Of a DNA stretch of 64,000 bases, positions 1 to 64,000 are shown in pieces (the first letter of the stretch is position 1; every line of letters starts with the position of its first letter). Origin of the DNA: Chloroflexus aggregans DSM 9485 (GTDB taxonomy: Bacteria > Chloroflexota > Chloroflexia > Chloroflexales > Chloroflexaceae); the NCBI RefSeq assembly GCF_000021945.1, contig NC_011831.1:902001-966000 (forward strand), read 5' to 3'. Below the pieces are notes generated by a model, which was not told where the DNA came from, ran no database searches, and saw nothing but the letters and a program-made list of their open reading frames with translations. Position numbers and translations under genes: made by a program.

Positions 1-705
1 GCGCGGCGTTACGCCCTGCACGAACCGCAAGGTAAGCACACTGTTCTGAATGACGGTCTGTTGGGCACGCTGCACGGTATGTTGAAAATAGTTTACAATC
101 TCGCCGGGTTGGGCAATATAATCGGCCACTCCCTTCGAGCGATTCGCCATCTCGATCAAGAGATCTTCGTTCCAGTCTTTGCCGATGCCAAGGGCAGTAA
201 TCGGCACACCAAGCCGCCCGGCATCGTCGGCCCGCAGCAAACACTCGTTCTCGTGCTCGGTTTGGCCGTCGGTAAGTAATATGAGACGGCGTACACCCGG
301 CGGCATCTTCTGCAACTCCTGCAACCCTTTTTCGACCGCAGGTGCAATCCGCGTCCCACCGGCATCACGAATACGGTGAACGAGATCGAGGATCATCGCG
401 CGGTTACGCACCGGCTGAGCCGGAACCAATACTTCGGTACGATGATCGAAAATCACAATCGCAAGCGAGTCCTGCTGATCGAGCAGCTCAATCGCCTTCA
501 CCACTGCTTGTCGCAATCGCTCGATCTTCTCACCCTTCATCGAACCGCTCCGGTCGAGCACAAAACAGACATTGACCGGCATTCGCACCTGCGTCATCTG
601 TGGCGCCGGCTGCGCTTCGAGCAGCACGTAGGCCACTTGTGGCGTAGTTGTGGCTGCTAAAAAGGGACGCGCTAACACGGCGCGCAGAGAAACTTCTCCA
701 GCCAT
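1..705 (-). CDS. vWA domain protein, C-terminus outside the window
   Basis: Reading the minus strand from an ATG at 705 gives 235 open codons that run off the left edge, so the C-terminus is missing. A von Willebrand factor A domain starts near residue 45. The metal-ion-dependent adhesion motif DRSGSM is complete, and LLTDGQT follows in the usual place. No signal peptide or membrane segment is visible, so the protein is probably cytoplasmic and binds partners through a bound divalent ion. It is a close paralogue of the vWA gene at 33526-34782: both begin with a short beta-rich stretch, then TPQV.Y.L.EA, then the vWA fold. Function beyond protein binding is unknown. Confidence 0.88.
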   Translation of the reverse strand, partial: MAGEVSLRAVLARPFLAATTTPQVAYVLLEAQPAPQMTQVRMPVNVCFVLDRSGSMKGEKIERLRQAVVKAIELLDQQDSLAIVIFDHRTEVLVPAQPVRNRAMILDLVHRIRDAGGTRIAPAVEKGLQELQKMPPGVRRLILLTDGQTEHENECLLRADDAGRLGVPITALGIGKDWNEDLLIEMANRSKGVADYIAQPGEIVNYFQHTVQRAQQTVIQNSVLTLRFVQGVTPR

Positions 706-911
706 AGTACACTCCTCGTCTCAAGGCACTCGCCGTCTGGCGAGAAGGCTTCGACGTATGCGACGATGCAAGGTCAGCAGTGGTTGCAATCAGGTGTATT
801 GTAGCACGAGCTTATCAGCAGATGATGAATACAAGATGAGGGAGATGCCCATACCATCGCCAGGAGGCAATGTGGTGATGTACGCCGAGGGTATCGGTCA
901 CGCAATCGATC

Positions 912-1295
912 TTACCGCCGATAGCGCATCACTCGTCCATTGAGCAGACTCGCCAACAAAAGTCGGTCAATCAATGGATCGCGCTGCATCAACAGATCAA
1001 CCTCTGACCGACAATACGGACACGAAGCAACATGATGCGCAATCCGTGCTTGCTGCGCCGGTGGGAGTAGTCCTTGACAGTAATCAACTAACAGATCGGT
1101 GCTTGGGCAAAGAACGCGATACAAACGATAGCGCAACGCATGTTGCAGATTCCGCAGGGTCGCGACGCGCCGACGACAAAGAGGACATTCGTTGAGATGG
1201 GCGAGGATCGTTTCATCGGCTTCACCATCAACAGCAGCTACCAGCTCCAGACCGGAAAGATGGGTTGCGCCGTCGCTCAATTGTTCTTCTTCCAT
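912..1295 (-). CDS. Double zinc-finger anti-sigma-like protein
   Basis: 127 residues from an ATG at 1295 that has GGAGGTG eight bases upstream; a longer reading from 1367 has no such site. Two zf-HC2-type motifs are visible, HLNECPLC and HHVASCPYC (H-x3-C-x2-C), typical of zinc-binding anti-sigma factors. There is no membrane segment, so it would act in the cytoplasm. It lies 120 bases downstream of a sigma-like gene on the same strand, which supports an anti-sigma role. Two zinc fingers in such a short protein is unusual. The partner is inferred from position only. Confidence 0.78.
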   Translation of the reverse strand: MEEEQLSDGATHLSGLELVAAVDGEADETILAHLNECPLCRRRVATLRNLQHALRYRLYRVLCPSTDLLVDYCQGLLPPAQQARIAHHVASCPYCRSEVDLLMQRDPLIDRLLLASLLNGRVMRYRR

Positions 1296-1415
1296 ACCGG
1301 CGCACCTCCGCAACGTAACAAATGGCCAACCTCTACCCCAGACGATTTCCTGTAGAAGAAAACGCAAACGGGGACGTTTTTCACGTCCCCGTCAGTCCAA
1401 TTTCGGAATTAGCGA

Positions 1416-2174
1416 TTATCCTTTTCCTACCAACGCTCGCAATTGACTATTACGACTTAGTCGGCTCAAAACATTACGTTTCACATTGTACACATCATAG
1501 ATGCTCTCAAAGAGGGTGTTATACTGCTCGAAAATCGCGCGTGGCGTCATCCCCAATACGAACGAACCGTATACGACAACCCGTTCACTTTCACTGTGCA
1601 AATGGCTATCAATAAAGTGCCAGAACTCTTGTCGATCAACCCGCTGCATTGCCTCTTCATCGGGCATCGTGCGTGGTGTGCGGTGGATATCGATCCGGTC
1701 TTCCGGCACCATTTCTGCCCATGACTGAGCACGTACTGCATCGATCACCACACTCGACGCGCACAGTTGCAGATATTGCAACAGTGAGGCCAGATTCGGG
1801 AACGACGCAAACCGTTCGGGAGTCACGGCACGCCAAAACTTAGCAAATGCTCCCACCACGAAATATTCGCTGCTCTCGCCACTATTGGCAAATGCGCCAC
1901 TGCGGCGGATCCAGCCCTCGACCAAGGCACTGTACTGCTGAAACAGATAGCTCCACGCCGTTTCATCACGCTCGACGAGGGCACGCCGGAAGAGTTCAAA
2001 GCTGTACCGTGAGTCGTGCGGCTGACCACGATAGAAACGCTCACTCTCGATCACACATCGGCGCGCCAGCTCATCTACTTCCATTGCAGCGATGCTGTCT
2101 GCTACATCCTCAATTCCAACTGATGTAGGTAACGGTGTCGGCGGATCGAACGTGGTCATTGTAGGCGCAATCAT
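1416..2174 (-). CDS. Sigma-70 family-like protein
   Basis: 252 residues from the ATG at 2174, chosen because GAGGAAG lies just upstream; a 320-residue reading starts in an unlikely leader. The middle part (WSYLFQQYSALVEGWIRR, then FVVGAFAKFWRAV) resembles sigma region 2, and the C-terminal helical part resembles a degenerate region 4. The sequence is divergent, so this is a moderate-confidence family call. It probably directs RNA polymerase to a small regulon and is probably held by the zinc-finger protein encoded next. No convincing promoter was found upstream. Confidence 0.68.
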   Translation of the reverse strand: MIAPTMTTFDPPTPLPTSVGIEDVADSIAAMEVDELARRCVIESERFYRGQPHDSRYSFELFRRALVERDETAWSYLFQQYSALVEGWIRRSGAFANSGESSEYFVVGAFAKFWRAVTPERFASFPNLASLLQYLQLCASSVVIDAVRAQSWAEMVPEDRIDIHRTPRTMPDEEAMQRVDRQEFWHFIDSHLHSESERVVVYGSFVLGMTPRAIFEQYNTLFESIYDVYNVKRNVLSRLSRNSQLRALVGKG

Positions 2175-2452
2175 TGACTTCCTCGCTGCATTGTCGTGCG
2201 CTATCCTCCGTTCCCCAACGTTGCTTCGCTGCGACTGACGGAGTTGCGCGGCTTGCGATAAACCTTCTGCGCTGCATTGTAGGAAGTTGTGCGCCCGGCG
2301 AGAAGTAGTGTAGATGAGCAGGAGATGACAAATACGGTAAAAATTGGGAAATCGTGGACGAAAGAAGAGCGCTATCACCCACGAACAACAATGGAGGGTG
2401 AGAAGCAGACCTGCTGCGCACTTCTGCCGCTATCTAACCCACTGACATCCAG

Positions 2453-3499
2453 TTATACCTCACGCAAACGTGCGGCTGCTTGTTCGGGGGTTACATCACG
2501 TTGTGGTTGACCGAGCATCTCGTAGCCGACCATAAACTTTCGCACCGTTGCCGAGCGCAGCAACGGCGGGTAAAAATGGGCATGAACGTGCCAACCGTCG
2601 TGTGGCAAGCTATCGGTAGGACGTTGATGAAATCCCATACTATAGGGAAACGTAACATTAAAGAGCCGATCGTAGCGAGCCGTCAATTCACGCAAGATGG
2701 CGGCCAAACCTGCCCGTCCTTCATCGGCAAGATCACCAATCGCCCCAACATGTGCTCGTGGCAATACCAACGTCTCAAACGGCCAAACTGCCCAAAATGG
2801 CGTCAGCGCAACCCACGTCTCATTGGCGCAGACGATCCGCTCACCCAGCGACAACTCGAGCGCCAGATAATCGCAGAGGAGGCAGCGATCGTGTTCTTGC
2901 CAGTAGGCAGTCTGGGTTGCCAACTCTTTTCGCATTTCGTTGGGTAACTGCTCGTTTGCCCAAATCTGGCCGTGCGGATGCGGGTTTGACGCCCCCATCA
3001 TCGCACCACGATTTTCAAAGATCAGCACCGACTGGACCCAATCAATCGCCGCCAACTCGTTATACTGCGCGACCCATACCTCAACCACCTGCTGAACTTC
3101 GTTTTGGGTCATCTGGGCCAATGTCAGATCGTGACGTGGTGAAAAGCAGACCACCCGGCAGATCCCACGCTCAGCCTCAGCGTGCAGCAAGATCGGGCCG
3201 CTTGCATCACCTCCGGCCCGAACACTCACCCGTTCAAAGGGGACATCGGGAAGCAAAGCGGCAAAATCGTTCTCAAACACAAACGTTGTGGTATAAGCCG
3301 GATTCCGGGTTCCGTTAGCACGGGTATTGCCCGGACACAGATAGCAGGTGGGATCGTAGGTCGGTAACTCCGTCGGTGGCAATTGCTCAACCTGCCCCAG
3401 CCATGGGCGCTGCGTGCGGTGGGGTGAAACCAGCACCCACTCGCCGGTGAGCTGGTTGAGCCGGCGATGGGGCCGGCTGAAGAGTTCGTGATGGCGCAT
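2453..3499 (-). CDS. galT: Galactose-1-phosphate uridylyltransferase
   Basis: 348 residues. The enzyme swaps UMP between UDP-glucose and galactose-1-phosphate in the Leloir pathway. Zinc ligands C52 and C55 (CYLC), a histidine at 123 and the active-site HPHGQ (174-178, nucleophile H176) are all present and spaced as in the classical enzyme. The ATG at 3499 has GGGGAGG six to seven bases upstream; the ATG at 3505 would overlap that site. It is the last gene of the sugar-transport operon, nine to fifteen bases after the permease, which suggests that the operon imports galactose or a galactoside. No galK or galE lies nearby. Confidence 0.93.
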
Positions 3500-3514
3500 G
3501 CGCATCCTCCCCGC

Positions 3515-4354
3515 TTATCGCCCGGCCAAACCGGAAGTGGCGATCCCTTCGATGAAGTAGCGTTGGGCGAACAAAAAGACGATCAGCGTCGGTAAAACGG
3601 CCAATGTCGAGCCGGCCATAATCAGATCGACGCGCGCCGCGTAAAGGGCTTGCAGATCCACCAACCCTTGCGTTACCACCTTCCGCGTCGGGCTACTGAT
3701 AATAATGAGCGGCCAGAGAAAACTGTTCCACGCATACAGAAAGGCAAACGTCGCCAGTGTCGCGATTGCCGGGCGGGCCAGTGGTAGAAAGATACGGAAG
3801 AGGATCCCCCAATGGGAAGCGCCATCGATCAGGGCAGCATCTTCAAGGTCTTTCGGGATACTCATAAAAAACTGGCGCAGCAAGAAGGTACCGTAGGCAG
3901 TGAATAGCCATGGAATAATCAACGCCTCCAGCCGATCAACCCAGCCGAACACGAGCATCAGCCGATACATCGGCACAATTAAGACGGCAAACGGCACCAT
4001 CAAAGTAGCTAAGTACGCGCCAAACAGCCAATCGCGACCGGGGAACTCGAGGCGCGCGAAGGCATAACCGGCCAGAACAGAGGTAATCACCCAACCCAAT
4101 ACCACAAAGACGGTCACGATCACCGTATTGATCAACTGCGTGCCAAGCGGAACGATATTTAGTACTTCTAAATAATTCGTCCAACGGATCTCACTCGGCC
4201 ACAGGGTCGGCGGCACCTGCACCACTTCGGTCGAGGGCTTCAGCGAGGAAAGCAGCATATAGATAAACGGAAAGACCATGACAAAGCCGGTCACACTCAA
4301 CACAGCATACGCCAACACGCGCTCCCATGGTCGCCGTAAGATTACATTCGCCAT
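3515..4354 (-). CDS. Carbohydrate ABC transporter permease, MalG type
   Basis: 279 residues with about six hydrophobic segments, the length usual for CUT1-family inner permeases. The cytoplasmic EAA loop that docks the ATPase is visible near residue 190 (DAALIDGAS...G...). The start has GAGG about seven bases upstream. It follows the MalF-type gene by 12 bases and precedes galT. No ATPase gene lies in the operon, so a shared MsmK-like ATPase encoded elsewhere must energise it (inference). Confidence 0.93.
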   Translation of the reverse strand: MANVILRRPWERVLAYAVLSVTGFVMVFPFIYMLLSSLKPSTEVVQVPPTLWPSEIRWTNYLEVLNIVPLGTQLINTVIVTVFVVLGWVITSVLAGYAFARLEFPGRDWLFGAYLATLMVPFAVLIVPMYRLMLVFGWVDRLEALIIPWLFTAYGTFLLRQFFMSIPKDLEDAALIDGASHWGILFRIFLPLARPAIATLATFAFLYAWNSFLWPLIIISSPTRKVVTQGLVDLQALYAARVDLIMAGSTLAVLPTLIVFLFAQRYFIEGIATSGLAGR

Positions 4355-4366
4355 CGCATCGCCTCG

Positions 4367-5308
4367 CTACTCGTAATGCACCCAGCGCCGTGACACCCGG
4401 AACTGAATGAGCGTCAACACCATAATAATCACAAACAGGAGCCACGCCAACGCTGAAGCGTAGCCCATCCGTCCACCGATAAATGCCTCGCGCCAGAGCA
4501 ACGGAACAATCGTCAACATTGAATCGGCCGATCCAACCGTATTCGAGCGAGTAAGACCGAGAGCAATTGGCACGTCAAAGATTTGCAAACAGTTGATCAG
4601 CGTTGTGACCAGCACAAAGAACGTCGTCGGCGAGAGCATCGGCACGGTAATGAAGAGAAACTGCTGCCAACGGCCGGCCCCATCGAGACTGGCCGCCTCG
4701 TAAAGTTGTGGCGGTACGCCTTGCAAACCGGCGAGAAAGATAACCATATTGTAGCCAATCGTCTTCCACGAGAAGACTAAAATCACGCTGGCTAACCCCC
4801 ATTCTGGCCGGGTCAGCCATGGGATTGGCTCAAAGCCGAGCAAGCGGATCGCATAGTTGACGAAACCAAAATCGACGTTCAGCAAGTAGCGCCAAAGTAA
4901 GGTCACCCCAACGACCGAAGCCACGACCGGAATGAAGAACACGGCGCGAAAGAAGGTTCGTCCGATAATCCGCTCATTCAGAATCACCGCCAGCAACAAC
5001 GCCGGCACCGTTGATACAATCAATGTGACCAGCGAAAACGCGGCCGTATTCCACATCGCCCGATAGAAGGTCGGGTCCGACAACGCACGTTGATAATTAT
5101 TCAGCCCAACGAGATTGGGATCACCAAAAAGCCGCGCATCGGTAAAGCTCAGGTAAAACGAGATGGCGAGCGGGACGAGAAAAAAGATCAATACGCCTAA
5201 TATCGTTGGCAGCAACATGCCGAACGCATCGAGCCATTGTCTGACCTGCCTTCCACTCAGACGGCGTGCCGACAAGGTAGGCAGAGCGGCCGGCGCTTGT
5301 TTGGCCAT
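4367..5308 (-). CDS. Carbohydrate ABC transporter permease, MalF type
   Basis: 313 residues from the ATG at 5308, which has GGGAGGTGG upstream; a longer reading from 5377 has no ribosome site and lies in the spacer. Six hydrophobic segments and an EAA loop (EAASLDGAGRW) identify it as the larger CUT1 permease. It pairs with the MalG-type protein in the membrane and receives sugar from the lipoprotein encoded just upstream. It carries only a short N-terminal extension, unlike E. coli MalF. Confidence 0.93.
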   Translation of the reverse strand: MAKQAPAALPTLSARRLSGRQVRQWLDAFGMLLPTILGVLIFFLVPLAISFYLSFTDARLFGDPNLVGLNNYQRALSDPTFYRAMWNTAAFSLVTLIVSTVPALLLAVILNERIIGRTFFRAVFFIPVVASVVGVTLLWRYLLNVDFGFVNYAIRLLGFEPIPWLTRPEWGLASVILVFSWKTIGYNMVIFLAGLQGVPPQLYEAASLDGAGRWQQFLFITVPMLSPTTFFVLVTTLINCLQIFDVPIALGLTRSNTVGSADSMLTIVPLLWREAFIGGRMGYASALAWLLFVIIMVLTLIQFRVSRRWVHYE

Positions 5309-5389
5309 TGGACCACCTCCCCATGAAATTAAGTGCATACCCGTATGTAGGTGGCGCGATGCACGCCCACCGCCCACCTACTCCTCGGT

Positions 5390-6721
5390 CTACTTAAAGG
5401 TGCTGGCCGCCTGTTCACATGCCTGCTGACCAAATTGCTCAGGCGTGATCTGTCCGGCGATCATCTGGTCCCAGAGGCTCTGGACAATACCACTGAAATC
5501 TGCCCAGCTTCCATCCCACACCGGTGCTTCCAGTGCTGCATAGGGGATCCCATCAAGGAAAGCCTGATTATTGGCCGGTGGCGTCGAGGCGAGGAATGCA
5601 TTGACCGCCTCTTGATCGCTGCGTGGCGGGATGTTTGTCCCTAACGCCGCGACCTTAGCCGTGGCCTCGGCGCTGGTCAGTACCTTCAGCACCTCCCAAG
5701 CTGCCTGCGCGTTAGCGGTCTTTGCATTAACCAGATACGGCCCCCAGAAGAGCCATGTACTCTTCACCTTGCCCTCCGGCATCACCGCCACGTCCCAGTT
5801 GAACTGGGCATTGGTGCGGACACCGGGGGTAAACCAGCGGCCATTGAAATACATCGCTACCTTACCGGCATTGAAGAGTGCCTCACCATCCGCATCACCG
5901 GCCGGCAGGAGCTTCTCATCGTAGAGCATCCGCACCATCTTGGCGCCGTTGATCGCTTCTGGTGAATTCAACGCACACCCGCGACGGTCAGGCGTGAAGG
6001 GACTACCACCCGCAGCGTTAACAAAGTAACCCCAAGCCGGTCCCCACCAGTTACCAAACCCGAGGCCGTACTGCTGCTTCGCCGGATCGGTCAGTTTGCG
6101 TGCCGCTTCGAGCATAGTATCCCAATTCCAGTTACCCTCAGCCGCCAACTCTTTCGGCGTCTTCAAGCCTGCGGCTTTGAACAGGTCTTCGTTGTAATAC
6201 ACGACCATCGTCGAGATGTCGCGCGGCAGACCGTAGATCTTCCCATCGCGCGTCAACTGCTCGATCACGTTCGGGTAAAAGTTGCTCAACTGGAAGCTGC
6301 TATCGGCATCGATCAGTGGCTTCAGATCGAGAATCTGACCGGTATTGACAAAATCCGCTAACTCGACACCACCGATCCAGAAGATGTCAGGGGCATTGCC
6401 GGCTGCCAACTCGGTCTTCAGCTTCTCGAAGTAGCCCTGATTGGGCGCCGGATCGTATACTGCGGTGATCCCTTTATCCTTGAGTTTTTCGTTGACAAGG
6501 GTATTTAACTCTTCATAGACACGCTGCTCGGCAGCATCACCGGGGCGAGTCCGCCAGCGAATGGTAACCGCTTGGCCGCTGCCACCGGTATTCGCACTGC
6601 TGCCGCTTTGCCCACCACTGCCACTCCCTGTGGTAGGCTGACCACCGCCACACGCCGCTAGCATCACGGTAAACAGGGCAATCAGCGCAATCCACGACAG
6701 AGTGTGTTTCCGAAGCATCAT
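5390..6721 (-). CDS. Sugar ABC transporter substrate-binding lipoprotein
   Basis: 443 residues. The N-terminus is a lipoprotein signal (MLRKH, hydrophobic core, lipobox LAAC with lipidated C24) followed by a Gly/Ser-rich tether. The rest is a cluster-B extracellular solute-binding fold of ordinary length. It captures a sugar outside the membrane and delivers it to the permeases encoded directly downstream. It is the first gene of the operon, about 130 bases below a promoter at 6851-6879. The linked galT suggests a galactose-containing ligand, but the ligand cannot be read from sequence. Confidence 0.93.
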   Translation of the reverse strand: MMLRKHTLSWIALIALFTVMLAACGGGQPTTGSGSGGQSGSSANTGGSGQAVTIRWRTRPGDAAEQRVYEELNTLVNEKLKDKGITAVYDPAPNQGYFEKLKTELAAGNAPDIFWIGGVELADFVNTGQILDLKPLIDADSSFQLSNFYPNVIEQLTRDGKIYGLPRDISTMVVYYNEDLFKAAGLKTPKELAAEGNWNWDTMLEAARKLTDPAKQQYGLGFGNWWGPAWGYFVNAAGGSPFTPDRRGCALNSPEAINGAKMVRMLYDEKLLPAGDADGEALFNAGKVAMYFNGRWFTPGVRTNAQFNWDVAVMPEGKVKSTWLFWGPYLVNAKTANAQAAWEVLKVLTSAEATAKVAALGTNIPPRSDQEAVNAFLASTPPANNQAFLDGIPYAALEAPVWDGSWADFSGIVQSLWDQMIAGQITPEQFGQQACEQAASTFK

Positions 6722-6850
6722 TGCTCATCCTTTCTACACAGAACCTGTAATACCACGCCGGTCATGCACTACCCTTGCGCGCACAACAATGGGGCGTGCC
6801 ATCGGTGAACGCAGCGCTGCGGAGTACAAGTACAATGCGTGGTGCGGGTC

Positions 6851-6879
6851 ATTATATAGTTGTTATCGAAACTATGCAA
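6851..6879 (-). promoter_or_regulatory. Promoter of the sugar ABC-galT operon
   Basis: On the minus strand TTGCAT, a 17-base spacer and a perfect TATAAT lie about 130 bases before the binding-protein start. The -35 is weak (three of six bases), so an activator may help. Confidence 0.55.
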
Positions 6880-7007
6880 GTATCGTAACTGTACGCTGCA
6901 TAGCAACACGACGCTCTCAGCAACCTCACGTTGCAACATACCCACCTAAAACGCGGTACAATGTATCTACCATCGATGATCCTAAACACCGGAAAGGAGT
7001 GAGTTGT

Positions 7008-7121
7008 ATGCAACCTGAGTGGAGCGGCGATCCCGAGGTCAAGCCGGTCTTATTCGCAGTAACGCTGACCGGAGCGGTCGCATTTCTCCTCATGGTGTGG
7101 CTGTTCGCATTTTACTGGTAA
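7008..7121 (+). CDS. 37-residue single-span membrane peptide
   Basis: An ATG preceded by a strong AAAGGAG site opens a 37-residue peptide, MQPEWSGDPEVKP followed by one hydrophobic span rich in aromatic residues and ending FAFYW. A stem-loop follows the stop. The size, the polar head ending in KP and the Trp-rich single helix resemble subunit IIa of ba3-type cytochrome oxidases, but no other oxidase gene is nearby, so this is only a possibility. A strong ribosome site plus an own terminator-like hairpin argue that it is a real gene. Confidence 0.62.
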   Translation: MQPEWSGDPEVKPVLFAVTLTGAVAFLLMVWLFAFYW

Positions 7122-7129
7122 GGATCCGT

Positions 7130-7161
7130 GCGCCCGCCCTCATCACCCTGAGGACGGGCGC
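7130..7161 (+). terminator. Stem-loop after the small membrane peptide
   Basis: GCGCCCGCCCTCA pairs with TGAGGACGGGCGC (13 pairs, one mismatch) around a six-base loop, eight bases after the stop. No T-run follows, so it may stop transcription weakly or protect the mRNA end. Confidence 0.5.
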
Positions 7162-7174
7162 AACCGTGTACTAC

Positions 7175-7202
7175 TTGCTAAATCCACGATTACTGCTAAA
7201 AT
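7175..7202 (+). promoter_or_regulatory. Promoter of the MarR-MFS operon with possible operator
   Basis: TTGCTA, 16 bases, TAAAAT lies 25 bases before the marR start. Immediately downstream ATAGTT and AACTAT form an inverted repeat separated by 16 bases and reaching the start codon, a plausible autoregulatory MarR site. Confidence 0.45.
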
Positions 7203-7226
7203 AGTTGATAAGTCTGGGAATAAACT

Positions 7227-7697
7227 ATGCCTGAAATCAGTACCTGCGACTCTCCACAAATCGAAGCATACCGACTCTTCCTGAAGCTCCACCGTCGCTT
7301 CCAGGAGCTTAACCGCGAAGAGTTCCGTCCGTATGACCTATCAACACCTCAATACGCGATTTTGTTCTACGCGACCGAAGAGGGTGTACCGCTGAGCTAC
7401 ATCTGCAACGAAATGTTAGCCGACAACTCAAATCTTACCCGTTTGGTCGACCGACTCGAGCGGCGCGGTCTGGTGCGGCGGGCAACCGATCCGCGTGATC
7501 GACGGGTGACGCTGGTCCAACTGACTCCAGCCGGTAAAGCTTTGATTGACGAATTGCGCCCGCGTCATCGTCGTCTTGTGGAACAACGGCTCAGCTATCT
7601 CTCTCCTGAAGAGTTAACGGCCTTCCACCAGGCTATGCAACATCTGTACGATGCTCTGCAAACGCATCAAGATCAGGAAACACCACCAAACCTATGA
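7227..7697 (+). CDS. MarR family transcriptional regulator
   Basis: 156 residues, the usual MarR length. A winged helix spans about residues 30-105, with the recognition helix near 'LADNSNLTRLVDRLE' and the wing 'RRATDPRDRRVTLVQLT'. MarR dimers repress divergent or downstream efflux genes and release DNA on binding small aromatics. It overlaps the MFS gene by four bases (ATGA), so the two are translationally coupled and it probably controls that exporter and itself. Confidence 0.93.
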   Translation: MPEISTCDSPQIEAYRLFLKLHRRFQELNREEFRPYDLSTPQYAILFYATEEGVPLSYICNEMLADNSNLTRLVDRLERRGLVRRATDPRDRRVTLVQLTPAGKALIDELRPRHRRLVEQRLSYLSPEELTAFHQAMQHLYDALQTHQDQETPPNL

Positions 7698-8932
7698 GTA
7701 CGAGCACTGCCCTCAGCTCATCTCGTCATCGCGCAGCAATATTCCGGGCTTTACGCCATCGAAATTATCGCCTCTTCTTCATCGGACAACTGATCTCACT
7801 GACCGGGACGTGGATGCAGAGTGTTGCGCAGGGCTGGCTGGTACTCCGTCTTTCCGATTCGCCGTTCTTGCTCGGTGCAGCGGCAGCGGCCAACTCGCTG
7901 CCGGTATTGTTGTTATCACTTTTTGCCGGTACGATAGCCGATCGTTTTCCAAAACGCCGCATTTTACTAATCACCCAATCGACGGCGATGGTGTTGGCGG
8001 CGATATTGGCCTTCCTAACGTTCAGTAGTGTTGTACAAATTTGGCATGTGTTGATCCTGGCACTCCTGTTAGGGGTCGTCAATGCGTTTGATGCACCGGC
8101 CCGACAGGCCTTTACCGTTGAGATGGTGGGGCGCGAAGATCTGCTCAATGCTATCGCTCTCAATTCGTCAATCTTCAATGGGGCGCGCACCGTCGGGCCG
8201 GCGTTGGCCGGTATGGTAGTAGCCTGGATCGGTGAAGGACCCGCATTCCTGTTTAATGCCTTAAGCTTTGGGGCCGTTCTGACCAGCCTCTTACTGATGC
8301 GTCTTGATACGCAGTTGCACCGCGGATCGCAGCGGGGTGGGATGTTACGCGCCGGATTGGCGTATATTGCCGGTGAACCACATGTACGCGCCCTGTTATT
8401 ACGGGCCGGCGCCGTTAGTTTCTTCTGTTTCGTTCATATTCCGCTTTTGCCAATATTTGCCCGTGATATTCTTCAGATCGGAGCTACGGGTCTTGGATGG
8501 CTATCGGCAGCCAGTGGTTGTGGTTCGCTGGTCGCAGCACTCATCCTCGCCCAACTCCGCGATGATGCACCGCGCGGTAAGTTGCTATCAATCGCAGCCA
8601 CAATGTATGCACCTCTCCTTATTATGTTCACCCAAGTTCGTAGCCTGTCGTTCGCTTTGCTCTTCATCGGTCTCTGCGGCTGGGCCGGGGTCACCACGAT
8701 GGCGCTCACCAACACGCTGATTCAGCTTACCGTACCCGATGAATTGCGTGGAAGGGTTATGAGCGTCTTTACGCTGCTTTTGATGGGACTTAGCCCCTTG
8801 GGCGGTATGCTGGCCGGCAGTATCGCCGAACTGGTTGGAAGTGTACCCACAGTCATAGCCGGCAGTGCTGTCATCGGCTGGCTACTCGTGCTGCTCGTCG
8901 AATGGCAAACACCGCAATTACGCCGGTTATGA
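7694..8932 (+). CDS. MFS transporter, EntS/MFS_3-like
   Basis: 412 residues with about twelve hydrophobic segments. The motif DRFPKRRILL in the first cytoplasmic loop and DAPARQAF at about residue 134 are typical of the MFS_3 (enterobactin exporter-like) group. It is translationally coupled to the marR gene, which fits drug or metabolite efflux. The substrate is unknown. It ends six bases from the convergent beta-helix gene. Confidence 0.92.
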   Translation: MSTSTALSSSRHRAAIFRALRHRNYRLFFIGQLISLTGTWMQSVAQGWLVLRLSDSPFLLGAAAAANSLPVLLLSLFAGTIADRFPKRRILLITQSTAMVLAAILAFLTFSSVVQIWHVLILALLLGVVNAFDAPARQAFTVEMVGREDLLNAIALNSSIFNGARTVGPALAGMVVAWIGEGPAFLFNALSFGAVLTSLLLMRLDTQLHRGSQRGGMLRAGLAYIAGEPHVRALLLRAGAVSFFCFVHIPLLPIFARDILQIGATGLGWLSAASGCGSLVAALILAQLRDDAPRGKLLSIAATMYAPLLIMFTQVRSLSFALLFIGLCGWAGVTTMALTNTLIQLTVPDELRGRVMSVFTLLLMGLSPLGGMLAGSIAELVGSVPTVIAGSAVIGWLLVLLVEWQTPQLRRL

Positions 8933-8938
8933 AGGTTG

Positions 8939-10534
8939 CTACTGCACCGGCACGCACGACGGTGGTGCTGTTAACCACGGTGCAAAGGTAATATTGCTTC
9001 CTACTGCATCACCGCTTCCCAGCGGATTACTATCCGGTTCATACGGTCCAGAAGCATGTCCCCACCAGTTATTGCGCATATCGAGCGCAATCTCACTGGC
9101 TGCGCCGCGTCCGATCCCAAACGTCAGATACGTCGGGCGAATCACCGGTGTGTGCCCTTCGATTCGGTTCTGTTCGATCCGCAATGGCATGAGAAACGTA
9201 CCGTCGGGCTTAACTTGCAACGTTTCGGTACGCACACTCAGCCCAAGATTATCGCCGACCAGCGCATTACAGACGACACTACCCTGTAGTATGCCATTCG
9301 TCGTTAATTGCAGATTTGCACTACCACCTCGGAAAAGATTACCCTCGACTGTCAAGTTCAGCGTCTCGCGGGCATTCTGATTAGCCAGTCGCACCATTGG
9401 CGCACCGGTGCTGAGCCGGTTACCGGCGATCCGATTACCGATCAGCTTCACACTATTCCCGCGGCTGTACGAGACCTCGAGGGCGGCACCGAACGGTATA
9501 TCGTTACCGGCAATCTCGCTGTAACTCAACTCGAACTGGGAATCGGCAACAAGCACGCCACCGCCGTTGTCGGTTATCCGGCTAAAGCGAACAACCAAAC
9601 CACCCTCTTCACCGACCAAAACAACCCCGCCGAGACCGCCACCACGAATATCGGTATGCTCGAGCGCGATAAAACCGCCGGGCCGACCAAAAATACCACT
9701 CCAGCGCGTACCGGTTGCGGCCACAAACCGTACCGGCTGGTCGGGTTGACCGAGGGCAATCATCCGGCCACCATCAACATAGATTGCCACACCCGGCGCA
9801 AGCCGCACCTCGACTCCCGGCTCGATGATCAGTTCGCTGCCGGCAGGAATTTGAACATCACGGTTCAGCACAATCGGCCCCTGCCCGGCAGCCCAGCGTG
9901 TACTGCCTCGCAAGACCAGCGCCGGGATCGGCGTCGGAGCCGGCGTAGCAGTCGGAACTAGAATTGCCGTCGGCAGTGGCGGGACGGTCGGGCTGTCATC
10001 GATCACGAGATCGGCACTCGTTGGAGTTGGCGGTGGTGGCACCGTTGGGGGAAGAATCGTCGGTGGCGGCACCGACGGAGTAAACGTAGCCGTCGGCGGA
10101 ATAGTCGGTAAGGCCGGCGGTGTACCTTCCGGCACCGGATACGCCGGCACCGTCGTGGCCGTTACCACACTTTCAGCCTGTACTGTCGCAGCGAGAGCGG
10201 TAATTTCTACCACCACACTCGTCTGCGTTTGGGCAAGATTAGACACCAGGGTAGTCGGCTGATCTACCGGATAAGCAGGACTCGACGTGACTGCGCCACC
10301 GGCAGGTACGGTCGTTGCTATGCCGGGATATACCCCAACTTGTGTCGGCGGGCGCGTACCTATCACTGAAGGCACCGGTGAGGGAGTGCTCACATCGTTA
10401 ATGCCAGGCGAAAAGACAAACGTAAGCGCAACCCCCAACCCCAACAACGCCAATGCCCCCAACAAAAGCAAGGTGTCGCGATTCAAGCGTGGCGCCGGCG
10501 GCAAAGGATTCGGTGACGGTTCAGTCTCTGACAC
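8939..10534 (-). CDS. Membrane-anchored right-handed beta-helix protein
   Basis: 531 residues from a GTG at 10534 with GGAGG seven bases upstream. One N-terminal hydrophobic helix (about residues 23-43) acts as an uncleaved signal-anchor. It is followed by about 180 residues of Pro/Thr/Val-rich low-complexity linker. The last 300 residues show recurrent short turns (IRGGGLGG, ITDNGGG, NNWWG) of a parallel beta-helix, as in pectate-lyase-like and surface polysaccharide-binding proteins. The C-terminal NNWWGHASGPYEPD is a common end of this fold. It is probably exposed outside the cell; no catalytic residues can be assigned. Confidence 0.82.
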   Translation of the reverse strand: MSETEPSPNPLPPAPRLNRDTLLLLGALALLGLGVALTFVFSPGINDVSTPSPVPSVIGTRPPTQVGVYPGIATTVPAGGAVTSSPAYPVDQPTTLVSNLAQTQTSVVVEITALAATVQAESVVTATTVPAYPVPEGTPPALPTIPPTATFTPSVPPPTILPPTVPPPPTPTSADLVIDDSPTVPPLPTAILVPTATPAPTPIPALVLRGSTRWAAGQGPIVLNRDVQIPAGSELIIEPGVEVRLAPGVAIYVDGGRMIALGQPDQPVRFVAATGTRWSGIFGRPGGFIALEHTDIRGGGLGGVVLVGEEGGLVVRFSRITDNGGGVLVADSQFELSYSEIAGNDIPFGAALEVSYSRGNSVKLIGNRIAGNRLSTGAPMVRLANQNARETLNLTVEGNLFRGGSANLQLTTNGILQGSVVCNALVGDNLGLSVRTETLQVKPDGTFLMPLRIEQNRIEGHTPVIRPTYLTFGIGRGAASEIALDMRNNWWGHASGPYEPDSNPLGSGDAVGSNITFAPWLTAPPSCVPVQ

Positions 10535-10597
10535 AGAAAAGCCTCCGCTACAATGCAAGCATCCCTCGTTATCTTAACATATCGCGGCAAGAGACGC

Positions 10598-11869
10598 CTA
10601 TAGGGGCAGAATCGCCAACTCGGTCAACATTTCAGCCGGCGTTAAACTACCATGCAATCCGCGAAGTGTAAACGGACGAGCACGTGGATGCTCCCAACTC
10701 AAAGCCTTCCCGGGAGCAGGCAAGATGGTCAGTTCACCTAAACGGGCAAGCAACCGTTCACCCGGTTGCGGACCAAAATAGCCCGACGTCACCAATTCGG
10801 TAGTCTTCACTACCGTCGCCTGCTCACCAAGACGCAGTTGCAATTGGGCTTGCACTTCAGCCACCGTTTCCGGTTGCAAGTGGAGCACCATCACCCGCGG
10901 CGAACCGGATGGTGGCAGCGGTTGGCGATCACCGCCACGGCGCAAGTAGCGGGTCAGGTCTGGCCACAACCGATTAAGCACAATGGCGTGTTGTGGATCG
11001 ACCGACACCTGACCGTGATCGGCAGTCAACAACAAAAGGGCAGGTTTTGGCACCGACTGCAACACCGGCATCAGATGGCGTTCGAGCTGATCGAGTGTTG
11101 CGGCAATTTCAGCGGTAACCGCTGCTGAATCTGGTCCGTGCAAATGCATCGCCGCATCAATGGTATCAATGTAAAGATGGTAGAATGCCGGCTCTTGTTG
11201 GCGAGCGAACAACGCATACAACCGGGTCGCAGCATCGGCAATCGTGTGAAAGGGCGTCACTAACGCGCCTTGGCACAACGTGCGCGTATAGACAGAGTGC
11301 GTAAGCGCCATCGGCAACAACACGGTACTCATCACACCGGCGTCTTGCAAACGCCGATACCAGCGTTCGGTCGGATAAATCTGCTGCGGATCGACCCCGT
11401 AAGTCGCCAGTATATCGGATGTATGTTCAAACACCGGTGAGAAGAGTAACGAGCCGATAACCGCTTGCAAATCGGGTTCAAAGATATACCACTCATAAAT
11501 CCCACTCCGATCGGCGGCCAGGCCGGTATGGAGTAACGTCACGTGAACAGCCGTGGTCGAGGGAAAAGCACTGGTCAATTGGAGGATCAGACCATCGGTA
11601 CTAAACCGGCGTAGAAACGGAGCATGGTCAACAAACTGACTAAAAAACTGCCACCCAAACGAGTCGAGCATCAGTAAGATGACGGTCCGCGGTTGCGACG
11701 GCAAGCCGGTAAGGGCCGTTGGTGGCAAACCCGCCGAAGCTGCCCCGGTAAACCAATGCTCAACTGTGGCCGGAATACGCGCAAAACCAAAGGTGTCATA
11801 GAGTGGAACCACATGATCAGGCCCCCGCACGGCCGCGGTTACCGCAGAGGTTGATTCGGCAACCAACAT
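10598..11869 (-). CDS. Alkaline phosphatase superfamily phosphodiesterase/pyrophosphatase-like protein
   Basis: 423 residues. The N-terminal metal site ILLMLDSFGW and the C-terminal TADHGQ are the hallmarks of the nucleotide pyrophosphatase/phosphodiesterase branch of the alkaline phosphatase superfamily. A GGAGTAG site precedes the ATG. There is no signal peptide, so it appears cytoplasmic, which is less common for this group. It probably hydrolyses a phosphodiester or transfers phosphoglycerol; the substrate is unknown. It stands alone, divergent from the polyprenol kinase-like gene. Confidence 0.85.
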   Translation of the reverse strand: MLVAESTSAVTAAVRGPDHVVPLYDTFGFARIPATVEHWFTGAASAGLPPTALTGLPSQPRTVILLMLDSFGWQFFSQFVDHAPFLRRFSTDGLILQLTSAFPSTTAVHVTLLHTGLAADRSGIYEWYIFEPDLQAVIGSLLFSPVFEHTSDILATYGVDPQQIYPTERWYRRLQDAGVMSTVLLPMALTHSVYTRTLCQGALVTPFHTIADAATRLYALFARQQEPAFYHLYIDTIDAAMHLHGPDSAAVTAEIAATLDQLERHLMPVLQSVPKPALLLLTADHGQVSVDPQHAIVLNRLWPDLTRYLRRGGDRQPLPPSGSPRVMVLHLQPETVAEVQAQLQLRLGEQATVVKTTELVTSGYFGPQPGERLLARLGELTILPAPGKALSWEHPRARPFTLRGLHGSLTPAEMLTELAILPL

Positions 11870-11979
11870 AATCTACTCCTCAGGTATTGCAACAAGCTGG
11901 CCACACTGTACCATAATCTACAGCGCTACCACCAGGCAATTGTCAGACAATATTCACCATATTCCTGACAGGTCATCAA

Positions 11980-12008
11980 TTGACGATTTGCCTACCTGAG
12001 GATAGAAT
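11980..12008 (+). promoter_or_regulatory. Promoter upstream of the polyprenol kinase-like/rsbST genes
   Basis: TTGACG, 17-base spacer, TAGAAT, five of six matches in each box, 36 bases before the first start codon. Confidence 0.6.
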
Positions 12009-12044
12009 AGAGGCAAGTCTCGCCATCAAGAGCACGGCGCCATT

Positions 12045-12758
12045 ATGAGCACACGCGATCTCATAGGACTTATTGCTTCGTTCGGTTACGCATTTAGTTT
12101 GCTCATTATTGCCGAAGTCATTCGCCGTTGGCGCGGGTACCCTCAAGATTTTACGCGCAAATTTGTACATATCGGCGCCGGTATGTGGGTCTTTGGGGTA
12201 CTGGCGCTCTTTGAGAACTGGACTATCGGTATCATTCCTTTTGCCACATTCATTGTGCTCAACTACATTTTTTACCGTTTTCGGCTACTCGAGTCGGTTG
12301 ATTCACCTGACAGTAGCCCGGGAACGGTATATTTTGCGCTATCTATCACTCTTCTATTTCTGGCGTTCTGGCGTACTAATTCGGCCGATGATCGCGGCTA
12401 CATCGCGGCTGCCGGCACGATGGCGATGACATGGGGCGATGCACTAGCGGCGATTGTCGGTAAACGCTGGGGTCGCCACCATTACCAAATCGGGCGCGGA
12501 CGGCGTTCATTTGAAGGCTCGGCGACGATGTTCATCGCCAGCCTCATTGCAATGCTGCTGACCCTCCTATACGTACCGGGTTCGGCACTCAGTCCCCTCA
12601 GCACACCGATCAGCTTCACTGTGGCGCTGTTGTCGAGTATTTCTGCAGCAATCGTCGCAACGCTGGCTGAAGGGGTCTCACCGCACGGAACAGATAACAT
12701 TAGCGTACCATTACTAGCGGCCGCTGTGATTGCCGGAATGCTGGCAGTTGTGCAATAA
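12045..12758 (+). CDS. Dolichol/phytol kinase-like (CTP-dependent polyprenol kinase family) protein
   Basis: 237 residues, with six to seven membrane segments. Motifs RKFVHIGAGM (about 43-52), WGDALAAIVGKRWGRH (about 130-145) and RRSFEGS match the phytol/dolichol kinase and CTP:phosphatidate cytidylyltransferase group. It probably phosphorylates a lipid alcohol; in a phototroph phytol or another bacteriochlorophyll alcohol is a reasonable guess. It is followed closely by rsbS and rsbT, possibly in one transcript. Substrate is inference. Confidence 0.85.
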   Translation: MSTRDLIGLIASFGYAFSLLIIAEVIRRWRGYPQDFTRKFVHIGAGMWVFGVLALFENWTIGIIPFATFIVLNYIFYRFRLLESVDSPDSSPGTVYFALSITLLFLAFWRTNSADDRGYIAAAGTMAMTWGDALAAIVGKRWGRHHYQIGRGRRSFEGSATMFIASLIAMLLTLLYVPGSALSPLSTPISFTVALLSSISAAIVATLAEGVSPHGTDNISVPLLAAAVIAGMLAVVQ

Positions 12759-12806
12759 TATGTGGAGCGAATACCCACGTTCGCTGGAATGGTAGAGGAG
12801 CGCGTC

Positions 12807-13193
12807 TTGGACAATCTTCGCATTCCTATCTTGAAAATCGGAGACATCCTGATCGCCTCAATTCAGGTGGCGCTCCACGATGCCTCCGCAGTCCAATTCA
12901 AAGACGATCTCTTGCAAAAGATTCACGATACCCGCGCTCGTGGCGTGATTATCGATCTGACCGCGCTAGATGTGGTCGACAGTTTCATCGGTCGCCTGAT
13001 TGCCGACATTGCTGCGATGGCCGGGTTAATGGGAGCACGAGTGGTACTAACGGGCCTCCAACCGGCGGTTGCGATTACACTCGTCGAATTAGGGCTTGAG
13101 CTACCGCGTGTGCTCACAGCGCTCAACCTCGAAAAGGGGTTGGCTATGATGCAGCGGATGACCGCCGAGGAGAGCGACGATGGCGCAGAGTAA
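12807..13193 (+). CDS. rsbS: Stressosome STAS protein RsbS
   Basis: 128 residues if translation starts at the TTG at 12807, which has a strong GAGGAG six bases upstream; in-frame GTG (12762) and ATG (12789) have no ribosome site. This start puts the phosphorylatable serine of VVDSFIGRL at residue 59, the same number as in Bacillus RsbS. STAS-only proteins of this kind form the stressosome core and are phosphorylated by RsbT. Its end overlaps rsbT by 14 bases. No RsbR-type sensor subunit is in the window. Confidence 0.85.
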   Translation: MDNLRIPILKIGDILIASIQVALHDASAVQFKDDLLQKIHDTRARGVIIDLTALDVVDSFIGRLIADIAAMAGLMGARVVLTGLQPAVAITLVELGLELPRVLTALNLEKGLAMMQRMTAEESDDGAE

Positions 13194-13581
13194 GACTGCT
13201 GTCATTCGGAGTGACTTTGATATTGTCATCGCGCGCACCATGGCTCGCGATATGGCCAAGGCGCTCGGTTTCGGACCAATCGATCAAGCACGCATCGCGA
13301 CGGCGGTGAGCGAGTTGGCCCGCAATATTTTTCTCTACGCTGGGACGGGCAATGTGACCGTGCGCAATATTGAGAAGGGATCACGTAAGGGCATCGAGAT
13401 TATTTGCGAAGATCAAGGGCCGGGTATCCCCAATATCGATCTGGTGATGCAAGACGGCTACAGCACCTCGCGAGGGATGGGGATGGGTCTACCCGGCGCC
13501 AAACGCCTGATGGATGAGTTCGACATTAAGTCGCAAGAAGGCGTAGGTACAACGATTATTTGCCGAAAGTGGCGCACGTAG
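13180..13581 (+). CDS. rsbT: Serine kinase RsbT (anti-sigma kinase fold)
   Basis: 133 residues, a single GHKL ATPase domain. The N-box (AVSELARNIFLYA), the G1 segment (CEDQGPGIPN) and the glycine loop (SRGMGMGLPGAKRL) are intact. RsbT phosphorylates RsbS and RsbR in the stressosome, then switches partner to activate a phosphatase such as RsbU. Overlap with rsbS shows coupled translation. The downstream partner is not encoded here. An IS200/IS605 element sits within 10 bases of its stop. Confidence 0.93.
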   Translation: MAQSKTAVIRSDFDIVIARTMARDMAKALGFGPIDQARIATAVSELARNIFLYAGTGNVTVRNIEKGSRKGIEIICEDQGPGIPNIDLVMQDGYSTSRGMGMGLPGAKRLMDEFDIKSQEGVGTTIICRKWRT

Positions 13582-13608
13582 AAACCTTACAGAACAGGCG
13601 CGCGAAAG

Positions 13609-13629
13609 CCCACACCCTTTAGGGGTGGG
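13609..13629 (+). repeat. Left-end subterminal hairpin of the IS element
   Basis: CCCAC, bulged A, CCC, loop TTTA, GGG, GTGGG. The bulged stem is the feature TnpA recognises in single-stranded DNA. It starts 18 bases after the TTAC target. Confidence 0.75.
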
Positions 13630-13718
13630 ATGAAGCGCGGTACTGACGTGTAGATACGCATTACACATCCACACAACATCATCTACACAATCTATGATAT
13701 CCTGTTGCTGCGAAACAG

Positions 13719-14108
13719 ATGTGCCACTCCAACGATCCGTGCGTGTTGCTCATCAACTCCCACGTGGTCTGGTGCCCCAAGCGGCGACGGAAGATAGTAG
13801 GTGGCCGCCGAACAACACGCTTGGAAGAACTGATTCGTGAGACGGCGCCAGAGCTGGCGTGTGCGATGGTGGCGCTTGAAATCATGCCCGACCATCTCCC
13901 TCTGGTTGTTTCGGCAACGCCGCAATGGGTACCCAACCACATCGTTGGGCGGTTCAAGGGCAAAATTAGCCGCATCGTGCGACAGGAGTTTCCTTTCCTG
14001 CAACGCATGCCGTCCTTGGGGACTCGTTCGTATGTCTGGTCAACGACCGGACACGTTTCCGCCGATACTATCCGGCGGTATAGCGAAGCGCAGCGCACAC
14101 GCGGATGA
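13719..14108 (+). CDS. tnpA: IS200/IS605 Y1 transposase TnpA with altered HUH motif
   Basis: 129 residues, full family length. TnpA cuts and rejoins single-stranded DNA at the element ends using an HUH metal site and one tyrosine. The VVWCPKRRRK segment, the tyrosine Y121 in RRYSEAQ and overall fold are kept. The expected MPDHxHL reads MPDHLPL: the second HUH histidine is P61 (codon CCT). That residue binds the catalytic metal, so this copy is probably inactive. Two substitutions near the N-terminus (NSHVVW for a usual YHxVW) also look like decay. Confidence 0.85.
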   Translation: MCHSNDPCVLLINSHVVWCPKRRRKIVGGRRTTRLEELIRETAPELACAMVALEIMPDHLPLVVSATPQWVPNHIVGRFKGKISRIVRQEFPFLQRMPSLGTRSYVWSTTGHVSADTIRRYSEAQRTRG

Positions 14109-15247
14109 AGACGTTCGTCTCCAAGTTGCGTCCGACACCTGCTCAAGTGGCTTGTCTTTCTGAGACGGTGGAAACCTGCCGCCAACGCTACAACCACGCT
14201 CTGAGCGAGCGCAAGACCGCCTATCGGGAACGTGGCGAGACCATCGGCTTTGCGCGCCAATGCGCCAGCCTGCCTATGCTGAAACGGGAGGTGCCGCATC
14301 TGCAGCGTGTCCACTCTCAAGTGGTGCAGGATGTCGTGCGTCGAGGAGACCGCGCGTTTCAAGCGTTCGTTCGGCGGGTGAACGCCGGTGAAAAGGCGGG
14401 GTATCCGCGCTGCAAAGGGCGGGACCGGTACGATAGCTTCACCTATCCCCGGTGGGGCAACGGCGTCAAGCGGGAGCAGGGACGGCTCGTCCTCTCCAAA
14501 ATCGGCGCTCTCCGGCTGCACAACGATCGCCCGGTTGAGGGCACGCCAAACATCTGTATCATCGTTCGCAACGCGGATGGATGGTACGCACATATCGTGT
14601 GTGACGTTGCACCATCACCACTCCCGCCACCTGGCAGGTCGGTAGGGATTGATGTTGGACGTGAGTCGTTTGCAACGCTGTCGAACGGCGTGCAGATTGC
14701 CAACCCGCGCTCCTATCGCGCCGCCGAACGCACGCTGAAACAGGCACAACGACGGCTCGCTCGTCGCGTGAAGGGCAGCAATCGCTCCCGTAAGGCTCGC
14801 ACGTTGCTTGCGAACGCTCACCTGAAGGTCAAGCGGGCGCGACGGGACTTCGCCCACACAATCGCCCGCGCACCGGTCAATGAGGATGACCATCTTGTGG
14901 TTGAAAAACCGAACATTCGGGGGATGGTACGGAACCATCCCCTTGCCAAATCGATCTCCGACGCCGGATGGGGCATCTTTCTAAATATCCTGCTCGCCAA
15001 GGCTGCACGTGCTGGACGAGTCGTGGTGGCAGTCAACCCTGCCGGAACGTCGCACATATGTGCGCACTGTGGCGAGTCCGTTCCCAAACGGCTTGCCGTT
15101 CGCTGGCACTCCTGCCCGTATTGTGGTTGTGCGTTGCACCGCGATCATAATGCTGCGCTTACTATCCTAAAGAAGGGCGGGGGTACCGCCTTCGGGGAGG
15201 CTCAGCCGTTGGGCGAGCCGCAGAACCGAGAACCCCACAGGCTTTAG
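14105..15247 (+). CDS. tnpB: RNA-guided nuclease TnpB
   Basis: 380 residues, typical TnpB length. TnpB is an RNA-guided DNA nuclease, ancestor of Cas12, that favours retention of the element. All RuvC acidic residues are present: D183 in GIDVG, E267 in VEKPN and D347 in RDHNAA. The zinc finger has C319, C322, C337 and C340. The C-terminus (after about residue 355) overlaps the RNA-scaffold and right-end region. It overlaps tnpA by four bases. Unlike its partner tnpA it shows no sign of decay. Confidence 0.93.
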   Translation: MKTFVSKLRPTPAQVACLSETVETCRQRYNHALSERKTAYRERGETIGFARQCASLPMLKREVPHLQRVHSQVVQDVVRRGDRAFQAFVRRVNAGEKAGYPRCKGRDRYDSFTYPRWGNGVKREQGRLVLSKIGALRLHNDRPVEGTPNICIIVRNADGWYAHIVCDVAPSPLPPPGRSVGIDVGRESFATLSNGVQIANPRSYRAAERTLKQAQRRLARRVKGSNRSRKARTLLANAHLKVKRARRDFAHTIARAPVNEDDHLVVEKPNIRGMVRNHPLAKSISDAGWGIFLNILLAKAARAGRVVVAVNPAGTSHICAHCGESVPKRLAVRWHSCPYCGCALHRDHNAALTILKKGGGTAFGEAQPLGEPQNREPHRL

Positions 15248-15261
15248 CCGTGGGAGTGTCA
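15100..15261 (+). ncRNA. Predicted omega RNA (reRNA) scaffold at the right end
   Basis: TnpB elements of this family make a guide RNA from the 3' end of tnpB through the right end. Here this region holds GC-rich hairpins (for example GGCTCAGCC near 15199) and the right-end hairpin. The guide would be the flank after about 15261, beginning GCCAACCATCCGC. The position is inferred from family knowledge; the 5' end is approximate. Confidence 0.35.
15234..15254 (+). repeat. Right-end subterminal hairpin of the IS element
   Basis: CCCAC, bulged A, GGC, loop TTTA, GCC, GTGGG: same stem, bulge and loop as the left end with the inner three pairs changed. It overlaps the tnpB stop region and lies seven bases from the presumed cleavage site. 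Confidence 0.75.
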
Positions 15262-16446
15262 GCCAACCATCCGCTCACCCTCGTCATACGCCTTAGCGTA
15301 CAACTCGATAATCTCTTGCTTGGTCGGCTTGCGCGGGTTATTCGCCGGGCTGCCACTGTCAATGGCTGCATCGGCCATCGATGGGGCAAGTTCCATCAAT
15401 CGTTCGCGCTCAACCCCCAACTGACGGAGTGAGGGAATTTTGATGTCCCGCACCAATCGTCGAATCGCGACCACAGCGCGATCGGCGGCTTCCATCAGTG
15501 ATAACCCCTCGATCGGTTCACCCATCGCGCGGGCAATATCGGCATACCGCTTCGGATCACCAACCAGACTAAACTCGGTCACGACGGCCAACAACGCTGC
15601 ATTCGAGACACCATGCGCGATGTGGAAGTGCGCACCGATCGGGCGCGACATCCCGTGAACCAGTGCTACCGATGAGTTGCTAAACGCAATCCCGGCTTGG
15701 GTTGCCCCCAGCATCATTTTTTCGCGCGCTTCGATATTATTACCGTTGGCCCACGCCTGGCGGATATTGCTCGAAATGAGCTCAATCGCCGACAAACACA
15801 ACACATCGGTCATCGGTTGCCGCTTTACCGAGACGTAGGCCTCAATCGCATGCACCAACGCATCAACTCCGGTCGCAGCGGTCACGCTCGGCGGTGATGA
15901 GATGGTCAGCATCGGATCGACAATCGCAATTGTCGGCATCAAGTAAGGGCTACCGATCAGCATTTTGACATCGGTCTTTTGATCGGTAATCACCGTGTAG
16001 ATCGTCGCTTCACTACCGGTCCCGGCTGTGGTTGGAATTGCCACTAACGGTACGCCGGGGTTGGCAATCTTACCGATCCCTTTGTACTGCTCAATTGAAC
16101 CACCATTAGTGACCAGTACCGCCACTGCTTTGGCCGTATCAATCGGGCTACCACCACCGACGGCAACGACAAAATCACAACCACCCTCGTGGTAGCGAGC
16201 AAGCGCCTCTTGCACATACTCAACCACCGGTTCGGTATTGACACCGGCATACACGACACCGGCAATGCCGTGATTCGCGAGATTCTGCTCAACCTGCCCG
16301 ACAATACCGAGCTTCTGCATAATCTGATCGGTCACGATGAGTGCCTTCCGCCAGCCCCGCTTCGCACACTGCGCGCCGACCTGTTCAACCGCACCGGAAC
16401 CGATCACCATCTGGGCCGGCATAATAAACTCACGCGGTGGCATCAT
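15259..16446 (-). CDS. Iron-containing alcohol dehydrogenase
   Basis: 395 residues from the first of two ATGs at 16446, preceded by AAAGGAGGGG. The NAD-binding GGGSPIDTAKA and the metal-binding region HGMSRPIGAHFHIAHG identify a group III (iron) alcohol dehydrogenase; it interconverts an alcohol and an aldehyde with NAD(P). The stop codon TGA is the complement of the TCA at the right end of the IS element, so the insertion may have set the present C-terminus (ERMVG). Substrate is unknown. Confidence 0.92.
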   Translation of the reverse strand: MMPPREFIMPAQMVIGSGAVEQVGAQCAKRGWRKALIVTDQIMQKLGIVGQVEQNLANHGIAGVVYAGVNTEPVVEYVQEALARYHEGGCDFVVAVGGGSPIDTAKAVAVLVTNGGSIEQYKGIGKIANPGVPLVAIPTTAGTGSEATIYTVITDQKTDVKMLIGSPYLMPTIAIVDPMLTISSPPSVTAATGVDALVHAIEAYVSVKRQPMTDVLCLSAIELISSNIRQAWANGNNIEAREKMMLGATQAGIAFSNSSVALVHGMSRPIGAHFHIAHGVSNAALLAVVTEFSLVGDPKRYADIARAMGEPIEGLSLMEAADRAVVAIRRLVRDIKIPSLRQLGVERERLMELAPSMADAAIDSGSPANNPRKPTKQEIIELYAKAYDEGERMVG

Positions 16447-16510
16447 ACGCCCCTCCTTTCTGCTATGGAAGCTGTTCACATTGTTGCGCGGTGAGGAATA
16501 ATTAGCTTGA

Positions 16511-16539
16511 AGTGTAATACAATTTGCACGCTGCGTCAA
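16511..16539 (-). promoter_or_regulatory. Promoter of the iron alcohol dehydrogenase
   Basis: Minus strand TTGACG, 17 bases, TACACT, about 65 bases upstream of the start codon. Confidence 0.5.
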
Positions 16540-16584
16540 AGGAAGACCAAACGAGCGACACACCACAATTCAGCATAGTCAAGG

Positions 16585-16590
16585 TATAAT
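16585..16590 (+). promoter_or_regulatory. Probable -10 box of the acyl-CoA dehydrogenase gene
   Basis: A perfect TATAAT lies 59 bases before the start; no good -35 is seen 16-18 bases upstream, so an activator or alternative sigma factor may be needed. Confidence 0.4.
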
Positions 16591-16649
16591 CAAGACATTC
16601 GTGCTGCGGCAAGCATAACCTGCTCTGCCCGATACAAAGGAGTATCGCA

Positions 16650-17903
16650 ATGGATCTGACCGCCAACTATGACATGTTTCTCGGCCCCGAACACAACCTC
16701 CTGCGCCAAACGGTGCGTAACTTCGCCGAACGTGAAGTTGCTCCGTACATCCGCGAATGGGATCGGAGTGGCGCAAAAGCTGAAGGGCCGGAAGATCGCC
16801 CGCACTTGCGCCCGATCCTCAAACGGATGGGCGAACTAGGCTTCCTCGGCATCTGTATTCCACAGCGGTACGGTGGCGCCGGGATGGATTATCTGGCGCT
16901 CGCAGTTGTGTGCGAAGAGTTGGAACGGGTTGACAGCTTTCTGCGGGTTGTCATGAGCGTGCATACCGGCCTCAATTCTCTCTCGCTCCTGCAATGGGGA
17001 ACGGAAGAGCAGAAACAGCGCTTCCTGGTACCGCAGGCACGTGGCGAGAAGCTGGCCGCCTACTGCTTGACCGAACCTAACAGTGGCACCGATGCCGCCG
17101 CCATGCAGGCTACTGCGCGCCGCGATGGTGATGTCTATATCCTCAACGGCGAGAAGATTTGGATTAGTCTCGCCGATCTGGCCGACAACTTTCTCGTCTT
17201 TGCCAAAACCGACCCCGCTGCCGGACCACGCGGCATCACGGCGTTCATTGTTGAACGCACTATGCCCGGTGTGAGCAGTTATCCAATTCACGGTAAATTG
17301 GGAGTACGGGCCGGCAACACCGGTGGTGTTGTATTCCAAGATGTCCGTGTACCACTCTCACATCGGCTAGGCGAAGAGGGTGAAGGTTTCAAGATTGCGA
17401 TGGCCGCGCTCGACAATGGCCGTTACACCGTCGCTGCCGGTGCTACCGGCCTGATCCAAGCCAGCCTTGAAGCGAGCATCCGTTATGCCCGCGAACGACA
17501 AACCTTCGGTGTGCCTATCGGCGAACACCAACTGGTCAAGCGAATGATCAGTCATATGGTGCGCAAACTCGACACCTCGCGCTTGCTCGTCTACCGAGCC
17601 GGTTGGATGAAGAATAAAGGCATTCGCAACACCCGCGAAACCACCCTCGCGAAATGGCACGCGACGGTAAGCAGTTTTGAAGCCGCCGATGATGCGCTCC
17701 AGATTCACGGCGCGTATGGTTATGCCGACGAGTATCCGGTTGAGCGTTATTTACGCAACGCCCGTGGTGCGATCATCTATGAGGGGACGCGCGAGTTACA
17801 AGAGCTGCTACAGGCCGATTTTGTGATGGGCTACCGCAAATATCCAACCCTGCGGTGTGAATTGCCGGCCTACGACCCGGAGCTTTGGGAAGGCGAAGCG
17901 TAG
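16650..17903 (+). CDS. Acyl-CoA dehydrogenase
   Basis: 417 residues. FAD enzyme that makes the alpha,beta double bond in acyl-CoA. The flavin-binding YCLTEPNSGTDAA (about 136-148), the WISLADLADNF strand and the C-terminal catalytic glutamate in IIYEGTRELQ are all present, with the glutamate in the position used by medium- and short-chain enzymes. AAAGGAG precedes the ATG. It stands alone, without an ETF or thiolase neighbour, so chain-length preference is unclear. Confidence 0.93.
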   Translation: MDLTANYDMFLGPEHNLLRQTVRNFAEREVAPYIREWDRSGAKAEGPEDRPHLRPILKRMGELGFLGICIPQRYGGAGMDYLALAVVCEELERVDSFLRVVMSVHTGLNSLSLLQWGTEEQKQRFLVPQARGEKLAAYCLTEPNSGTDAAAMQATARRDGDVYILNGEKIWISLADLADNFLVFAKTDPAAGPRGITAFIVERTMPGVSSYPIHGKLGVRAGNTGGVVFQDVRVPLSHRLGEEGEGFKIAMAALDNGRYTVAAGATGLIQASLEASIRYARERQTFGVPIGEHQLVKRMISHMVRKLDTSRLLVYRAGWMKNKGIRNTRETTLAKWHATVSSFEAADDALQIHGAYGYADEYPVERYLRNARGAIIYEGTRELQELLQADFVMGYRKYPTLRCELPAYDPELWEGEA

Positions 17904-18050
17904 CCTACAGGGAGCTGGGTAGCACACGCAGGGACATCAGCCTTCCGTGCGAATACTGGAAGGAGAAGCGGAGCGGGGTGGTAGAAGCGCAGTAGCATCC
18001 ATCCCGTTCCCGTCTTTTACCGCACGTTCTTTCACTCGGTGTGGATCGCT

Positions 18051-18386
18051 CTATCGAACGGTATCCTGCTCTTCATTCAAGATCGCTAACATCTCCTGCG
18101 TATCGATCAGATGGTTATTAAAAATTTGCCGGGCCACATCGAGCAATTGAAAGATCATCGGATCACGGACACGGTAGTAGACTGTCGTACCCTCTTTCCG
18201 AGAATCGACGATATTCTTGTTACGCAGGACGGCCAACTGCTGCGAGACACTCGATTGCTCAATCGCCAGTGCCTGCTGCAAATCCTGGACACTCCGTTCA
18301 CCGGCGCGCAACTGATCGAGAATGGCGAGCCGGGTAGGATGCCCAAGGGCTTTAAAGAACTCGGCTTTGAACCGATGGAGAGACAT
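18051..18386 (-). CDS. ArsR family transcriptional repressor
   Basis: 111 residues from the ATG at 18386, which has AAAGGAG upstream; the longer reading to 18644 runs through the promoter. It is a winged-helix ArsR/SmtB protein (FFKALGHPTRLAILDQLR, VSQQLAVLRNKNIV, TTVYYRV). No metal-binding cysteine pair (ELCVCDL type) is present; the matching segment is SVQDLQQAL, so it is not a classical arsenic or metal sensor. It is divergent from the SulP gene and the two promoters share a 17-base motif, pointing to joint control. Confidence 0.92.
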   Translation of the reverse strand: MSLHRFKAEFFKALGHPTRLAILDQLRAGERSVQDLQQALAIEQSSVSQQLAVLRNKNIVDSRKEGTTVYYRVRDPMIFQLLDVARQIFNNHLIDTQEMLAILNEEQDTVR

Positions 18387-18409
18387 AGGAATCTCCTTTG
18401 AATATTCTA

Positions 18410-18426
18410 ATATTTTGATACTTTTA
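18410..18426 (-). promoter_or_regulatory. Putative ArsR operator, arsR side
   Basis: Minus strand TAAAAGTATCAAAATAT, overlapping the arsR -10 box. It matches the sulP-side copy at 16 of 17 bases. Confidence 0.6.
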
Positions 18427-18449
18427 ACACGAATCGACCGAACCGTCAA
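18421..18449 (-). promoter_or_regulatory. arsR promoter
   Basis: Minus strand TTGACG, 17 bases, TAAAAG, ending 35 bases before the arsR start. Confidence 0.55.
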
Positions 18450-18637
18450 CCCACGTGTATGAACACCAAGCATACATTGGTTATTTTGGTGTTGCCGAGC
18501 ATAGGTTCCATAACCGCTCGCTTGACCGGTTGCGACAACTTTGACACATCTACCGGTGAGCATCCGGCGCTCAACTGTTACGTTTGCCGAACGGTCAAAG
18601 CGCACGTTCCCTATTTCAGCATCCACCACACGGCGGA

Positions 18638-18666
18638 TTGACATTAGACTACGAGTGTGTTACAAT
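18638..18666 (+). promoter_or_regulatory. sulP promoter
   Basis: Perfect TTGACA, 17-base spacer, TACAAT (five of six). The operator copy begins two bases after the -10 and would cover the transcription start. Confidence 0.7.
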
Positions 18667-18667
18667 C

Positions 18668-18684
18668 TAAAAGTATTAAAATAT
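18668..18684 (+). promoter_or_regulatory. Putative ArsR operator, sulP side
   Basis: TAAAAGTATTAAAATAT, same 17-base motif as at 18410-18426 with one change, placed over the predicted sulP start of transcription. Confidence 0.6.
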
Positions 18685-18719
18685 GAAACTATTATCATAT
18701 TATGATGAAGGTACTCCCC

Positions 18720-20504
18720 ATGCACAACCTGCTCGGTCGCTTACCCATCCTCTCCACCTGGCAACGCGAATTTGCCGGTTATTCACCCACACACCTCCGC
18801 TCAGACATACTGGCCGGTTTGACAACCGGTGCCGTTGCGTTGCCTCTCGCACTTGCCTTCGGTGTTGCATCTGGCGCCGATGCTCCCGCCGGTCTCATTA
18901 CCGCCATTCTAGCCGGATTGATCATCGGTGGTCTTGGTGGCGCCGCTTATCAGATTAGCGGTCCGACCGGTGCGATGTCGGCCATTCTGATCGCGATCTC
19001 GGCGCGCTATGGTATCGAAGGTGTGTGGGTTGCCACGCTCTTGGCCGGCCTGATAATGATCGGTCTTGGACTAGCCCGACTCGGTCGCTATATCGCGTTT
19101 ATCCCCTCGCCGGTCATTGCCGGTTTTACCGGTGGGATTGCCCTTATTATCGCCATCGGTCAGCTTGATAACGTGCTCGGTATTCAAACCCCGAAAGCTG
19201 AAAACGCACTTGAGAAGTTACTCCACTACTTCACCCATCCCCTGATCCCCGACCGGCATACGCTCGTCATTGCCGGTATCGTGATCGCGATCATGATCGT
19301 CCTGCCACGTTTTCACAAAGGCATTCCCGCCTCGCTGGTTGGGATTATTGTAGCAACGGCGATCAGTGTCGGTCTAGGGTGGAATGTACCGATCATCGGT
19401 GATATTCCACAAACGATTTTGCTCGACCATCGCCTGACATGGCAAACCATTCCATGGGATCATCTTGGTGACCTATTAACACCGGCCGTCTCGATTGCTG
19501 CACTCGGCGCAATCGAGAGTCTGCTATGCGGTGCGGTCGGCTCAACGATGAGCGGTAAGCCGTTTGATAGCAATCAAGAATTGGTAGCTCAAGGGATCGG
19601 AAACCTACTCATACCGTTCTTTGGTGGAGTGCCGGCTACCGCTGCGATTGCCCGTACCAGCGTAGCAATCAAGAGTGGAGCGGTAACCCGACTAACCAGT
19701 ATTGTCCATGCCTTACTGCTGCTCCTCAGCGCACTGGCCCTAGGGCCGATTCTGCGCTACGTTCCCCTTGCTGCGCTCGGCGGTGTCCTTCTGATGACTG
19801 CATGGCGCATGAATGAGTGGGAGAGCATTCACTTCTTCGTCAATGCACGTCTCCGCCACGCGCTTATCGGCTTCTTCATCACGATGCTGGCGACTGCTGC
19901 GCTTGATCTCACGCAAGCGATCTTAATCGGAATTGCGATCTCGGCAGTAATCTATCTCCGCCAATCGGCCACCAGTACGGTAGTGACCAGTTCGCCTATC
20001 AATCCACAGCAACTGCAAGGGCAAGGTTCGCCGATTACTGCAACGTGCCCCAGCATTCACGTCTACTACTTGACCGGTCCTCTCTTTTTTGGTAGTGTCA
20101 CCACGGTGCTCGAAGCATTTGAAACCGCCGGCGATTATCACACGATCATCATCAGTATGCGCGGCGTACCCCTGATCGATGCAATGGGCATTCAGGCCCT
20201 CCATCAGATCGTCGAAGAACACCATGCACGCGGTGGTGAAGTCATTTTCACCGCGTTGCAACCGAACGTACTGGAGATGTTCAAACGCACCGGTCTCTTC
20301 GACCTTGTCGGGGCACGGAATATCTACTGGAGTTCGGCCCACGCGATTGTCGAACTGCACGAAAAACGGCTGGTTGCCGGTTGCCCACGCTGCCATGCGC
20401 ACGGCGACAGTTGTCAAGTCTTGCAGATGGCTCGTGAACGACTCGGTAACCAACCGACACCGCTCTCCCTGCCTACAGCTTCTTCATCAACGCATACGAG
20501 CTGA
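18720..20504 (+). CDS. SulP family anion transporter with STAS domain
   Basis: 594 residues from the ATG at 18720, chosen because GAAGGT lies eight bases upstream; an ATG at 18702 adds six residues but has no ribosome site. About ten to twelve membrane segments with the SulP signature (ISGPTGAMSA, GFTGGIALIIAIGQL) are followed by a C-terminal STAS domain (about 440-550; DAMGIQAL). SulP proteins carry sulfate, bicarbonate or organic anions. A Cys-rich tail (CPRCHAHGDSC) is an uncommon addition. Control by the divergent ArsR protein suggests induction by a specific ion or redox state. Confidence 0.92.
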   Translation: MHNLLGRLPILSTWQREFAGYSPTHLRSDILAGLTTGAVALPLALAFGVASGADAPAGLITAILAGLIIGGLGGAAYQISGPTGAMSAILIAISARYGIEGVWVATLLAGLIMIGLGLARLGRYIAFIPSPVIAGFTGGIALIIAIGQLDNVLGIQTPKAENALEKLLHYFTHPLIPDRHTLVIAGIVIAIMIVLPRFHKGIPASLVGIIVATAISVGLGWNVPIIGDIPQTILLDHRLTWQTIPWDHLGDLLTPAVSIAALGAIESLLCGAVGSTMSGKPFDSNQELVAQGIGNLLIPFFGGVPATAAIARTSVAIKSGAVTRLTSIVHALLLLLSALALGPILRYVPLAALGGVLLMTAWRMNEWESIHFFVNARLRHALIGFFITMLATAALDLTQAILIGIAISAVIYLRQSATSTVVTSSPINPQQLQGQGSPITATCPSIHVYYLTGPLFFGSVTTVLEAFETAGDYHTIIISMRGVPLIDAMGIQALHQIVEEHHARGGEVIFTALQPNVLEMFKRTGLFDLVGARNIYWSSAHAIVELHEKRLVAGCPRCHAHGDSCQVLQMARERLGNQPTPLSLPTASSSTHTS

Positions 20505-20529
20505 CCCAACCGATTGATAGGTAGTGGAC

Positions 20530-20554
20530 AAGGTGGCCACTCAGGCCGCCTTTT
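20530..20554 (+). terminator. Rho-independent terminator after sulP
   Basis: AAGGTGGCC, loop ACTCA, GGCCGCCTT with T-run TTTT; nine pairs including one G-U. Confidence 0.75.
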
Positions 20555-20556
20555 GG

Positions 20557-20562
20557 TATACT
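20557..20562 (+). promoter_or_regulatory. Extended -10 of the PfkB kinase gene
   Basis: TGGTATACT (TG-N-TATACT) lies about 35 bases before the start, directly after the sulP terminator. No clear -35, consistent with an extended -10 promoter. Confidence 0.45.
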
Positions 20563-20597
20563 AAGACCGGACAATACCACTCAGCGGCAACGGATGC

Positions 20598-21548
20598 ATG
20601 ATGGCAGCTTCACCAACGTTCTGTATTATCACACCTAATCCGGCCCTCGATCACATCTTACTCGCCCCATCGTTACGGATCGGTACCATTCAGCGGGTAC
20701 CCCAAACTCATCTGGCAGCCGGCGGCAAGGGGTTGAACGTCGCTCGAGTAGCACGAGCGTTAGGGATGAACGTCACCGTATGTGCGCCGCTCGGCGGATT
20801 TACCGGACAACACGTAGCCAGCCTCGCCGTGCGCGAAGGTATCGCCCTCACCGCTGTCCCAATTGACGGCGAGACACGCATCTGCACGCTCATCGTCGAT
20901 CCGACGACGGACACGATCACGGTGCTTAACGAACAAGGGCCATCACTTACCGATCACCATTGGCAGGCATTTATCGATCGCGTTTTGAAAGTTCAGGCAA
21001 CGTGGAATCTCATTTGCGGTAGTTTACCACCGGGAATTGCGCCTACTGTTCTCACCGATCTCATCGATGAACTGTACCGGCAGAACCGCTATGTACTGGT
21101 CGACACCAGTGGGCCGGCGCTAGCCGCAGCGATGGCAGTCAAACCCGACGTGGTCAAAATCAACGGCGATGAGGCCGGCGAACTCCTCGGTATGTCGGTG
21201 ACGAGCATTGCGACCGCACAACAGGCGGCAAGCGAACTCGTTCGACGCGGGATCGACACCGCCGTTATTACGCTCGGTGCCCAAGGAGCGGTCGGTATCG
21301 GGCGACGACATGGGCCGGCCGGCGTGATCGCCATGCCATCACCTATAACTGCCCGCAGCCCGATCGGCTGTGGCGATTCGTTTTTTGCCGGCCTTGCCAT
21401 GGCACTCGCCGACGACAGATCGCTGGCGGAAGCGTTACGAATTGCCACGGCCTGTGGTGTCGCCGATGCCCAAACTATCGAGCCGGGCCGGATCGACCCA
21501 CAGATCATCAATACGCTCGCTCAACAGATAGCCATCAGCTATTGGTGA
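20598..21548 (+). CDS. PfkB family hexose kinase (1-phosphofructokinase/tagatose-6-phosphate kinase type)
   Basis: 316 residues, the LacC/FruK length. The substrate loop AAGGKGLNVARVARALG (about 36-53) and the C-terminal anion hole with catalytic aspartate GCGDSFFAG (about 255-263) identify a phosphosugar kinase of the 1-phosphofructokinase/tagatose-6-phosphate group. No PTS or aldolase gene lies nearby, so the sugar cannot be fixed; a role as a 6-phosphofructokinase (PfkB) is also possible. Its stop overlaps the convergent small gene by ten bases. Confidence 0.9.
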   Translation: MMAASPTFCIITPNPALDHILLAPSLRIGTIQRVPQTHLAAGGKGLNVARVARALGMNVTVCAPLGGFTGQHVASLAVREGIALTAVPIDGETRICTLIVDPTTDTITVLNEQGPSLTDHHWQAFIDRVLKVQATWNLICGSLPPGIAPTVLTDLIDELYRQNRYVLVDTSGPALAAAMAVKPDVVKINGDEAGELLGMSVTSIATAQQAASELVRRGIDTAVITLGAQGAVGIGRRHGPAGVIAMPSPITARSPIGCGDSFFAGLAMALADDRSLAEALRIATACGVADAQTIEPGRIDPQIINTLAQQIAISYW

Positions 21549-21868
21549 ACTTCAGCTTCTGTCAGATGCGGCGGTGTCGCACCGATCAAGCGCGCAAGTA
21601 CGCGCATCTGGTCGGCAGTCAGATACGCACTACGCTGTCCACTTGCGGTATAAAAGGTCAGATCACCTCCCGCGCCGAGGATCAACCGGTAATGCCCTAC
21701 CTCACGGATGCGCTTCTGCACCACGCTAAGCAATTCGCGCAAAACCACCACCTCATCGGCGTTGAGTACTACTGCATCGTACCCACGGATCAGGTGGTGC
21801 AAAATCAGCGCCGGCGTCGCATCGGGATGGTACGACACTTCAAACTCACCGATGAGCGTGATCGGCAT
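21539..21868 (-). CDS. Conserved hypothetical protein, 109 residues
   Basis: I do not recognise a family. The ATG has GGAGGCAGAGG immediately upstream and overlaps the end of the methyltransferase gene by 23 bases, so it is almost certainly translated with it. The sequence is mixed alpha/beta with no membrane span, cysteine pair or signal peptide. The centre (VVVLRELLSVVQKRIREVGHY) is a probable helix. A role linked to the methyltransferase is only a guess. Confidence 0.7.
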   Translation of the reverse strand: MPITLIGEFEVSYHPDATPALILHHLIRGYDAVVLNADEVVVLRELLSVVQKRIREVGHYRLILGAGGDLTFYTASGQRSAYLTADQMRVLARLIGATPPHLTEAEVHQ

Positions 21869-22661
21869 CCTCTGCCTCCATCCTCACCGTCCGGTCGCGA
21901 GTTGCGATCACCACCTGCCAGACACTCTCTTCGGTAAAGGGAACTGGCGGCAAAGCTGCATCACCGAATACGCTCAGCGGACGCAAACCGGCAGCACGCA
22001 GCATTGCCGTTAATTCAGGGAAACCGTAGAGCCGAATCTGGTCACCGGGATGAGTGACATCAATTCCGCGACTGGCATCGATATAGCGATAATCAATTTC
22101 GAGGGTTGCCCGTCGAGGGTCAAAGCGTGCTTCACGCAACACAAATCCGCTACCGATTGGATACCAACCACTGCGAAAATCGCGCAAGTAGCGCTCAATT
22201 TGGTATGGATTGAGACATTGGATCAGGACTTTACCGCCGGGAACCAACGCCCGCGCGATACCGTGTAACACTGCCTGATTCGTCGCATCATCGAAAAAAC
22301 CGAGACTGCTGTTCATCAGCAGCACAACATCGAACCGCTCGTGATAGGGCAGATCACGCATATCGCCGATAACAAACTCTACGCGTAGCCCTTGCTCGGC
22401 AGCAGCAGCGCGCGCATGAGCCAGCACCGACGCCGCGGCATCTAACCCCACCACCGTCCAACCACGGGCCGCCAAGGCCAAGCTGTGGCGTCCACCGCCA
22501 CATGCCAGATCGAGGATCGTCTCCACACCGCGTAACCCGAGGGCATCGATGAGAAAATCGACCTCACGGCGTGTCAACTCATCGGCATACTGGCGGTAAT
22601 GGGCGAACTCATAGACTTGAAGTAACTCTTCCCACCAATCACGTGACGCCTGCTCGGCCAT
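21846..22661 (-). CDS. Class I SAM-dependent methyltransferase
   Basis: 271 residues from the ATG at 22661 with GGGGAG upstream. The Rossmann methyltransferase motif I is VETILDLACGGGRHSLALA (about 43-61), motif II is VVGLDAA, and FVIGDMRDLPYHERFDVVLLM supplies the adenine pocket. It methylates an unknown small molecule. It lies 16 bases after the SDR gene and overlaps the 109-residue gene, suggesting a three-gene operon. Confidence 0.9.
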   Translation of the reverse strand: MAEQASRDWWEELLQVYEFAHYRQYADELTRREVDFLIDALGLRGVETILDLACGGGRHSLALAARGWTVVGLDAAASVLAHARAAAAEQGLRVEFVIGDMRDLPYHERFDVVLLMNSSLGFFDDATNQAVLHGIARALVPGGKVLIQCLNPYQIERYLRDFRSGWYPIGSGFVLREARFDPRRATLEIDYRYIDASRGIDVTHPGDQIRLYGFPELTAMLRAAGLRPLSVFGDAALPPVPFTEESVWQVVIATRDRTVRMEAEDADHAHR

Positions 22662-22677
22662 ACCACTCCCCATCTGC

Positions 22678-23397
22678 TTACAAATCGACCGTGCGTGGCA
22701 TAATGGGTAACTCATCAACCCGCAGGCTTGGCGGCAGCGTACAGACCCACAACAATGCCTGCGCCACGTCTTCGACGGTCATCAACCGTTTGCGCAACTC
22801 TTCAGCCGGATTCAGCGGCGCAATATCGGCATCGATCATGCCAGAGAAGACGGTCGTCACGAAGACATTGTAGGGGCGCAACTCTTGGGCAAGCGCCTGC
22901 GACAACCCTGACAGCGCAAATTTAGCCGCGCAGAACGGTGCAATATTGGCCACCCCGATCTTGCCCACCCGCGAACCGAGGTTCACAATGGTTCCGCTGC
23001 GCTGACGCTTCATATAGGGCACTACTGCGCGCATCAGGTAAAACACACCGTTAAGATTGACATTCATGACCGACTGCCATTCGGCATCGCTAAACTGCTC
23101 AAGCGGTGCGATCTTCTCTACATTACCGGCGCAGTTGAGTAAAATATCGATCCGACCAAGCATTTGCACCGTTGTATCGACTAAATGCTGGACCTGGGCC
23201 GAGACGGTAATATCGGTGGGGATAGCAAAGGCGTGATACCCTTCTGTAGTAATCATACTAACCAAATGTTCGAGACGATCATGTCGGCGGGCGGCAACAA
23301 TGACGGTTGCCCCTTCACGAGCAAACAGACGAGCCGCCGCATAGCCAACTCCACTAGAAGCACCGGTAATAATTGCAACGCGCCCTTTCAATCGCAT
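22678..23397 (-). CDS. SDR family oxidoreductase-like protein lacking the catalytic tyrosine
   Basis: 239 residues, a classical short-chain dehydrogenase fold with TGASSGVG (11-18), NCAGN (about 88) and catalytic-type S141. The YxxxK motif reads F154-C-A-A-K158: the general-acid tyrosine is phenylalanine (codon TTC), one base from TAC. Such proteins usually lose normal redox turnover, so it may be a regulator, a binding subunit or an altered enzyme. It is first in a probable operon with the methyltransferase. Confidence 0.9.
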   Translation of the reverse strand: MRLKGRVAIITGASSGVGYAAARLFAREGATVIVAARRHDRLEHLVSMITTEGYHAFAIPTDITVSAQVQHLVDTTVQMLGRIDILLNCAGNVEKIAPLEQFSDAEWQSVMNVNLNGVFYLMRAVVPYMKRQRSGTIVNLGSRVGKIGVANIAPFCAAKFALSGLSQALAQELRPYNVFVTTVFSGMIDADIAPLNPAEELRKRLMTVEDVAQALLWVCTLPPSLRVDELPIMPRTVDL

Positions 23398-23489
23398 AGT
23401 TTCTTCTCCGATGATCAGTCACAACGGCTTCATGGGTATTATACCTGAGGAATATCCGAAGTATAGACCATTTTCGACGTGGTAATGTC

Positions 23490-23513
23490 ATGGTAGTAGC
23501 GATACGCTACCAT
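23490..23513. repeat. Interrupted palindrome in the SDR/HD intergenic region
   Basis: ATGGTAGTAGCG, ATA, CGCTACCAT: nine pairs with a three-base insertion on one side, overlapping the -35 of the HD gene. Possible operator. Confidence 0.3.
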
Positions 23514-23541
23514 TGCGCTGACAAACAAGAAGTGGTATAAC
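23513..23541 (+). promoter_or_regulatory. Promoter of the HD-domain gene with adjacent ATTAC palindrome
   Basis: TTGCGC, 17 bases, TATAAC; a perfect ATTAC-AG-GTAAT palindrome (23542-23553) follows directly and would cover the transcription start. Confidence 0.5.
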
Positions 23542-23576
23542 ATTACAGGTAATACAACATTAGGAGAAGGGGCACA

Positions 23577-24140
23577 ATGTACTGGGATACCATCGCGGAT
23601 CTCCTGCATCATCCACGGGTTATTGAGACACGCTACCACATGCACCACAGTGTTCCCAAACACGATCATTTGTTACGCTCAGTACATTTCTCGTACTACC
23701 TCGCGCTATTCTTTGGCGCCGATCAGGTAACGTGCGTGCGGGCAGCCCTTCTCCACGACCTCGATTCGCGGTATGGCACACTGACAACGCACGGCGCAAT
23801 TGCCGCCCGTGTTGCCGCCGAACTTGGCGAATCGGAAGCCGTTTCGGCAGCAATTATCAGCCACATGTACCCTTTTGGGCCACGTCCAACCACACGCGAA
23901 GGATGGGTGTTAGCGGTTGCCGACAAGCTAGCATCTTTGGCCGATTTGGGGGCATTTGTCAGTGGGCTACTTTCCGGTCACAGCCTACGGGTACGCCGAC
24001 AACTACGCCAAAGTGATCCGTTTTATGCTGCACGGTATGCACGCCGGCGCCATCGTCGTCTGATGAATTCACTTTGGCGACGGTTCGGACGGAACGACGG
24101 ATCGCGCTGGCGTTTCGGCGACCAGGCCCAACAGGTCTAG
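23577..24140 (+). CDS. HD domain phosphohydrolase-like protein
   Basis: 187 residues with AGGAGAAGGGG upstream. The motif set H-D-H near residue 28, LLHDLDSRYG (about 58-67), and a later helix with SHMYPFGP and VADKLASLADL matches the YedJ/YqeK-like HD family of metal phosphohydrolases. The Arg-rich C-terminus (RYARRRHRRL) is probably a nucleic-acid or membrane-contact tail. The substrate is unknown. Confidence 0.82.
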   Translation: MYWDTIADLLHHPRVIETRYHMHHSVPKHDHLLRSVHFSYYLALFFGADQVTCVRAALLHDLDSRYGTLTTHGAIAARVAAELGESEAVSAAIISHMYPFGPRPTTREGWVLAVADKLASLADLGAFVSGLLSGHSLRVRRQLRQSDPFYAARYARRRHRRLMNSLWRRFGRNDGSRWRFGDQAQQV

Positions 24141-24175
24141 CCGATAAGCAATTCAACGATCGGCACGGAAACGTT

Positions 24176-24199
24176 AAGGGTGCGGGAAGCCGCGCCCTT
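24176..24199. terminator. Bidirectional stem-loop between convergent genes
   Basis: AAGGGTGCGG, loop GAAG, CCGCGCCCTT: ten pairs with one G-U, between the HD gene and the permease gene. No T-run on either side. Confidence 0.55.
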
Positions 24200-24212
24200 A
24201 GCAGGTTCGTTG

Positions 24213-25466
24213 TCATCGAGGTTCATCAAGTGGGCGCGTTCGGGGAACGTCTTCCGAGGTGGGCGGAGACGGTGCCGATTGATCGGTCGTCGATTGGGCC
24301 ACTACTTCGGTAAGAGCTGCTATCGGACGCAACCGTTCGGGCAGAACACCTGCCGGACGGGGCGGATCACTCAAACGCCCGTAGAGATAGAGAAACAGAT
24401 CGCGGGCCATTGCACTCAGTGGCGCCGAAAGGATCGCTCCCAACAAACCAAAAACCTGCGAACACACGACCAGCACAACCATGAGAATCGCCGGATGGAC
24501 TCCCACGCTTTCGCCGATAATGCGTGGCACGAGGATATGATTCTCGAGCTGCTGGATAGCAATGTAGAGAATAGTAACGGCCAGCGCAGTCGTCGGCGAA
24601 TCGGCTAGACCCAACAAGATTGCCGGGATGGCACCAATAATCGGTCCGATCACCGGTACCACCTCGGTAACACCGGCCACAACCGCTAACAGTACCGTAT
24701 ATGGCACCTTCATCCCCGCCATATTCAGTGCCGTGAGGCCGATCCACGCGGCTAAGCCAACGGACGTACCCAGAATCAACTGACCGCGCAGATAACCGCT
24801 CAGGTCGTAATCGATAATTGATACCATTGCCCAAAAATCGGCCCGTAAGCGGGGATGGATCAAGCGATTAAGATAATCGCGTCCGGCACGCTGATCCATC
24901 AGCACGTAGAAGAGCCAAAATGGCACCAGAAAGAAACCCAACAGGAAGGTGACCGTATTAACAACCGACAAAACACTCGTAATCAGAAACTGGCCGATCC
25001 CTTGCAAATAGCTAACGAAATTAGCCCGCAGGGTACTCAACCCCTCTGAAGCTGCCGACGCAATCGCGCTTTGCACCTCAGACTGTATAGCAGGTGGCAA
25101 GCTGGCAAGCAACTGCTCATACTCATCGAGCAACCGATTAGCCTCGCGTTGGATCGTGGCAATATCAGGTAGGGTACGGATCAGTTCGACGATCTGAGCA
25201 ATCAGCGGTGGAATGACAAACGCAATCGCAGCCACCAATGCGCCGAAGGTCAGCAGATACACGACCAGAATTGCCAACCAACGCGGCATCCAGCGCTCGA
25301 AGAAATTGACTAACGGTAAAAATAAATAGGCGAGCACACCGCCAAACACAAACGGCGTGATCGCCGAACCGGTATGGCTAATCAGCCAGCCCACAAGATA
25401 AATTGACACCGCAACAAGCAACCAACGCGCAACCCGACGGATTTGAGTTGGGGTGAAGATGGTCAT
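24213..25466 (-). CDS. AI-2E family permease (PF01594 type)
   Basis: 417 residues with about eight membrane segments in the 2 + long soluble helical hairpin + 5-6 arrangement of this family. Conserved elements include FFLVPFWLFYVL near residue 175 and VVPVIGPIIGAIPAILLGL near 270. Members export autoinducer-2 or act as Na+/H+ antiporters; the job here is unknown. A Pro/Thr-rich 30-residue tail is cytoplasmic. It is transcribed alone. Confidence 0.9.
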   Translation of the reverse strand: MTIFTPTQIRRVARWLLVAVSIYLVGWLISHTGSAITPFVFGGVLAYLFLPLVNFFERWMPRWLAILVVYLLTFGALVAAIAFVIPPLIAQIVELIRTLPDIATIQREANRLLDEYEQLLASLPPAIQSEVQSAIASAASEGLSTLRANFVSYLQGIGQFLITSVLSVVNTVTFLLGFFLVPFWLFYVLMDQRAGRDYLNRLIHPRLRADFWAMVSIIDYDLSGYLRGQLILGTSVGLAAWIGLTALNMAGMKVPYTVLLAVVAGVTEVVPVIGPIIGAIPAILLGLADSPTTALAVTILYIAIQQLENHILVPRIIGESVGVHPAILMVVLVVCSQVFGLLGAILSAPLSAMARDLFLYLYGRLSDPPRPAGVLPERLRPIAALTEVVAQSTTDQSAPSPPTSEDVPRTRPLDEPR

Positions 25467-25503
25467 GCAGCCTCGATCAAGGGTGTCACCGACTTACCGT
25501 TAA

Positions 25504-26049
25504 TCAACGATCATCACGTGGATTTAACGTATTGACGGTCAACATTGTTGCAATCGAATTACCGACGTTTGTCCAGCTATAGGCAGTATCATCGTGGAAA
25601 AAGAGGGTATCGCCGGGTTCGAGATCGTACTGCTCTTCACCTAATGTATAACGCACATGGCCTAACAGCACGAACACCATTTGACTCCCACGTGATGAAA
25701 AGCCTTGCTGGCTACTACCAGGGTAGGCTTCGATCAGACGCGCGTCAAGATCGCTGTTCGGCGGCAGCAAGGAAAAAACTTGCACCGGTGCATCATCAAG
25801 GGAAAGCCGTACCCGTTCGGCCGGACGTACTACCTGACCAACCTGCTGATTATCTTCACCCTCAAAGAAATGGGTCATTTTCACGCTAAAAAATTGAGCC
25901 AGCTTGCGCAGGTTTGCCACTGATATATTCACTTTATCTCGCTCGAGGCGGCTGAGGAACGATGGTGTCAACCCCGACCCCTCAGACACCTCTTGCAAGG
26001 TTAAGCCACGTTCTTGGCGTAACCGCCCGATCTTTTGTCCGAGTGACAT
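25504..26049 (-). CDS. XRE-cupin transcriptional regulator
   Basis: 181 residues. An N-terminal helix-turn-helix (about 5-60; LTLQEVSEGSGLTPSFLSRLE) is joined to a C-terminal cupin barrel (about 105-178; VLLGHVRYTLGEEQYDLEPGDTLFFHDDTAYSW). The ATG at 26049 gives the family's usual length; a GTG at 26085 would add twelve unlikely residues. These regulators usually sense a small ligand in the cupin and control amine, sulfur or sugar genes. A perfect sigma-70-type promoter lies 90 bases upstream. Confidence 0.9.
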   Translation of the reverse strand: MSLGQKIGRLRQERGLTLQEVSEGSGLTPSFLSRLERDKVNISVANLRKLAQFFSVKMTHFFEGEDNQQVGQVVRPAERVRLSLDDAPVQVFSLLPPNSDLDARLIEAYPGSSQQGFSSRGSQMVFVLLGHVRYTLGEEQYDLEPGDTLFFHDDTAYSWTNVGNSIATMLTVNTLNPRDDR

Positions 26050-26138
26050 ACGCGAACTCGATAAATAAAAGCAAGTGCTGCACACACTTGCACGCTGACA
26101 ATAACCGTTACCTCAACAGTTCCAATTCGTCAATTGTG

Positions 26139-26167
26139 ATTATACGCTAACGGTAAACCAATGTCAA
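26139..26167 (-). promoter_or_regulatory. Perfect consensus promoter of the XRE-cupin gene
   Basis: Minus strand TTGACA, exactly 17 bases, TATAAT. The start of transcription would be near 26132, giving an 80-base leader. Confidence 0.8.
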
Positions 26168-26231
26168 GGTGTTGCACAGGCTACGAAGAGCCGATTTAGA
26201 CGATTGAGAAGCAGTATGGAGTAAAAATTGC

Positions 26232-26255
26232 ACATTTTTCATAAATGAAAAATGT
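26232..26255 (-). terminator. Perfect AT-rich palindrome after the FHA-ABC gene
   Basis: ACATTTTTCAT and ATGAAAAATGT are exact complements around two bases, 24 bases after the ABC stop on the minus strand, then GCAATTTTTA. It could be a weak terminator or a protein site. Confidence 0.45.
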
Positions 26256-26278
26256 CTCAAAGTTCATGCGGAGTAATA

Positions 26279-28870
26279 TTATACCATACGATCACGACGT
26301 CGCAAGATCCATGCAGCAATGAGCAGGCAGACCACGGCATCCGTGCCCAATGCCAGCCAACGCCCGATCAGATGAGCCGGATCGTGGCTAAAGGCCGCTT
26401 CAATTTCGAGAAAACCGGGGGAACAGCCGGGAGGAATACTTCCCTGATCATCGGTGTTGGGCAGGTTGCACAGCCGATTAATATCAAGACTAGCACCGAG
26501 CGCATCCATCGCCCACCGGCTGATCGTGAGCCAGGAGAGCGGCGTAGCAAGACCCTCGATGGCAAAGATCAGCCCGGCAAACAAGATTTGGGGGATGAGG
26601 GCAAACGGTACCAGACTGATCGCCCGATCCGGGGTTGCCGATGCCGCGCTGATCGCTAAGCCCAATGCCATACCGGCGCCTGATGAAAGGACCAGCGTGA
26701 TGAACGTCTCGATGAGTGGCGGCAGCAAGATGCCTGTATCACCGGGAAACCCTACTTTGAGGAGCACGATGGCTAATAATACGATTGTCTGTACCACGAT
26801 CAGTCCGCTAAGTATCGTTACCTTCGAGAACAAATATGGCCCGATCCGCAGATTGACTAACCGTTCTCGCCGATAGATCGCTTGCTCTTTGGTAATCTCA
26901 CGGGCAGCGTTGATAATCCCAAACCAGACACTGACCGTCGCCAGCATAAATAGTACCTTTTTTGCTTCACTACGCTGGATCAGGTCTTGGGCTTGTGTCC
27001 CGGTCAGCGCATCGCTACGGACGACTAATACCAATAGTAAGGCTATGATCGGTGCTTGTAGGAGCAAGATCAGTACGTTACGCCGGTCCTGCCGCATGAG
27101 ATCGAAGTAGCGGCGGGTCAAGAGACCAAACTGCCGCCATGCCGAGACACGCTGCGGTGCCTGCTTGACGGTAGGATTCTGTACCTGTGGCCCACTCGGC
27201 GCGCTAGCCAGTCGCTCTACCACGTACCGTTGGTAGAGTGATGATTGACGATAGCGCATTTCCCACAATTCGGCCAGTGTCGGCGGGCCATCGGCTTGAG
27301 GATGCGCCGCACACCACATGTCGTACTCGGCTTTCAGATCGCGTCGTACCACCGGATGATCAGGAGCGGCTATGCCTTCAATCTTGGTGTAAATATCGGC
27401 AAAATCACCGCTCGTAATCTGAAAAAACCGCAGCGCCTCGGCAGGTGGCCCGAAGAAGACCATGCGACCATTCCCTGCCATAAAGATAACGTGATCACAT
27501 TGGGTAATGTTGGCCGTGGCATGTGTCACCAGTACTACCGTCCGCCCACTATCGGCAAGACGGCGCAGTGTGTACATCATCTTCTTTTCGAGACCGGGGT
27601 CAAGCCCGCTCGTTGGCTCATCGAGAAAGAACAGGCTGGGATCGGCCAACAATTCGGCACCGATACTAACCCGTTTGCGTTGCCCACCCGAAAGGGCTTC
27701 AATCGGCTTATCGCGGTGCGGTGTCATCTCAACATCGTCGAGCACGCGCTCGATCCGAGTTGCTACTTCTTGGTCAGACGTATCGGCGGGTAAACGCAGC
27801 CGCGCAGAATATTCCAATGCCCGTTGCACCGGTAACTGTCGATGAAGAATATCATCTTGCGGTACGTAACCTAAAACCGTGCGGTAAGCGGCAAAATTGC
27901 GATAGAAATCGTCACCATTGACCAGCACGTGTCCTTGATCGGCCGGTGCATACCCGCAGAGTGCTTTCATCAGAGTACTTTTGCCGGTACCCGAACCACC
28001 GACAATCGCAACAAATTCACGCGGTGCAATCGAGAGGGAGACATCGTTGAGAATGATCCGCCGAACGCCGTTGCGCATAACCACACGCGACAAGTTGCGG
28101 GCATCGATCCGTAACGCACCTTGCTGGTCGTAACGGTCAAGACGGGTAACGTTGTAGACGAGTTTAAATGCACCGATCTGGATGACATCACCCGGTTTCA
28201 GCATTACCGGCGCTGTTACCCGCTGACCGTTGACGAATGTGCCGTTGGTACTGCCCATATCCCGCAGCACTACTCCACCAGGAGTACGATCAATCTGCGC
28301 GTGGAAGCGAGATACCTGCGGATTATTGAGAATAATGTCACAACCGACTCGTCCGATGGTGATTTCCGGATCGTTCGGATCGAGGGGGAATTGTTGTGGT
28401 ACGGCTTGCTCTGCCGCCGTAGTGGTCAGCATTGGGTTGTGATACATTAACGAGACAAAGTTACCGGTGGCCGGATCACCGATGCGCAAAATATCTCCAT
28501 CCGCCAACTCACGCTCGCTGACCCGCTGGCCGGCAAAGAGCAGACCATTACGACTGCCGACATCAACAATCCGATGCCCTTGGCCACTCGGTTCGATACG
28601 GGCATGTCGTCCGCTGACAAAGCGTGATTGCAACACAATATCGTTATCGGCAGCCCGTCCAATTGTTAACGGTCGACTGCCGAGCAACACGTGACGTTCA
28701 TTGCCGGATTCGCTAATCTGCAAAAAGGCACCACCAGCAGCAAGGATGGTGGTCGGGTTGTGAGTTGGGGAGGGGGACAACGCTCGCCCGCACGACGAGC
28801 AAAAGCGGGCATCAGCCCGGGTGAGCGGGGCCTGGCAGAAGGGGCACAGCGGCGTTTTATCGGTCGCCAC
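26279..28870 (-). CDS. Zinc-ribbon, double-FHA, ABCG-type ABC transporter
   Basis: 863 residues from a GTG at 28870 with AGGAG upstream. Order: zinc ribbon (9-28, CPFC...CSSC), two FHA domains (about 45-125 and 150-235), an ABC ATPase with Walker A GGSGTGKST (about 290), signature LSGGQRKRVS and Walker B LFFLDEPTSGLD, then an ABC-2 membrane domain with six to seven spans (about 590-860). FHA domains bind phosphothreonine, so a Ser/Thr kinase probably controls this half-transporter, which would dimerise. It is divergent from the phosphatase-kinase operon. Substrate unknown. Confidence 0.95.
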   Translation of the reverse strand: MATDKTPLCPFCQAPLTRADARFCSSCGRALSPSPTHNPTTILAAGGAFLQISESGNERHVLLGSRPLTIGRAADNDIVLQSRFVSGRHARIEPSGQGHRIVDVGSRNGLLFAGQRVSERELADGDILRIGDPATGNFVSLMYHNPMLTTTAAEQAVPQQFPLDPNDPEITIGRVGCDIILNNPQVSRFHAQIDRTPGGVVLRDMGSTNGTFVNGQRVTAPVMLKPGDVIQIGAFKLVYNVTRLDRYDQQGALRIDARNLSRVVMRNGVRRIILNDVSLSIAPREFVAIVGGSGTGKSTLMKALCGYAPADQGHVLVNGDDFYRNFAAYRTVLGYVPQDDILHRQLPVQRALEYSARLRLPADTSDQEVATRIERVLDDVEMTPHRDKPIEALSGGQRKRVSIGAELLADPSLFFLDEPTSGLDPGLEKKMMYTLRRLADSGRTVVLVTHATANITQCDHVIFMAGNGRMVFFGPPAEALRFFQITSGDFADIYTKIEGIAAPDHPVVRRDLKAEYDMWCAAHPQADGPPTLAELWEMRYRQSSLYQRYVVERLASAPSGPQVQNPTVKQAPQRVSAWRQFGLLTRRYFDLMRQDRRNVLILLLQAPIIALLLVLVVRSDALTGTQAQDLIQRSEAKKVLFMLATVSVWFGIINAAREITKEQAIYRRERLVNLRIGPYLFSKVTILSGLIVVQTIVLLAIVLLKVGFPGDTGILLPPLIETFITLVLSSGAGMALGLAISAASATPDRAISLVPFALIPQILFAGLIFAIEGLATPLSWLTISRWAMDALGASLDINRLCNLPNTDDQGSIPPGCSPGFLEIEAAFSHDPAHLIGRWLALGTDAVVCLLIAAWILRRRDRMV

Positions 28871-29201
28871 AACGGTAGCTCCTATGATATAATGCGAGCT
28901 GCTTCTTCGTGTTCCGCCCTTGTGATAGCATGGATCGCTGCGATTTGCAACCGGAATGCATCCAACATCCGTTGTGTGACGTCGTATGTGTTGCCTGACA
29001 AATAGGCGCTAGCGCAAAGACGCGAAGGGCGCAAAGACGCGAAGGGATGCATGCACTAAATCAACCGGCACGTTCGGCTCGCACCAATACACATCGTACC
29101 ACGAGCGAACATTACGCCGGTATATGTTCATTACGAGCGAATAGAGGTAAGATACCAGCAAAGTTGCTCCCATTCCGACCTACCATAGATGAAGGTAAGC
29201 G
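28871..29201. other. Divergent intergenic region between FHA-ABC and PP2C genes
   Basis: 331 bases without a gene. It holds two perfect tandem copies of a 17-base repeat (29012-29045) and presumably the promoters for both directions, but I could not find a convincing -35/-10 pair. Confidence 0.5.
29012..29045 (+). repeat. Tandem 17-base repeat
   Basis: Two exact adjacent copies of GCGCAAAGACGCGAAGG. Similar GCAAAGACGC words occur as scattered repeats in other bacterial genomes (general knowledge). Confidence 0.8.
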
Positions 29202-30461
29202 GTGGCAACACAAGAATCTGGGCAATGCAGAGTATGTGGCAACCCAATCGGAACGGCACAGCAAGTATGCCCTCACTGCGGATCATCACTTGTTACGCCA
29301 TCCGAACAGGTGATCATCACCGGCGAACGCCAATTAGTACTCGTGGCCGACACGATCAGTTTACGCGATTTACTGGCGATTATCGAAGCTAGCCTTGCGT
29401 TTTGGCGTCGGCGATACGAGAACGCAACCGGTGTAGCCCGCGACGAGGCTGCCGCAGCGTTACAAGAACTGTCACAAATTCTTGCTAGCCTGGGGCAGCA
29501 GATTGCCCAAGGGCGCGAGACAGTTCGTATTACCACTCGCTTGCCCGCCCAACGACGCTATCCGCTCGCCTGTCCGTTCTGTGGCCGCGGGAACCGTGCG
29601 CAAGCTCGCTTTTGCGTCTCGTGTGGTTCTAGCCTCCAACCACCCTTGCCGAAAACGTATCCACCGCCACCACTGCAACCACAAGTGGCCTTCCACAGCC
29701 ACACCGGTCGTGTCCGCCAGATCAATGAAGATACCGTGTACGCCGGTACGTTTAGCCGTGGGAACGATCATATCGGCACGTTACTTATCGTTGCCGATGG
29801 CATGGGTGGTGCGGCAGCCGGTGAAGTGGCTTCACAATTGGCGGTGACAACGGTGAAGAACTTCTTACAACAGGCGCTGAACAAGAACCTCCCCGGCGAC
29901 GACGAGGCGTGGCTTGCTTTGGTACAAGCCGCGATGCAGACCGCTCACGAACAAGTCGCTCGTGCGGCGCGCGCCGACCAACACCGATCCGGCATGGGCA
30001 CAACGCTCACCATCGCACTGACGGTTGATCGACGGGCCTACCTCGGCCACGTTGGGGATAGTCGCGCGTACCTCATTACTGCCGGAACCGACAATGAGGC
30101 GCCGTTGTGTCAACAATTGACGACCGACCACACGATTGTTGCGCGACTTGTCGATATTGGTCAGATCAGCCCGGAAGCAGCCCGCACCCATCCACAACGC
30201 CACATCCTCTATCGTTCACTTGGTACCGACCAGCCGTTTGTCGCTGATACCCGTGTACAGGCGCTAGCACCCGGCGATATACTGTTGTTATGCTCCGATG
30301 GATTGGTGAATCACGTCACCGATGAAGAGTTAGCCCAACTGGTCGTTACCAATCCACCGGCACGTGCTGCGATGGCGTTAGTCGATCTTGCTAACCGACG
30401 CGGCGGACACGATAACATTTCGGTTATTATTGCGCATTTTAGCGCTCAATCTGCGATGTAG
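29202..30461 (+). CDS. Zinc-ribbon PP2C-family Ser/Thr phosphatase
   Basis: 419 residues from a GTG. Two zinc ribbons are present: residues 9-27 (CRVC...CPHC) and about 126-144 (CPFC...CVSC), separated by a helical segment. A PP2C phosphatase domain fills residues about 165-415, with metal motifs VADGMGGAAAGEVAS, HVGDSRAYL, LLCSDGL and GGHDNIS. It removes phosphate from Ser/Thr residues, presumably those set by the kinase at 32190. It is the first gene of the operon, seven bases before the second phosphatase gene. Confidence 0.93.
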   Translation: MATQESGQCRVCGNPIGTAQQVCPHCGSSLVTPSEQVIITGERQLVLVADTISLRDLLAIIEASLAFWRRRYENATGVARDEAAAALQELSQILASLGQQIAQGRETVRITTRLPAQRRYPLACPFCGRGNRAQARFCVSCGSSLQPPLPKTYPPPPLQPQVAFHSHTGRVRQINEDTVYAGTFSRGNDHIGTLLIVADGMGGAAAGEVASQLAVTTVKNFLQQALNKNLPGDDEAWLALVQAAMQTAHEQVARAARADQHRSGMGTTLTIALTVDRRAYLGHVGDSRAYLITAGTDNEAPLCQQLTTDHTIVARLVDIGQISPEAARTHPQRHILYRSLGTDQPFVADTRVQALAPGDILLLCSDGLVNHVTDEELAQLVVTNPPARAAMALVDLANRRGGHDNISVIIAHFSAQSAM

Positions 30462-30468
30462 ATGATAT

Positions 30469-32193
30469 ATGCGTTGTTCGTTATGTGGCACTGAAAATCG
30501 CCCACAAGCTCGCTGTTGCGCCATCTGCGGACAACCATTGCCGGGACGCCAACCGCTTGCGGTTAGTGGAGGATGGTTAAGCGACATGCTCGCCAGTCCG
30601 CTCGATCCACCCACACAACCGATCGCCGGTGAGGAGGAACTGATGGAACCCAACCTACCACTCTTTGCTAACCGGTTTGCGCCAACCTACCCACTTACCG
30701 AACCATGGTCGACCGGACCGCTCGAAGTACGTGATTTAGCACCGTGGCAACGCTGTTGGGCATGTGGTTCGACGGCTAACGAAGCGCATGAGTCGTACTG
30801 CATCGATTGCGGAGCTGCTCTCGAAACACGGGTCTATCCCGCTTTCCTTTCCCCCCGTGATACTCCATCTGGCCCGGCCTTGATCGATCGCCTGGCCGAT
30901 CCGCTAGCACGCGCTATTTTGCCTGAAGTTCTTGAACAGCATGATCTTGATGGCTGGCGCCTTACGGTCTTGAACGATAGTGAATTGACCCCACTTAGCA
31001 CACCGCTCGATGAGACAACAGCCCTGACCATCGGCACCGCACTGGCCCAACTACTGGTCAATCTTCACGGATCACACATCGCTCTCGGCAAACTGACCGT
31101 CGAGGATCTCGGTTTGAGTGGGCCACAACAGATTCGACTCCGTCAGGTAAATCAGTTGCGGCTGGTCAATGATGATGAACGCGAAACTGCGTTTTACGCC
31201 GATCTCGTTGTGCTTGCTGAGGTATTGGAACGATTGATGGTCATCCCCCGTACAACGCAGCGCCTCGACGAACAGGCGTTGATTGAAGCAGCGCAGATCA
31301 CCGATAGTCTAGGAACCGTCCTGCGGCAAATCCGTACCGGTGAACTACGCGATGCAACCACGGTTGCTACACGCCTCAGCGCATTACGCGACGAACGCAC
31401 CCATCCCATACCCCTCATCCAAATGGCCGGTTCGTATACCGATGTGGGCCGCGTGCGCGATCACAATGAAGATAGCCTATTTCGCCTAACCGTCTGCCTT
31501 GAAAATAATGGTCAACGACAGAGCTGTGGCATATATATCGTCGCCGATGGTATGGGTGGACACGCAGCCGGCGAAGTCGCCAGTGGCTTAGCCGTGAGGA
31601 ATGCTGCTCGCCTACTGATCGATAACTACCTGCAACAAATGACGGCCGGATCACGTCTGTATCACGAGTCTGAGATGCGAGAATTGGTACGGCAAGCCGT
31701 ATTGGCCGCCAATGAAGCGATCTATCACGAGGGCCACGCACAGGCCAACGATATGGGGGCAACCTTAACCATGGCGCTCGTGGTCGGTGATCGAGCGGTA
31801 ATTGCTAATGTTGGCGATAGTCGGACATACCTTTTTCGTGATGGCAAGCTCCGACGGATCAGTAAGGATCACTCACTGGTGATGCGGTTGGTCGAGCTTG
31901 GTCACTTGCAAGAAGAGGATATTTACACTCATCCACAACGCAATGCAGTACTTCGTTCGTTAGGTGATCGCGCCGAGCCAGAGGTTGATCTGTACAGTGT
32001 CCGTCTCTTTGCCGGTGACGCACTCTTGCTCTGCTCCGATGGGCAGTGGGAGATGACGCGCGATCCGGAGATGGAGCGAATTATCGCCGAAATTGCCGAT
32101 CCGCAACGGGCTTGCGAAGCGTTAGTCGCAGCAGCCAATCAAGCTGGTGGTGAAGACAACATCGCTGTCATTTTGGTGAGAATAATGCCATGA
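30469..32193 (+). CDS. Second zinc-ribbon PP2C-family phosphatase with kinase-like spacer region
   Basis: 574 residues. Zinc ribbons lie at 3-21 (CSLC...CAIC) and about 97-116 (CWAC...CIDC). Residues about 140-300 (LEQHDLDGWRLTVLNDSE, LVNLHGSHIALGKLTVEDLGL) look like a remnant Ser/Thr kinase or kinase-like fold without catalytic residues. The C-terminal PP2C domain (about 320-572) has VADGMGGHAAGEVAS, NVGDSRTYL, LLCSDGQWE and GGEDNIA. Overlap of four bases with the kinase gene shows translational coupling, so the phosphatase and kinase are probably made in fixed ratio. Confidence 0.92.
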   Translation: MRCSLCGTENRPQARCCAICGQPLPGRQPLAVSGGWLSDMLASPLDPPTQPIAGEEELMEPNLPLFANRFAPTYPLTEPWSTGPLEVRDLAPWQRCWACGSTANEAHESYCIDCGAALETRVYPAFLSPRDTPSGPALIDRLADPLARAILPEVLEQHDLDGWRLTVLNDSELTPLSTPLDETTALTIGTALAQLLVNLHGSHIALGKLTVEDLGLSGPQQIRLRQVNQLRLVNDDERETAFYADLVVLAEVLERLMVIPRTTQRLDEQALIEAAQITDSLGTVLRQIRTGELRDATTVATRLSALRDERTHPIPLIQMAGSYTDVGRVRDHNEDSLFRLTVCLENNGQRQSCGIYIVADGMGGHAAGEVASGLAVRNAARLLIDNYLQQMTAGSRLYHESEMRELVRQAVLAANEAIYHEGHAQANDMGATLTMALVVGDRAVIANVGDSRTYLFRDGKLRRISKDHSLVMRLVELGHLQEEDIYTHPQRNAVLRSLGDRAEPEVDLYSVRLFAGDALLLCSDGQWEMTRDPEMERIIAEIADPQRACEALVAAANQAGGEDNIAVILVRIMP

Positions 32194-33503
32194 AATGTCC
32201 ACAATGTGGGGCCAGCTTTAACAAAGACGTTATCTTTTGCCCCGAATGTGGGAAGCGCATCCGCAGCACCGATCAACCGGTTGCAGCATCTGCACCATTA
32301 GCAGTCTTGCAAGGCCGGTACGAATTACGTCACCGCCTTGGTGCGGGTGGTATGGGATCGGTCTATCTTGCAACCGATCGACGACTAGGTACAGTCCAAT
32401 GGGCAGTAAAAGAGATGAGTGATGCCCTGATCACCTCGCCGCTCGATCGCCAACTAGCCCAAGAGGCCTTTCGCCAGGAAGCAGAACTGCTGGCGAAACT
32501 AAACCATCCCTATCTCCCGCGCGTCACCGACCATTTTGAAGAGAATGGCCGCCACTATTTGGTGATGGAGTTTGTGCCTGGTGAGAATCTGAGAGATTAT
32601 ACCAACCGCGTTGGCCTACCGCGGCCATTGCATGAGGTGTTACGATGGACGGCTCAGATTTGTGAGGTACTTGCCTATTTACATGCGCAACAACCGCCGA
32701 TCATTTTTCGCGATCTGAAACCGACCAACGTAATGATTACGCCAGAAGGTACGATCAAGCTGGTCGATTTCGGCATTGCCCGTTTGTTCAAACCGGGTAA
32801 GGAACGTGATACCCAAGTCTTTGGTACTCTCGGCTATAGCGCACCCGAACAGTACGGTCGCGGTCAAACCGATTCGCGCTCCGACATCTATAGCCTCGGC
32901 GTGCTGATGCACCATCTGCTCACCGGTCATGATCCGAGCACGACACCGTTTCGCTTACCGCCGGCGAACCAGCTCAATCCCACCATCCCGACGTATATCG
33001 TCAATGTTATTACTCGTGCGACCGAGAGCGATCCATCGCGTCGCTTCGCCACCGTGATCGAGCTACAACAGGCACTGTTCGGGAATAGCGGTCAATTGGT
33101 CAACCCGCAGATGATGCCGCAGTCGGTACACCAGGCAGCCCGCAGTAACGCCATCGCTGTGGAACCGATTGTTGTGCATGCAAGCACCGGGATGGCGAGT
33201 GCGACCCGTTGGATCGGGATTATCGGTGTGGTGATGATGATCATCGCCACCGGATTGGTCGGTATTAATTTGGTGTATAACAACGATGCAGCGGTATTGG
33301 CCGGTATCGGTATTCTCATAGCTTTGGGCGCAATCCTGTTTGCGCTCATCGGCGGTATCTTGAGCGTGATCGCGCTGGTTAGTCCTAAGACTGCCAAAAC
33401 GGAATATGGTCGCCGTGATGCAGTCACCGGCTTTGCGACAAGCTTTGTAGCCTTTCTACTCTGTTGTGTGATAGCAGCACTGATCGTTCAATTGTCTGGT
33501 TAA
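32190..33503 (+). CDS. Zinc-ribbon Ser/Thr protein kinase with C-terminal membrane anchor
   Basis: 437 residues. A zinc ribbon (3-22, CPQC...CPEC) precedes a Hanks-type kinase domain (about 45-300): glycine loop LGAGGMGSVYLA, lysine in WAVKEM, IIFRDLKPTN (phenylalanine replaces His of the HRD motif, Arg-Asp kept), DFG in LVDFGIARLF and GTLGYSAPEQYG. Three hydrophobic segments end the protein (about 345-436). It phosphorylates Ser/Thr and is the only kinase in the cluster, so FHA proteins on either side are its likely readers (inference). Confidence 0.95.
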   Translation: MKCPQCGASFNKDVIFCPECGKRIRSTDQPVAASAPLAVLQGRYELRHRLGAGGMGSVYLATDRRLGTVQWAVKEMSDALITSPLDRQLAQEAFRQEAELLAKLNHPYLPRVTDHFEENGRHYLVMEFVPGENLRDYTNRVGLPRPLHEVLRWTAQICEVLAYLHAQQPPIIFRDLKPTNVMITPEGTIKLVDFGIARLFKPGKERDTQVFGTLGYSAPEQYGRGQTDSRSDIYSLGVLMHHLLTGHDPSTTPFRLPPANQLNPTIPTYIVNVITRATESDPSRRFATVIELQQALFGNSGQLVNPQMMPQSVHQAARSNAIAVEPIVVHASTGMASATRWIGIIGVVMMIIATGLVGINLVYNNDAAVLAGIGILIALGAILFALIGGILSVIALVSPKTAKTEYGRRDAVTGFATSFVAFLLCCVIAALIVQLSG

Positions 33504-33525
33504 CCGCATAGTTAAGGGTAAGAAA

Positions 33526-34782
33526 ATGTCTGCATCAGTCACGTTGCGCTGCCAATGGGGACGCACGCCTGTGCCCACAAGTAGCACGCCACAAGTTGTC
33601 TATCTGTTGGTGGAAGCGGTTGCTCCTGCTTCACCAACTTCAGCGTTGCCACTCAATCTCTGTTTTGTCCTCGACCGTTCAGGGTCAATGCAAGGTGCGA
33701 AACTTGAGAGCATGAAGGCAGCAACCCGCCGGGTGATTGAATTATTGCGTCCGCACGACGTAGCAGCTATCGTCATCTTTGACGATACGGTCCAAACCCT
33801 CATACCGGCGACTCCGGTTGGTGATCGGTCGGCACTGCTCGCAGCAGTTGAGACCATTACCGAAGCCGGTGGGACGGCAATGTCGCTCGGGATGCAAGCG
33901 GCGCAAACCGAACTCCAAAAACACCTTGGACCTGATCGGATCAGCCGGATGCTGTTGCTGACCGATGGGCAGACGTGGGGTGATGAGCCAATCTGTCGTG
34001 ATCTGGCCCGCACCCTTGGGCAAGCAGGTGTGCGCATTACCGCATTGGGACTAGGCACAGAATGGAATGAGCAGTTACTCGACGATATTGCTGCGGCGAG
34101 CGATGGGTATTCCGATTATATTGCCGATCCGGCACAGATTGAGACGTTTTTTCAGCAGGCAGTGAAAGAAGCACAGGCTGTCGTTGCTACCGATGCACGG
34201 CTGCTCCTCCGGCTTGTCCGTGACGTGACGCCGCGTGCCATTTATCGCGTCAAGCCGGTGATTGCGAACCTCGGTTACCAACCCATCGGCGATGCAGCAG
34301 TTGCGGTGCGGCTAGGCGATTTAGTCGGTGGGCAACCGGCAGCCGTCTTACTCGACCTGATGCTTCCTCCACGCACGCGAGGCCGGTTTCGGATTGCGCA
34401 GGCTGAGTTACATTTGACACCGGTTGATCAACGGAGTGAAACGGTGATCAAACAAGATATCTTGCTCGATGTCGCCGATCAGGCTGGGCCAGAGAGTTAT
34501 GTTCCCGATGTCATGAATCTAGTCGAGAGGGTAACGGCGTTTAAGTTGCAGACTCGCGCCTTAAGTGAAGCAGCAAGTGGGAATACGGCGGGTGCAACCC
34601 AAAAACTCCGTGCAGCCGCAACTCGCTTGCTCGATCTAGGTGAACTAGAGCTTGCCGCGAAGATGAATCAACAAGCGGCAACGCTCGAACAGGGTCAACC
34701 GCTCGATCCGGCTACCCAAAAAGAGTTGCGTTATGCTACGCGACGACTGACCCAGCGACTAGAGAAAAACGAACAGGCATAG
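33526..34782 (+). CDS. vWA domain protein, YfbK-like
   Basis: 418 residues, AAGGGTAAG upstream. The vWA domain (about 45-220) has an intact metal motif DRSGSM and LLTDGQT, followed by a beta-rich domain and a helical C-terminal part (TQKLRAAATRLLDLGELELAAKMNQQ). No membrane span or signal peptide. It is the full-length paralogue of the protein cut by the window start. Its place between the kinase and the FHA protein suggests a scaffold or substrate in the phospho-signalling complex. Confidence 0.93.
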   Translation: MSASVTLRCQWGRTPVPTSSTPQVVYLLVEAVAPASPTSALPLNLCFVLDRSGSMQGAKLESMKAATRRVIELLRPHDVAAIVIFDDTVQTLIPATPVGDRSALLAAVETITEAGGTAMSLGMQAAQTELQKHLGPDRISRMLLLTDGQTWGDEPICRDLARTLGQAGVRITALGLGTEWNEQLLDDIAAASDGYSDYIADPAQIETFFQQAVKEAQAVVATDARLLLRLVRDVTPRAIYRVKPVIANLGYQPIGDAAVAVRLGDLVGGQPAAVLLDLMLPPRTRGRFRIAQAELHLTPVDQRSETVIKQDILLDVADQAGPESYVPDVMNLVERVTAFKLQTRALSEAASGNTAGATQKLRAAATRLLDLGELELAAKMNQQAATLEQGQPLDPATQKELRYATRRLTQRLEKNEQA

Positions 34783-34797
34783 CCGTGGGATATTCTT

Positions 34798-34818
34798 GCA
34801 ATCGCTCCATAAGATTGC
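34798..34818 (+). other. Stem-loop between vWA and FHA-repeat genes
   Basis: GCAATC, nine-base loop, GATTGC in a 56-base spacer. It may partly terminate transcription or set relative expression within the operon. Confidence 0.3.
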
Positions 34819-34838
34819 TTGCAGCATGAGGAACAACT

Positions 34839-36383
34839 ATGATCATCTGCCCTTCGTGTGGTGCCCAAAACGAACCAACCAACCGCTTCTGTGATCAGTG
34901 CGGTACCCGCTTGGTCAATCCAACACCGATGACCGTCTCACCTGATCAGCCAACAGCGCTCGCACCGTCATGTCCGGTTTGCGGTGCAACGGTCTTGCCC
35001 GGTGAGCGTTTCTGCGACAACTGTGGTGCTGATCTGCTGAATACACCGGCTGCACCTTCAATTCCATCTGACCAAGCAACACTCATCGCACCACCAGACG
35101 CCCCCCAACTTTTTTGTCCAAGCTGTGGCGATCCGGTCTTACCTGGTGAACGCTTCTGCGACCATTGTGGCGCCGATCTTAGCCACCTAACCGCACCATC
35201 CGCCGATGCACCGACCGTCATCGCACCGCCCGCGCCCGAACCGCCGGCACCACCATCCGCCGATGCACCGACCGTCATCGCACCGCCTGCGCCCGAACCA
35301 CCGGCGCCACCATCCGCCGATGCACCAACCGTCATCGCACCGCCCGCGCCCGAACCGCCGGCGCCACCATCCGCCGATGCACCGACCGTCATCGCACCGC
35401 CCGCGCCCGAACCGCCGGCGCCACCATCCGCCGATGCACCGACCGTCATCGCACCGCCCGCGCCCGAACCACCGGCGCCACCCATCGACATACCGACCGT
35501 CAGTGGAACAGCATCCATCGCCGAACCGGTCGCACCGGCAGTTGGGACCGCACCTTTCGCCTCGGCGGCACCACCGCCGCCCGGTGATTGGGTAGCCGAA
35601 CGAGCGCGATTAGAAACCTTACTCGCCGCCCACCGTGACACCGTCGCTCAGTATGAGCAGATGGCCGCCCGCTACCCGGCAGGTAGCGTCCCGGCCTTCA
35701 TCCTCGCCGGACTCGATGCGGCACGGGCGGAATTAGCCAAGACTGAGGCCGAACTGGCCGCTCTCCCAAGCGGACCCGATCCGGCAGAGGTTGCCCGGCT
35801 CGAAGCGTTACTCGCCGCCCACCGTGACACCGTCGCTCAGTATGAGCAGATGGCCGCCCGCTACCCGGCAGGTAGCGTCCCGGCCTTCATCCTCGCCGGA
35901 CTCGATGCGGCACGGGCGGAATTAGCTAAGACCGAGGCCGAACTGACTGCCCTGATCGGCAATGCTCCACCATCGAGCACACCGATTGCTACACCGAACG
36001 CCCACCCCTCAGCTCCAACACCGCTTGGGACACCTATCGTAAACTTACCGCAAGAGGTTGCCTGTTTGGTGTTGGCCGATGGCAGTGAGATCATCTTGCC
36101 TCCCGGTAAAACGGAATACGTTATCGGACGAGAGGACCCGGTGAGCAATATCTTCCCGGAAATCGACCTTACTCCCTACGGTGGAGAGCTAGGAGGAGTG
36201 AGCCGCCAACACGCCAAGATCGTCCACGTCGGCAATCAATGGAGTATCATCGACCTCAACAGCACAAATCATACGCGCGTGAATGGCAATCGCATTGAGC
36301 CGCAAACGCCGGTGTCGATTAGCAATGGTACGAAATTGCAGTTTGGGCGCCTGGTGGCAACCTTCCAACTAAAAACCGGTTGA
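34839..36383 (+). CDS. Triple zinc-ribbon FHA protein with tandem repeats
   Basis: 514 residues. Three N-terminal zinc ribbons (about 4-22, 47-65, 92-110) are followed by five 19-residue Pro/Ala repeats starting SADAPTVIAPPAP (about 121-215). Next come two near-identical helical repeats (LLAAHRDTVAQYEQ..., about 261-306 and 324-369). A C-terminal FHA domain (about 420-510; YVIGRED, GGVSRQHAKI, NSTNHTRVNG) binds phosphothreonine. It is probably a flexible scaffold that reads the kinase's marks. Cytoplasmic. Confidence 0.93.
   Translation: MIICPSCGAQNEPTNRFCDQCGTRLVNPTPMTVSPDQPTALAPSCPVCGATVLPGERFCDNCGADLLNTPAAPSIPSDQATLIAPPDAPQLFCPSCGDPVLPGERFCDHCGADLSHLTAPSADAPTVIAPPAPEPPAPPSADAPTVIAPPAPEPPAPPSADAPTVIAPPAPEPPAPPSADAPTVIAPPAPEPPAPPSADAPTVIAPPAPEPPAPPIDIPTVSGTASIAEPVAPAVGTAPFASAAPPPPGDWVAERARLETLLAAHRDTVAQYEQMAARYPAGSVPAFILAGLDAARAELAKTEAELAALPSGPDPAEVARLEALLAAHRDTVAQYEQMAARYPAGSVPAFILAGLDAARAELAKTEAELTALIGNAPPSSTPIATPNAHPSAPTPLGTPIVNLPQEVACLVLADGSEIILPPGKTEYVIGREDPVSNIFPEIDLTPYGGELGGVSRQHAKIVHVGNQWSIIDLNSTNHTRVNGNRIEPQTPVSISNGTKLQFGRLVATFQLKTG
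35199..35483 (+). repeat. Five 57-base coding repeats
   Basis: Five in-frame copies of a 57-base unit encoding SADAPTVIAPPAPEPPAPP, nearly identical at DNA level with a few third-position changes. It can vary in copy number by slippage or recombination. Confidence 0.9.
35619..35945 (+). repeat. Duplicated 138-base coding segment
   Basis: Copies at 35619-35756 and 35808-35945, exactly 189 bases apart, differ at about two positions. Third-base identity points to recent duplication or gene conversion. Confidence 0.85.
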
Positions 36384-36404
36384 TGCAGCCGATGACACAC
36401 AACG

Positions 36405-36443
36405 ACCGGTAAGGAGACGTTGGGCTACGTTCTCCCTACCGGT
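36405..36443. terminator. Bidirectional terminator between convergent genes
   Basis: Long stem (ACCGGTAAGGAGACGT pairing with ACGTTCTCCCTACCGGT, one bulge and one mismatch) around loop TGGGCT, between two converging stop codons. Confidence 0.65.
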
Positions 36444-36461
36444 ACACTTCCGACCAACTTC

Positions 36462-36857
36462 TCAATTGCTCACGTGCGGCGCTACTCCCCCACACACAGC
36501 ACACGTTGGCGGATCACCGACTGCGAGCGCCCACACCTTGCAAGTCGGACAACGAAAACTGAGCACTCGCGGCGAGAATGATGGTGGGATAGGAGGCAGA
36601 CGTCGTGCGGCCTGTAAATCGGTAAACTGGGCTGCACCAAGCAAGGTTGCCTGATCGATCCGCTCACCAGCCCAGTGCAATTCGAGGACCATTCCCGGGG
36701 TTAACAGATGGCGTGCGGTCACGTTACGTAACGCCGCATCATCGATGGTCAATGTCTGCTCAGGACCGCCATCGGGCCATGGTTGCGCGGTCAAGGTCAC
36801 CGTCTCACCGGCAAAAAAGCCGCCAACATTCAATACTTCGCGGACCACCACTCGCAT
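36462..36857 (-). CDS. C-terminal zinc-ribbon protein, function unknown
   Basis: 131 residues from the ATG at 36857, which has CAGGAG upstream. The first 95 residues are beta-rich with alternating hydrophobics (VREVLNVGGFFAGETVTLTAQPW), resembling a small beta-barrel. A zinc ribbon closes the chain (CPTC...CAVC, about 103-122). I do not recognise the family. It lies 31 bases after the CoxE-like vWA gene on the same strand and faces the zinc-ribbon FHA gene across a shared terminator. Confidence 0.72.
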   Translation of the reverse strand: MRVVVREVLNVGGFFAGETVTLTAQPWPDGGPEQTLTIDDAALRNVTARHLLTPGMVLELHWAGERIDQATLLGAAQFTDLQAARRLPPIPPSFSPRVLSFRCPTCKVWALAVGDPPTCAVCGGVAPHVSN

Positions 36858-36888
36858 GATCGTATCTCCTGAAGGTGGTGTGACCGGT

Positions 36889-38319
36889 TCACGGATGTAG
36901 AAACAGTCGGTCAATTGCGGTTGCCAACTGACGTAGCGTCGTCACCTCATGCATTGCATCACACATCGGTGCATATTTGTAGATGTCACTGCTCAGTGAA
37001 CCGGGATCGTAGACACCCCACTTCCATCGTTCTTCAGTTGCAAACCAGACAATCCGCCGCGCTCGCCGTCGAATCTGCTCAAACGCCGGCAGATTCGGAT
37101 CATTCTCGTTGTTACGGCCATCACCAAGCACGATCACTGTTGTACGCCGATCAACCAGATGCAGTTGATCGCGGCAGAACTCGGCGAGAGCGTTACCGAG
37201 ATCGGTGCTATAACTGCGGGTAGGACGAATTTCGGTCAATACTTGTGTGATTGCCTGTTCGGGGCGTGATTCGGTAAAGTAGTGCGACATGTCGTACAGC
37301 CGGTCGATGAAGGCAAACGAGCGAGTACGGCTCACCTGATCGTGCAGGGCGTAGATCATCAACAGCATACACGACATGACGTGCTGGGTACTCACGCTGC
37401 GATCGCACAGAATGACCAGCTTCGGCTTGAGATGACGCTTGCGATGACGTACTAACATCGGGACGCCGCCGAAGCGCTGATTAGTGCGGATGGTGGCCTT
37501 CGCATCGAGCGTACCGGTCTTTCCACGACGCTGACGTAACGCCAGTCGAGTCCGGAGACGTGCAGCCAGTTTGCGCACAAGGGTACGCATTTCGGGCAAC
37601 AGACTCTCATCGAGCTGTTCGAGCGGCATATCGAGCAATTCACGCTCACTTGGCAGCCCCCTTCTCTGGCGTGGCCCTTGACCTTGGGCCTGTTCTTGCA
37701 TCTGTTGGGCAACCTGCTGACCAATCTGCTGTTCGAGCGTCGCGAGATTCTCACGGGCAGCTTGTTCAATCGCCCGCAGTGCCTCTTCGCGCATCCCTTG
37801 TGCGCGCAACTGTTCGAGCAATTGGCGCAACATCTGCTGCAGCCGATTCATCTGCAATTCACGCATTGCCTGTCGCGCCATCCAATCGCGGTAGCGCGGA
37901 TTGGTCAGATGAGGCGGCGAGACGTTGGCCAACATCGCCCGAATCTGCTGATTACTGAGCGGTTGACCACTAACCATACTCTGAAAAAGCTGGCTCAGCG
38001 GGCCGGGGGGAAACTGGGCAAGGAGCTGCTGCAACTGATGCATAAGTTGCTGCTGCTCTTCGGGCGAGAGCTGACCACCGCCGGCCTGCTGCAGCGGCGG
38101 CGGCGAGTCTTTGCCAAAGTAGAGCGGAAAGAGTTCGTTGAAGATGGCTTGGTCTTGTCGTTCCTTGATCAGAGCCGTCTGCAACGCCAAACGAAAGACA
38201 TTCCGATCGCTGATGCCGGCCTGCTCAATTGCCCGCAACGCATCGGCCGATTCGGCAACACTAATTCTCACGCCGGCAGCGCGTAACCCGGCAATAAACT
38301 CGGTAATTCGTCGATCCAT
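36889..38319 (-). CDS. CoxE-like vWA protein, partner of MoxR ATPase
   Basis: 476 residues from the ATG at 38319 with TGGAG upstream. The N-terminal half is helical and very Gln-rich (about 80-240; QQLMHQLQQLLAQ, QQVAQQMQEQAQGQ). The C-terminal vWA domain (about 290-470) has the metal motif DRSVS and belongs to the CoxE/YehP type. Such proteins work with MoxR AAA+ ATPases as chaperone pairs that activate or remodel other proteins. It starts ten bases after the moxR stop, so both are in one operon. Confidence 0.9.
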   Translation of the reverse strand: MDRRITEFIAGLRAAGVRISVAESADALRAIEQAGISDRNVFRLALQTALIKERQDQAIFNELFPLYFGKDSPPPLQQAGGGQLSPEEQQQLMHQLQQLLAQFPPGPLSQLFQSMVSGQPLSNQQIRAMLANVSPPHLTNPRYRDWMARQAMRELQMNRLQQMLRQLLEQLRAQGMREEALRAIEQAARENLATLEQQIGQQVAQQMQEQAQGQGPRQRRGLPSERELLDMPLEQLDESLLPEMRTLVRKLAARLRTRLALRQRRGKTGTLDAKATIRTNQRFGGVPMLVRHRKRHLKPKLVILCDRSVSTQHVMSCMLLMIYALHDQVSRTRSFAFIDRLYDMSHYFTESRPEQAITQVLTEIRPTRSYSTDLGNALAEFCRDQLHLVDRRTTVIVLGDGRNNENDPNLPAFEQIRRRARRIVWFATEERWKWGVYDPGSLSSDIYKYAPMCDAMHEVTTLRQLATAIDRLFLHP

Positions 38320-38329
38320 ATCTACTCCA

Positions 38330-39301
38330 TCAGTTGTTCGTCCAATCGCTCCCCCGATAACTGCCACGCGGTCGATCCGGACGATCGGGTCGATCCGGGC
38401 GATCACCTTGCTGTAGGAGCCGGCGTGCCCGCTGCAAATCGCTCTCGTACTTAAGCAGGACATTCAGCGTCGTATCGAGGGTCGCCTTATCGAGCTGACG
38501 CGCATTCAATTCGACCAATGCCCGCGCCCAATCAAGGGTCTCGGAAACACTCGGATGCTTCTTCAGATCGAGCGTGCGTAGACGTTGTACCAAAGCCACC
38601 GCTTCACGGGCCAACTTTGGCGCCAAACCGGGCACTTTCAACTGAACAACCCGTAGTTCGGCTTCTAAATCGGGATAATCGATATGGATGTAGAGGCAGC
38701 GTCGCTTCAGCGCTTCACTCAACTCGCGGGTATTATTCGAGGTAAGGATCACGGTAGGAACATGCTTCGCCTTCAGCGTTCCCAATTCAGGCACCGACAC
38801 CTGAAAATCACTCAAAACCTCGAGTAAAAAGGCCTCGAATTCAGCATCAGCCCGGTCGATCTCATCGATCAGGAGTACTACCGGTTTATCGCTGGTAATC
38901 GCGCGCAACAATGGACGCGGCAGCAAAAAACGCTCCGAGAAGAAAACATCTTCCTGGGCAGCTAACCGGTCGGCAGCTTCACGCAGACTCTGCGCATCAC
39001 CGAGCAGATCGGACAACTTATCGCGGAGGAGCTGGGTATAGAGCAACTGCTTGGCGTACTCCCACTCGTAAAGTGCTTTTGTCTCGTCAAGTCCTTCGTA
39101 GCACTGTAGACGGATCAACTCACGACCGAGTGCTGCCGCCCACGCCTTAGCCAGTTCGGTTTTGCCTACTCCAGCCGGCCCTTCGGCCAGCAACGGCTTA
39201 CCGAGACGCTCGGCAAGGAAGACTGCCGTGCTGATCTCATCAGAGGCGATATAATTTTGCCGCCCCAACATATCGCGAACATCAGTCATCGAATGAAACA
39301 T
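38330..39301 (-). CDS. MoxR family AAA+ ATPase
   Basis: 323 residues from the ATG at 39301; a longer reading to 39421 is less likely because it runs into the spacer. Walker A GPAGVGKTE (about 42), Walker B VLLIDEIDRAD, and sensor I LTSNN are complete; the central ATPase is the MoxR type. The chain ends in four DRP triplets (DRPDRPDRPDRP) and a short polar tail. It probably remodels a client with the CoxE-like vWA protein encoded directly after it. Confidence 0.93.
   Translation of the reverse strand: MFHSMTDVRDMLGRQNYIASDEISTAVFLAERLGKPLLAEGPAGVGKTELAKAWAAALGRELIRLQCYEGLDETKALYEWEYAKQLLYTQLLRDKLSDLLGDAQSLREAADRLAAQEDVFFSERFLLPRPLLRAITSDKPVVLLIDEIDRADAEFEAFLLEVLSDFQVSVPELGTLKAKHVPTVILTSNNTRELSEALKRRCLYIHIDYPDLEAELRVVQLKVPGLAPKLAREAVALVQRLRTLDLKKHPSVSETLDWARALVELNARQLDKATLDTTLNVLLKYESDLQRARRLLQQGDRPDRPDRPDRPRGSYRGSDWTNN
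38369..38404 (-). repeat. Four 9-base repeats at the 3' end of moxR
   Basis: Four tandem nine-base units encode DRPDRPDRPDRP. Synonymous differences between units show that the repeat is not brand new. Confidence 0.75.
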
Positions 39302-39541
39302 GCCCGTGGGCCTTTCTACGTTGCGTGATAGCAGAGGTAAACCACCTTGAGGGTGAAAAACGCCGGTACGATAGCGAGAGGGTTGGTAACACAAGGCCAG
39401 GTTGCCGGACAACGTCAACAATCACCGTTGTGCGAGGGTATCGTTACGTGCCACTTGCGTATGGACACCCTCTTGAGTTAACCACCGGATACAACTATTA
39501 TATCACCGTTTCACGCCGCATACCGGGAATTATTCCTGCGG

Positions 39542-39547
39542 TATACT
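39542..39547 (+). promoter_or_regulatory. -10 box of the HAD gene
   Basis: TATACT ends seven bases before the ATG at 39554, so that ATG would be about the first transcribed codon. No good -35 is seen. Confidence 0.35.
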
Positions 39548-39553
39548 ATGGTT

Positions 39554-40210
39554 ATGAAACAACCCTATCGCTTTCGTGCCATCCTGTTTGATCTTGATGG
39601 AACGCTGACCGACCCATTTGTCGGCATTAGTCGCAGTGTCAACTACGCACTGACACAGATCGGCCACCCGCCCCTCGGTGATGAAGAACTACGCGGTTGG
39701 ATTGGGCCATCGTTGCACGCCTCCTTCGAGCAGGTGCTCGGCGACCCAAGATTGGCCGATCAAGCCGTCGCCCATTATCGACAACGCTACTGGGAGATCG
39801 GGATGTTCGAGAACAGCGTGTTTCCCGGCATTCCCGAATTGCTGTCCGATCTACGGGCAGCCGGTATCCGCTTGTTTGTTGCCACCTCGAAGATCCGCCC
39901 ACCAACCGAACGGATCTTAGCCCATTTTGGGCTACGCACCTATTTCGAGGCCATTGCCGCCGTTGATCCCGACGATCGCGATGGTAACAAAGCCATGGTT
40001 ATCGCCTCACTGCTGCCGCGTCTCGGTATTGATCGAGGATGGGCTGTCATGGTTGGTGATACCATCTACGACATCACCGGCGCACGAGCGCACCGTATGC
40101 CATGTATTGCGGTGACCTATGGATACGGCGCATACCGTGATCTCTATCTCGCGGCACCGTTAGCACTGGCCGACTCGGTAACAGCATTACGTCACCTGGT
40201 CCTGGAATAG
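39554..40210 (+). CDS. HAD hydrolase, phosphoglycolate phosphatase-like
   Basis: 218 residues. HAD motif I LFDLDGTL (about 11-18), motif II VATSK, and motif IV MVGDTIYD are present with an alpha-helical cap typical of the phosphoglycolate phosphatase/Gph and pyrophosphatase PpaX group. I prefer the ATG at 39554 because the one at 39548 touches a TATACT -10 box; the mRNA may then be leaderless. Its stop directly abuts the stop of the convergent protease gene with no gap. Confidence 0.9.
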   Translation: MKQPYRFRAILFDLDGTLTDPFVGISRSVNYALTQIGHPPLGDEELRGWIGPSLHASFEQVLGDPRLADQAVAHYRQRYWEIGMFENSVFPGIPELLSDLRAAGIRLFVATSKIRPPTERILAHFGLRTYFEAIAAVDPDDRDGNKAMVIASLLPRLGIDRGWAVMVGDTIYDITGARAHRMPCIAVTYGYGAYRDLYLAAPLALADSVTALRHLVLE

Positions 40211-43015
40211 TTACGGTACGGGCAAGCGAGCAGCCGGATCACCCAACAACATGTAGTTACGGGCATCGTTACGGGCCATCCACAGCGTTGACAACTCACG
40301 CGGTTCCGGTTGCTTGCCGAATTTGATATTCTCAAGTTCCTCGGCTAAGGTCATCGAGCGTGCCGCTTGAATAATGTTGAATTGATCGGTCGCACTCCCC
40401 AGCCGCTTCCCGGCCACCAACCGACCGATCACATCTTCAAACGCTTGGGTCTGACCACGCGCGCCGTCCATGCTGAAACCGTATGTCCATGCCCGTTCCA
40501 CATGACCAACCACCCCAAGCGCACCGCGTAGCAAGAGCTGCTGCGGTAGTTGGGCGACGAAGGTAAACGGGGCGATGACCGGACGGCCTTTTTCCGGGTC
40601 AACGATAAACTCATCTCGCTGTGGGCAACCGGCGCCATAGCAGGCAAACAGCAAGGCAACCATACCTTCGAGCGAGAGGTTACTTGGCAAATCTTCGGCA
40701 GCAAACCAATGCTCGCGCTTAATCCCCCCAAAACCGGTCCAGTCTTGCGTCACCAGTGCTCCTTGATAAAGGATCAACTCGCGGTCGGTGACCGGCAGGC
40801 CTAGACCATGCGTCGCGCTAAACCAGATCGCCGGTGGCCGGTTTCCATCACGCAGAGCTTGCTCAAGGTTACTGCGGGTTGCGTCGTTTGCCAACAACAA
40901 CCTCTTCCCGTAGCCCAATCGCTGTGGTAGACCACGGTCGTGCCACTCGGCCAGCGGCTTCACCAGCTCAAGCGCACTACGTTCGGTCGATTTATCGAGA
41001 TCGTGACGGGTACCAAAGTATACAATCTCGCGGCGTATCCGAACATCGTTGACCGACCTTCGTTCGTAGTCAACCAGGCGCTGCGCGTAGGTAGTGTAAT
41101 CGGCATAGCGATGGTGACCGCGTTCGTCGGTGAAACAGAGACGACCCACTCCCCAGAAGATATCGAGTTCGTATTGGACATTGAAGCTAATAAACGCCTG
41201 ATCGTTCGCGGTAAGCGGGCCGGGGCGCGCTGCAATCAGGATATAGAAGGGAACGCCTTGGCTCGGCTTGACCGGGCCGGGCATCGTGCCATGACGGGCG
41301 AGCCAGCTATTGACTCGCTCACCCGGACGATACACCAAGACCGGTGCCCGCTGTTCCCACGGTTGCTTGGGATCGGCGTAGCGACTAGCCCATTCAGCAC
41401 ACGTTTCACCAGGACGGAAGTCCACCAGCGGGAGGTCAATACCCTGCTGGTAGGCACGATACTCGATGAGCGGCCACAACGCCTGAATAATACGAGCATC
41501 GTCAACCGCGTTCACCATAACCGCCCAACGCGCTTGCGCGAGGTCTTCTTGATCCACATCGGCAACCACTCCAAAATGTCTTTCTTCAGCCTCGTTACGG
41601 GTCTTGTGGAGTGTCTGCAATTCTTTCGGATCATCGCTACGTTGGGCCAATTCGCTGGCGGCTTTCGCATCGATCCGCAACAACGGTTCGCCTCGGCGGC
41701 CATCGATCCCATTCGGGTACAACTCATCACGGCTCTGCTCATCGGCAATAAGGATCAATGGGCCGCTATAGCCGGCCACAACTGCTGCCGGTTCAGGTGA
41801 TGGTGGTAACGCCGGGGCCGGCTCAACGGCGCTCATGACCGGTTGCGGTTGCCCACCCACCAGCGCCTGCAACCGATTGATCAACGTATCAAGCCGGGCA
41901 CGGATCACCTGAGCTTCGGCAAGAATCGCCGCCAACTCCGAGGTAGTCGGCGCACTCAACGTCGCTGTCGACGCAGTTGCTGCTTCAATGATCACACCGG
42001 TAGCGATCAACGCTGCCAAACCCTCTTCATAGATGAGTTGATATGGGACATAGCAATAACCGGGACCATCAGGATTTTCGTTCGCCCATTCGCTTCCCCA
42101 CGAATTCCGCACAATAAAATAGCCACCGCCGGGAGCCGTCGGATCATCACGGTAGCCCAATACACACATCGCATGACCACCCAACCGTTGCTCACCGGGC
42201 AACGCCTTACGCACCCGCCCAATTCGACGGACCTGCCCACTACTCGTCCAATGCTCACCGATCATCAAACCGATCAACACCGGTCGGCCGGCGGCCAGTG
42301 CAGCCTTGATCTGGTTCACATCACGGGGAGGCAACTGTTCAACCCCGCTAATCCGACGCTGCTTAGCTTCCTGAAATGCTCTTTCACTTGGACGCTCGTG
42401 ACCGGGGTTGGTATGGTCTACCGGTTCGGGGCGATAGGGCCACGTCTCCTCACGGCAGACCCCTAACTCGGCAACGGCGCGTAATGCGACCAACGGGTTC
42501 GTACCGACATCACCGGGGATGCCATCACGCGCTTTACTAATCCAGTAAATAAACTGTTCGGAGAGATCGGTGGGGTCGTTGCTAAGTGCCTGCACCATGG
42601 CAGCCACCGTAAACGCGACACACGTATTGCGTGGTCCTTGACTGATTGGCGGAGGCAGAGTCGCAATCGGTGGTACTTCGGCGGGCAAGCCGACCGGTGG
42701 ACTAAACGAAGTTGCATCGACCTCCGGCAGATCGGTGAAGATCGCACCGGTACCGACCGGCTCCATCGCGACATCAACGCTAAACGAGCTGGCATCAGGC
42801 GCCACTTCCTGCGCTGCCATCACCATTGCCCGCACATCGTTTTCACTTCGCCCCAACACCTGAGCAAGTGCAGCCAGCCCACTCCCAAGACCGGCATTAC
42901 TCGCACGCGCCGTCGCTACCAACTCTTCGACACTGGTAATCCAGTAGTCGGCCAACACCTTTCGGGTCGTCTCATCGATCGCAGGCACTGCGGTAAGCGG
43001 GGTCAAGGCGCGCAT
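40211..43015 (-). CDS. Papain-like plus caspase/gingipain-like double cysteine protease
   Basis: 934 residues from the ATG at 43015 with GGAGAAG upstream. The first 70 residues look like a helix-hairpin-helix DUF4332-type domain (ITSVEELVATARA). A C1 (papain) protease follows (about 110-345) with Q126, C132 in SQGPRNTC, H281 in LGGHAMCVLGY and N304 in VRNSWGSEW. The C-terminal 250 residues carry a clan CD pair: H736 in FSATHG and C792 in FACYGAG, ending NYMLLGDPAARLP as in C25/CHAT proteins. The middle part (about 415-690) is unassigned. No signal peptide, so probably cytoplasmic. Confidence 0.88.
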   Translation of the reverse strand: MRALTPLTAVPAIDETTRKVLADYWITSVEELVATARASNAGLGSGLAALAQVLGRSENDVRAMVMAAQEVAPDASSFSVDVAMEPVGTGAIFTDLPEVDATSFSPPVGLPAEVPPIATLPPPISQGPRNTCVAFTVAAMVQALSNDPTDLSEQFIYWISKARDGIPGDVGTNPLVALRAVAELGVCREETWPYRPEPVDHTNPGHERPSERAFQEAKQRRISGVEQLPPRDVNQIKAALAAGRPVLIGLMIGEHWTSSGQVRRIGRVRKALPGEQRLGGHAMCVLGYRDDPTAPGGGYFIVRNSWGSEWANENPDGPGYCYVPYQLIYEEGLAALIATGVIIEAATASTATLSAPTTSELAAILAEAQVIRARLDTLINRLQALVGGQPQPVMSAVEPAPALPPSPEPAAVVAGYSGPLILIADEQSRDELYPNGIDGRRGEPLLRIDAKAASELAQRSDDPKELQTLHKTRNEAEERHFGVVADVDQEDLAQARWAVMVNAVDDARIIQALWPLIEYRAYQQGIDLPLVDFRPGETCAEWASRYADPKQPWEQRAPVLVYRPGERVNSWLARHGTMPGPVKPSQGVPFYILIAARPGPLTANDQAFISFNVQYELDIFWGVGRLCFTDERGHHRYADYTTYAQRLVDYERRSVNDVRIRREIVYFGTRHDLDKSTERSALELVKPLAEWHDRGLPQRLGYGKRLLLANDATRSNLEQALRDGNRPPAIWFSATHGLGLPVTDRELILYQGALVTQDWTGFGGIKREHWFAAEDLPSNLSLEGMVALLFACYGAGCPQRDEFIVDPEKGRPVIAPFTFVAQLPQQLLLRGALGVVGHVERAWTYGFSMDGARGQTQAFEDVIGRLVAGKRLGSATDQFNIIQAARSMTLAEELENIKFGKQPEPRELSTLWMARNDARNYMLLGDPAARLPVP

Positions 43016-43076
43016 AGCACTTCTCCGAACGCAACAACGCAAAGGAGTGAAGACACAACGAGTCTGTAGGTGATAG

Positions 43077-43895
43077 TCACATTCGCGCCAAGATACCGCG
43101 CAGAAGTGCAGCAAACTGAGGCTTCGCTGCCTCACCGGCGGCAATAACTTCTTCGTGATTAGCCGGTGGGCCGTCAGGCAAAGCGAGGTTGGTAATCAGC
43201 GAGAAGCCAAGCACGCGCATTCCACTATGCACTGCAACAATCACTTCCGGCGCTGTCGACATGCCCACTGCATCGGCCCCCCACATGCGTACCATCCGTA
43301 GCTCAGCAGCGCTCTCGAAATGGGGACCGCTCAGCATACAATAGACACCCTCACGCAACACCACACCCAACTCGGCAGCGACAGTGCGGGCAAGCGGAAC
43401 GAGTTCATGCTCAAATGCGCCGACCATAGCCGGAAAGCGTGGCCCCAACCGCTCATCGTTTAGGCCGCGCAACGGGTGATGACCGGCCATACCCGGTAAG
43501 AAGATTTGATCGCTGATCCGCATAATATCGCCGACCTTCCAATCGGCGCGCAAACCACCCGCCGCGTTGGTGACGATGAGCGTATCGCACCCCAACGCTC
43601 GTAAGACGCGCACCGGGAAGGTAACCTCTTGCATGCTGTACCCTTCGTAAAAGTGAAAGCGACCACGCATGACGGCTACCTGCTGTCCGGCCAGCAGACC
43701 AACCGCTAACTCACCGCGATGCCCGATTACCTTTGGCTCGTGAAAGCCGGGAATATCTCGATACGGAATGACTACCGGATCATCCATCTCGTCGGCCAAC
43801 GCACTTAACCCCGAACCGAGGATGAGGCCGACTCGTGGGGTATGACGTAACCGTGGCACGATCGCTGCGCGAGCTTGTTCGATGTCGTTGTACAT
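43077..43895 (-). CDS. punA: Purine nucleoside phosphorylase
   Basis: 272 residues, the trimeric (PNP-I) length. It splits inosine and guanosine with phosphate in purine salvage. The phosphate site GSGLSALAD, the MRGRFHFYEGY segment, TNAAGG, and the base-binding MSTAPEVIVA and GFSLITNLA (the Asn that favours 6-oxopurines) are intact. It precedes the double protease gene by 61 bases on the same strand and may share its transcript. Confidence 0.95.
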   Translation of the reverse strand: MYNDIEQARAAIVPRLRHTPRVGLILGSGLSALADEMDDPVVIPYRDIPGFHEPKVIGHRGELAVGLLAGQQVAVMRGRFHFYEGYSMQEVTFPVRVLRALGCDTLIVTNAAGGLRADWKVGDIMRISDQIFLPGMAGHHPLRGLNDERLGPRFPAMVGAFEHELVPLARTVAAELGVVLREGVYCMLSGPHFESAAELRMVRMWGADAVGMSTAPEVIVAVHSGMRVLGFSLITNLALPDGPPANHEEVIAAGEAAKPQFAALLRGILARM

Positions 43896-43933
43896 GAATC
43901 ACCACATTGAAAAGCGACAAAACCTGCCATCAA

Positions 43934-43951
43934 CCACCACCCTGGTGGTGG
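43934..43951 (-). terminator. Palindrome after the PH/SHOCT gene
   Basis: CCACCACC and GGTGGTGG flank two bases, about 28 bases after the stop on the minus strand; a TTTTG run follows about 17 bases further. Possible terminator. Confidence 0.4.
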
Positions 43952-43978
43952 AGAAAGAGCAACACAACCAGTCCACTG

Positions 43979-44668
43979 CTAGATTCGGCTCAATAAATCA
44001 CGCTTCTTTGCTTCAAACTCCTCTGGGGACAGAATACCGCGATCACGCAAACGAGCTAACTCTTCGAGGGTACGCTGAATATCGATTGCGCCTCCGACCG
44101 GACGACCGGGAGTATAGCCATCGGTATCGAGATAGCCATAACCGCGGTCGAGGTTGTGCTTTGCTTCGAGTAATGCACGTTTGAACTCGAGCGGTGCTTC
44201 AATCCGATCCATGACGTTTGCACCCTCTGCCCCTGAGGCCGTCAGAATCTCAATAGTACCGAAATTAAAGATTCGGCCCAGAATACTCTGACGCAATTCG
44301 ATATCATTAATCTTTTCCAACGATGAATCGATCACCCGTTTGTTAAACACACCACGGATTTGTAACACGCGCCGGTCGGTGATCACAATTTGTTCAGAAT
44401 TCCAGCGTAAAAAATCGAGAAATCCACTGATCAGCACAATCACACTAATCACAATACAGATCAGGAGGATCAGACTACTGATGCTGATTCCACCAATGGT
44501 TGCCGTTGGATTGTTGCTAAACGCCACATTGGAAGCAACACCCGCTGCAACCAACACGGCAATGAGGCTCAATTCGGTCAAAATATTGACAATCAACACA
44601 AAAATATGCTGGCGGGCAATATACAGAATCTGTTCGCCCCGCCCGAGCAGGCTTTCAACATAACTCAT
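43979..44668 (-). CDS. Bacterial PH-domain membrane protein with SHOCT tail
   Basis: 229 residues; GGAGGG precedes the start. Two hydrophobic hairpin segments (about 22-80) are followed by a bacterial PH domain (about 80-160; NSEQIVITDRRVLQIRGVFNKRVIDSSLEKINDI), the YdbS-like type. The last 30 residues form a SHOCT motif (LEELARLRDRGILSPEEFEAKKRDLL), often an oligomerisation tail. Function unknown. It lies 44 bases after recO. Confidence 0.9.
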   Translation of the reverse strand: MSYVESLLGRGEQILYIARQHIFVLIVNILTELSLIAVLVAAGVASNVAFSNNPTATIGGISISSLILLICIVISVIVLISGFLDFLRWNSEQIVITDRRVLQIRGVFNKRVIDSSLEKINDIELRQSILGRIFNFGTIEILTASGAEGANVMDRIEAPLEFKRALLEAKHNLDRGYGYLDTDGYTPGRPVGGAIDIQRTLEELARLRDRGILSPEEFEAKKRDLLSRI

Positions 44669-44712
44669 GGCCCGCCCTCCTCTGATGCAGACAACGCTAT
44701 TGGCATAGTCTT

Positions 44713-45468
44713 CTACGATAACGATAAGAGACGATCAAGAAACTCAGCCGATTTCAGATCACGTTCGAGCAGGTACCGCAAACTGGCCCGTAGCAAATCG
44801 GTAACTTCACGACGGGTTTCCACCGAGATACGTAAACGTTCACTGACGGTTATCGGTTGCGTCTGGAGATAGCGGAGCAGACGAAACGCCCCTTCGCTCA
44901 TCGATAACGCAGCCGGATCGGCGGCCCGATCGCGCGGGCAGAGAACACCACCCAGTGTTGGACTATACCGATCGGCATCAGGTGTCAAAATATCGTCACA
45001 AACGACGCAACGGTGCAGTTGCGGGCGATAACCAAGCAGGTGGAGGAGATGTAGCTCGAAGCTGCGCAGGGTGAGATCGGGTTGTGGGCTACGATCGAGT
45101 GACATGAAGGTCTCGACGAGAAGCTGGAACAGCGGCGGGTTGTCGTCTTCTTCCACGGTGAAACGATCGTACAATTCAGCAGCGTAATAACCACAGCCGA
45201 GACGGCTCAGCTCGGAGCGTAAGGTTGGAAAAGCATGTACTATCTGACTTTGGGTGACAATATCAAGATTACGACCGACGGCAAGCATCATATGTACGTG
45301 CGTGAAGAGTTCGATGTGACCGGCCAGTCGGCTTTTTGTTTTGCGCGCGCCTTTGGCAATGACCCATCGCTTACCCTTTGGGGTAGCAATGAGCAGGAGA
45401 CGGTCGGCTTCGGCAACATCATTACGGCGAAGAATGACAGCTTCGCTGCGATAAACTCGCTCTCGCAT
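44713..45468 (-). CDS. recO: DNA repair protein RecO
   Basis: 251 residues. RecO loads RecA with RecR on SSB-coated DNA. An N-terminal OB-fold (about 1-80; ERVYRSEAVILRRNDVAEADRLL) and a helical C-terminal part with a zinc site (CVVCDD...GGVLCPRD) match the family. It is separated from smc by a shared 263-base divergent promoter region. Confidence 0.95.
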   Translation of the reverse strand: MRERVYRSEAVILRRNDVAEADRLLLIATPKGKRWVIAKGARKTKSRLAGHIELFTHVHMMLAVGRNLDIVTQSQIVHAFPTLRSELSRLGCGYYAAELYDRFTVEEDDNPPLFQLLVETFMSLDRSPQPDLTLRSFELHLLHLLGYRPQLHRCVVCDDILTPDADRYSPTLGGVLCPRDRAADPAALSMSEGAFRLLRYLQTQPITVSERLRISVETRREVTDLLRASLRYLLERDLKSAEFLDRLLSLS

Positions 45469-45612
45469 GGAATTGGTCGCCAGTGCGCGCCGTCGGTCTT
45501 GGCCGGCGATGCGCCTTACGCGGGAATTCGGTGTAAGGTTCTCCGCTATCCTAAATTGGGTTGACCGGTTCGTTCTTCCCTTTCAGGGCCTAATTGTATA
45601 TTTGCACGCTGT

Positions 45613-45641
45613 ATTATAGCCGTTCACAGGGGGTAGATCAA
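45613..45641 (-). promoter_or_regulatory. recO promoter
   Basis: Minus strand TTGATC, 17 bases, perfect TATAAT, giving a leader of about 138 bases. Confidence 0.6.
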
Positions 45642-45651
45642 GCCTCTGAAC

Positions 45652-45680
45652 TTTACTGCTTTACCGGTCTGAAGTACAAT
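45652..45680 (+). promoter_or_regulatory. smc operon promoter
   Basis: TTTACT, 17 bases, TACAAT, about 52 bases before the smc start; divergent from the recO promoter. Confidence 0.5.
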
Positions 45681-45731
45681 TGTCGGTCGGCAAATCAGCT
45701 ATAGGCTGGTCAATGAAGCATTACTGATACA

Positions 45732-48700
45732 ATGTACCTCAAACGATTAGAAATTCAAGGCTTTAAGACGTTTGCCTCACGTACCGTTTTCGAGTTTCAG
45801 CCGGGTATTATCGCCGTCGTTGGCCCGAACGGTAGTGGCAAATCGAATCTGGCCGACGCAGTACGCTGGGTGCTCGGTGAGCAGAGTATGAGCGCACTGC
45901 GCTGTAAGCAGGCCGGCGAGTTGTTGTTTGCCGGTGGCGGACGCCGCCCTCCGGCGGGGTTGGCCGAGGTCGCTCTGACTATTGACAATAGCGACCGGCT
46001 GCTCCCGCTCGATTTTGATGAGGTGACGATTACTCGTAGGGTGACGCGCACCGGTGAAAATGAGTATTTCATTAATCGGGCACGGGTTCGGCTCCGCGAT
46101 CTATTGGCAGCAGTTGAACCGCTCGGTGGGTCGTACACGATTATCAATCAGGGTCTAGTTGATGCAGCTCTGACCCTGCGCCCTGCCGATCGGCGCCGAT
46201 TGTTTGAAGATGCAGCAGAAATTGGTGGCTTTGAGTTGCGCAAGACCGAAGCACTGCGCCGTTTACGCGAAAGCGAGATGAATTTGCAACGAGTCGCCGA
46301 TCTGCTGGCCGAACTCGAACCACGTCTACGCACGTTACGTCGGCAGGCCGGTCAGGCTCGTCAGTACCGCGAATGGCAGACCGAATTACACCATTTGTTG
46401 GCGCATTGGCATCACGCCCAGTGGCGCGAAGCGCAAGCGCTGGCGCAGCAGGCACAAACGCTCGCCCAACAGGCCGACGATGAGGTGGCCCGCCGGCGTG
46501 CGATCCACGCCGAGACGGCTGCCGCGGTGCAGACGAAACGCGCGGCTCTCCGTGAACGGCGTGAGGCGCTCAGTGCGCTGCACCATCAGGCTACCGTCTT
46601 GCACCAACAGGCTGAGACGCTGCAACGCGATTTGGCGATTGAGCACGAGCGATTAGCGGCTGCGGCCCAACGTAGCGAAGAGATGGAACGGCATCTGATG
46701 ATATTGGCCGAACAGTATCAAGCCGCACTTTACGAGCGTGATCGGGTCGTTGCGATGCTGACGCAGCTCGCACAAGAGATTGCTACCATCCAAGACGAGC
46801 TTGCACGTGCCGATCATGAACGCGGTGTTGACGAACAAGCACGGGCTGCGTTGGCGGCTGAGCTGCAAGCAGCCCAAGAGCGAGCATTACAAGCCGCCCG
46901 CGCCGAAGCAACCGTCGTCAGCCAGATCGAGCAGCTATTAACCCAACAGGCACGACTACGTACCGAACTGGAACGGTTAGCCACCTCATTAACTCAGGCA
47001 ACCGGTGCCACCGATACCGCTCGGATTGCAGTGACGGACGCCCAAACCGCATTGGCACACGCCGAACAGATGTATCAGGAGAGCAGCGCTGCGGTGCAAG
47101 CTGCGCGCCAAGAACTTGACCGCCTCCGTGCTGCCCGTACCGCCATCGATGAGCAGCGCGCGACTTGTCGCCACACAGTGGCCGAACGTGAGGCGCGTCT
47201 CGAAGCCCTTACCCGCCTTGCCCGTTCTCACGCCGGTGCCTTCGCCGGCGTCAAGGCAGCGCTCGAATGGGCAGAACGAAACGGACGAACCGGTTTTACC
47301 CTCGTTCAACAGATCATTCGCGTCCCTCCCACCCTGGAGACGGCGATTGAAGTCGCACTCGGTGCCCGCTTGCAACACATCGTGGTCGAACAGTGGCGTG
47401 ACGCCGAAGACGCTATCGCCGAACTCCGCCGTAGTGGTGTAGGACGAGCGACATTTCTGCCACTTGATACACTGCGCCGACCGCAGCACGATGGGCGTCG
47501 TCCGACTTTTTCCACCAACGTCATCGGGATTGCAGCCGAGCTTGTCGAGTATGACCCGCGCTATGCCGTTGTCGTTGAGCAATTGCTCGGTCGCACACTT
47601 GTTGTCGCCGATCTGGCAACGGCACGGTCTGAATTGCGTCATCTTCCACCGGGTTGGACGATTGTCACCCTTGCCGGTGAACAGGTTCAGAGCGGCGGTG
47701 CCGTCACCGGTGGTGCCCCCACTCGCGAAAGCGGTGTGTTGCGTCGCGAGCGTGAACTGCGTGAATTACCGGCCCTCGTCGCCGAGACCCGTGCGCAACT
47801 AGCCGCTATCGATGAACAACGGGCAGTGATCGAGGCCGAATTACAAGCCGTCACTCATCGTTTGCGGCAGGCCGAGCAAGCGGAACGCGACGCCCATCGC
47901 CGCCGCGAGACGGCACGCAACGTACTTGATCAGGCGCAGCACCGTGCCCGTCAGGTCGAACAAGAGCAGCAATGGGTAATCACGCAACAAGAACGGCTCC
48001 TTAACGACCTCAACGCGCTCACCGAACAGATAACGGCATTGCAAGCGCGCCAGGCGACGTTGCGCGACGAGCACGCTGCTGCCGAAGCTGCACTGGCGGT
48101 GGTGCGTGAACGCTACGAGCAGCACGTTCTCGTTAGCCGCACCGTCCAAGAGCGGTTAGCCAACCAACGGGCAGCGCTCACCGCTGCCAGGAGCCGGCAA
48201 CAGATGCTGACCGAACTGCGCAACCGACACGAGCAAACCATAGCCGGTATCGAACAACAGCAACGCGAATTGGAGGCGGCGTTGCAGGCGTTACAGACGG
48301 AACGTGCGCAACGGGAAACGACCTACGCTACCGGCCTTGCCCGTCAACAACACGTACTGGCTGAGCTGAATAGTCTACAGGCACAGATCGATCCGGCAGA
48401 GACTGAACTGAAGACTGCTGAAGCCGAATTAGCCGAGTTAGAGGCAGCCGAGAGCCGTGCTACCGCCGAATTGCTGGCCGCCGAAGCCGATCATAGCCGT
48501 TTCGTGCGAGAGGCACAACGGGCCGCCGACCGGCTCGAAACCCTTTTCGAGCGTGCAGTTGCCGATGGTGTCGATCTGACAAAGCCACCACCTGCTAGCC
48601 CCGCACCACCCACGGACGAACTACCGGCGGCTATCGAAGCGCTACGTGCGCGCATTGTGCGGCTTGGTGTTGTGAATCCGTTGGCCCTCGAAGAGTATGA

Positions 48701-49301
48701 AGAAGCGGCCAAACGCCATACGTTTCTGACCGCTCAAGCCGACGACTTACGCGCAGCCAGTGCGACGTTGCACCAACTGATCGCCGAACTCGATGGAGCA
48801 ATGAATCATCGCTTCCAGCTCACTTTTCAAGCGATAGCAGCGGAATTCAGCGCCACTTTTCAAGAGCTGTTCGGTGGTGGCAGTGCTCGCCTTGAACTGA
48901 TCGATGCCGATGATACCGGCGATGAAGGCAACGGCAAACGCACGACGCTGGGCGTCGAGATTATCGCTCGTCCACCGGGTAAACGGCCCCAAAACATTGC
49001 CTTACTCTCCGGCGGCGAACGCACACTGACGGCGGTAGCACTGTTGTTTGCCATTTTGAAGGTCAATCCGAGTCCGTTCTGCATTCTCGATGAGACCGAC
49101 GCAGCACTCGATGAAAGTAATGTAGGACGCTTCCGCACAATGCTGCAACGGCTTAGCGATCGAACGCAATTCATCTTGATCACACACAATCGTGGTACGA
49201 TTGAGGTAGCCGATACGCTCTATGGGGTCAGTATGGGCGATGATGGTGCGTCGCGCGTTGTTTCACTGCGCGTCGAAGAGTATGTGGGAGCTGCGCAATG
49301 A
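45732..49301 (+). CDS. smc: Chromosome segregation ATPase Smc
   Basis: 1189 residues, standard Smc length. Walker [17 protein letters not shown] (about 32-47), two long coiled coils (about 170-500 and 670-1010), a hinge domain (about 505-660; [26 protein letters not shown]), signature [19 protein letters not shown] and Walker [14 protein letters not shown]. It forms the condensin ring with ScpA and ScpB, which are not nearby. It overlaps the next gene by four bases. Confidence 0.98.
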
Positions 49302-49927
49302 TCCACGCCGCTGAATTAGCCGACATTCTCAACGGCCGTGTCGGTTCACTGACGATTGCCCCTGACGGCACCTTGCGCATTGACGATCCACCACCGGGAG
49401 CCATCTTTCCCGGCAGTTTTAATCCGTTGCACGAGGGCCATATCGGGTTGCAGCGGGCGGTTGTGGTGATGACCGGTCAACCGGTCCATTTCGAGCTGAC
49501 TATTCGCAATGCCGACAAAGGTGAGTTATCGCTAGCCGAGATCGAGCGGCGGGTCGCCCAGTTTCGCGGTCGCTATTACGTCATTCTTGCCGCAGCACCA
49601 CTGTTTGTCCAGAAGGCGCGTCTCTACCCCGGACGTGCCTTCGTGCTTGGGTATGACACAGCCCTCCGGCTGGTCTCACCAACGTACTACGGCAGCTATG
49701 AAGCTATGCAAGCCGCCTTCGCAGCTATTGCCGCTGCTAACTGCCGCTTCTTCGTCGCCGGACGCCTAATCGACGGTCGTTTCTGCACACTCGCCGATCT
49801 AAACCTCCCGATCGGTTACGAAAAGCTCTTCATCCCCGTCCCCGAACATCTCTTTCGGCGTGACATCTCTTCCACCGAATTGCGATCGCGGGAGATGAGC
49901 GACACACCGAACACGACAAATAGATGA
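49298..49927 (+). CDS. NadD/cytidylyltransferase-like nucleotidyltransferase
   Basis: 209 residues. The HIGH-superfamily signature GSFNPLHEGH (about 38-47) and the distal RDISSTELR (about 187-195) show a nucleotidyltransferase that links a nucleotide to a phosphorylated small molecule. It has a 35-residue N-terminal extension not seen in standard NadD, and weak similarity in the middle, so the substrate (nicotinate mononucleotide, phosphopantetheine or other) is uncertain. Overlaps of four bases with smc and dgt place it inside a tight operon. Confidence 0.85.
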   Translation: MIHAAELADILNGRVGSLTIAPDGTLRIDDPPPGAIFPGSFNPLHEGHIGLQRAVVVMTGQPVHFELTIRNADKGELSLAEIERRVAQFRGRYYVILAAAPLFVQKARLYPGRAFVLGYDTALRLVSPTYYGSYEAMQAAFAAIAAANCRFFVAGRLIDGRFCTLADLNLPIGYEKLFIPVPEHLFRRDISSTELRSREMSDTPNTTNR

Positions 49928-51009
49928 CGGAGCCACATATGTCCCAACCCTCGATACGTGAAATGCACGAGGCGCTCGAAGCGCGCATCCTCTCACCTTA
50001 CGCCGCCAAAAGCGCTGCTGCCGTGCGCGACCAACCGGAACCGCCATGTCCGATCCGTACCGCTTACCAGCGTGACCGTGACCGTATTTTGCACTCCAAA
50101 CCGTTTCGTCGGCTTAAACACAAAACACAGGTATTTATCGCACCCCTCGGTGACCACTACCGTACTCGCCTGACCCATACCCTCGAAGTGACGCAAATTG
50201 CTCGCACGGTGGCGCGTGCTCTGCGGCTTAATGAAGACCTGACCGAAGCGATCGGTCTTGGGCACGACATTGGTCATGCTCCCTTCGGGCATGCCGGTGA
50301 GACGGCGCTGAGTCGGATCTGCCCCGGTCACTTTCGCCACAACGAACAATCACTGCGCATTGTGGAAGTCCTTGAAAACGGGGGAGCCGGCCTGAATCTC
50401 ACGTTTGCGGTGCGCGAGGGCATCTATATGCACTCAAAGGTGCAGCGCGACATCACCGCTAAAGCCTGGGGGATAGCCAGCACACTTGAAGGTCAGATCA
50501 TTAAAATCTGCGATAGTATCGCCTATATCAACCACGATATTGACGATGCAATACGTGCCGGCATTCTACGAACCGAAGACTTACCTGCCGATTGCATTGC
50601 CATCCTCGGCGACACCCATAGCAAACGACTGGCCACGATGGTTAGTGACATGATCTACCACAACTGGTGGGCAACCGGCGAGGGAACGGCTCCTGATACC
50701 CTTACGCTATCGATGAGTCCGACTATCTTAGCTGCCACCAACAAACTGCGTCATTTTCTGTATGAGACGGTCTACCACCGGCCAGAAGCCAAAGCCGAGA
50801 ATGAAAAGGTTCGTTTCATTATCGAAACGCTGTACGACTATTTTGTGCGCCATCCCGAAGCGATCCCGGCTGAACTGATGGCAGTCGTTGAACGGCGAGG
50901 CGAACCGGTTGAACAAGCGGTTGTCGATTACATTGCCGGTATGACCGACCGGTACGCACTCACCGTCTTCAAACGTATCTTCGTACCCCGCACGTGGGGT
51001 ACGCTCTAG
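49924..51009 (+). CDS. dgt: Deoxyguanosine triphosphate triphosphohydrolase-like HD protein
   Basis: 361 residues, the short dGTPase type. It removes triphosphate from dNTPs. The HD metal site is complete: RTRLTHTLEVTQIA, GLGHDIGHAPFGHAGE, and a distal CDSIAYINHDIDDA. The N-terminal segment YQRDRDRILHSKPFRRLKHKTQV is the family hallmark. Start by ATGA overlap with the previous gene; an internal ATG at 49939 is also possible. Confidence 0.94.
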   Translation: MTEPHMSQPSIREMHEALEARILSPYAAKSAAAVRDQPEPPCPIRTAYQRDRDRILHSKPFRRLKHKTQVFIAPLGDHYRTRLTHTLEVTQIARTVARALRLNEDLTEAIGLGHDIGHAPFGHAGETALSRICPGHFRHNEQSLRIVEVLENGGAGLNLTFAVREGIYMHSKVQRDITAKAWGIASTLEGQIIKICDSIAYINHDIDDAIRAGILRTEDLPADCIAILGDTHSKRLATMVSDMIYHNWWATGEGTAPDTLTLSMSPTILAATNKLRHFLYETVYHRPEAKAENEKVRFIIETLYDYFVRHPEAIPAELMAVVERRGEPVEQAVVDYIAGMTDRYALTVFKRIFVPRTWGTL

Positions 51010-51066
51010 CATCGGAGCCATCAACCCATCGCAAGAGTAACACCACGATTGCAGATGCCGGAGCAG

Positions 51067-51600
51067 TTAGCGCCCGTAGCGCAACGCTGCCAGCATTCGC
51101 TGCACCAGATCGATAGGCATCACTCCATCGGTCTGGAAGGTCAAATCGGCCAACTCGGCATAGAGCGGCGTGCGCTGAGCGCGTAATTCGGCCAGACGAG
51201 CCGCAGCGTCACCGCGCAGCAAAGGGCGCTGTTCGGCATCAGCAGCGAGGCGCGCAAGAATAGTGGTATCAGTCGCATCGAGCCAGATCACGGTCGCCTG
51301 ATCGTGCAGCATTCGACGGTTTTCAGCCTGCAAGACAATACCACCACCGGTAGCGATCACTTGTGGCTCACGCAGTGCCTCGGCCAGGGCCGCCGATTCG
51401 CGAGCACGAAACTCAGCTTCACCATACACCTGAAACAGATCGGCCACACTCATACCGGCCGAGGCGGCTACTGCGGCATCAGTATCGTACCACGGCCAAC
51501 ACAACGCACGAGCCAACAAGCGGGCCAACGTTGATTTGCCACATCCGCTCAACCCGATCAACGCAATCGGTCGTTCGAGCCAATTAGGATCCCAGACCAT
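51067..51600 (-). CDS. aroK: Shikimate kinase
   Basis: 177 residues. It phosphorylates shikimate with ATP in aromatic amino-acid synthesis. Walker A GLSGCGKSTLARLLA (about 17-31), YDTDAAV, the shikimate-binding R in EAEFRARESAAL and ATGGGIV are intact. It begins ten bases after the MFS gene stop and so appears to be the second gene of that transcript. No other aro gene lies here. Confidence 0.95.
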   Translation of the reverse strand: MVWDPNWLERPIALIGLSGCGKSTLARLLARALCWPWYDTDAAVAASAGMSVADLFQVYGEAEFRARESAALAEALREPQVIATGGGIVLQAENRRMLHDQATVIWLDATDTTILARLAADAEQRPLLRGDAAARLAELRAQRTPLYAELADLTFQTDGVMPIDLVQRMLAALRYGR

Positions 51601-51610
51601 ACCCCTGCTC

Positions 51611-52849
51611 CTATGCAGCCGTCTGCTCTGCCGATCGTTGCAGACGCAGACTCCAAATCACCAACGCCGAGAGGGCATAGGCCAAAGCAGCAGCAACAAT
51701 CTGCGGCCCATACCCAAAGATCGGTGTTACCCACCCCCAAATCACCGCCGAAATAGCCCAACCACCGGCCCAGAGCAAACTCATCAAGCTCATAGCAAGC
51801 CCACGCTGAGTGGTGGGCGTAGCCCCCATCACCAAGGCATCGTTCATCGGATAACTGGCAGCAATGAAAAAGCCACGGGCAAAAAACCCAATAATGGCGA
51901 GCGGCAACCATGGTGTTAACATCAGCAACATTGCCGGTGTCGCACCTAACCGTAGCAATGCGGCACCGCGTTGCAAGCCGATACGACGGACCACCGGCGC
52001 ACCCAGCAATGCCCCAACGCCGGCGCCAAGCGAAGCCAGCGATAGAGTCAACCCGACTCCGGCGTCGCTCAAACCAAACTGATCGCGAAAAAAGAGATTC
52101 TGAAACGGCAAAATTGCGCCACCACCAACACCGAGCAGAAACGAGGGCAAAGCCATCCAGAGCAGCATGAACCACGAGAGCCGGCGCGATCCAACCGATT
52201 CCTCCTCACCGGCGGCACGTCTCTCCGCCACCGCCGGGAGCTGCACCAGTACCGGCCATAACGCCACAATACTCAACCCTATCACCGTCGTGAGAGCCAC
52301 CCGGTAAGCCACAGTAGATTGCGGCTCAACGGCCATCATCAAGGCTGCTCCCATCGGCAACACCCCACCAACAGCACTTCCGAGCAAGCCGACTATCAAT
52401 GTCGCCGAAGCATTCATACCGAAGACGAGAGGACGCAGCTCTTCGGTAGTCACCAACGCCAGCAACGGAGTAACTGCAGTAGCAGCCAGCAGATAGCAAG
52501 CCCCAACGACAAATTGGGCAGCAATGAGCCACGGCAATGCCGGCGCCTGTAAGAGTGCCGCCCAGCCAAGCGCATACCCTATCACACCACCGATCATTGC
52601 GCGTTGTGACCCGAACCGGTCGATAAGCCAACCGATCGGTAACCCCATCACCATACCGGCAGCCCGGCTCACCATCGACAGCAAACCCACGTCATTGATG
52701 GTATAACCTTGACTAACGAGGTAAAAATTGAACAAAATATCGGCAATACTAAGGGCGAAACCGTAAATAAAACTGTGGGCCAAAATACGCCAAACCGCAG
52801 CCGGAATCTTGAGGATCGATACGCGCAGGTTGGATGTGATGTGAGTCAT
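51611..52849 (-). CDS. MFS transporter
   Basis: 412 residues from the ATG at 52849 with GTGGAG upstream; the longer reading from 52930 extends into the divergent promoter of the acylphosphatase gene. Twelve hydrophobic segments and DRFGSQRAM in the 2-3 loop place it in the major facilitator superfamily, drug-exporter-like. Co-transcription with aroK suggests, but does not show, export or import of an aromatic metabolite. Confidence 0.9.
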   Translation of the reverse strand: MTHITSNLRVSILKIPAAVWRILAHSFIYGFALSIADILFNFYLVSQGYTINDVGLLSMVSRAAGMVMGLPIGWLIDRFGSQRAMIGGVIGYALGWAALLQAPALPWLIAAQFVVGACYLLAATAVTPLLALVTTEELRPLVFGMNASATLIVGLLGSAVGGVLPMGAALMMAVEPQSTVAYRVALTTVIGLSIVALWPVLVQLPAVAERRAAGEEESVGSRRLSWFMLLWMALPSFLLGVGGGAILPFQNLFFRDQFGLSDAGVGLTLSLASLGAGVGALLGAPVVRRIGLQRGAALLRLGATPAMLLMLTPWLPLAIIGFFARGFFIAASYPMNDALVMGATPTTQRGLAMSLMSLLWAGGWAISAVIWGWVTPIFGYGPQIVAAALAYALSALVIWSLRLQRSAEQTAA

Positions 52850-52949
52850 AACCGCTCCACACTGGTTCGGCATGTGCCGCCGAGCGTCTAGCATACCACA
52901 ACTTATCTGCCCCTCCGTCGGCTCCGACAAAGCTTTTATCTTTTAACTG

Positions 52950-52978
52950 TTGCAGATGAGGCATCGGTGCGCTATACT
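52950..52978 (+). promoter_or_regulatory. Promoter of acylphosphatase/flippase-like genes
   Basis: TTGCAG, 17 bases, TATACT, about 50 bases before the acylphosphatase start. Confidence 0.6.
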
Positions 52979-53027
52979 CAGATATGGTTTTAAAGATTTT
53001 GTTGTATGCTGATCATGCAGGTGGCAT

Positions 53028-53306
53028 GTGGATATCGTTCGTGCTCATGTCTTTATCTCCGGTCGTGTCCAGGGGGTTAGCTTTCGTGCGTACACCCGTG
53101 ACCGGGCGCGCGAAGCAAACGTCAAAGGATGGGTACGGAATCTGAGTGATGGTCGCGTGGAGGCAGTCTTTGAAGGAAGTCGACCGGCTGTCCAAAAGCT
53201 TATTAGTTGGTGCTATAGCGGTCCTAGCCAGGCACGGGTTGAACGGGTGGAAGTCCACTGGGAAGAACCGACCGGCCAAGAGAGCACCTTCACCATTGTC
53301 TGGTAA
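53028..53306 (+). CDS. acyP: Acylphosphatase
   Basis: 92 residues from a GTG. The phosphate-binding arginine loop GRVQGVSFRAYT (about 12-23) and the catalytic asparagine in VKGWVRNLSDGRVEAVFEG are intact. It hydrolyses acyl phosphates such as carbamoyl or acetyl phosphate. It is followed by the flippase-like gene 30 bases later. Confidence 0.95.
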   Translation: MDIVRAHVFISGRVQGVSFRAYTRDRAREANVKGWVRNLSDGRVEAVFEGSRPAVQKLISWCYSGPSQARVERVEVHWEEPTGQESTFTIVW

Positions 53307-53336
53307 GACCATGGTCGTGTCACTAAACAAGAACAT

Positions 53337-54479
53337 GTGGCGAACATGAAGCATAAAAACATCCCATCGTCACCTCCTCCGAATTCACCAACCGACCAAC
53401 CGCCTGATCCACCAATGCACGAAAGGGCATTTATGGGCGTGCATCGCTGGAAACTGATTACAAGCATTTTCATTAGCCTGGCAGTTATCGTACTGGCTAT
53501 TGCCAATCGCGCGTGGATCGCCGAAGCGTTCAGTTTGCTGAATGATGCCAAACCCGGTTGGCTATTCGCCGCTTTCGTTCTGATTGCCTTGAGCTATCTC
53601 ATCAGCGCGCAAGTCTTTAATATCGTGCTCCATTCCCTCGGTTATCGCATGAACCTCTTGCGCCTGTGGGCAACTGCACTCACCGCAATTATCATCAGTC
53701 AATCAGTACCCGCCGGTGGCGTTGGTAGTTATGCCTTCCTGATGAGCAACTTCAACCGCCGTGGGATTCGGGCCGGCGAATCGGCGCTGATCGCTTCACT
53801 GGAAACGTTGAGTTATGTTGTTGCCATGCTGCTCATCTTCTCGTTTAGCCTCGGCTACTTCGCATGGCATGGCCTCAGAGCTGCCGGAGCGAGCTATCTG
53901 GCGGCACTGATCGGATTGGCAGTCATCGGTACGGCGATCTTTGTTCTCACTCGTAGTGAAGACACGTTACGGCGCTGGCTGAGTAGCGTACAGGATGGGT
54001 TAGGTCGTCTGTTTGGTCAACGCTGGAGTAGCACATGGATTGACCGCATTGTCGCCGATCTAGTCCGTGGCCGTAACTTGCTCATCCACCGACGGCGTGA
54101 TGTGATCTTGTTAGTTCTAGTCCAGCTCACCGCCCTCAGCGGCCATAGTTTGGCGATGTTACTTGTGCTGCACGCATTGGGCACGGATGTGACATTTGCA
54201 GTAGTCTTGTCCGCCTTCGGTGTAGCATTGGTAACGTCTACCTTCAATATCCTCCCCGGTGGCGGTGGGACGGTTGAAGCGGCGTTGGTCGCCGTGTTAA
54301 GCCAGATGGGAGTAGGACCGGCGGCAGTACCGGCAGCCATTATTTTTCGGCTGTTTAATTACTGGTTAGCGACTCCGATTGCAGCAATCTGCTATCACTG
54401 GCTCATGCACGAACCGGTGACACCGTTAGTTCAGGCAAAGTTGTCGCGCGGGCGGCGTGAAGCCCCTTCACACGATTAA
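53337..54479 (+). CDS. Flippase-like (UPF0104/LPG synthase transmembrane) protein
   Basis: 380 residues with about eight to nine membrane segments. The motifs SVPAGGVGSYAFLMSN (about 122-137) and NILPGGGGTVEAALVAVL (about 304-321) are typical of the AglD/MprF transmembrane family that flips or transfers lipid-linked groups. A 35-residue Pro-rich N-terminus precedes the first span. Start codon is a GTG; an ATG at 53346 is an alternative. Substrate unknown. Confidence 0.88.
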   Translation: MANMKHKNIPSSPPPNSPTDQPPDPPMHERAFMGVHRWKLITSIFISLAVIVLAIANRAWIAEAFSLLNDAKPGWLFAAFVLIALSYLISAQVFNIVLHSLGYRMNLLRLWATALTAIIISQSVPAGGVGSYAFLMSNFNRRGIRAGESALIASLETLSYVVAMLLIFSFSLGYFAWHGLRAAGASYLAALIGLAVIGTAIFVLTRSEDTLRRWLSSVQDGLGRLFGQRWSSTWIDRIVADLVRGRNLLIHRRRDVILLVLVQLTALSGHSLAMLLVLHALGTDVTFAVVLSAFGVALVTSTFNILPGGGGTVEAALVAVLSQMGVGPAAVPAAIIFRLFNYWLATPIAAICYHWLMHEPVTPLVQAKLSRGRREAPSHD

Positions 54480-54514
54480 GCTGATTGTTGTACCAATACC
54501 AAGGGTAGATCTCG

Positions 54515-54536
54515 GGGGCGACGCGCAGGTCGCCCC
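54515..54536 (+). terminator. Stem-loop after the flippase-like gene
   Basis: GGGGCGAC, loop GCGCAG, GTCGCCCC: eight perfect pairs, 36 bases after the stop, no T-run. Confidence 0.5.
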
Positions 54537-54584
54537 TGATGCATCAATCAAGAATACGATACACGATAGCAAGACGGGGGGAAC

Positions 54585-55079
54585 ATGCAGCAAAACATTA
54601 TTGAAAACCTGCGGCGGGTTGAGTTATTCGACGGCTTGAACAACCAGGAGTTGTTACAGATCGCCACCATCTGTAAGGTGCGACGATTAGGAGCCGGGCA
54701 GACGGTGTTCAACGAAGGTGATGAGGGTGATGAATTGTTCATTATCCACGAAGGGTGTGTCCGGATTGCGATCAATACCCGTACCGCAAACGGCACATTT
54801 GCACCTTCGACGATCAATTTGCTCTACAGTGGGCAAAGCTTTGGCGAAATGGTTCTGCTCGGCGGAGCTACTCGTTCGGCAACGGTGACGTGCGTTGATC
54901 CATGCGTGCTGTTGGTAATCCGTGAACGCGATTTTGCAGCGTTATGCGACCGTAACCCGCGCATCGGCTATCTGGTCATGCGCAACATAGCCGCCGATCT
55001 GGCGTATAAGTTACGCTCGTCCAATCTCCTGCTGCGCGGCAACATTCGTTGGCAGAAGGGAGAGCTGGGTAAGAGGTGA
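54585..55079 (+). CDS. Cyclic nucleotide-binding domain protein without DNA-binding domain
   Basis: 164 residues. One cNMP-binding (Crp-like) beta-roll (about 10-130) with phosphate-cassette residues GEMVLLGGATRSATV, including the arginine that holds the cyclic phosphate. The usual winged helix of Crp/Fnr regulators is absent; only a basic 30-residue helix and tail follow. It therefore probably acts by protein contact, not by DNA binding. GGGGGG precedes the ATG. Confidence 0.9.
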   Translation: MQQNIIENLRRVELFDGLNNQELLQIATICKVRRLGAGQTVFNEGDEGDELFIIHEGCVRIAINTRTANGTFAPSTINLLYSGQSFGEMVLLGGATRSATVTCVDPCVLLVIRERDFAALCDRNPRIGYLVMRNIAADLAYKLRSSNLLLRGNIRWQKGELGKR

Positions 55080-55110
55080 ACGGGACATCTCCCATTGACG
55101 CACCGGATGC

Positions 55111-55143
55111 CGGATCGGATAGAAACGGTATGACTCCGATCTG
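55111..55143. terminator. Stem-loop between convergent cNMP and transglutaminase genes
   Basis: CGGATCGGA pairs with TCCGATCTG (nine pairs with one G-U) around a 15-base loop, a few bases from the transglutaminase stop. Confidence 0.4.
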
Positions 55144-55148
55144 GTCAA

Positions 55149-57521
55149 CTATCGAGAACCTACCGGCGACCAGAGCCGCGCGAAAGCTTGCCTCAGCGCG
55201 TATTGCCACAATGCACGATGTAAGCTCCGACGCGCCGTTTCCGGTGGGAGATACGATCCTACGCCACGCCGATAACGCTCGGTAACATACGCGGCAGCGA
55301 TGCCGTGAATTGTTGATGCATGCTCTGGTAAGATACGGGCCAAGCGTTGCGCATACTCACTCGGCGTTTCCCAGCTCTGCTGACCAAGACCACTGAAATA
55401 CGCCAACCAGCTCATCTCAGTATACGCCGCCGCCGCAAGTCGCAAACCACGTACCTCACGAGCCAACCACCAACGCAAGCCGGTTATCAGACTACCAACC
55501 AGAGCCAACACCCCCAAGATCATCAACAGCCAGTTACGCACACCATCACCGGCAATGGTTCTACGCTGAGCCGACTCGGGTGTCGTGGCGGCGCCACTAC
55601 TCACACCACTTGCCGTCAGACCATCGTCTTCCAAATCCTCAAACCGTCCGGGATTAGGGACTGCACTACTCGTACCACCCCATTCCTCTTCGGCTTCGGC
55701 GCCAAATACCGACTGCAACGGTCGCTGCGGTTCTGAGGTATAACTAGCCGCTGTCGGTTCAAACCGCTCCCAGCCAATGCCGGGAAAATAGACTTCCGGC
55801 CAACTATGAGCCACATTCTCGCGAACAACATATACCCCCTGCTCAGGATCAAACTCGCCGCTTGCGTACCCGCGCACCCACCGCGCCGGCACGCCAACCG
55901 AGCGCAACATAACGACCATCGCCGAAGCGAAATAATCGCAATAGCCAGACCGTTGCTCAAACAGGAACCAATCTACCAGATCGACATTGGTCGGCGGGGG
56001 TGGAATATCTTCAGTATACGTCAACCGACGTAGATACTCTTGTATCGCAATCGCCTGATCGTAGGGATTTTCGGCATTGGCAGCAGCAATCACCCGTGAC
56101 GCTTCGGCGCGTACCCGTGCCGGTAGGTTAGCCGGTAGTTGCAAATAACGTTCGCGCACCCACTGCGGGTAATCGGTACCGGCCATCCGTAAACTCTGTA
56201 CATCGGCGAGCGACACCAGCGCCGTCACGGTGTAGGTGGTCCCCGCAACGAGTGGTATCGTCGACGTTGCTAAGGTCAGATCATCGTACAACGGAACAAC
56301 GCCACCATTCTCATCACGGACAATCATGTGTTCGAGTCGGGCCGGCACACTGAATTGGAGTGGTGAACCACCGACCAATAACAGATCGTCATTGCGTTCT
56401 TGAGCAAGCGTAATCGTTTGGGTAATGACACGACGCAGGCGTCTATCGGTCAGAGGAATCGTCTCGCCGGCAGCGAGCGGCGTGCGCGCCTGCTCAGCGG
56501 TAGCAACTTGTAAGGCGGCACGTGCCAGTTCGCCGGTGGTATTGACCCAGCCGGTACCATCGTAACGGTCAAAAGCTACTGCCTGCCAATATTCGAGCTG
56601 CGTCGAACGAACAGTCATCACCTCATCAAAGCCGGCGAGACGCGAGCCACCAAGGGGCGCAACACGCGCTGTAAACGAAACGCTACCGGCGCCGGGTGGT
56701 GCATTAATCGTACTGAACGCATCTTCCCACGCAGCCCGCACCGCCCGAAATGGTGCCCGGATCATTTCCCACGTCTGATTCGCTTGATCAGGTGGAATCT
56801 GAGCCGGCAACACAGCAGTGCCCGCAATCAGTACCACACCGACGACCGCCGCCGACCACATCGCTTGCAACGGCAACAAATCTGGGTAACTGATCTGCTG
56901 CGCTTCCCAGACGGCACGGTGTTGCATCACGTGATGATAGACGATCAGGAGTAAAGAGCCGATGATAAATACAATTGCTTCCAGATCGGGCTTGGGCAAC
57001 ACGTAGGTGTAGTTCACGAAAAACACCACACCGTTGGCGATGATCATCAGCCATAGACATTGCTGACGCACCACTGCCCACACTGTCAGATACATCAGCC
57101 ACCAGCAGAGCAGGGCAAGCACCACCACAAACAGCACAATATCTTCACCACGCCCACCGCTTGCCAACACTCGTCCCCAGCTTATCAAGCGGATCGTCAA
57201 CTCCACGGCACGGTCGCGCCAACTGACAAGCCGTTCATCGAGCAACGGCCCCACCTGCTGTACTATCCACACCCATCCCACCACCAATGCAACAGCATGG
57301 ACAGCCCAGTTGGAAAGGCGTTGCCACAGGGCCAACACCAGACCAACAACAAACGCCATGCCGGCGACGACCGGGAGGAGCGATAGACCGTTAGCCCAGC
57401 CCGATTCGGCGAGACTACGCACAACCGCACCGGTCATAAGCACTACCAAACCGAGACCGGGCAGCAACCACCAGAAGTTGGTCAAGCTCAACGACGGGGA
57501 AACACGCACCTGAGATGGCAT
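55149..57521 (-). CDS. Membrane transglutaminase-like protein (TgpA family)
   Basis: 790 residues. About six N-terminal membrane segments (20-240) carry a DUF3488-like region, followed by an outside transglutaminase/papain-fold domain with C528 (RSGYCDYFASA), H572 (AHSWPEV) and E588 (WERFEP) in the catalytic-triad positions, then one more span (about 665-690) and a cytoplasmic DUF4129-type tail. Glu in place of the common Asp is seen in relatives. In other bacteria such genes sit with MoxR and DUF58 genes; here the neighbour is tatD. It starts one base after the tatD stop. Confidence 0.92.
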   Translation of the reverse strand: MPSQVRVSPSLSLTNFWWLLPGLGLVVLMTGAVVRSLAESGWANGLSLLPVVAGMAFVVGLVLALWQRLSNWAVHAVALVVGWVWIVQQVGPLLDERLVSWRDRAVELTIRLISWGRVLASGGRGEDIVLFVVVLALLCWWLMYLTVWAVVRQQCLWLMIIANGVVFFVNYTYVLPKPDLEAIVFIIGSLLLIVYHHVMQHRAVWEAQQISYPDLLPLQAMWSAAVVGVVLIAGTAVLPAQIPPDQANQTWEMIRAPFRAVRAAWEDAFSTINAPPGAGSVSFTARVAPLGGSRLAGFDEVMTVRSTQLEYWQAVAFDRYDGTGWVNTTGELARAALQVATAEQARTPLAAGETIPLTDRRLRRVITQTITLAQERNDDLLLVGGSPLQFSVPARLEHMIVRDENGGVVPLYDDLTLATSTIPLVAGTTYTVTALVSLADVQSLRMAGTDYPQWVRERYLQLPANLPARVRAEASRVIAAANAENPYDQAIAIQEYLRRLTYTEDIPPPPTNVDLVDWFLFEQRSGYCDYFASAMVVMLRSVGVPARWVRGYASGEFDPEQGVYVVRENVAHSWPEVYFPGIGWERFEPTAASYTSEPQRPLQSVFGAEAEEEWGGTSSAVPNPGRFEDLEDDGLTASGVSSGAATTPESAQRRTIAGDGVRNWLLMILGVLALVGSLITGLRWWLAREVRGLRLAAAAYTEMSWLAYFSGLGQQSWETPSEYAQRLARILPEHASTIHGIAAAYVTERYRRGVGSYLPPETARRSLHRALWQYALRQAFARLWSPVGSR

Positions 57522-57522
57522 A

Positions 57523-58314
57523 CTACTCCCATGCTGCGGCTAACCGCGGAAAGGCACGCATTGCATTGTGCCAGAGCTGTGGTGCTAATTCGGCAAGCGA
57601 CTGCTGACGCAACTCGGCTACTTTCTGACCGATATAGATCAGGCGACTCGGCTCATTGCGTTGACCGCGGTGCGGATGTGGACTGAGATAAGGGCTATCG
57701 GTCTCAATTAAAAGTCGATCAACCGGTGCCTGCCGCGCCACATCGTGCAATGCTGTCGACTTCGGGAAGGTCAGAGGGCCGGAAAACGACAGATAAAATC
57801 CGAGTTCGAGACATGCCTGTGCCGCCTCCCAATCACCGGAGAACGAGTGTATCACGCCCGGACCCCGTGCCGCATCGCGCAGCACGGCAATTGTCTCGCT
57901 CATGGCATCGCGGGAGTGGATCACAACCGGCAATCCTAACTCACCGGCCAAGGCCAACTGTTGCCGAAAAGCAGCTTCTTGCTCGCTGGGCGACGACTTC
58001 ATCCAGTAGAAATCAAGCCCGATCTCACCGATAGCAACAACCTTGGGATGGGAGGCCAACGCTCGAATCTGTTCGATCCAATCCGGTGGCAGGTCGTGCA
58101 AATGATTAGGCTGGATACCGACCACGGCAAAAATCGCCGGATGGGCGTTCGCAAGGGCAATCGCCGCGTGGCTAGAAGCAAGATCGTAGCCGATCTCGAT
58201 CAGAGCGGCTACTCCGGTATCCAACGCACGAGTGATAACCTCGCTGCGATCGTCATCGAATTGCACCGAGGCAAGATGAAGATGAGTATCAATGAAACGA
58301 ACTCGCGCATTCAT
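57523..58314 (-). CDS. tatD: TatD family metal-dependent hydrolase
   Basis: 263 residues from the ATG at 58314 with GGGGAGG upstream. The TIM-barrel metal ligands are visible: DTHLHL (about 6-11), GEIGLDFYW, PVVIHSRDA, VIHSFSG and ETDSPYL. TatD proteins are Mg-dependent exodeoxyribonucleases; some act on D-aminoacyl-tRNA. It is first in an operon with the transglutaminase gene. Confidence 0.94.
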   Translation of the reverse strand: MNARVRFIDTHLHLASVQFDDDRSEVITRALDTGVAALIEIGYDLASSHAAIALANAHPAIFAVVGIQPNHLHDLPPDWIEQIRALASHPKVVAIGEIGLDFYWMKSSPSEQEAAFRQQLALAGELGLPVVIHSRDAMSETIAVLRDAARGPGVIHSFSGDWEAAQACLELGFYLSFSGPLTFPKSTALHDVARQAPVDRLLIETDSPYLSPHPHRGQRNEPSRLIYIGQKVAELRQQSLAELAPQLWHNAMRAFPRLAAAWE

Positions 58315-58601
58315 AAGCCTCCCCTTCCATTGTAGCATACCTCCTCATCCTGAGAGTATTATAGCGGCACACCGGCATGCAACCAATCCGCCTATCGTCA
58401 TATCCTCGATAGACCAAACGCAAAAAGCGTTGCCCAACCGCTACACACCACCTTCACCGACATCGTATCAGGACAAACCACCCCGATAGCTCACGCCGGC
58501 ACCTCATCATCAGCAGCGTCGCACGTAACCGGTTGTCAGACACCATCCCGACCCGCTCGACCTCGATTGCCCAATTCCCAACATTACAAGCACACTCCTT
58601 T

Positions 58602-58617
58602 TGTGATAAATCTCACG
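58602..58617. promoter_or_regulatory. CRP/FNR-type palindrome, upstream site
   Basis: TGTGA-TAAATC-TCACG, nine of ten conserved bases, centred about 128 bases before the predicted start of transcription. Confidence 0.5.
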
Positions 58618-58702
58618 AATTTTTAGACTGTTCTGAACCATTAACATCCTTTTTAACCTTTCAAAACTCGTTAAAACCCGAAGAGAACCTTGTGATACAT
58701 GG

Positions 58703-58731
58703 TTGACAAAAACGCGAAATCGGTCTATAAA
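58703..58731 (+). promoter_or_regulatory. nuoM promoter
   Basis: Perfect TTGACA, 17-base spacer, TATAAA. Predicted transcription start near 58738, about 300 bases before the nuoM start codon. Confidence 0.75.
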
Positions 58732-58747
58732 CTATGTGTGCTGTGAA

Positions 58748-58763
58748 TGTGAGGTATGTCACA
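58748..58763. promoter_or_regulatory. CRP/FNR-type palindrome, downstream site
   Basis: TGTGA-GGTATG-TCACA, all ten conserved bases, about 10-25 bases after the predicted start, a place where a bound protein would repress. Confidence 0.55.
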
Positions 58764-58971
58764 ACCTGAAGGCTTGCAACGCAGCAACCTTCCGGTGACA
58801 AGTGACAACCAAACATGGTAAGACAACAAGCGTTCACTCAGGTGAAAAACAATGGGACACCTGTTACGCAAACCATCTAACTACATCGCAGCCGGTTAGC
58901 CGGCAACACTGCTTGTCATTCCAGACAAAGTAGTCACCACCAAGGTAATGAAGCCACGTCAGCTTTTCGTC

Positions 58972-58993
58972 CACAACATCGTGTGATGTTGTG
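58972..58993 (+). other. Leader hairpin before nuoM
   Basis: CACAACATC, loop GTGT, GATGTTGTG: nine perfect pairs ending about 35 bases before the ribosome site. No T-run, so more likely an mRNA structure than a terminator. Confidence 0.55.
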
Positions 58994-59041
58994 TTATCCG
59001 ACTGTTGTTATTTCGTGTCACAAGAAAGAAGGAATAGCGCT

Positions 59042-60643
59042 ATGAACCTGCTCGGCCTGCCTATCCTTTCACTGTTGCTCTGGCTGCCGACAATCGGTGC
59101 CCTTATTCTCCTGGTGCTGCCCAATGGGCGACCTATGCTCTATCGCTGGACGGCTATGAGCATAGCGCTGGCGACCTTACTCGTTGCCGGAACAGTCATC
59201 GGTCTCTTTTACACAGGACCTTACGGCCCAGCAGCAGGCACAGTTATCGGTCCGCCGTTGCAATTCGTTGATACGGTAGTGTGGCTGACGGCAATTGGTG
59301 CCAGCTATTTCATTGGTGTAGACGGGATCAACCTATGGCTGGTTGGTCTGACGGCTTTCCTCACCCCATTTGCAATTGCAGCCACGTGGCAGCGACAGAC
59401 ACGTAGCTTACGTCTGCTATTGGCCCTCTTGCTGTTTGCCGAAACGGCGTTTCTCGGCGTATTCCTCGCCCAAGACATGCTATTGTTCTACGTCTTTTAC
59501 GAACTGGCCCTGATCCCGATGATCTTCTTGATCGGGATGTGGGGGCATCATGGGCGGGTCACAGCAACGTTGAAGCTGTTTCTCTACACCTTCGGCGGTT
59601 CACTGTTGATGCTCTTTGCCATTATCGGCCTGCATATTTTGCACCGCAACGCCATCGCAACGATCAACCCCGGCTTTACCGGCACGTTCGCGCTTAATCA
59701 GATTGTTGCCGATCTGCGGTCAGGCCTCTTTAGCCTCGACCCCCTGATGGCGCAATTATTGTTCGGTGCATTCTTCCTCGCGTTTGCGATTAAGCTGGCC
59801 CTGTGGCCATTGCACTCGTGGTTGCCTGATGCGTACAGTGTTGCGCCAACACCGGCCGCTATTATCCTGGCCGGGTTGATGGCAAAGTTTGGAGCGTATG
59901 GGTTCATCCGCTTCAACTTGACCCTCTTCCCCGAAGTTGCGTCGTGGGCTGCGCCGGCGATTGCCGTGTTGGCAGTGATCGGGATTATCTACGGCGCACT
60001 GATTGCCTTCACGCAGCGTGATATGCAGCGCATGATCGCATATGCTTCGATGAGCCATATGAACTTTATCGCGCTTGGCATCGTAACGCTGACGGCAATC
60101 GGGATCAACGGTGCCCTTCTGCAAATGGTGGCACACGGTGTCATCATGGCTGCCCTGCTGCTCATTATCACCGTGATCGAAGAGCGACGTGATAGCCGCG
60201 AGCTGACCTCATTCGGTGGCTTGTGGCGCGTGACACCGGTTTATGCCGGTTTGACCCTCCTCACGCTGTTAGCGATGGCGGGCTTACCCGGCCTGAGCGG
60301 ATTTGTCGGCGAATTTACGATGTTGCAAGGTGTCTTTACCTCACCGCTGTTGGGATGGCCCTTCGCCCTCGGCGCAGTGATCGGAATTATCCTTGCTGCC
60401 GTTTACGCGCTGAATCTGTTCCGTATGGGCTTTATGGGCGAAGTGCGCAATACCGCCAATCTCGACCTGCCCGATTTACAGCGCCGCGAGTTGATGACGT
60501 TAGGAGCGTTGGCCGTTGTGATCGTGGCCCTTGGGCTGTTCCCCAACGTGTTACTCAGCGGAATGAATGGCTCGGTGCAAGGGCTGGTCGATGCCTTAAC
60601 GCCCGCAGTACAGGCAGCGGTACAATTGAATAGTTGGCGGTAA
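59042..60643 (+). CDS. nuoM: NADH-quinone oxidoreductase subunit M-like
   Basis: 533 residues from the ATG at 59042 with AAGAAGGA upstream. About fourteen membrane spans. The antiporter-like proton channel residues are present: E154 in FYELALIPM and K251 in AIKLALWPLHSWLPDAYS, so it can pump. NuoM is one of three proton-pumping subunits of complex I. Here it stands alone, with no other nuo gene on either side, a long regulated leader and its own terminator. It may be an extra copy feeding a complex encoded elsewhere, or part of a different oxidoreductase. Confidence 0.92.
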   Translation: MNLLGLPILSLLLWLPTIGALILLVLPNGRPMLYRWTAMSIALATLLVAGTVIGLFYTGPYGPAAGTVIGPPLQFVDTVVWLTAIGASYFIGVDGINLWLVGLTAFLTPFAIAATWQRQTRSLRLLLALLLFAETAFLGVFLAQDMLLFYVFYELALIPMIFLIGMWGHHGRVTATLKLFLYTFGGSLLMLFAIIGLHILHRNAIATINPGFTGTFALNQIVADLRSGLFSLDPLMAQLLFGAFFLAFAIKLALWPLHSWLPDAYSVAPTPAAIILAGLMAKFGAYGFIRFNLTLFPEVASWAAPAIAVLAVIGIIYGALIAFTQRDMQRMIAYASMSHMNFIALGIVTLTAIGINGALLQMVAHGVIMAALLLIITVIEERRDSRELTSFGGLWRVTPVYAGLTLLTLLAMAGLPGLSGFVGEFTMLQGVFTSPLLGWPFALGAVIGIILAAVYALNLFRMGFMGEVRNTANLDLPDLQRRELMTLGALAVVIVALGLFPNVLLSGMNGSVQGLVDALTPAVQAAVQLNSWR

Positions 60644-60661
60644 ACCCAACGCACAGTTACG

Positions 60662-60691
60662 AACCGGAGCGGCAGTGTCCGCTCCGGTTTT
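60662..60691 (+). terminator. Rho-independent terminator of nuoM
   Basis: AACCGGAGCGG, loop CAGTGT, CCGCTCCGGTT then TT: eleven perfect pairs. Confidence 0.85.
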
Positions 60692-60742
60692 ATACTGCCC
60701 GACACACCATCAACGTCCAGATCACTCCTATCCAGCTCGATA

Positions 60743-60771
60743 TTGCCGCATGCCAACCTTTTTGTTATAGT
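60743..60771 (+). promoter_or_regulatory. Promoter for a leaderless mRNA
   Basis: TTGCCG, 17 bases, TGT-TATAGT (extended -10). The -10 ends seven bases before the ATG at 60779, so transcription should start at or next to the start codon. Confidence 0.6.
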
Positions 60772-60778
60772 AAGTACT

Positions 60779-62491
60779 ATGGCGGAACCACCAGACGGTC
60801 GGATGACAGCGGCCCTTCACGATTTTCAGCGACTACGTTGGCGCGCTGATATTGAACATCTCCTGGCCCGCTTGCGTGGCCAGTCTGATGATCTGTTGCC
60901 GTTTGACGAGGTACGTCAACAAGTGCGGGCAACGATCGCCGGTGAGTGTCAGTTACGCGACATTCCGCTGGATGCCATTGTCGGTAGTGTAGGCCGGTAC
61001 CACGACTTCAATCGCAGTTTTCTCCCTCGTCGTGACGATGACTGGCAGCGCTGGGCACGGGTTATGGTATCGGTCGATAATTTACACGGCTGGCCACCGA
61101 TTGAGGTGTATCAGATCGGTGACGCTTATTTTGTCCTCGACGGCAATCATCGCGTATCGGTCGCCCGACAGTTAGGGATGGATCACATTCAAGCGTATGT
61201 GACGCCACTGCGTTCACGGGCACCGGTCGATCCTTCCATGACCCTGGAAGAGATTATCATTGCCGGTGAATATGCTGCCTTTCTTGAACTCACCCAGCTC
61301 GATGAGCAACGACCCGGCTGTGATTTGCGGGTAACAATCGCCGGCCAGTACGAGAAGCTCCTACGTCAAATTGAATCGTTCCGGCAACAATCGAGCACTA
61401 CCGACCGGCCCGCATCGCTCCCGGCGGCGGCTTGTGCATGGTATGACCAAATGTACCAACCGGTAGTTAATCTGATCCGCGAACGGGATCTCCTGCGCGA
61501 CTTTCCTTATCGAACCGAGACCGATCTCTACCTGTGGTTGTGTGATCAGCGCGATGAGCTGACAAAACAGGCCGGTTGGGAGATCAGCTTCGCCCAAGCA
61601 GTTGATAACCTGGTCACGACTCCTCGTGGCACCGAGCAACTTCTCGAGTGGATCATTCCCGATAATCTTGAGCCAGCAGTTCCAGCCGGTAGTTGGCGCC
61701 GTCATCGTCGGATCGATCCGGCATCCTGGCTGTTTCATGAGATACTGGTACCGATCAGCGGCAATGCCGACGGCTGGAAAGTGCTCGATCAGGTATTGGC
61801 GTGGGCGCAACGCGAGACGATCCGACCATTAGGCCTCCATGTAGTACGCACCGAACACCAGCGCACCTCAGCCGCAGCTCAAGCGGTAGTACAGGAGTTT
61901 ATCGAGCGCTGTGCCACAGCCGGAGTGCATGGAGAATGCGCCGTGGAAGTCGGCCCAATAGATCGAGCCGTTCGCGAACGCACGCGCCTGGTCGATCTGG
62001 TTGCGATACAGGTTAATCATCCCCCCCGTCCCTCACCAATGGCCCGATTAGCATCGGGCCTACGCACCATTCTACGCTGCTCGATTCGCCCCGTCTTGAC
62101 CGTACCATGCGTTGTAGATCGTGTCGAACGAATATTATTAGCCTACGACGGGAGCCGCAAAGCGGAAGAAGCGCTCTACCTTGCAGCGTACCTGGCAGTG
62201 CGTTGGCATCTGGTGTTGAATGTCGTCACCGTCCTCGACGGACAAGCGAGTGCTGAAGCAGTTCGGCTCCGTGCCTTTAGCTATCTCGAACAACGCAACA
62301 TCGCTGCCGGGTATATCGTCGAGCGTGGTGAACCGGCTTCGGCAATTATCTTCGCTGCTGAACAGACCCGATCTGACCTTCTCATCATGGGCGGATATAG
62401 TCATCGTGATCCGTTCAGCGATCTGGTGCTCGGCTCAACCGCCGAGGCGGTATTGCGCACCCGCCGTCTCCCCACGATCATCTGCCAATAA
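60779..62491 (+). CDS. ParB-like/DUF4032-type protein fused to two universal-stress domains
   Basis: 570 residues. The N-terminal part (about 60-145; [43 protein letters not shown]) has the ParB/Srx-like nucleotide-binding core. Residues about 240-285 ([17 protein letters not shown]) match the DUF4032 pattern. Two UspA domains follow (about 319-443 and 449-570); the second has the ATP loop [17 protein letters not shown]. No ribosome site precedes the ATG, in keeping with a leaderless mRNA; the longer reading from 60743 would start inside the -35 box. Probably a nucleotide-sensing stress protein. Confidence 0.85.
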
Positions 62492-62577
62492 TCCAACAAA
62501 AATGGCAACATTCGGCGCATCTTTTGGCGCGCTCAAACGGTGTATATATAGAACCGGAATTGCAGCGCGAGGAATGC

Positions 62578-63267
62578 ATGGTATCACTACGAATGCACGA
62601 ACTGCCGGTCAACGATCAACCGCGCGAACGACTGGCCCGTCTAGGCGCCGGTGCGTTAAGCGATGCTGAGTTACTGGCTATCTTGTTACGAGTTGGGATC
62701 AGTGGCACCAACGTCTTGCAGCTAGCCCAACAGCTTCTCGGCGAATATGGCGGTTGGATAGGGTTACAGGTCGCCGATTACAACGATCTCTGTCGGCGCA
62801 CGGGGATCGGAGCGAGCAAAGCAGCAACTATCAAAGCGGCGCTTGAAATTGGTCGGCGTTTAGCCCGGAGTAGCGTCGAAGAACGCTATCCCATTCGCTC
62901 ACCCGGTGACGTCGCTGCGTTATTGATGGTTGAAATGAGTCATCTTGACCAAGAGCACCTCCGCACCGTTCTGCTCGATACCAAGCACCGTGTGCAGCAG
63001 ATCAACACGGTATATATCGGTAGTCTCAACTCGGCAACCATCCGCATCGGAGAGGTCTTCAAAGAAGCGGTACGACGCAACAGTGCTGCGATCATTGTGG
63101 TGCATAACCATCCTTCCGGTGAGGCAACACCTTCACCCGAAGACATTCAAGTGACACGCCAACTCGTAGCCGCCGGTCGGCTACTCGACATCGAAGTCCT
63201 CGACCACCTGATCATCGGACGCGGGCAGTATGTCAGCCTCCGTGAGCGAGGGATCGGGTTTGAGTAG
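62578..63267 (+). CDS. radC: RadC-like JAB domain protein
   Basis: 229 residues from the ATG at 62578 with GAGGAA upstream; a longer TTG reading from 62524 has none. An N-terminal helix-hairpin-helix region ([24 protein letters not shown]) is followed by a JAMM/MPN+ metal site [16 protein letters not shown] (about 175-190). The family was once called a repair protein; its real job is unclear. It converges on prs. Confidence 0.94.
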
Positions 63268-63321
63268 GAAAACAATTGTACGATAACGAGTAGGATGCTG
63301 CGCCAACTGCCCACCTCCAAC

Positions 63322-64000
63322 CTAGCTCAGAGCCGGATGGCGACGGTGTTGGAAAATTGTATCAACACTGACTCCACTATGGATACGCTGGATCACCTCG
63401 GCAATCAACGTACTGACCGAGAGGATGGTCAAACCGGGCCAACGCCGTTCGGGAGCCACCGGCAACGTATCAGTAACAACAAGCTCGCGGATCGAGCTAG
63501 CACGCAGACGTTCAACGGCATTACCGGCAAACACCGGGTGAACGCAGCAAGCGTAAATCTCGCGGGCACCTTCCTTCTCCAACAACTGCACCACTTCGAG
63601 GATCGAACTACCGGTAGCGATCTCATCATCAACGATCACACAGCGTTTTCCGCGCACATCACCGATCAGATTCAGAATCTCCGGCACCGTCAGCGAACCA
63701 TCGGTACGGTCGAAATGCTGCATACGACGTTTTTCGGCAATTGCCAACGGCGCATTGAGCGCCTCGGCGAAATTACGTGCGCGCTTGGCAAAACCCACAT
63801 CTGGCGACACGACGATCAGATCGTCCCAACCCTTATCGGCAAAATACCGCACCAACAAATTCATCGCCGTGAGTTCGTCCATGGGAATCGAAAAGAACCC
63901 TTGGATTTGACCGGCGTGGAGATCAATCGTCATCACCTGATGAGCACCGGCCACCTGGATCATATCGGCGAGCAAGCGGGCGGTAATCGGCACCCGTGGT
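63322..64000 (-). CDS. prs: Ribose-phosphate pyrophosphokinase, N-terminus outside the window
   Basis: About 225 C-terminal residues; the frame is open through the right edge (PRVPITARLLADMI), so the start lies outside. It makes PRPP from ribose-5-phosphate and ATP. Visible are the flexible-loop region (DLHAGQIQGFF, PMDELTA), VVSPDVGFAKRARNFAE and the PRPP-binding VIVDDEIATGSSI. The apparent start at 63993 is an internal GTG. Full proteins are about 315 residues, so roughly 90 are missing. Confidence 0.95.
   Translation of the reverse strand, partial: PRVPITARLLADMIQVAGAHQVMTIDLHAGQIQGFFSIPMDELTAMNLLVRYFADKGWDDLIVVSPDVGFAKRARNFAEALNAPLAIAEKRRMQHFDRTDGSLTVPEILNLIGDVRGKRCVIVDDEIATGSSILEVVQLLEKEGAREIYACCVHPVFAGNAVERLRASSIRELVVTDTLPVAPERRWPGLTILSVSTLIAEVIQRIHSGVSVDTIFQHRRHPALS

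Follow-up and report, generated by a model that had tools for sequence, protein, structure and literature searches.

The window, a stretch of 64,000 nucleotides from the heat-loving, filamentous bacterium Chloroflexus aggregans, encodes a protein of 934 residues that carries two complete cysteine-protease domains of unrelated fold, a papain/xylellain-type C1 domain and a gingipain (C25)-like clan CD unit. The papain-C25 fusion is old and selected, and the immune-sensor-like neighbours of some relatives suggest a built-in protease relay.

Architecture of the double protease

The open reading frame lies where the original prediction placed it, on the minus strand, which had been left unstated, and the six catalytic residues named there (Q126, C132, H281, N304, H736 and C792) stand at the positions given. 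The central claim, that two evolutionarily unrelated cysteine-protease folds share one chain with the catalytic residues intact in both, was borne out as well: structure prediction likened the N-terminal half to xylellain (PDB 3ois) and the C-terminal half to gingipain R (PDB 1cvr). The start methionine is shared by the orthologues. The features of the gene are as follows.

40211-43015, minus strand: double-protease gene, 934 aa (helical N-terminal domain, papain-like domain, linker, gingipain-like C25 unit)
42800-43015, minus strand: N-terminal helical domain, residues 1-72
41981-42733, minus strand: papain-like C1 domain, residues 95-345
42638-42640, minus strand: papain oxyanion residue Q126
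42620-42622, minus strand: papain nucleophile C132
42173-42175, minus strand: papain catalytic H281
42104-42106, minus strand: papain N304
41759-41980, minus strand: linker, residues 346-419
41051-41758, minus strand: gingipain-type N-terminal subdomain, residues 420-655
40214-41050, minus strand: caspase-like C-terminal subdomain of the C25 unit, residues 656-934
40808-40810, minus strand: clan CD catalytic H736
40640-40642, minus strand: clan CD catalytic C792

The leading domain looks HhH-like by eye and is modelled by AlphaFold as four helices (mean pLDDT about 94). The original prediction had called it HhH/DUF4332-like; the helical character is thus predicted with high confidence, and the DUF4332 label lacks Pfam support, as scans of residues 1-80 in 8 sequences supported no family, DUF4332 included (best E 0.06), and listed no DUF4332 or HhH family at E up to 5. 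Of the 26 papain rows examined, 20 have the helical domain, among them all rows in which papain is fused to C25, split from it or paired with it; one further papain row (L169_0) is a long, unrelated papain and is not to be counted as fused.

Residues 131-312 match PF00112 (E=1.4e-10, 42.1 bits against a cut-off of 20.7), and the papain half matches xylellain both in sequence (E=4.4e-21) and in predicted fold (Z 26.7 over 241 residues, 26% identity). The structural match extends as far as residue 87 on the N-terminal side, before the catalytic core begins. The likeness to this C1A peptidase thus comprises the fold and the Q/C/H/N set, whereas the papain half here is preceded by a helical domain and joined to a second protease. 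In a 64-row alignment chosen from the best relatives, with 30 papain-bearing and 60 C25-bearing rows, the set Q126, C132, H281 and N304 proposed originally is invariant in all 30 papain rows. Two loci (L013, L014) of a separate 20-locus comparison, taken there from a longer antisense ORF that shows no catalytic residues, do not enter this count.

The C-terminal half was examined in the same alignment, where H736 and C792 are kept in 60 of 60 C25 rows; no aligned homologue lacks the histidine or the cysteine of the predicted pair. Both residues directly follow core strands of the predicted fold (728-734 and 786-790), and the part of PMC4357240 consulted describes a gingipain dyad of His and Cys that likewise follows core strands. 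The original prediction had left about 275 residues between the two proteases unassigned. Part of this region is indeed a low-confidence linker, with a helix at 358-386, a low-confidence stretch at 388-414 and pLDDT under 50 at residues 349-356 and 388-414; the rest, contrary to that description, is the gingipain-like N-terminal subdomain, which aligns structurally with 1cvr from residue 474-476 onwards. No conserved stretch resembling a processing site was found in the linker.

When residues 415-934 were folded alone (mean pLDDT 86.1, pTM 0.89), the model matched gingipain R 1cvr at Z 23.8 (rmsd 3.5, 311 residues), with the next non-gingipain at Z 15.2; over the predicted models, this match ranged from Z 22.9 to 23.8. 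With Foldseek, Kgp and RgpB came top (E 3.9e-8 and 2.8e-6) at TM-scores of only 0.41-0.48. When the full-length model was used, only papain-like chains stood among the 50 Foldseek matches listed, and the gingipain match came from a separate alignment. Searching the PDB with a 25-row sequence profile of the C25 unit gave no match at E up to 1, so the gingipain link comes from the predicted fold. At the family level, PF01364 (C25) gave E=0.013 and 15.2 bits on the window protein, under the cut-off of 23, which was passed by 5 of 7 related C25-unit proteins scanned (not L033 and L036) and also by L107.

The C25 unit and the gingipains RgpB and Kgp (PDB 1cvr, 4rbm) therefore have in common a two-subdomain catalytic unit (Z 21-24) with His and Cys after consecutive core strands, but are only 12-14% identical. 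The solved gingipains have a C-terminal Ig-like domain, which is missing here because the chain ends at the catalytic unit, residue 934 aligning with 1cvr residue 351 of 432. Residues R841-A842-W843 correspond roughly, by eye, to Gln282...Trp284 of RgpB, as given in the consulted part of PMC4357240, and hence the P1 preference may differ from that of RgpB. D674 is invariant, and D674 and R841 point in conflicting directions on this preference. After 1cvr, the structural ranking continues with Csx29/TPR-CHAT, separase, SAVED-CHAT, metacaspase and MALT1. Csx29/TPR-CHAT and SAVED-CHAT, the next-best relatives together with separase (Z 14-15), are caspase-like parts of bacterial immune systems, whereas the 934-residue protein has no Pfam CHAT match and no matched TPR or SAVED part, and the kinship with CHAT is structural only; for CHAT (PF12770), no match was listed at E up to 10, with filters that drop most matches above 0.1.

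Purifying selection is strong on both protease domains and much less so on the linker: where dS is not saturated, each catalytic domain has a dN/dS well below 0.1, and dN is 0.36-0.66 in the linker as against 0.05-0.12 in the folded domains. It is very probable that the two active sites work. The protein contains no long hydrophobic segment and no signal-like hydrophobic start, and its location is presumably intracellular, in the cytosol. Scans with NCBIfam and PADLOC each returned a single weak match (E 0.09 and 0.026, respectively).

Distribution of the fusion and forms of coupling

The same domain order, for which a search in other genomes had been proposed, recurs as a single gene in 25 of 36 other genomes of the family and is present in 8/8 genomes of the genus Chloroflexus, while 4 of the 36 have C25 units without papain. 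In a two-ORF form (L088, L097), the papain and C25 frames overlap by 4 bp; one genome (G028) holds a fused copy at a contig edge together with a two-ORF copy. In two Anaerolineae (L104, L138), the two genes are adjacent in reversed order, and the C25 tree places their C25 genes on another branch, which is supported.

Relatives of the C25 unit were taken as the best 80 of 293, and the fractions given describe that sample. It includes 41 loci (L099-L139), of which 38 lie outside the family and three (L102, L130, L133) within it; not all are independent, several coming from Nostoc. A subdomain of the type of residues 420-655 stands in one ORF with the C-terminal part in 40 of these 41 loci, the exception (L102) ending at a contig edge. 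A papain match is absent from the retrieved stretch in 39 of the 41, one of these 39 ending at a contig edge, and the Anaerolineae-type pair was found in 2 of 41 relatives searched. Mapping the fused label onto the C25 tree takes 8 changes, of which at least 6 are forced by well-supported branches, implying that the papain part was repeatedly lost or gained and is dispensable in places. Support in the papain tree is too weak to separate one from two origins of the pairing.

A phylum-wide search, in which at most two candidates per genome were scored, matched 50 of 301 genomes; the match was full-length in 18 of these, every one a member of the family of the window. In a plasmid collection, 27 records matched, each to one half only. 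A viral origin was considered and rejected, as 15 pattern matches in viral contigs included no relative by tblastn. A papain-C25 fusion of this kind is nowhere named in the portions of the literature covered by our search.

Genomic neighbourhoods

The fused gene has a recurrent setting, in the order recO-PH-PNP-protease. In the window, the upstream neighbours are the following.

43077-43895, minus strand: purine nucleoside phosphorylase, PNP (PF01048)
43979-44668, minus strand: bacterial PH and SHOCT protein (PF03703, PF09851)
44713-45468, minus strand: RecO (PF02565, PF11967)

For 21 fused genes, the upstream region was long enough to judge: a PNP gene on the same strand precedes 19 of them, the PH-SHOCT and RecO genes each precede 18, and the full trio precedes 18. 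An M20-family peptidase is encoded directly downstream of 6 of 25 fused genes. In EACC1 caspase systems, a single-TM EACC1 component lies 5′ of the caspase gene; the genes on that side of the double protease are those for PNP, PH-SHOCT and RecO. A VMAP ternary system (MoxR-vWA-VMAP) was also considered and rejected; MoxR and a CoxE-type vWA (PF05762) lie near 5 of 29 loci, all in Chloroflexus. In the window, no nSTAND1 or CHAT-nSTAND1 gene was found beside the protease gene. The nSTAND1 matches in the genome itself are all partial (best E 7.1e-7), and both this genome and one other (G001) retain the fused gene while lacking a near full-length nSTAND1 match.

The relatives of the C25 unit present a different setting. 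An nSTAND1-like NTPase gene was found in the fetched 6-kb flanks of 26 of the 41 loci L099-L139, counted with a profile built from those same loci. In 23 genomes with a measured density, such a gene lay in the flanks of 16 of 23 loci, compared to about 0.6 expected. The background count of 334 is a lower bound, since in most genomes 52 of up to 192 candidates were scored, but even at three times that density, fewer than 2 would be expected in the 298 kb. Pfam-level evidence backs all 16 loci, obtained for ten from a direct scan and for six from position (L094, L099, L103, L107, L128 and L139, with contig identity inferred from lengths and coordinates). The profile responded in 13 of 14 well-known control genomes, over the cut-off in 3, which makes weak matches unspecific. 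Among the loci L061-L098, which hold every fused gene of that scan, only 1 of 38 had an nSTAND1-like gene in its flank (L094, a C25-only gene).

In the two Anaerolineae, the gene order is CHAT-nSTAND1, a gene of unknown kind, C25 and helical-papain, and hence three different cysteine-protease domains stand in series. In Chloroploca sp. Khr17, a fused copy that has diverged is preceded by nSTAND1-WD40 and DEAD-box genes (contig match inferred from number and position). These arrangements make a conflict-system role of the double protease plausible. According to the consulted parts of two papers on STAND NTPase/caspase-like conflict systems (Kaur et al. 2020, PMC7159879; eLife 2021, PMC8195603), nSTAND1 and caspase-like proteases occur in multicellular bacteria, including chloroflexi; in contrast to those systems, no STAND gene adjoins the window gene. 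The main texts of both papers do not mention C25 or gingipain and mention papain once each, in other contexts.

Discussion

We consider it most likely that the protein is a two-protease module whose ancestors belonged to conflict systems under STAND control, and which has been kept at a stable locus in Chloroflexus. The two intact and conserved protease domains, their recurrent genetic coupling and the nSTAND1/CHAT linkage of relatives support this explanation. In its full form, with an intracellular double protease of STAND-operon descent, activation running from C25 to papain, and dormancy or suicide as the outcome, it has about an even chance of being right. In the ancestral operons, still seen in some relatives, a STAND NTPase (often CHAT-nSTAND1) would sense a trouble signal and switch on downstream cysteine proteases. 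In the fused protein, a papain-type C1 protease, probably held back by its own N-terminal region, is joined by a flexible linker to a complete gingipain-like C25 protease. Upon a signal, the C25 unit might be activated first, in trans or by oligomerisation, and may then release the papain domain from the N-terminal block, after which the papain domain would degrade cell proteins, leading to dormancy or suicide. A protease that activates a pro-enzyme effector is described for bacterial immune systems, including caspase-nuclease (canu) pairs, in the part of PMC12799240 available; as there, a protease would switch on a partner enzyme, but the partner in those modules is a nuclease, whereas here a second protease within the same polypeptide would take that place.

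The original prediction proposed that one domain may activate or restrain the other, giving a protease cascade or a suicide effector; a relay of the two halves is a plausible hypothesis. The repeated loss or gain of papain on the C25 tree, the linker without a processing-site-like stretch, the Anaerolineae pair in so few relatives, the window gene without a STAND neighbour and the stable neighbourhood, unlike that of typical mobile defence genes, all count against the explanation preferred here. A more specific version, in which a caspase/gingipain initiator and a papain executioner, once run by CHAT-STAND, were fused into one protein and moved to a core locus as a self-contained switch for regulated death or proteolysis, is put forward only tentatively.

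Protein turnover is the main rival to the relay. The double protease might be a housekeeping enzyme of turnover or quality control, whose complementary specificities degrade damaged proteins and whose fusion serves co-localisation with no cascade. The stable chromosomal locus would fit such a non-suicide role too, as would the M20-family peptidase downstream of some fused genes, the presence of the gene throughout the genus and its retention in the two genomes without a near full-length nSTAND1 match. However, many C25-unit relatives lie near nSTAND1/CHAT genes, the diverged Chloroploca copy follows nSTAND1-WD40 and DEAD-box genes, and clan CD proteases are generally strict in P1 specificity (PMC4357240, part consulted), a trait of signalling more than of bulk degradation. 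We regard the turnover role as rather unlikely.

That the C25 half is mainly a regulator, which autoprocesses or processes a papain zymogen and has no other substrate and no defence role, appears improbable. The xylellain match ahead of the catalytic core is consistent with it, as are the title of the xylellain paper, which mentions an intriguing activation mechanism, and the persistence of the halves as one gene or overlapping ORFs in most of the family; but C25 units are widespread without a papain partner in the 41 loci, which implies other substrates there, and four family genomes keep C25 units only. An assembly join, a mis-called frame or a decaying fusion has a negligible probability: nothing was found in its favour beyond the unfused two-ORF forms, while the same architecture recurs across the family and both catalytic domains are under purifying selection.

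Papain-like and caspase-like proteases work together when plant and animal cells die, but there they are separate proteins. With both types on one chain, conserved family-wide, and with unfused relatives beside STAND sensors, the double protease would offer a testable model of how such a cascade is wired. The same system would offer a testable model of a defence module turned into a core gene.

The fused gene and its two protease domains

40211-43015, minus strand: double protease, 934 residues

This ORF is genuine, and its starting ATG is common to the orthologues. All six catalytic residues named in the original prediction of two unrelated cysteine protease centres (Q126, C132, H281, N304, H736 and C792) were found at their positions. 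The papain half matches PF00112 in Pfam (E = 1.4e-10) and, by sequence, xylellain (3ois, E = 4.4e-21), and structural comparison of the AlphaFold model gave xylellain for the predicted fold of residues 87-343 (Z 26.7). The full-length model, based on a 64-row alignment, has a mean pLDDT of 89.5 and a pTM of 0.61, with pLDDT below 50 confined to residues 349-356 and 388-414.

The C-terminal half gave a sub-threshold match to PF01364 (C25), the cut-off of which was passed by five of the seven related C25-unit proteins scanned. The predicted fold of residues 474-934 in the full-length model matched gingipain R with Z 22.9. Folded alone, the C-terminal 520 residues (pLDDT 86.1, pTM 0.89) gave gingipain R as the top match (Z 23.8 over 311 residues), followed by Csx29/TPR-CHAT (Z ~15) and then separase, SAVED-CHAT, metacaspase, MALT1 and legumain; gingipains also rank first in Foldseek, but at TM-scores of just 0.41-0.48. 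By these structural matches, the ~275 residues between the two centres, which had been left unassigned, are a linker and the first subdomain of a gingipain-type unit. Strands E728-734 and E786-790 of the predicted structure stop just ahead of H736 and C792; in a clan CD review, the two catalytic residues of gingipains are placed where strands 3 and 4 have their C-terminal ends (PMC4357240).

Alignment A2 has 64 rows, selected among the best relatives; all 30 of its rows with a papain domain retain the papain tetrad, and all 60 with a C25 unit retain H736 and C792. Compared with seven genus orthologues, where synonymous sites are near or at saturation, dN is 0.06-0.08 for the papain domain and 0.05-0.08 for residues 656-932, the final C25 segment; for the linker it is 0.36-0.66. 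Averaged over 19-residue windows, hydrophobicity peaks at 1.64 (residue 333) and is 0.98 at most across residues 1-60, so neither a membrane segment nor a signal peptide was seen, and we infer a location in the cytosol.

Distribution and origin of the fusion

The same domain order occurs as a single-frame fusion in 25 of the 36 other Chloroflexaceae genomes (in one, G013, the last ~65 residues lie in another frame), and all eight genomes of the genus Chloroflexus, the window's own included, have it; it is absent from the 24 genomes examined from the rest of the order. Within the family, G029 carries the halves as two ORFs, G028 has a two-ORF form and a fused copy ending at a contig edge (L083), the two halves lie on separate contigs in G009, and G016 has fragments. 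The ORFs of the two-ORF forms L088 and L097 overlap by 4 bases. Four genomes (G021, G023, G024 and G031) have C25 units without the papain half, and neither half was found in G020, G022 and G030. On its own, the C25 unit occurs widely, with examples in Cyanobacteriota, Planctomycetota, Pseudomonadota, Actinomycetota and Thermodesulfobacteriota, among others. At two Anaerolineae loci, L104 and L138, a C25 gene and a helical-papain gene adjoin in the reverse order to the fusion; a close relative of the L104 helical-papain was found in 2/41 genomes related to that of L104, itself included.

In the C25 tree (midpoint root), a 35-row clade (support 100/100) contains every fused gene in the tree, two split ones and seven family C25-only genes. 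The L104/L138 C25 genes stand outside it, grouped with a Nostoc gene (99/96). For the tree as a whole, the fused label requires 8 changes, and well-supported branches force at least 6 of these. Because several fall within the 35-row clade, the papain part comes and goes there. This, together with the separate branching of the L104/L138 genes, suggests that papain and C25 proteases were joined more than once; the papain tree is too weakly supported to decide.

Variant arrangements were seen at other loci:

L081:5890-14919: fused gene, then three tandem C25-unit genes, same strand
L079 and L080: one additional copy each
L029:5646-8183: nitrilase (carbon-nitrogen hydrolase) domain in one protein with a C25 unit, from a different family within this order
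L160:497-2347: helical-papain domain with a non-C25 C-terminal region, another Chloroflexota genome
L124:4171-5907: lipoxygenase gene (Pfam) directly upstream of a C25-unit gene, Planctomycetes
L121:4315-6051: ORF resembling the L124 lipoxygenase and assigned on that basis, C25-unit gene next downstream, Planctomycetes
L100:7451-8824, L103:4628-5974, L161:1417-2730, L093:2980-4374: recurrent 437-464-aa C25-unit neighbour; the starts look alike, and the only hit is a sub-threshold alpha/beta-hydrolase match in one

Genomic setting and STAND linkage

For 21 fused genes the upstream sequence extends to 3.5 kb or more; 19 of them have purine nucleoside phosphorylase (PNP) upstream on their own strand, 18 the PH-SHOCT protein and 18 RecO. 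An M20 peptidase is directly downstream in 6/25 with sufficient downstream sequence. L077 retains PNP alone, and L082 and L089 are entirely without this setting. L082, a diverged second fused copy in Candidatus Chloroploca sp. Khr17, is preceded on its own strand by a DEAD-box gene and an nSTAND1-WD40 gene, the gaps being 26 and 6 bases. Two further features lie near the protease gene in the window:

36889-39421: CoxD/CoxE-like MoxR ATPase and vWA pair, downstream of the protease gene, parted from it by an opposite-strand HAD gene; close to it in Chloroflexus loci only
34839-36383: zinc-ribbon and FHA protein; its middle contains a coiled-coil-like segment in duplicate and several proline-rich repeats that are nearly identical

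An nSTAND1-like gene (STAND NTPase) is present at 27/79 loci: 26/41 of L099-L139 (26/38 without the three loci of the window's family) and 1/38 of L061-L098. All ten neighbour proteins scanned by Pfam were confirmed as nSTAND1. With a background of at least 334 matches in ~169 Mb (23 genomes), a lower bound, ~0.6 would be expected in the 298 kb of the 23 corresponding loci; nSTAND1 was observed at 16 of them. The nSTAND1 profile matched in 13/14 control genomes, above the cut-off in 3, and the CHAT (caspase-like) profile in 1/14. The gene order at L104/L138 is CHAT-nSTAND1, a 445/434-aa gene, C25 and helical-papain.

A near full-length nSTAND1 match is present in six of the eight Chloroflexus genomes, and these six also retain an intact separate C25 paralogue; G001 has a paralogue interrupted by a stop, and only a weak 79-position fragment is present in the window's own genome. 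The latter has nine CHAT matches, eight over the cut-off; a 1917-aa frame with CHAT and a partial nSTAND1-like match (G000:C1:4492039-4493511) is a possible trans activator or partner of the double protease.

Putative role

Caspase-like and nSTAND1 conflict systems have been described in multicellular bacteria (Kaur et al. 2020, PMC7159879; eLife 2021, PMC8195603). In the main text of these two papers, the terms C25 and gingipain are absent, and papain occurs once in each, in other contexts; among the open-access literature matches listed, no title or abstract opening was about a papain-C25 fusion. Protease-activated immune effectors are already known (PMC12799240).

Because the locus of the fused gene is stable in Chloroflexus, a domesticated, non-defence role in this genus is a serious rival explanation. 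The likeliest reading is that the double protease is an intracellular module with putative protease activity and regulated activation, derived from STAND-controlled conflict systems.
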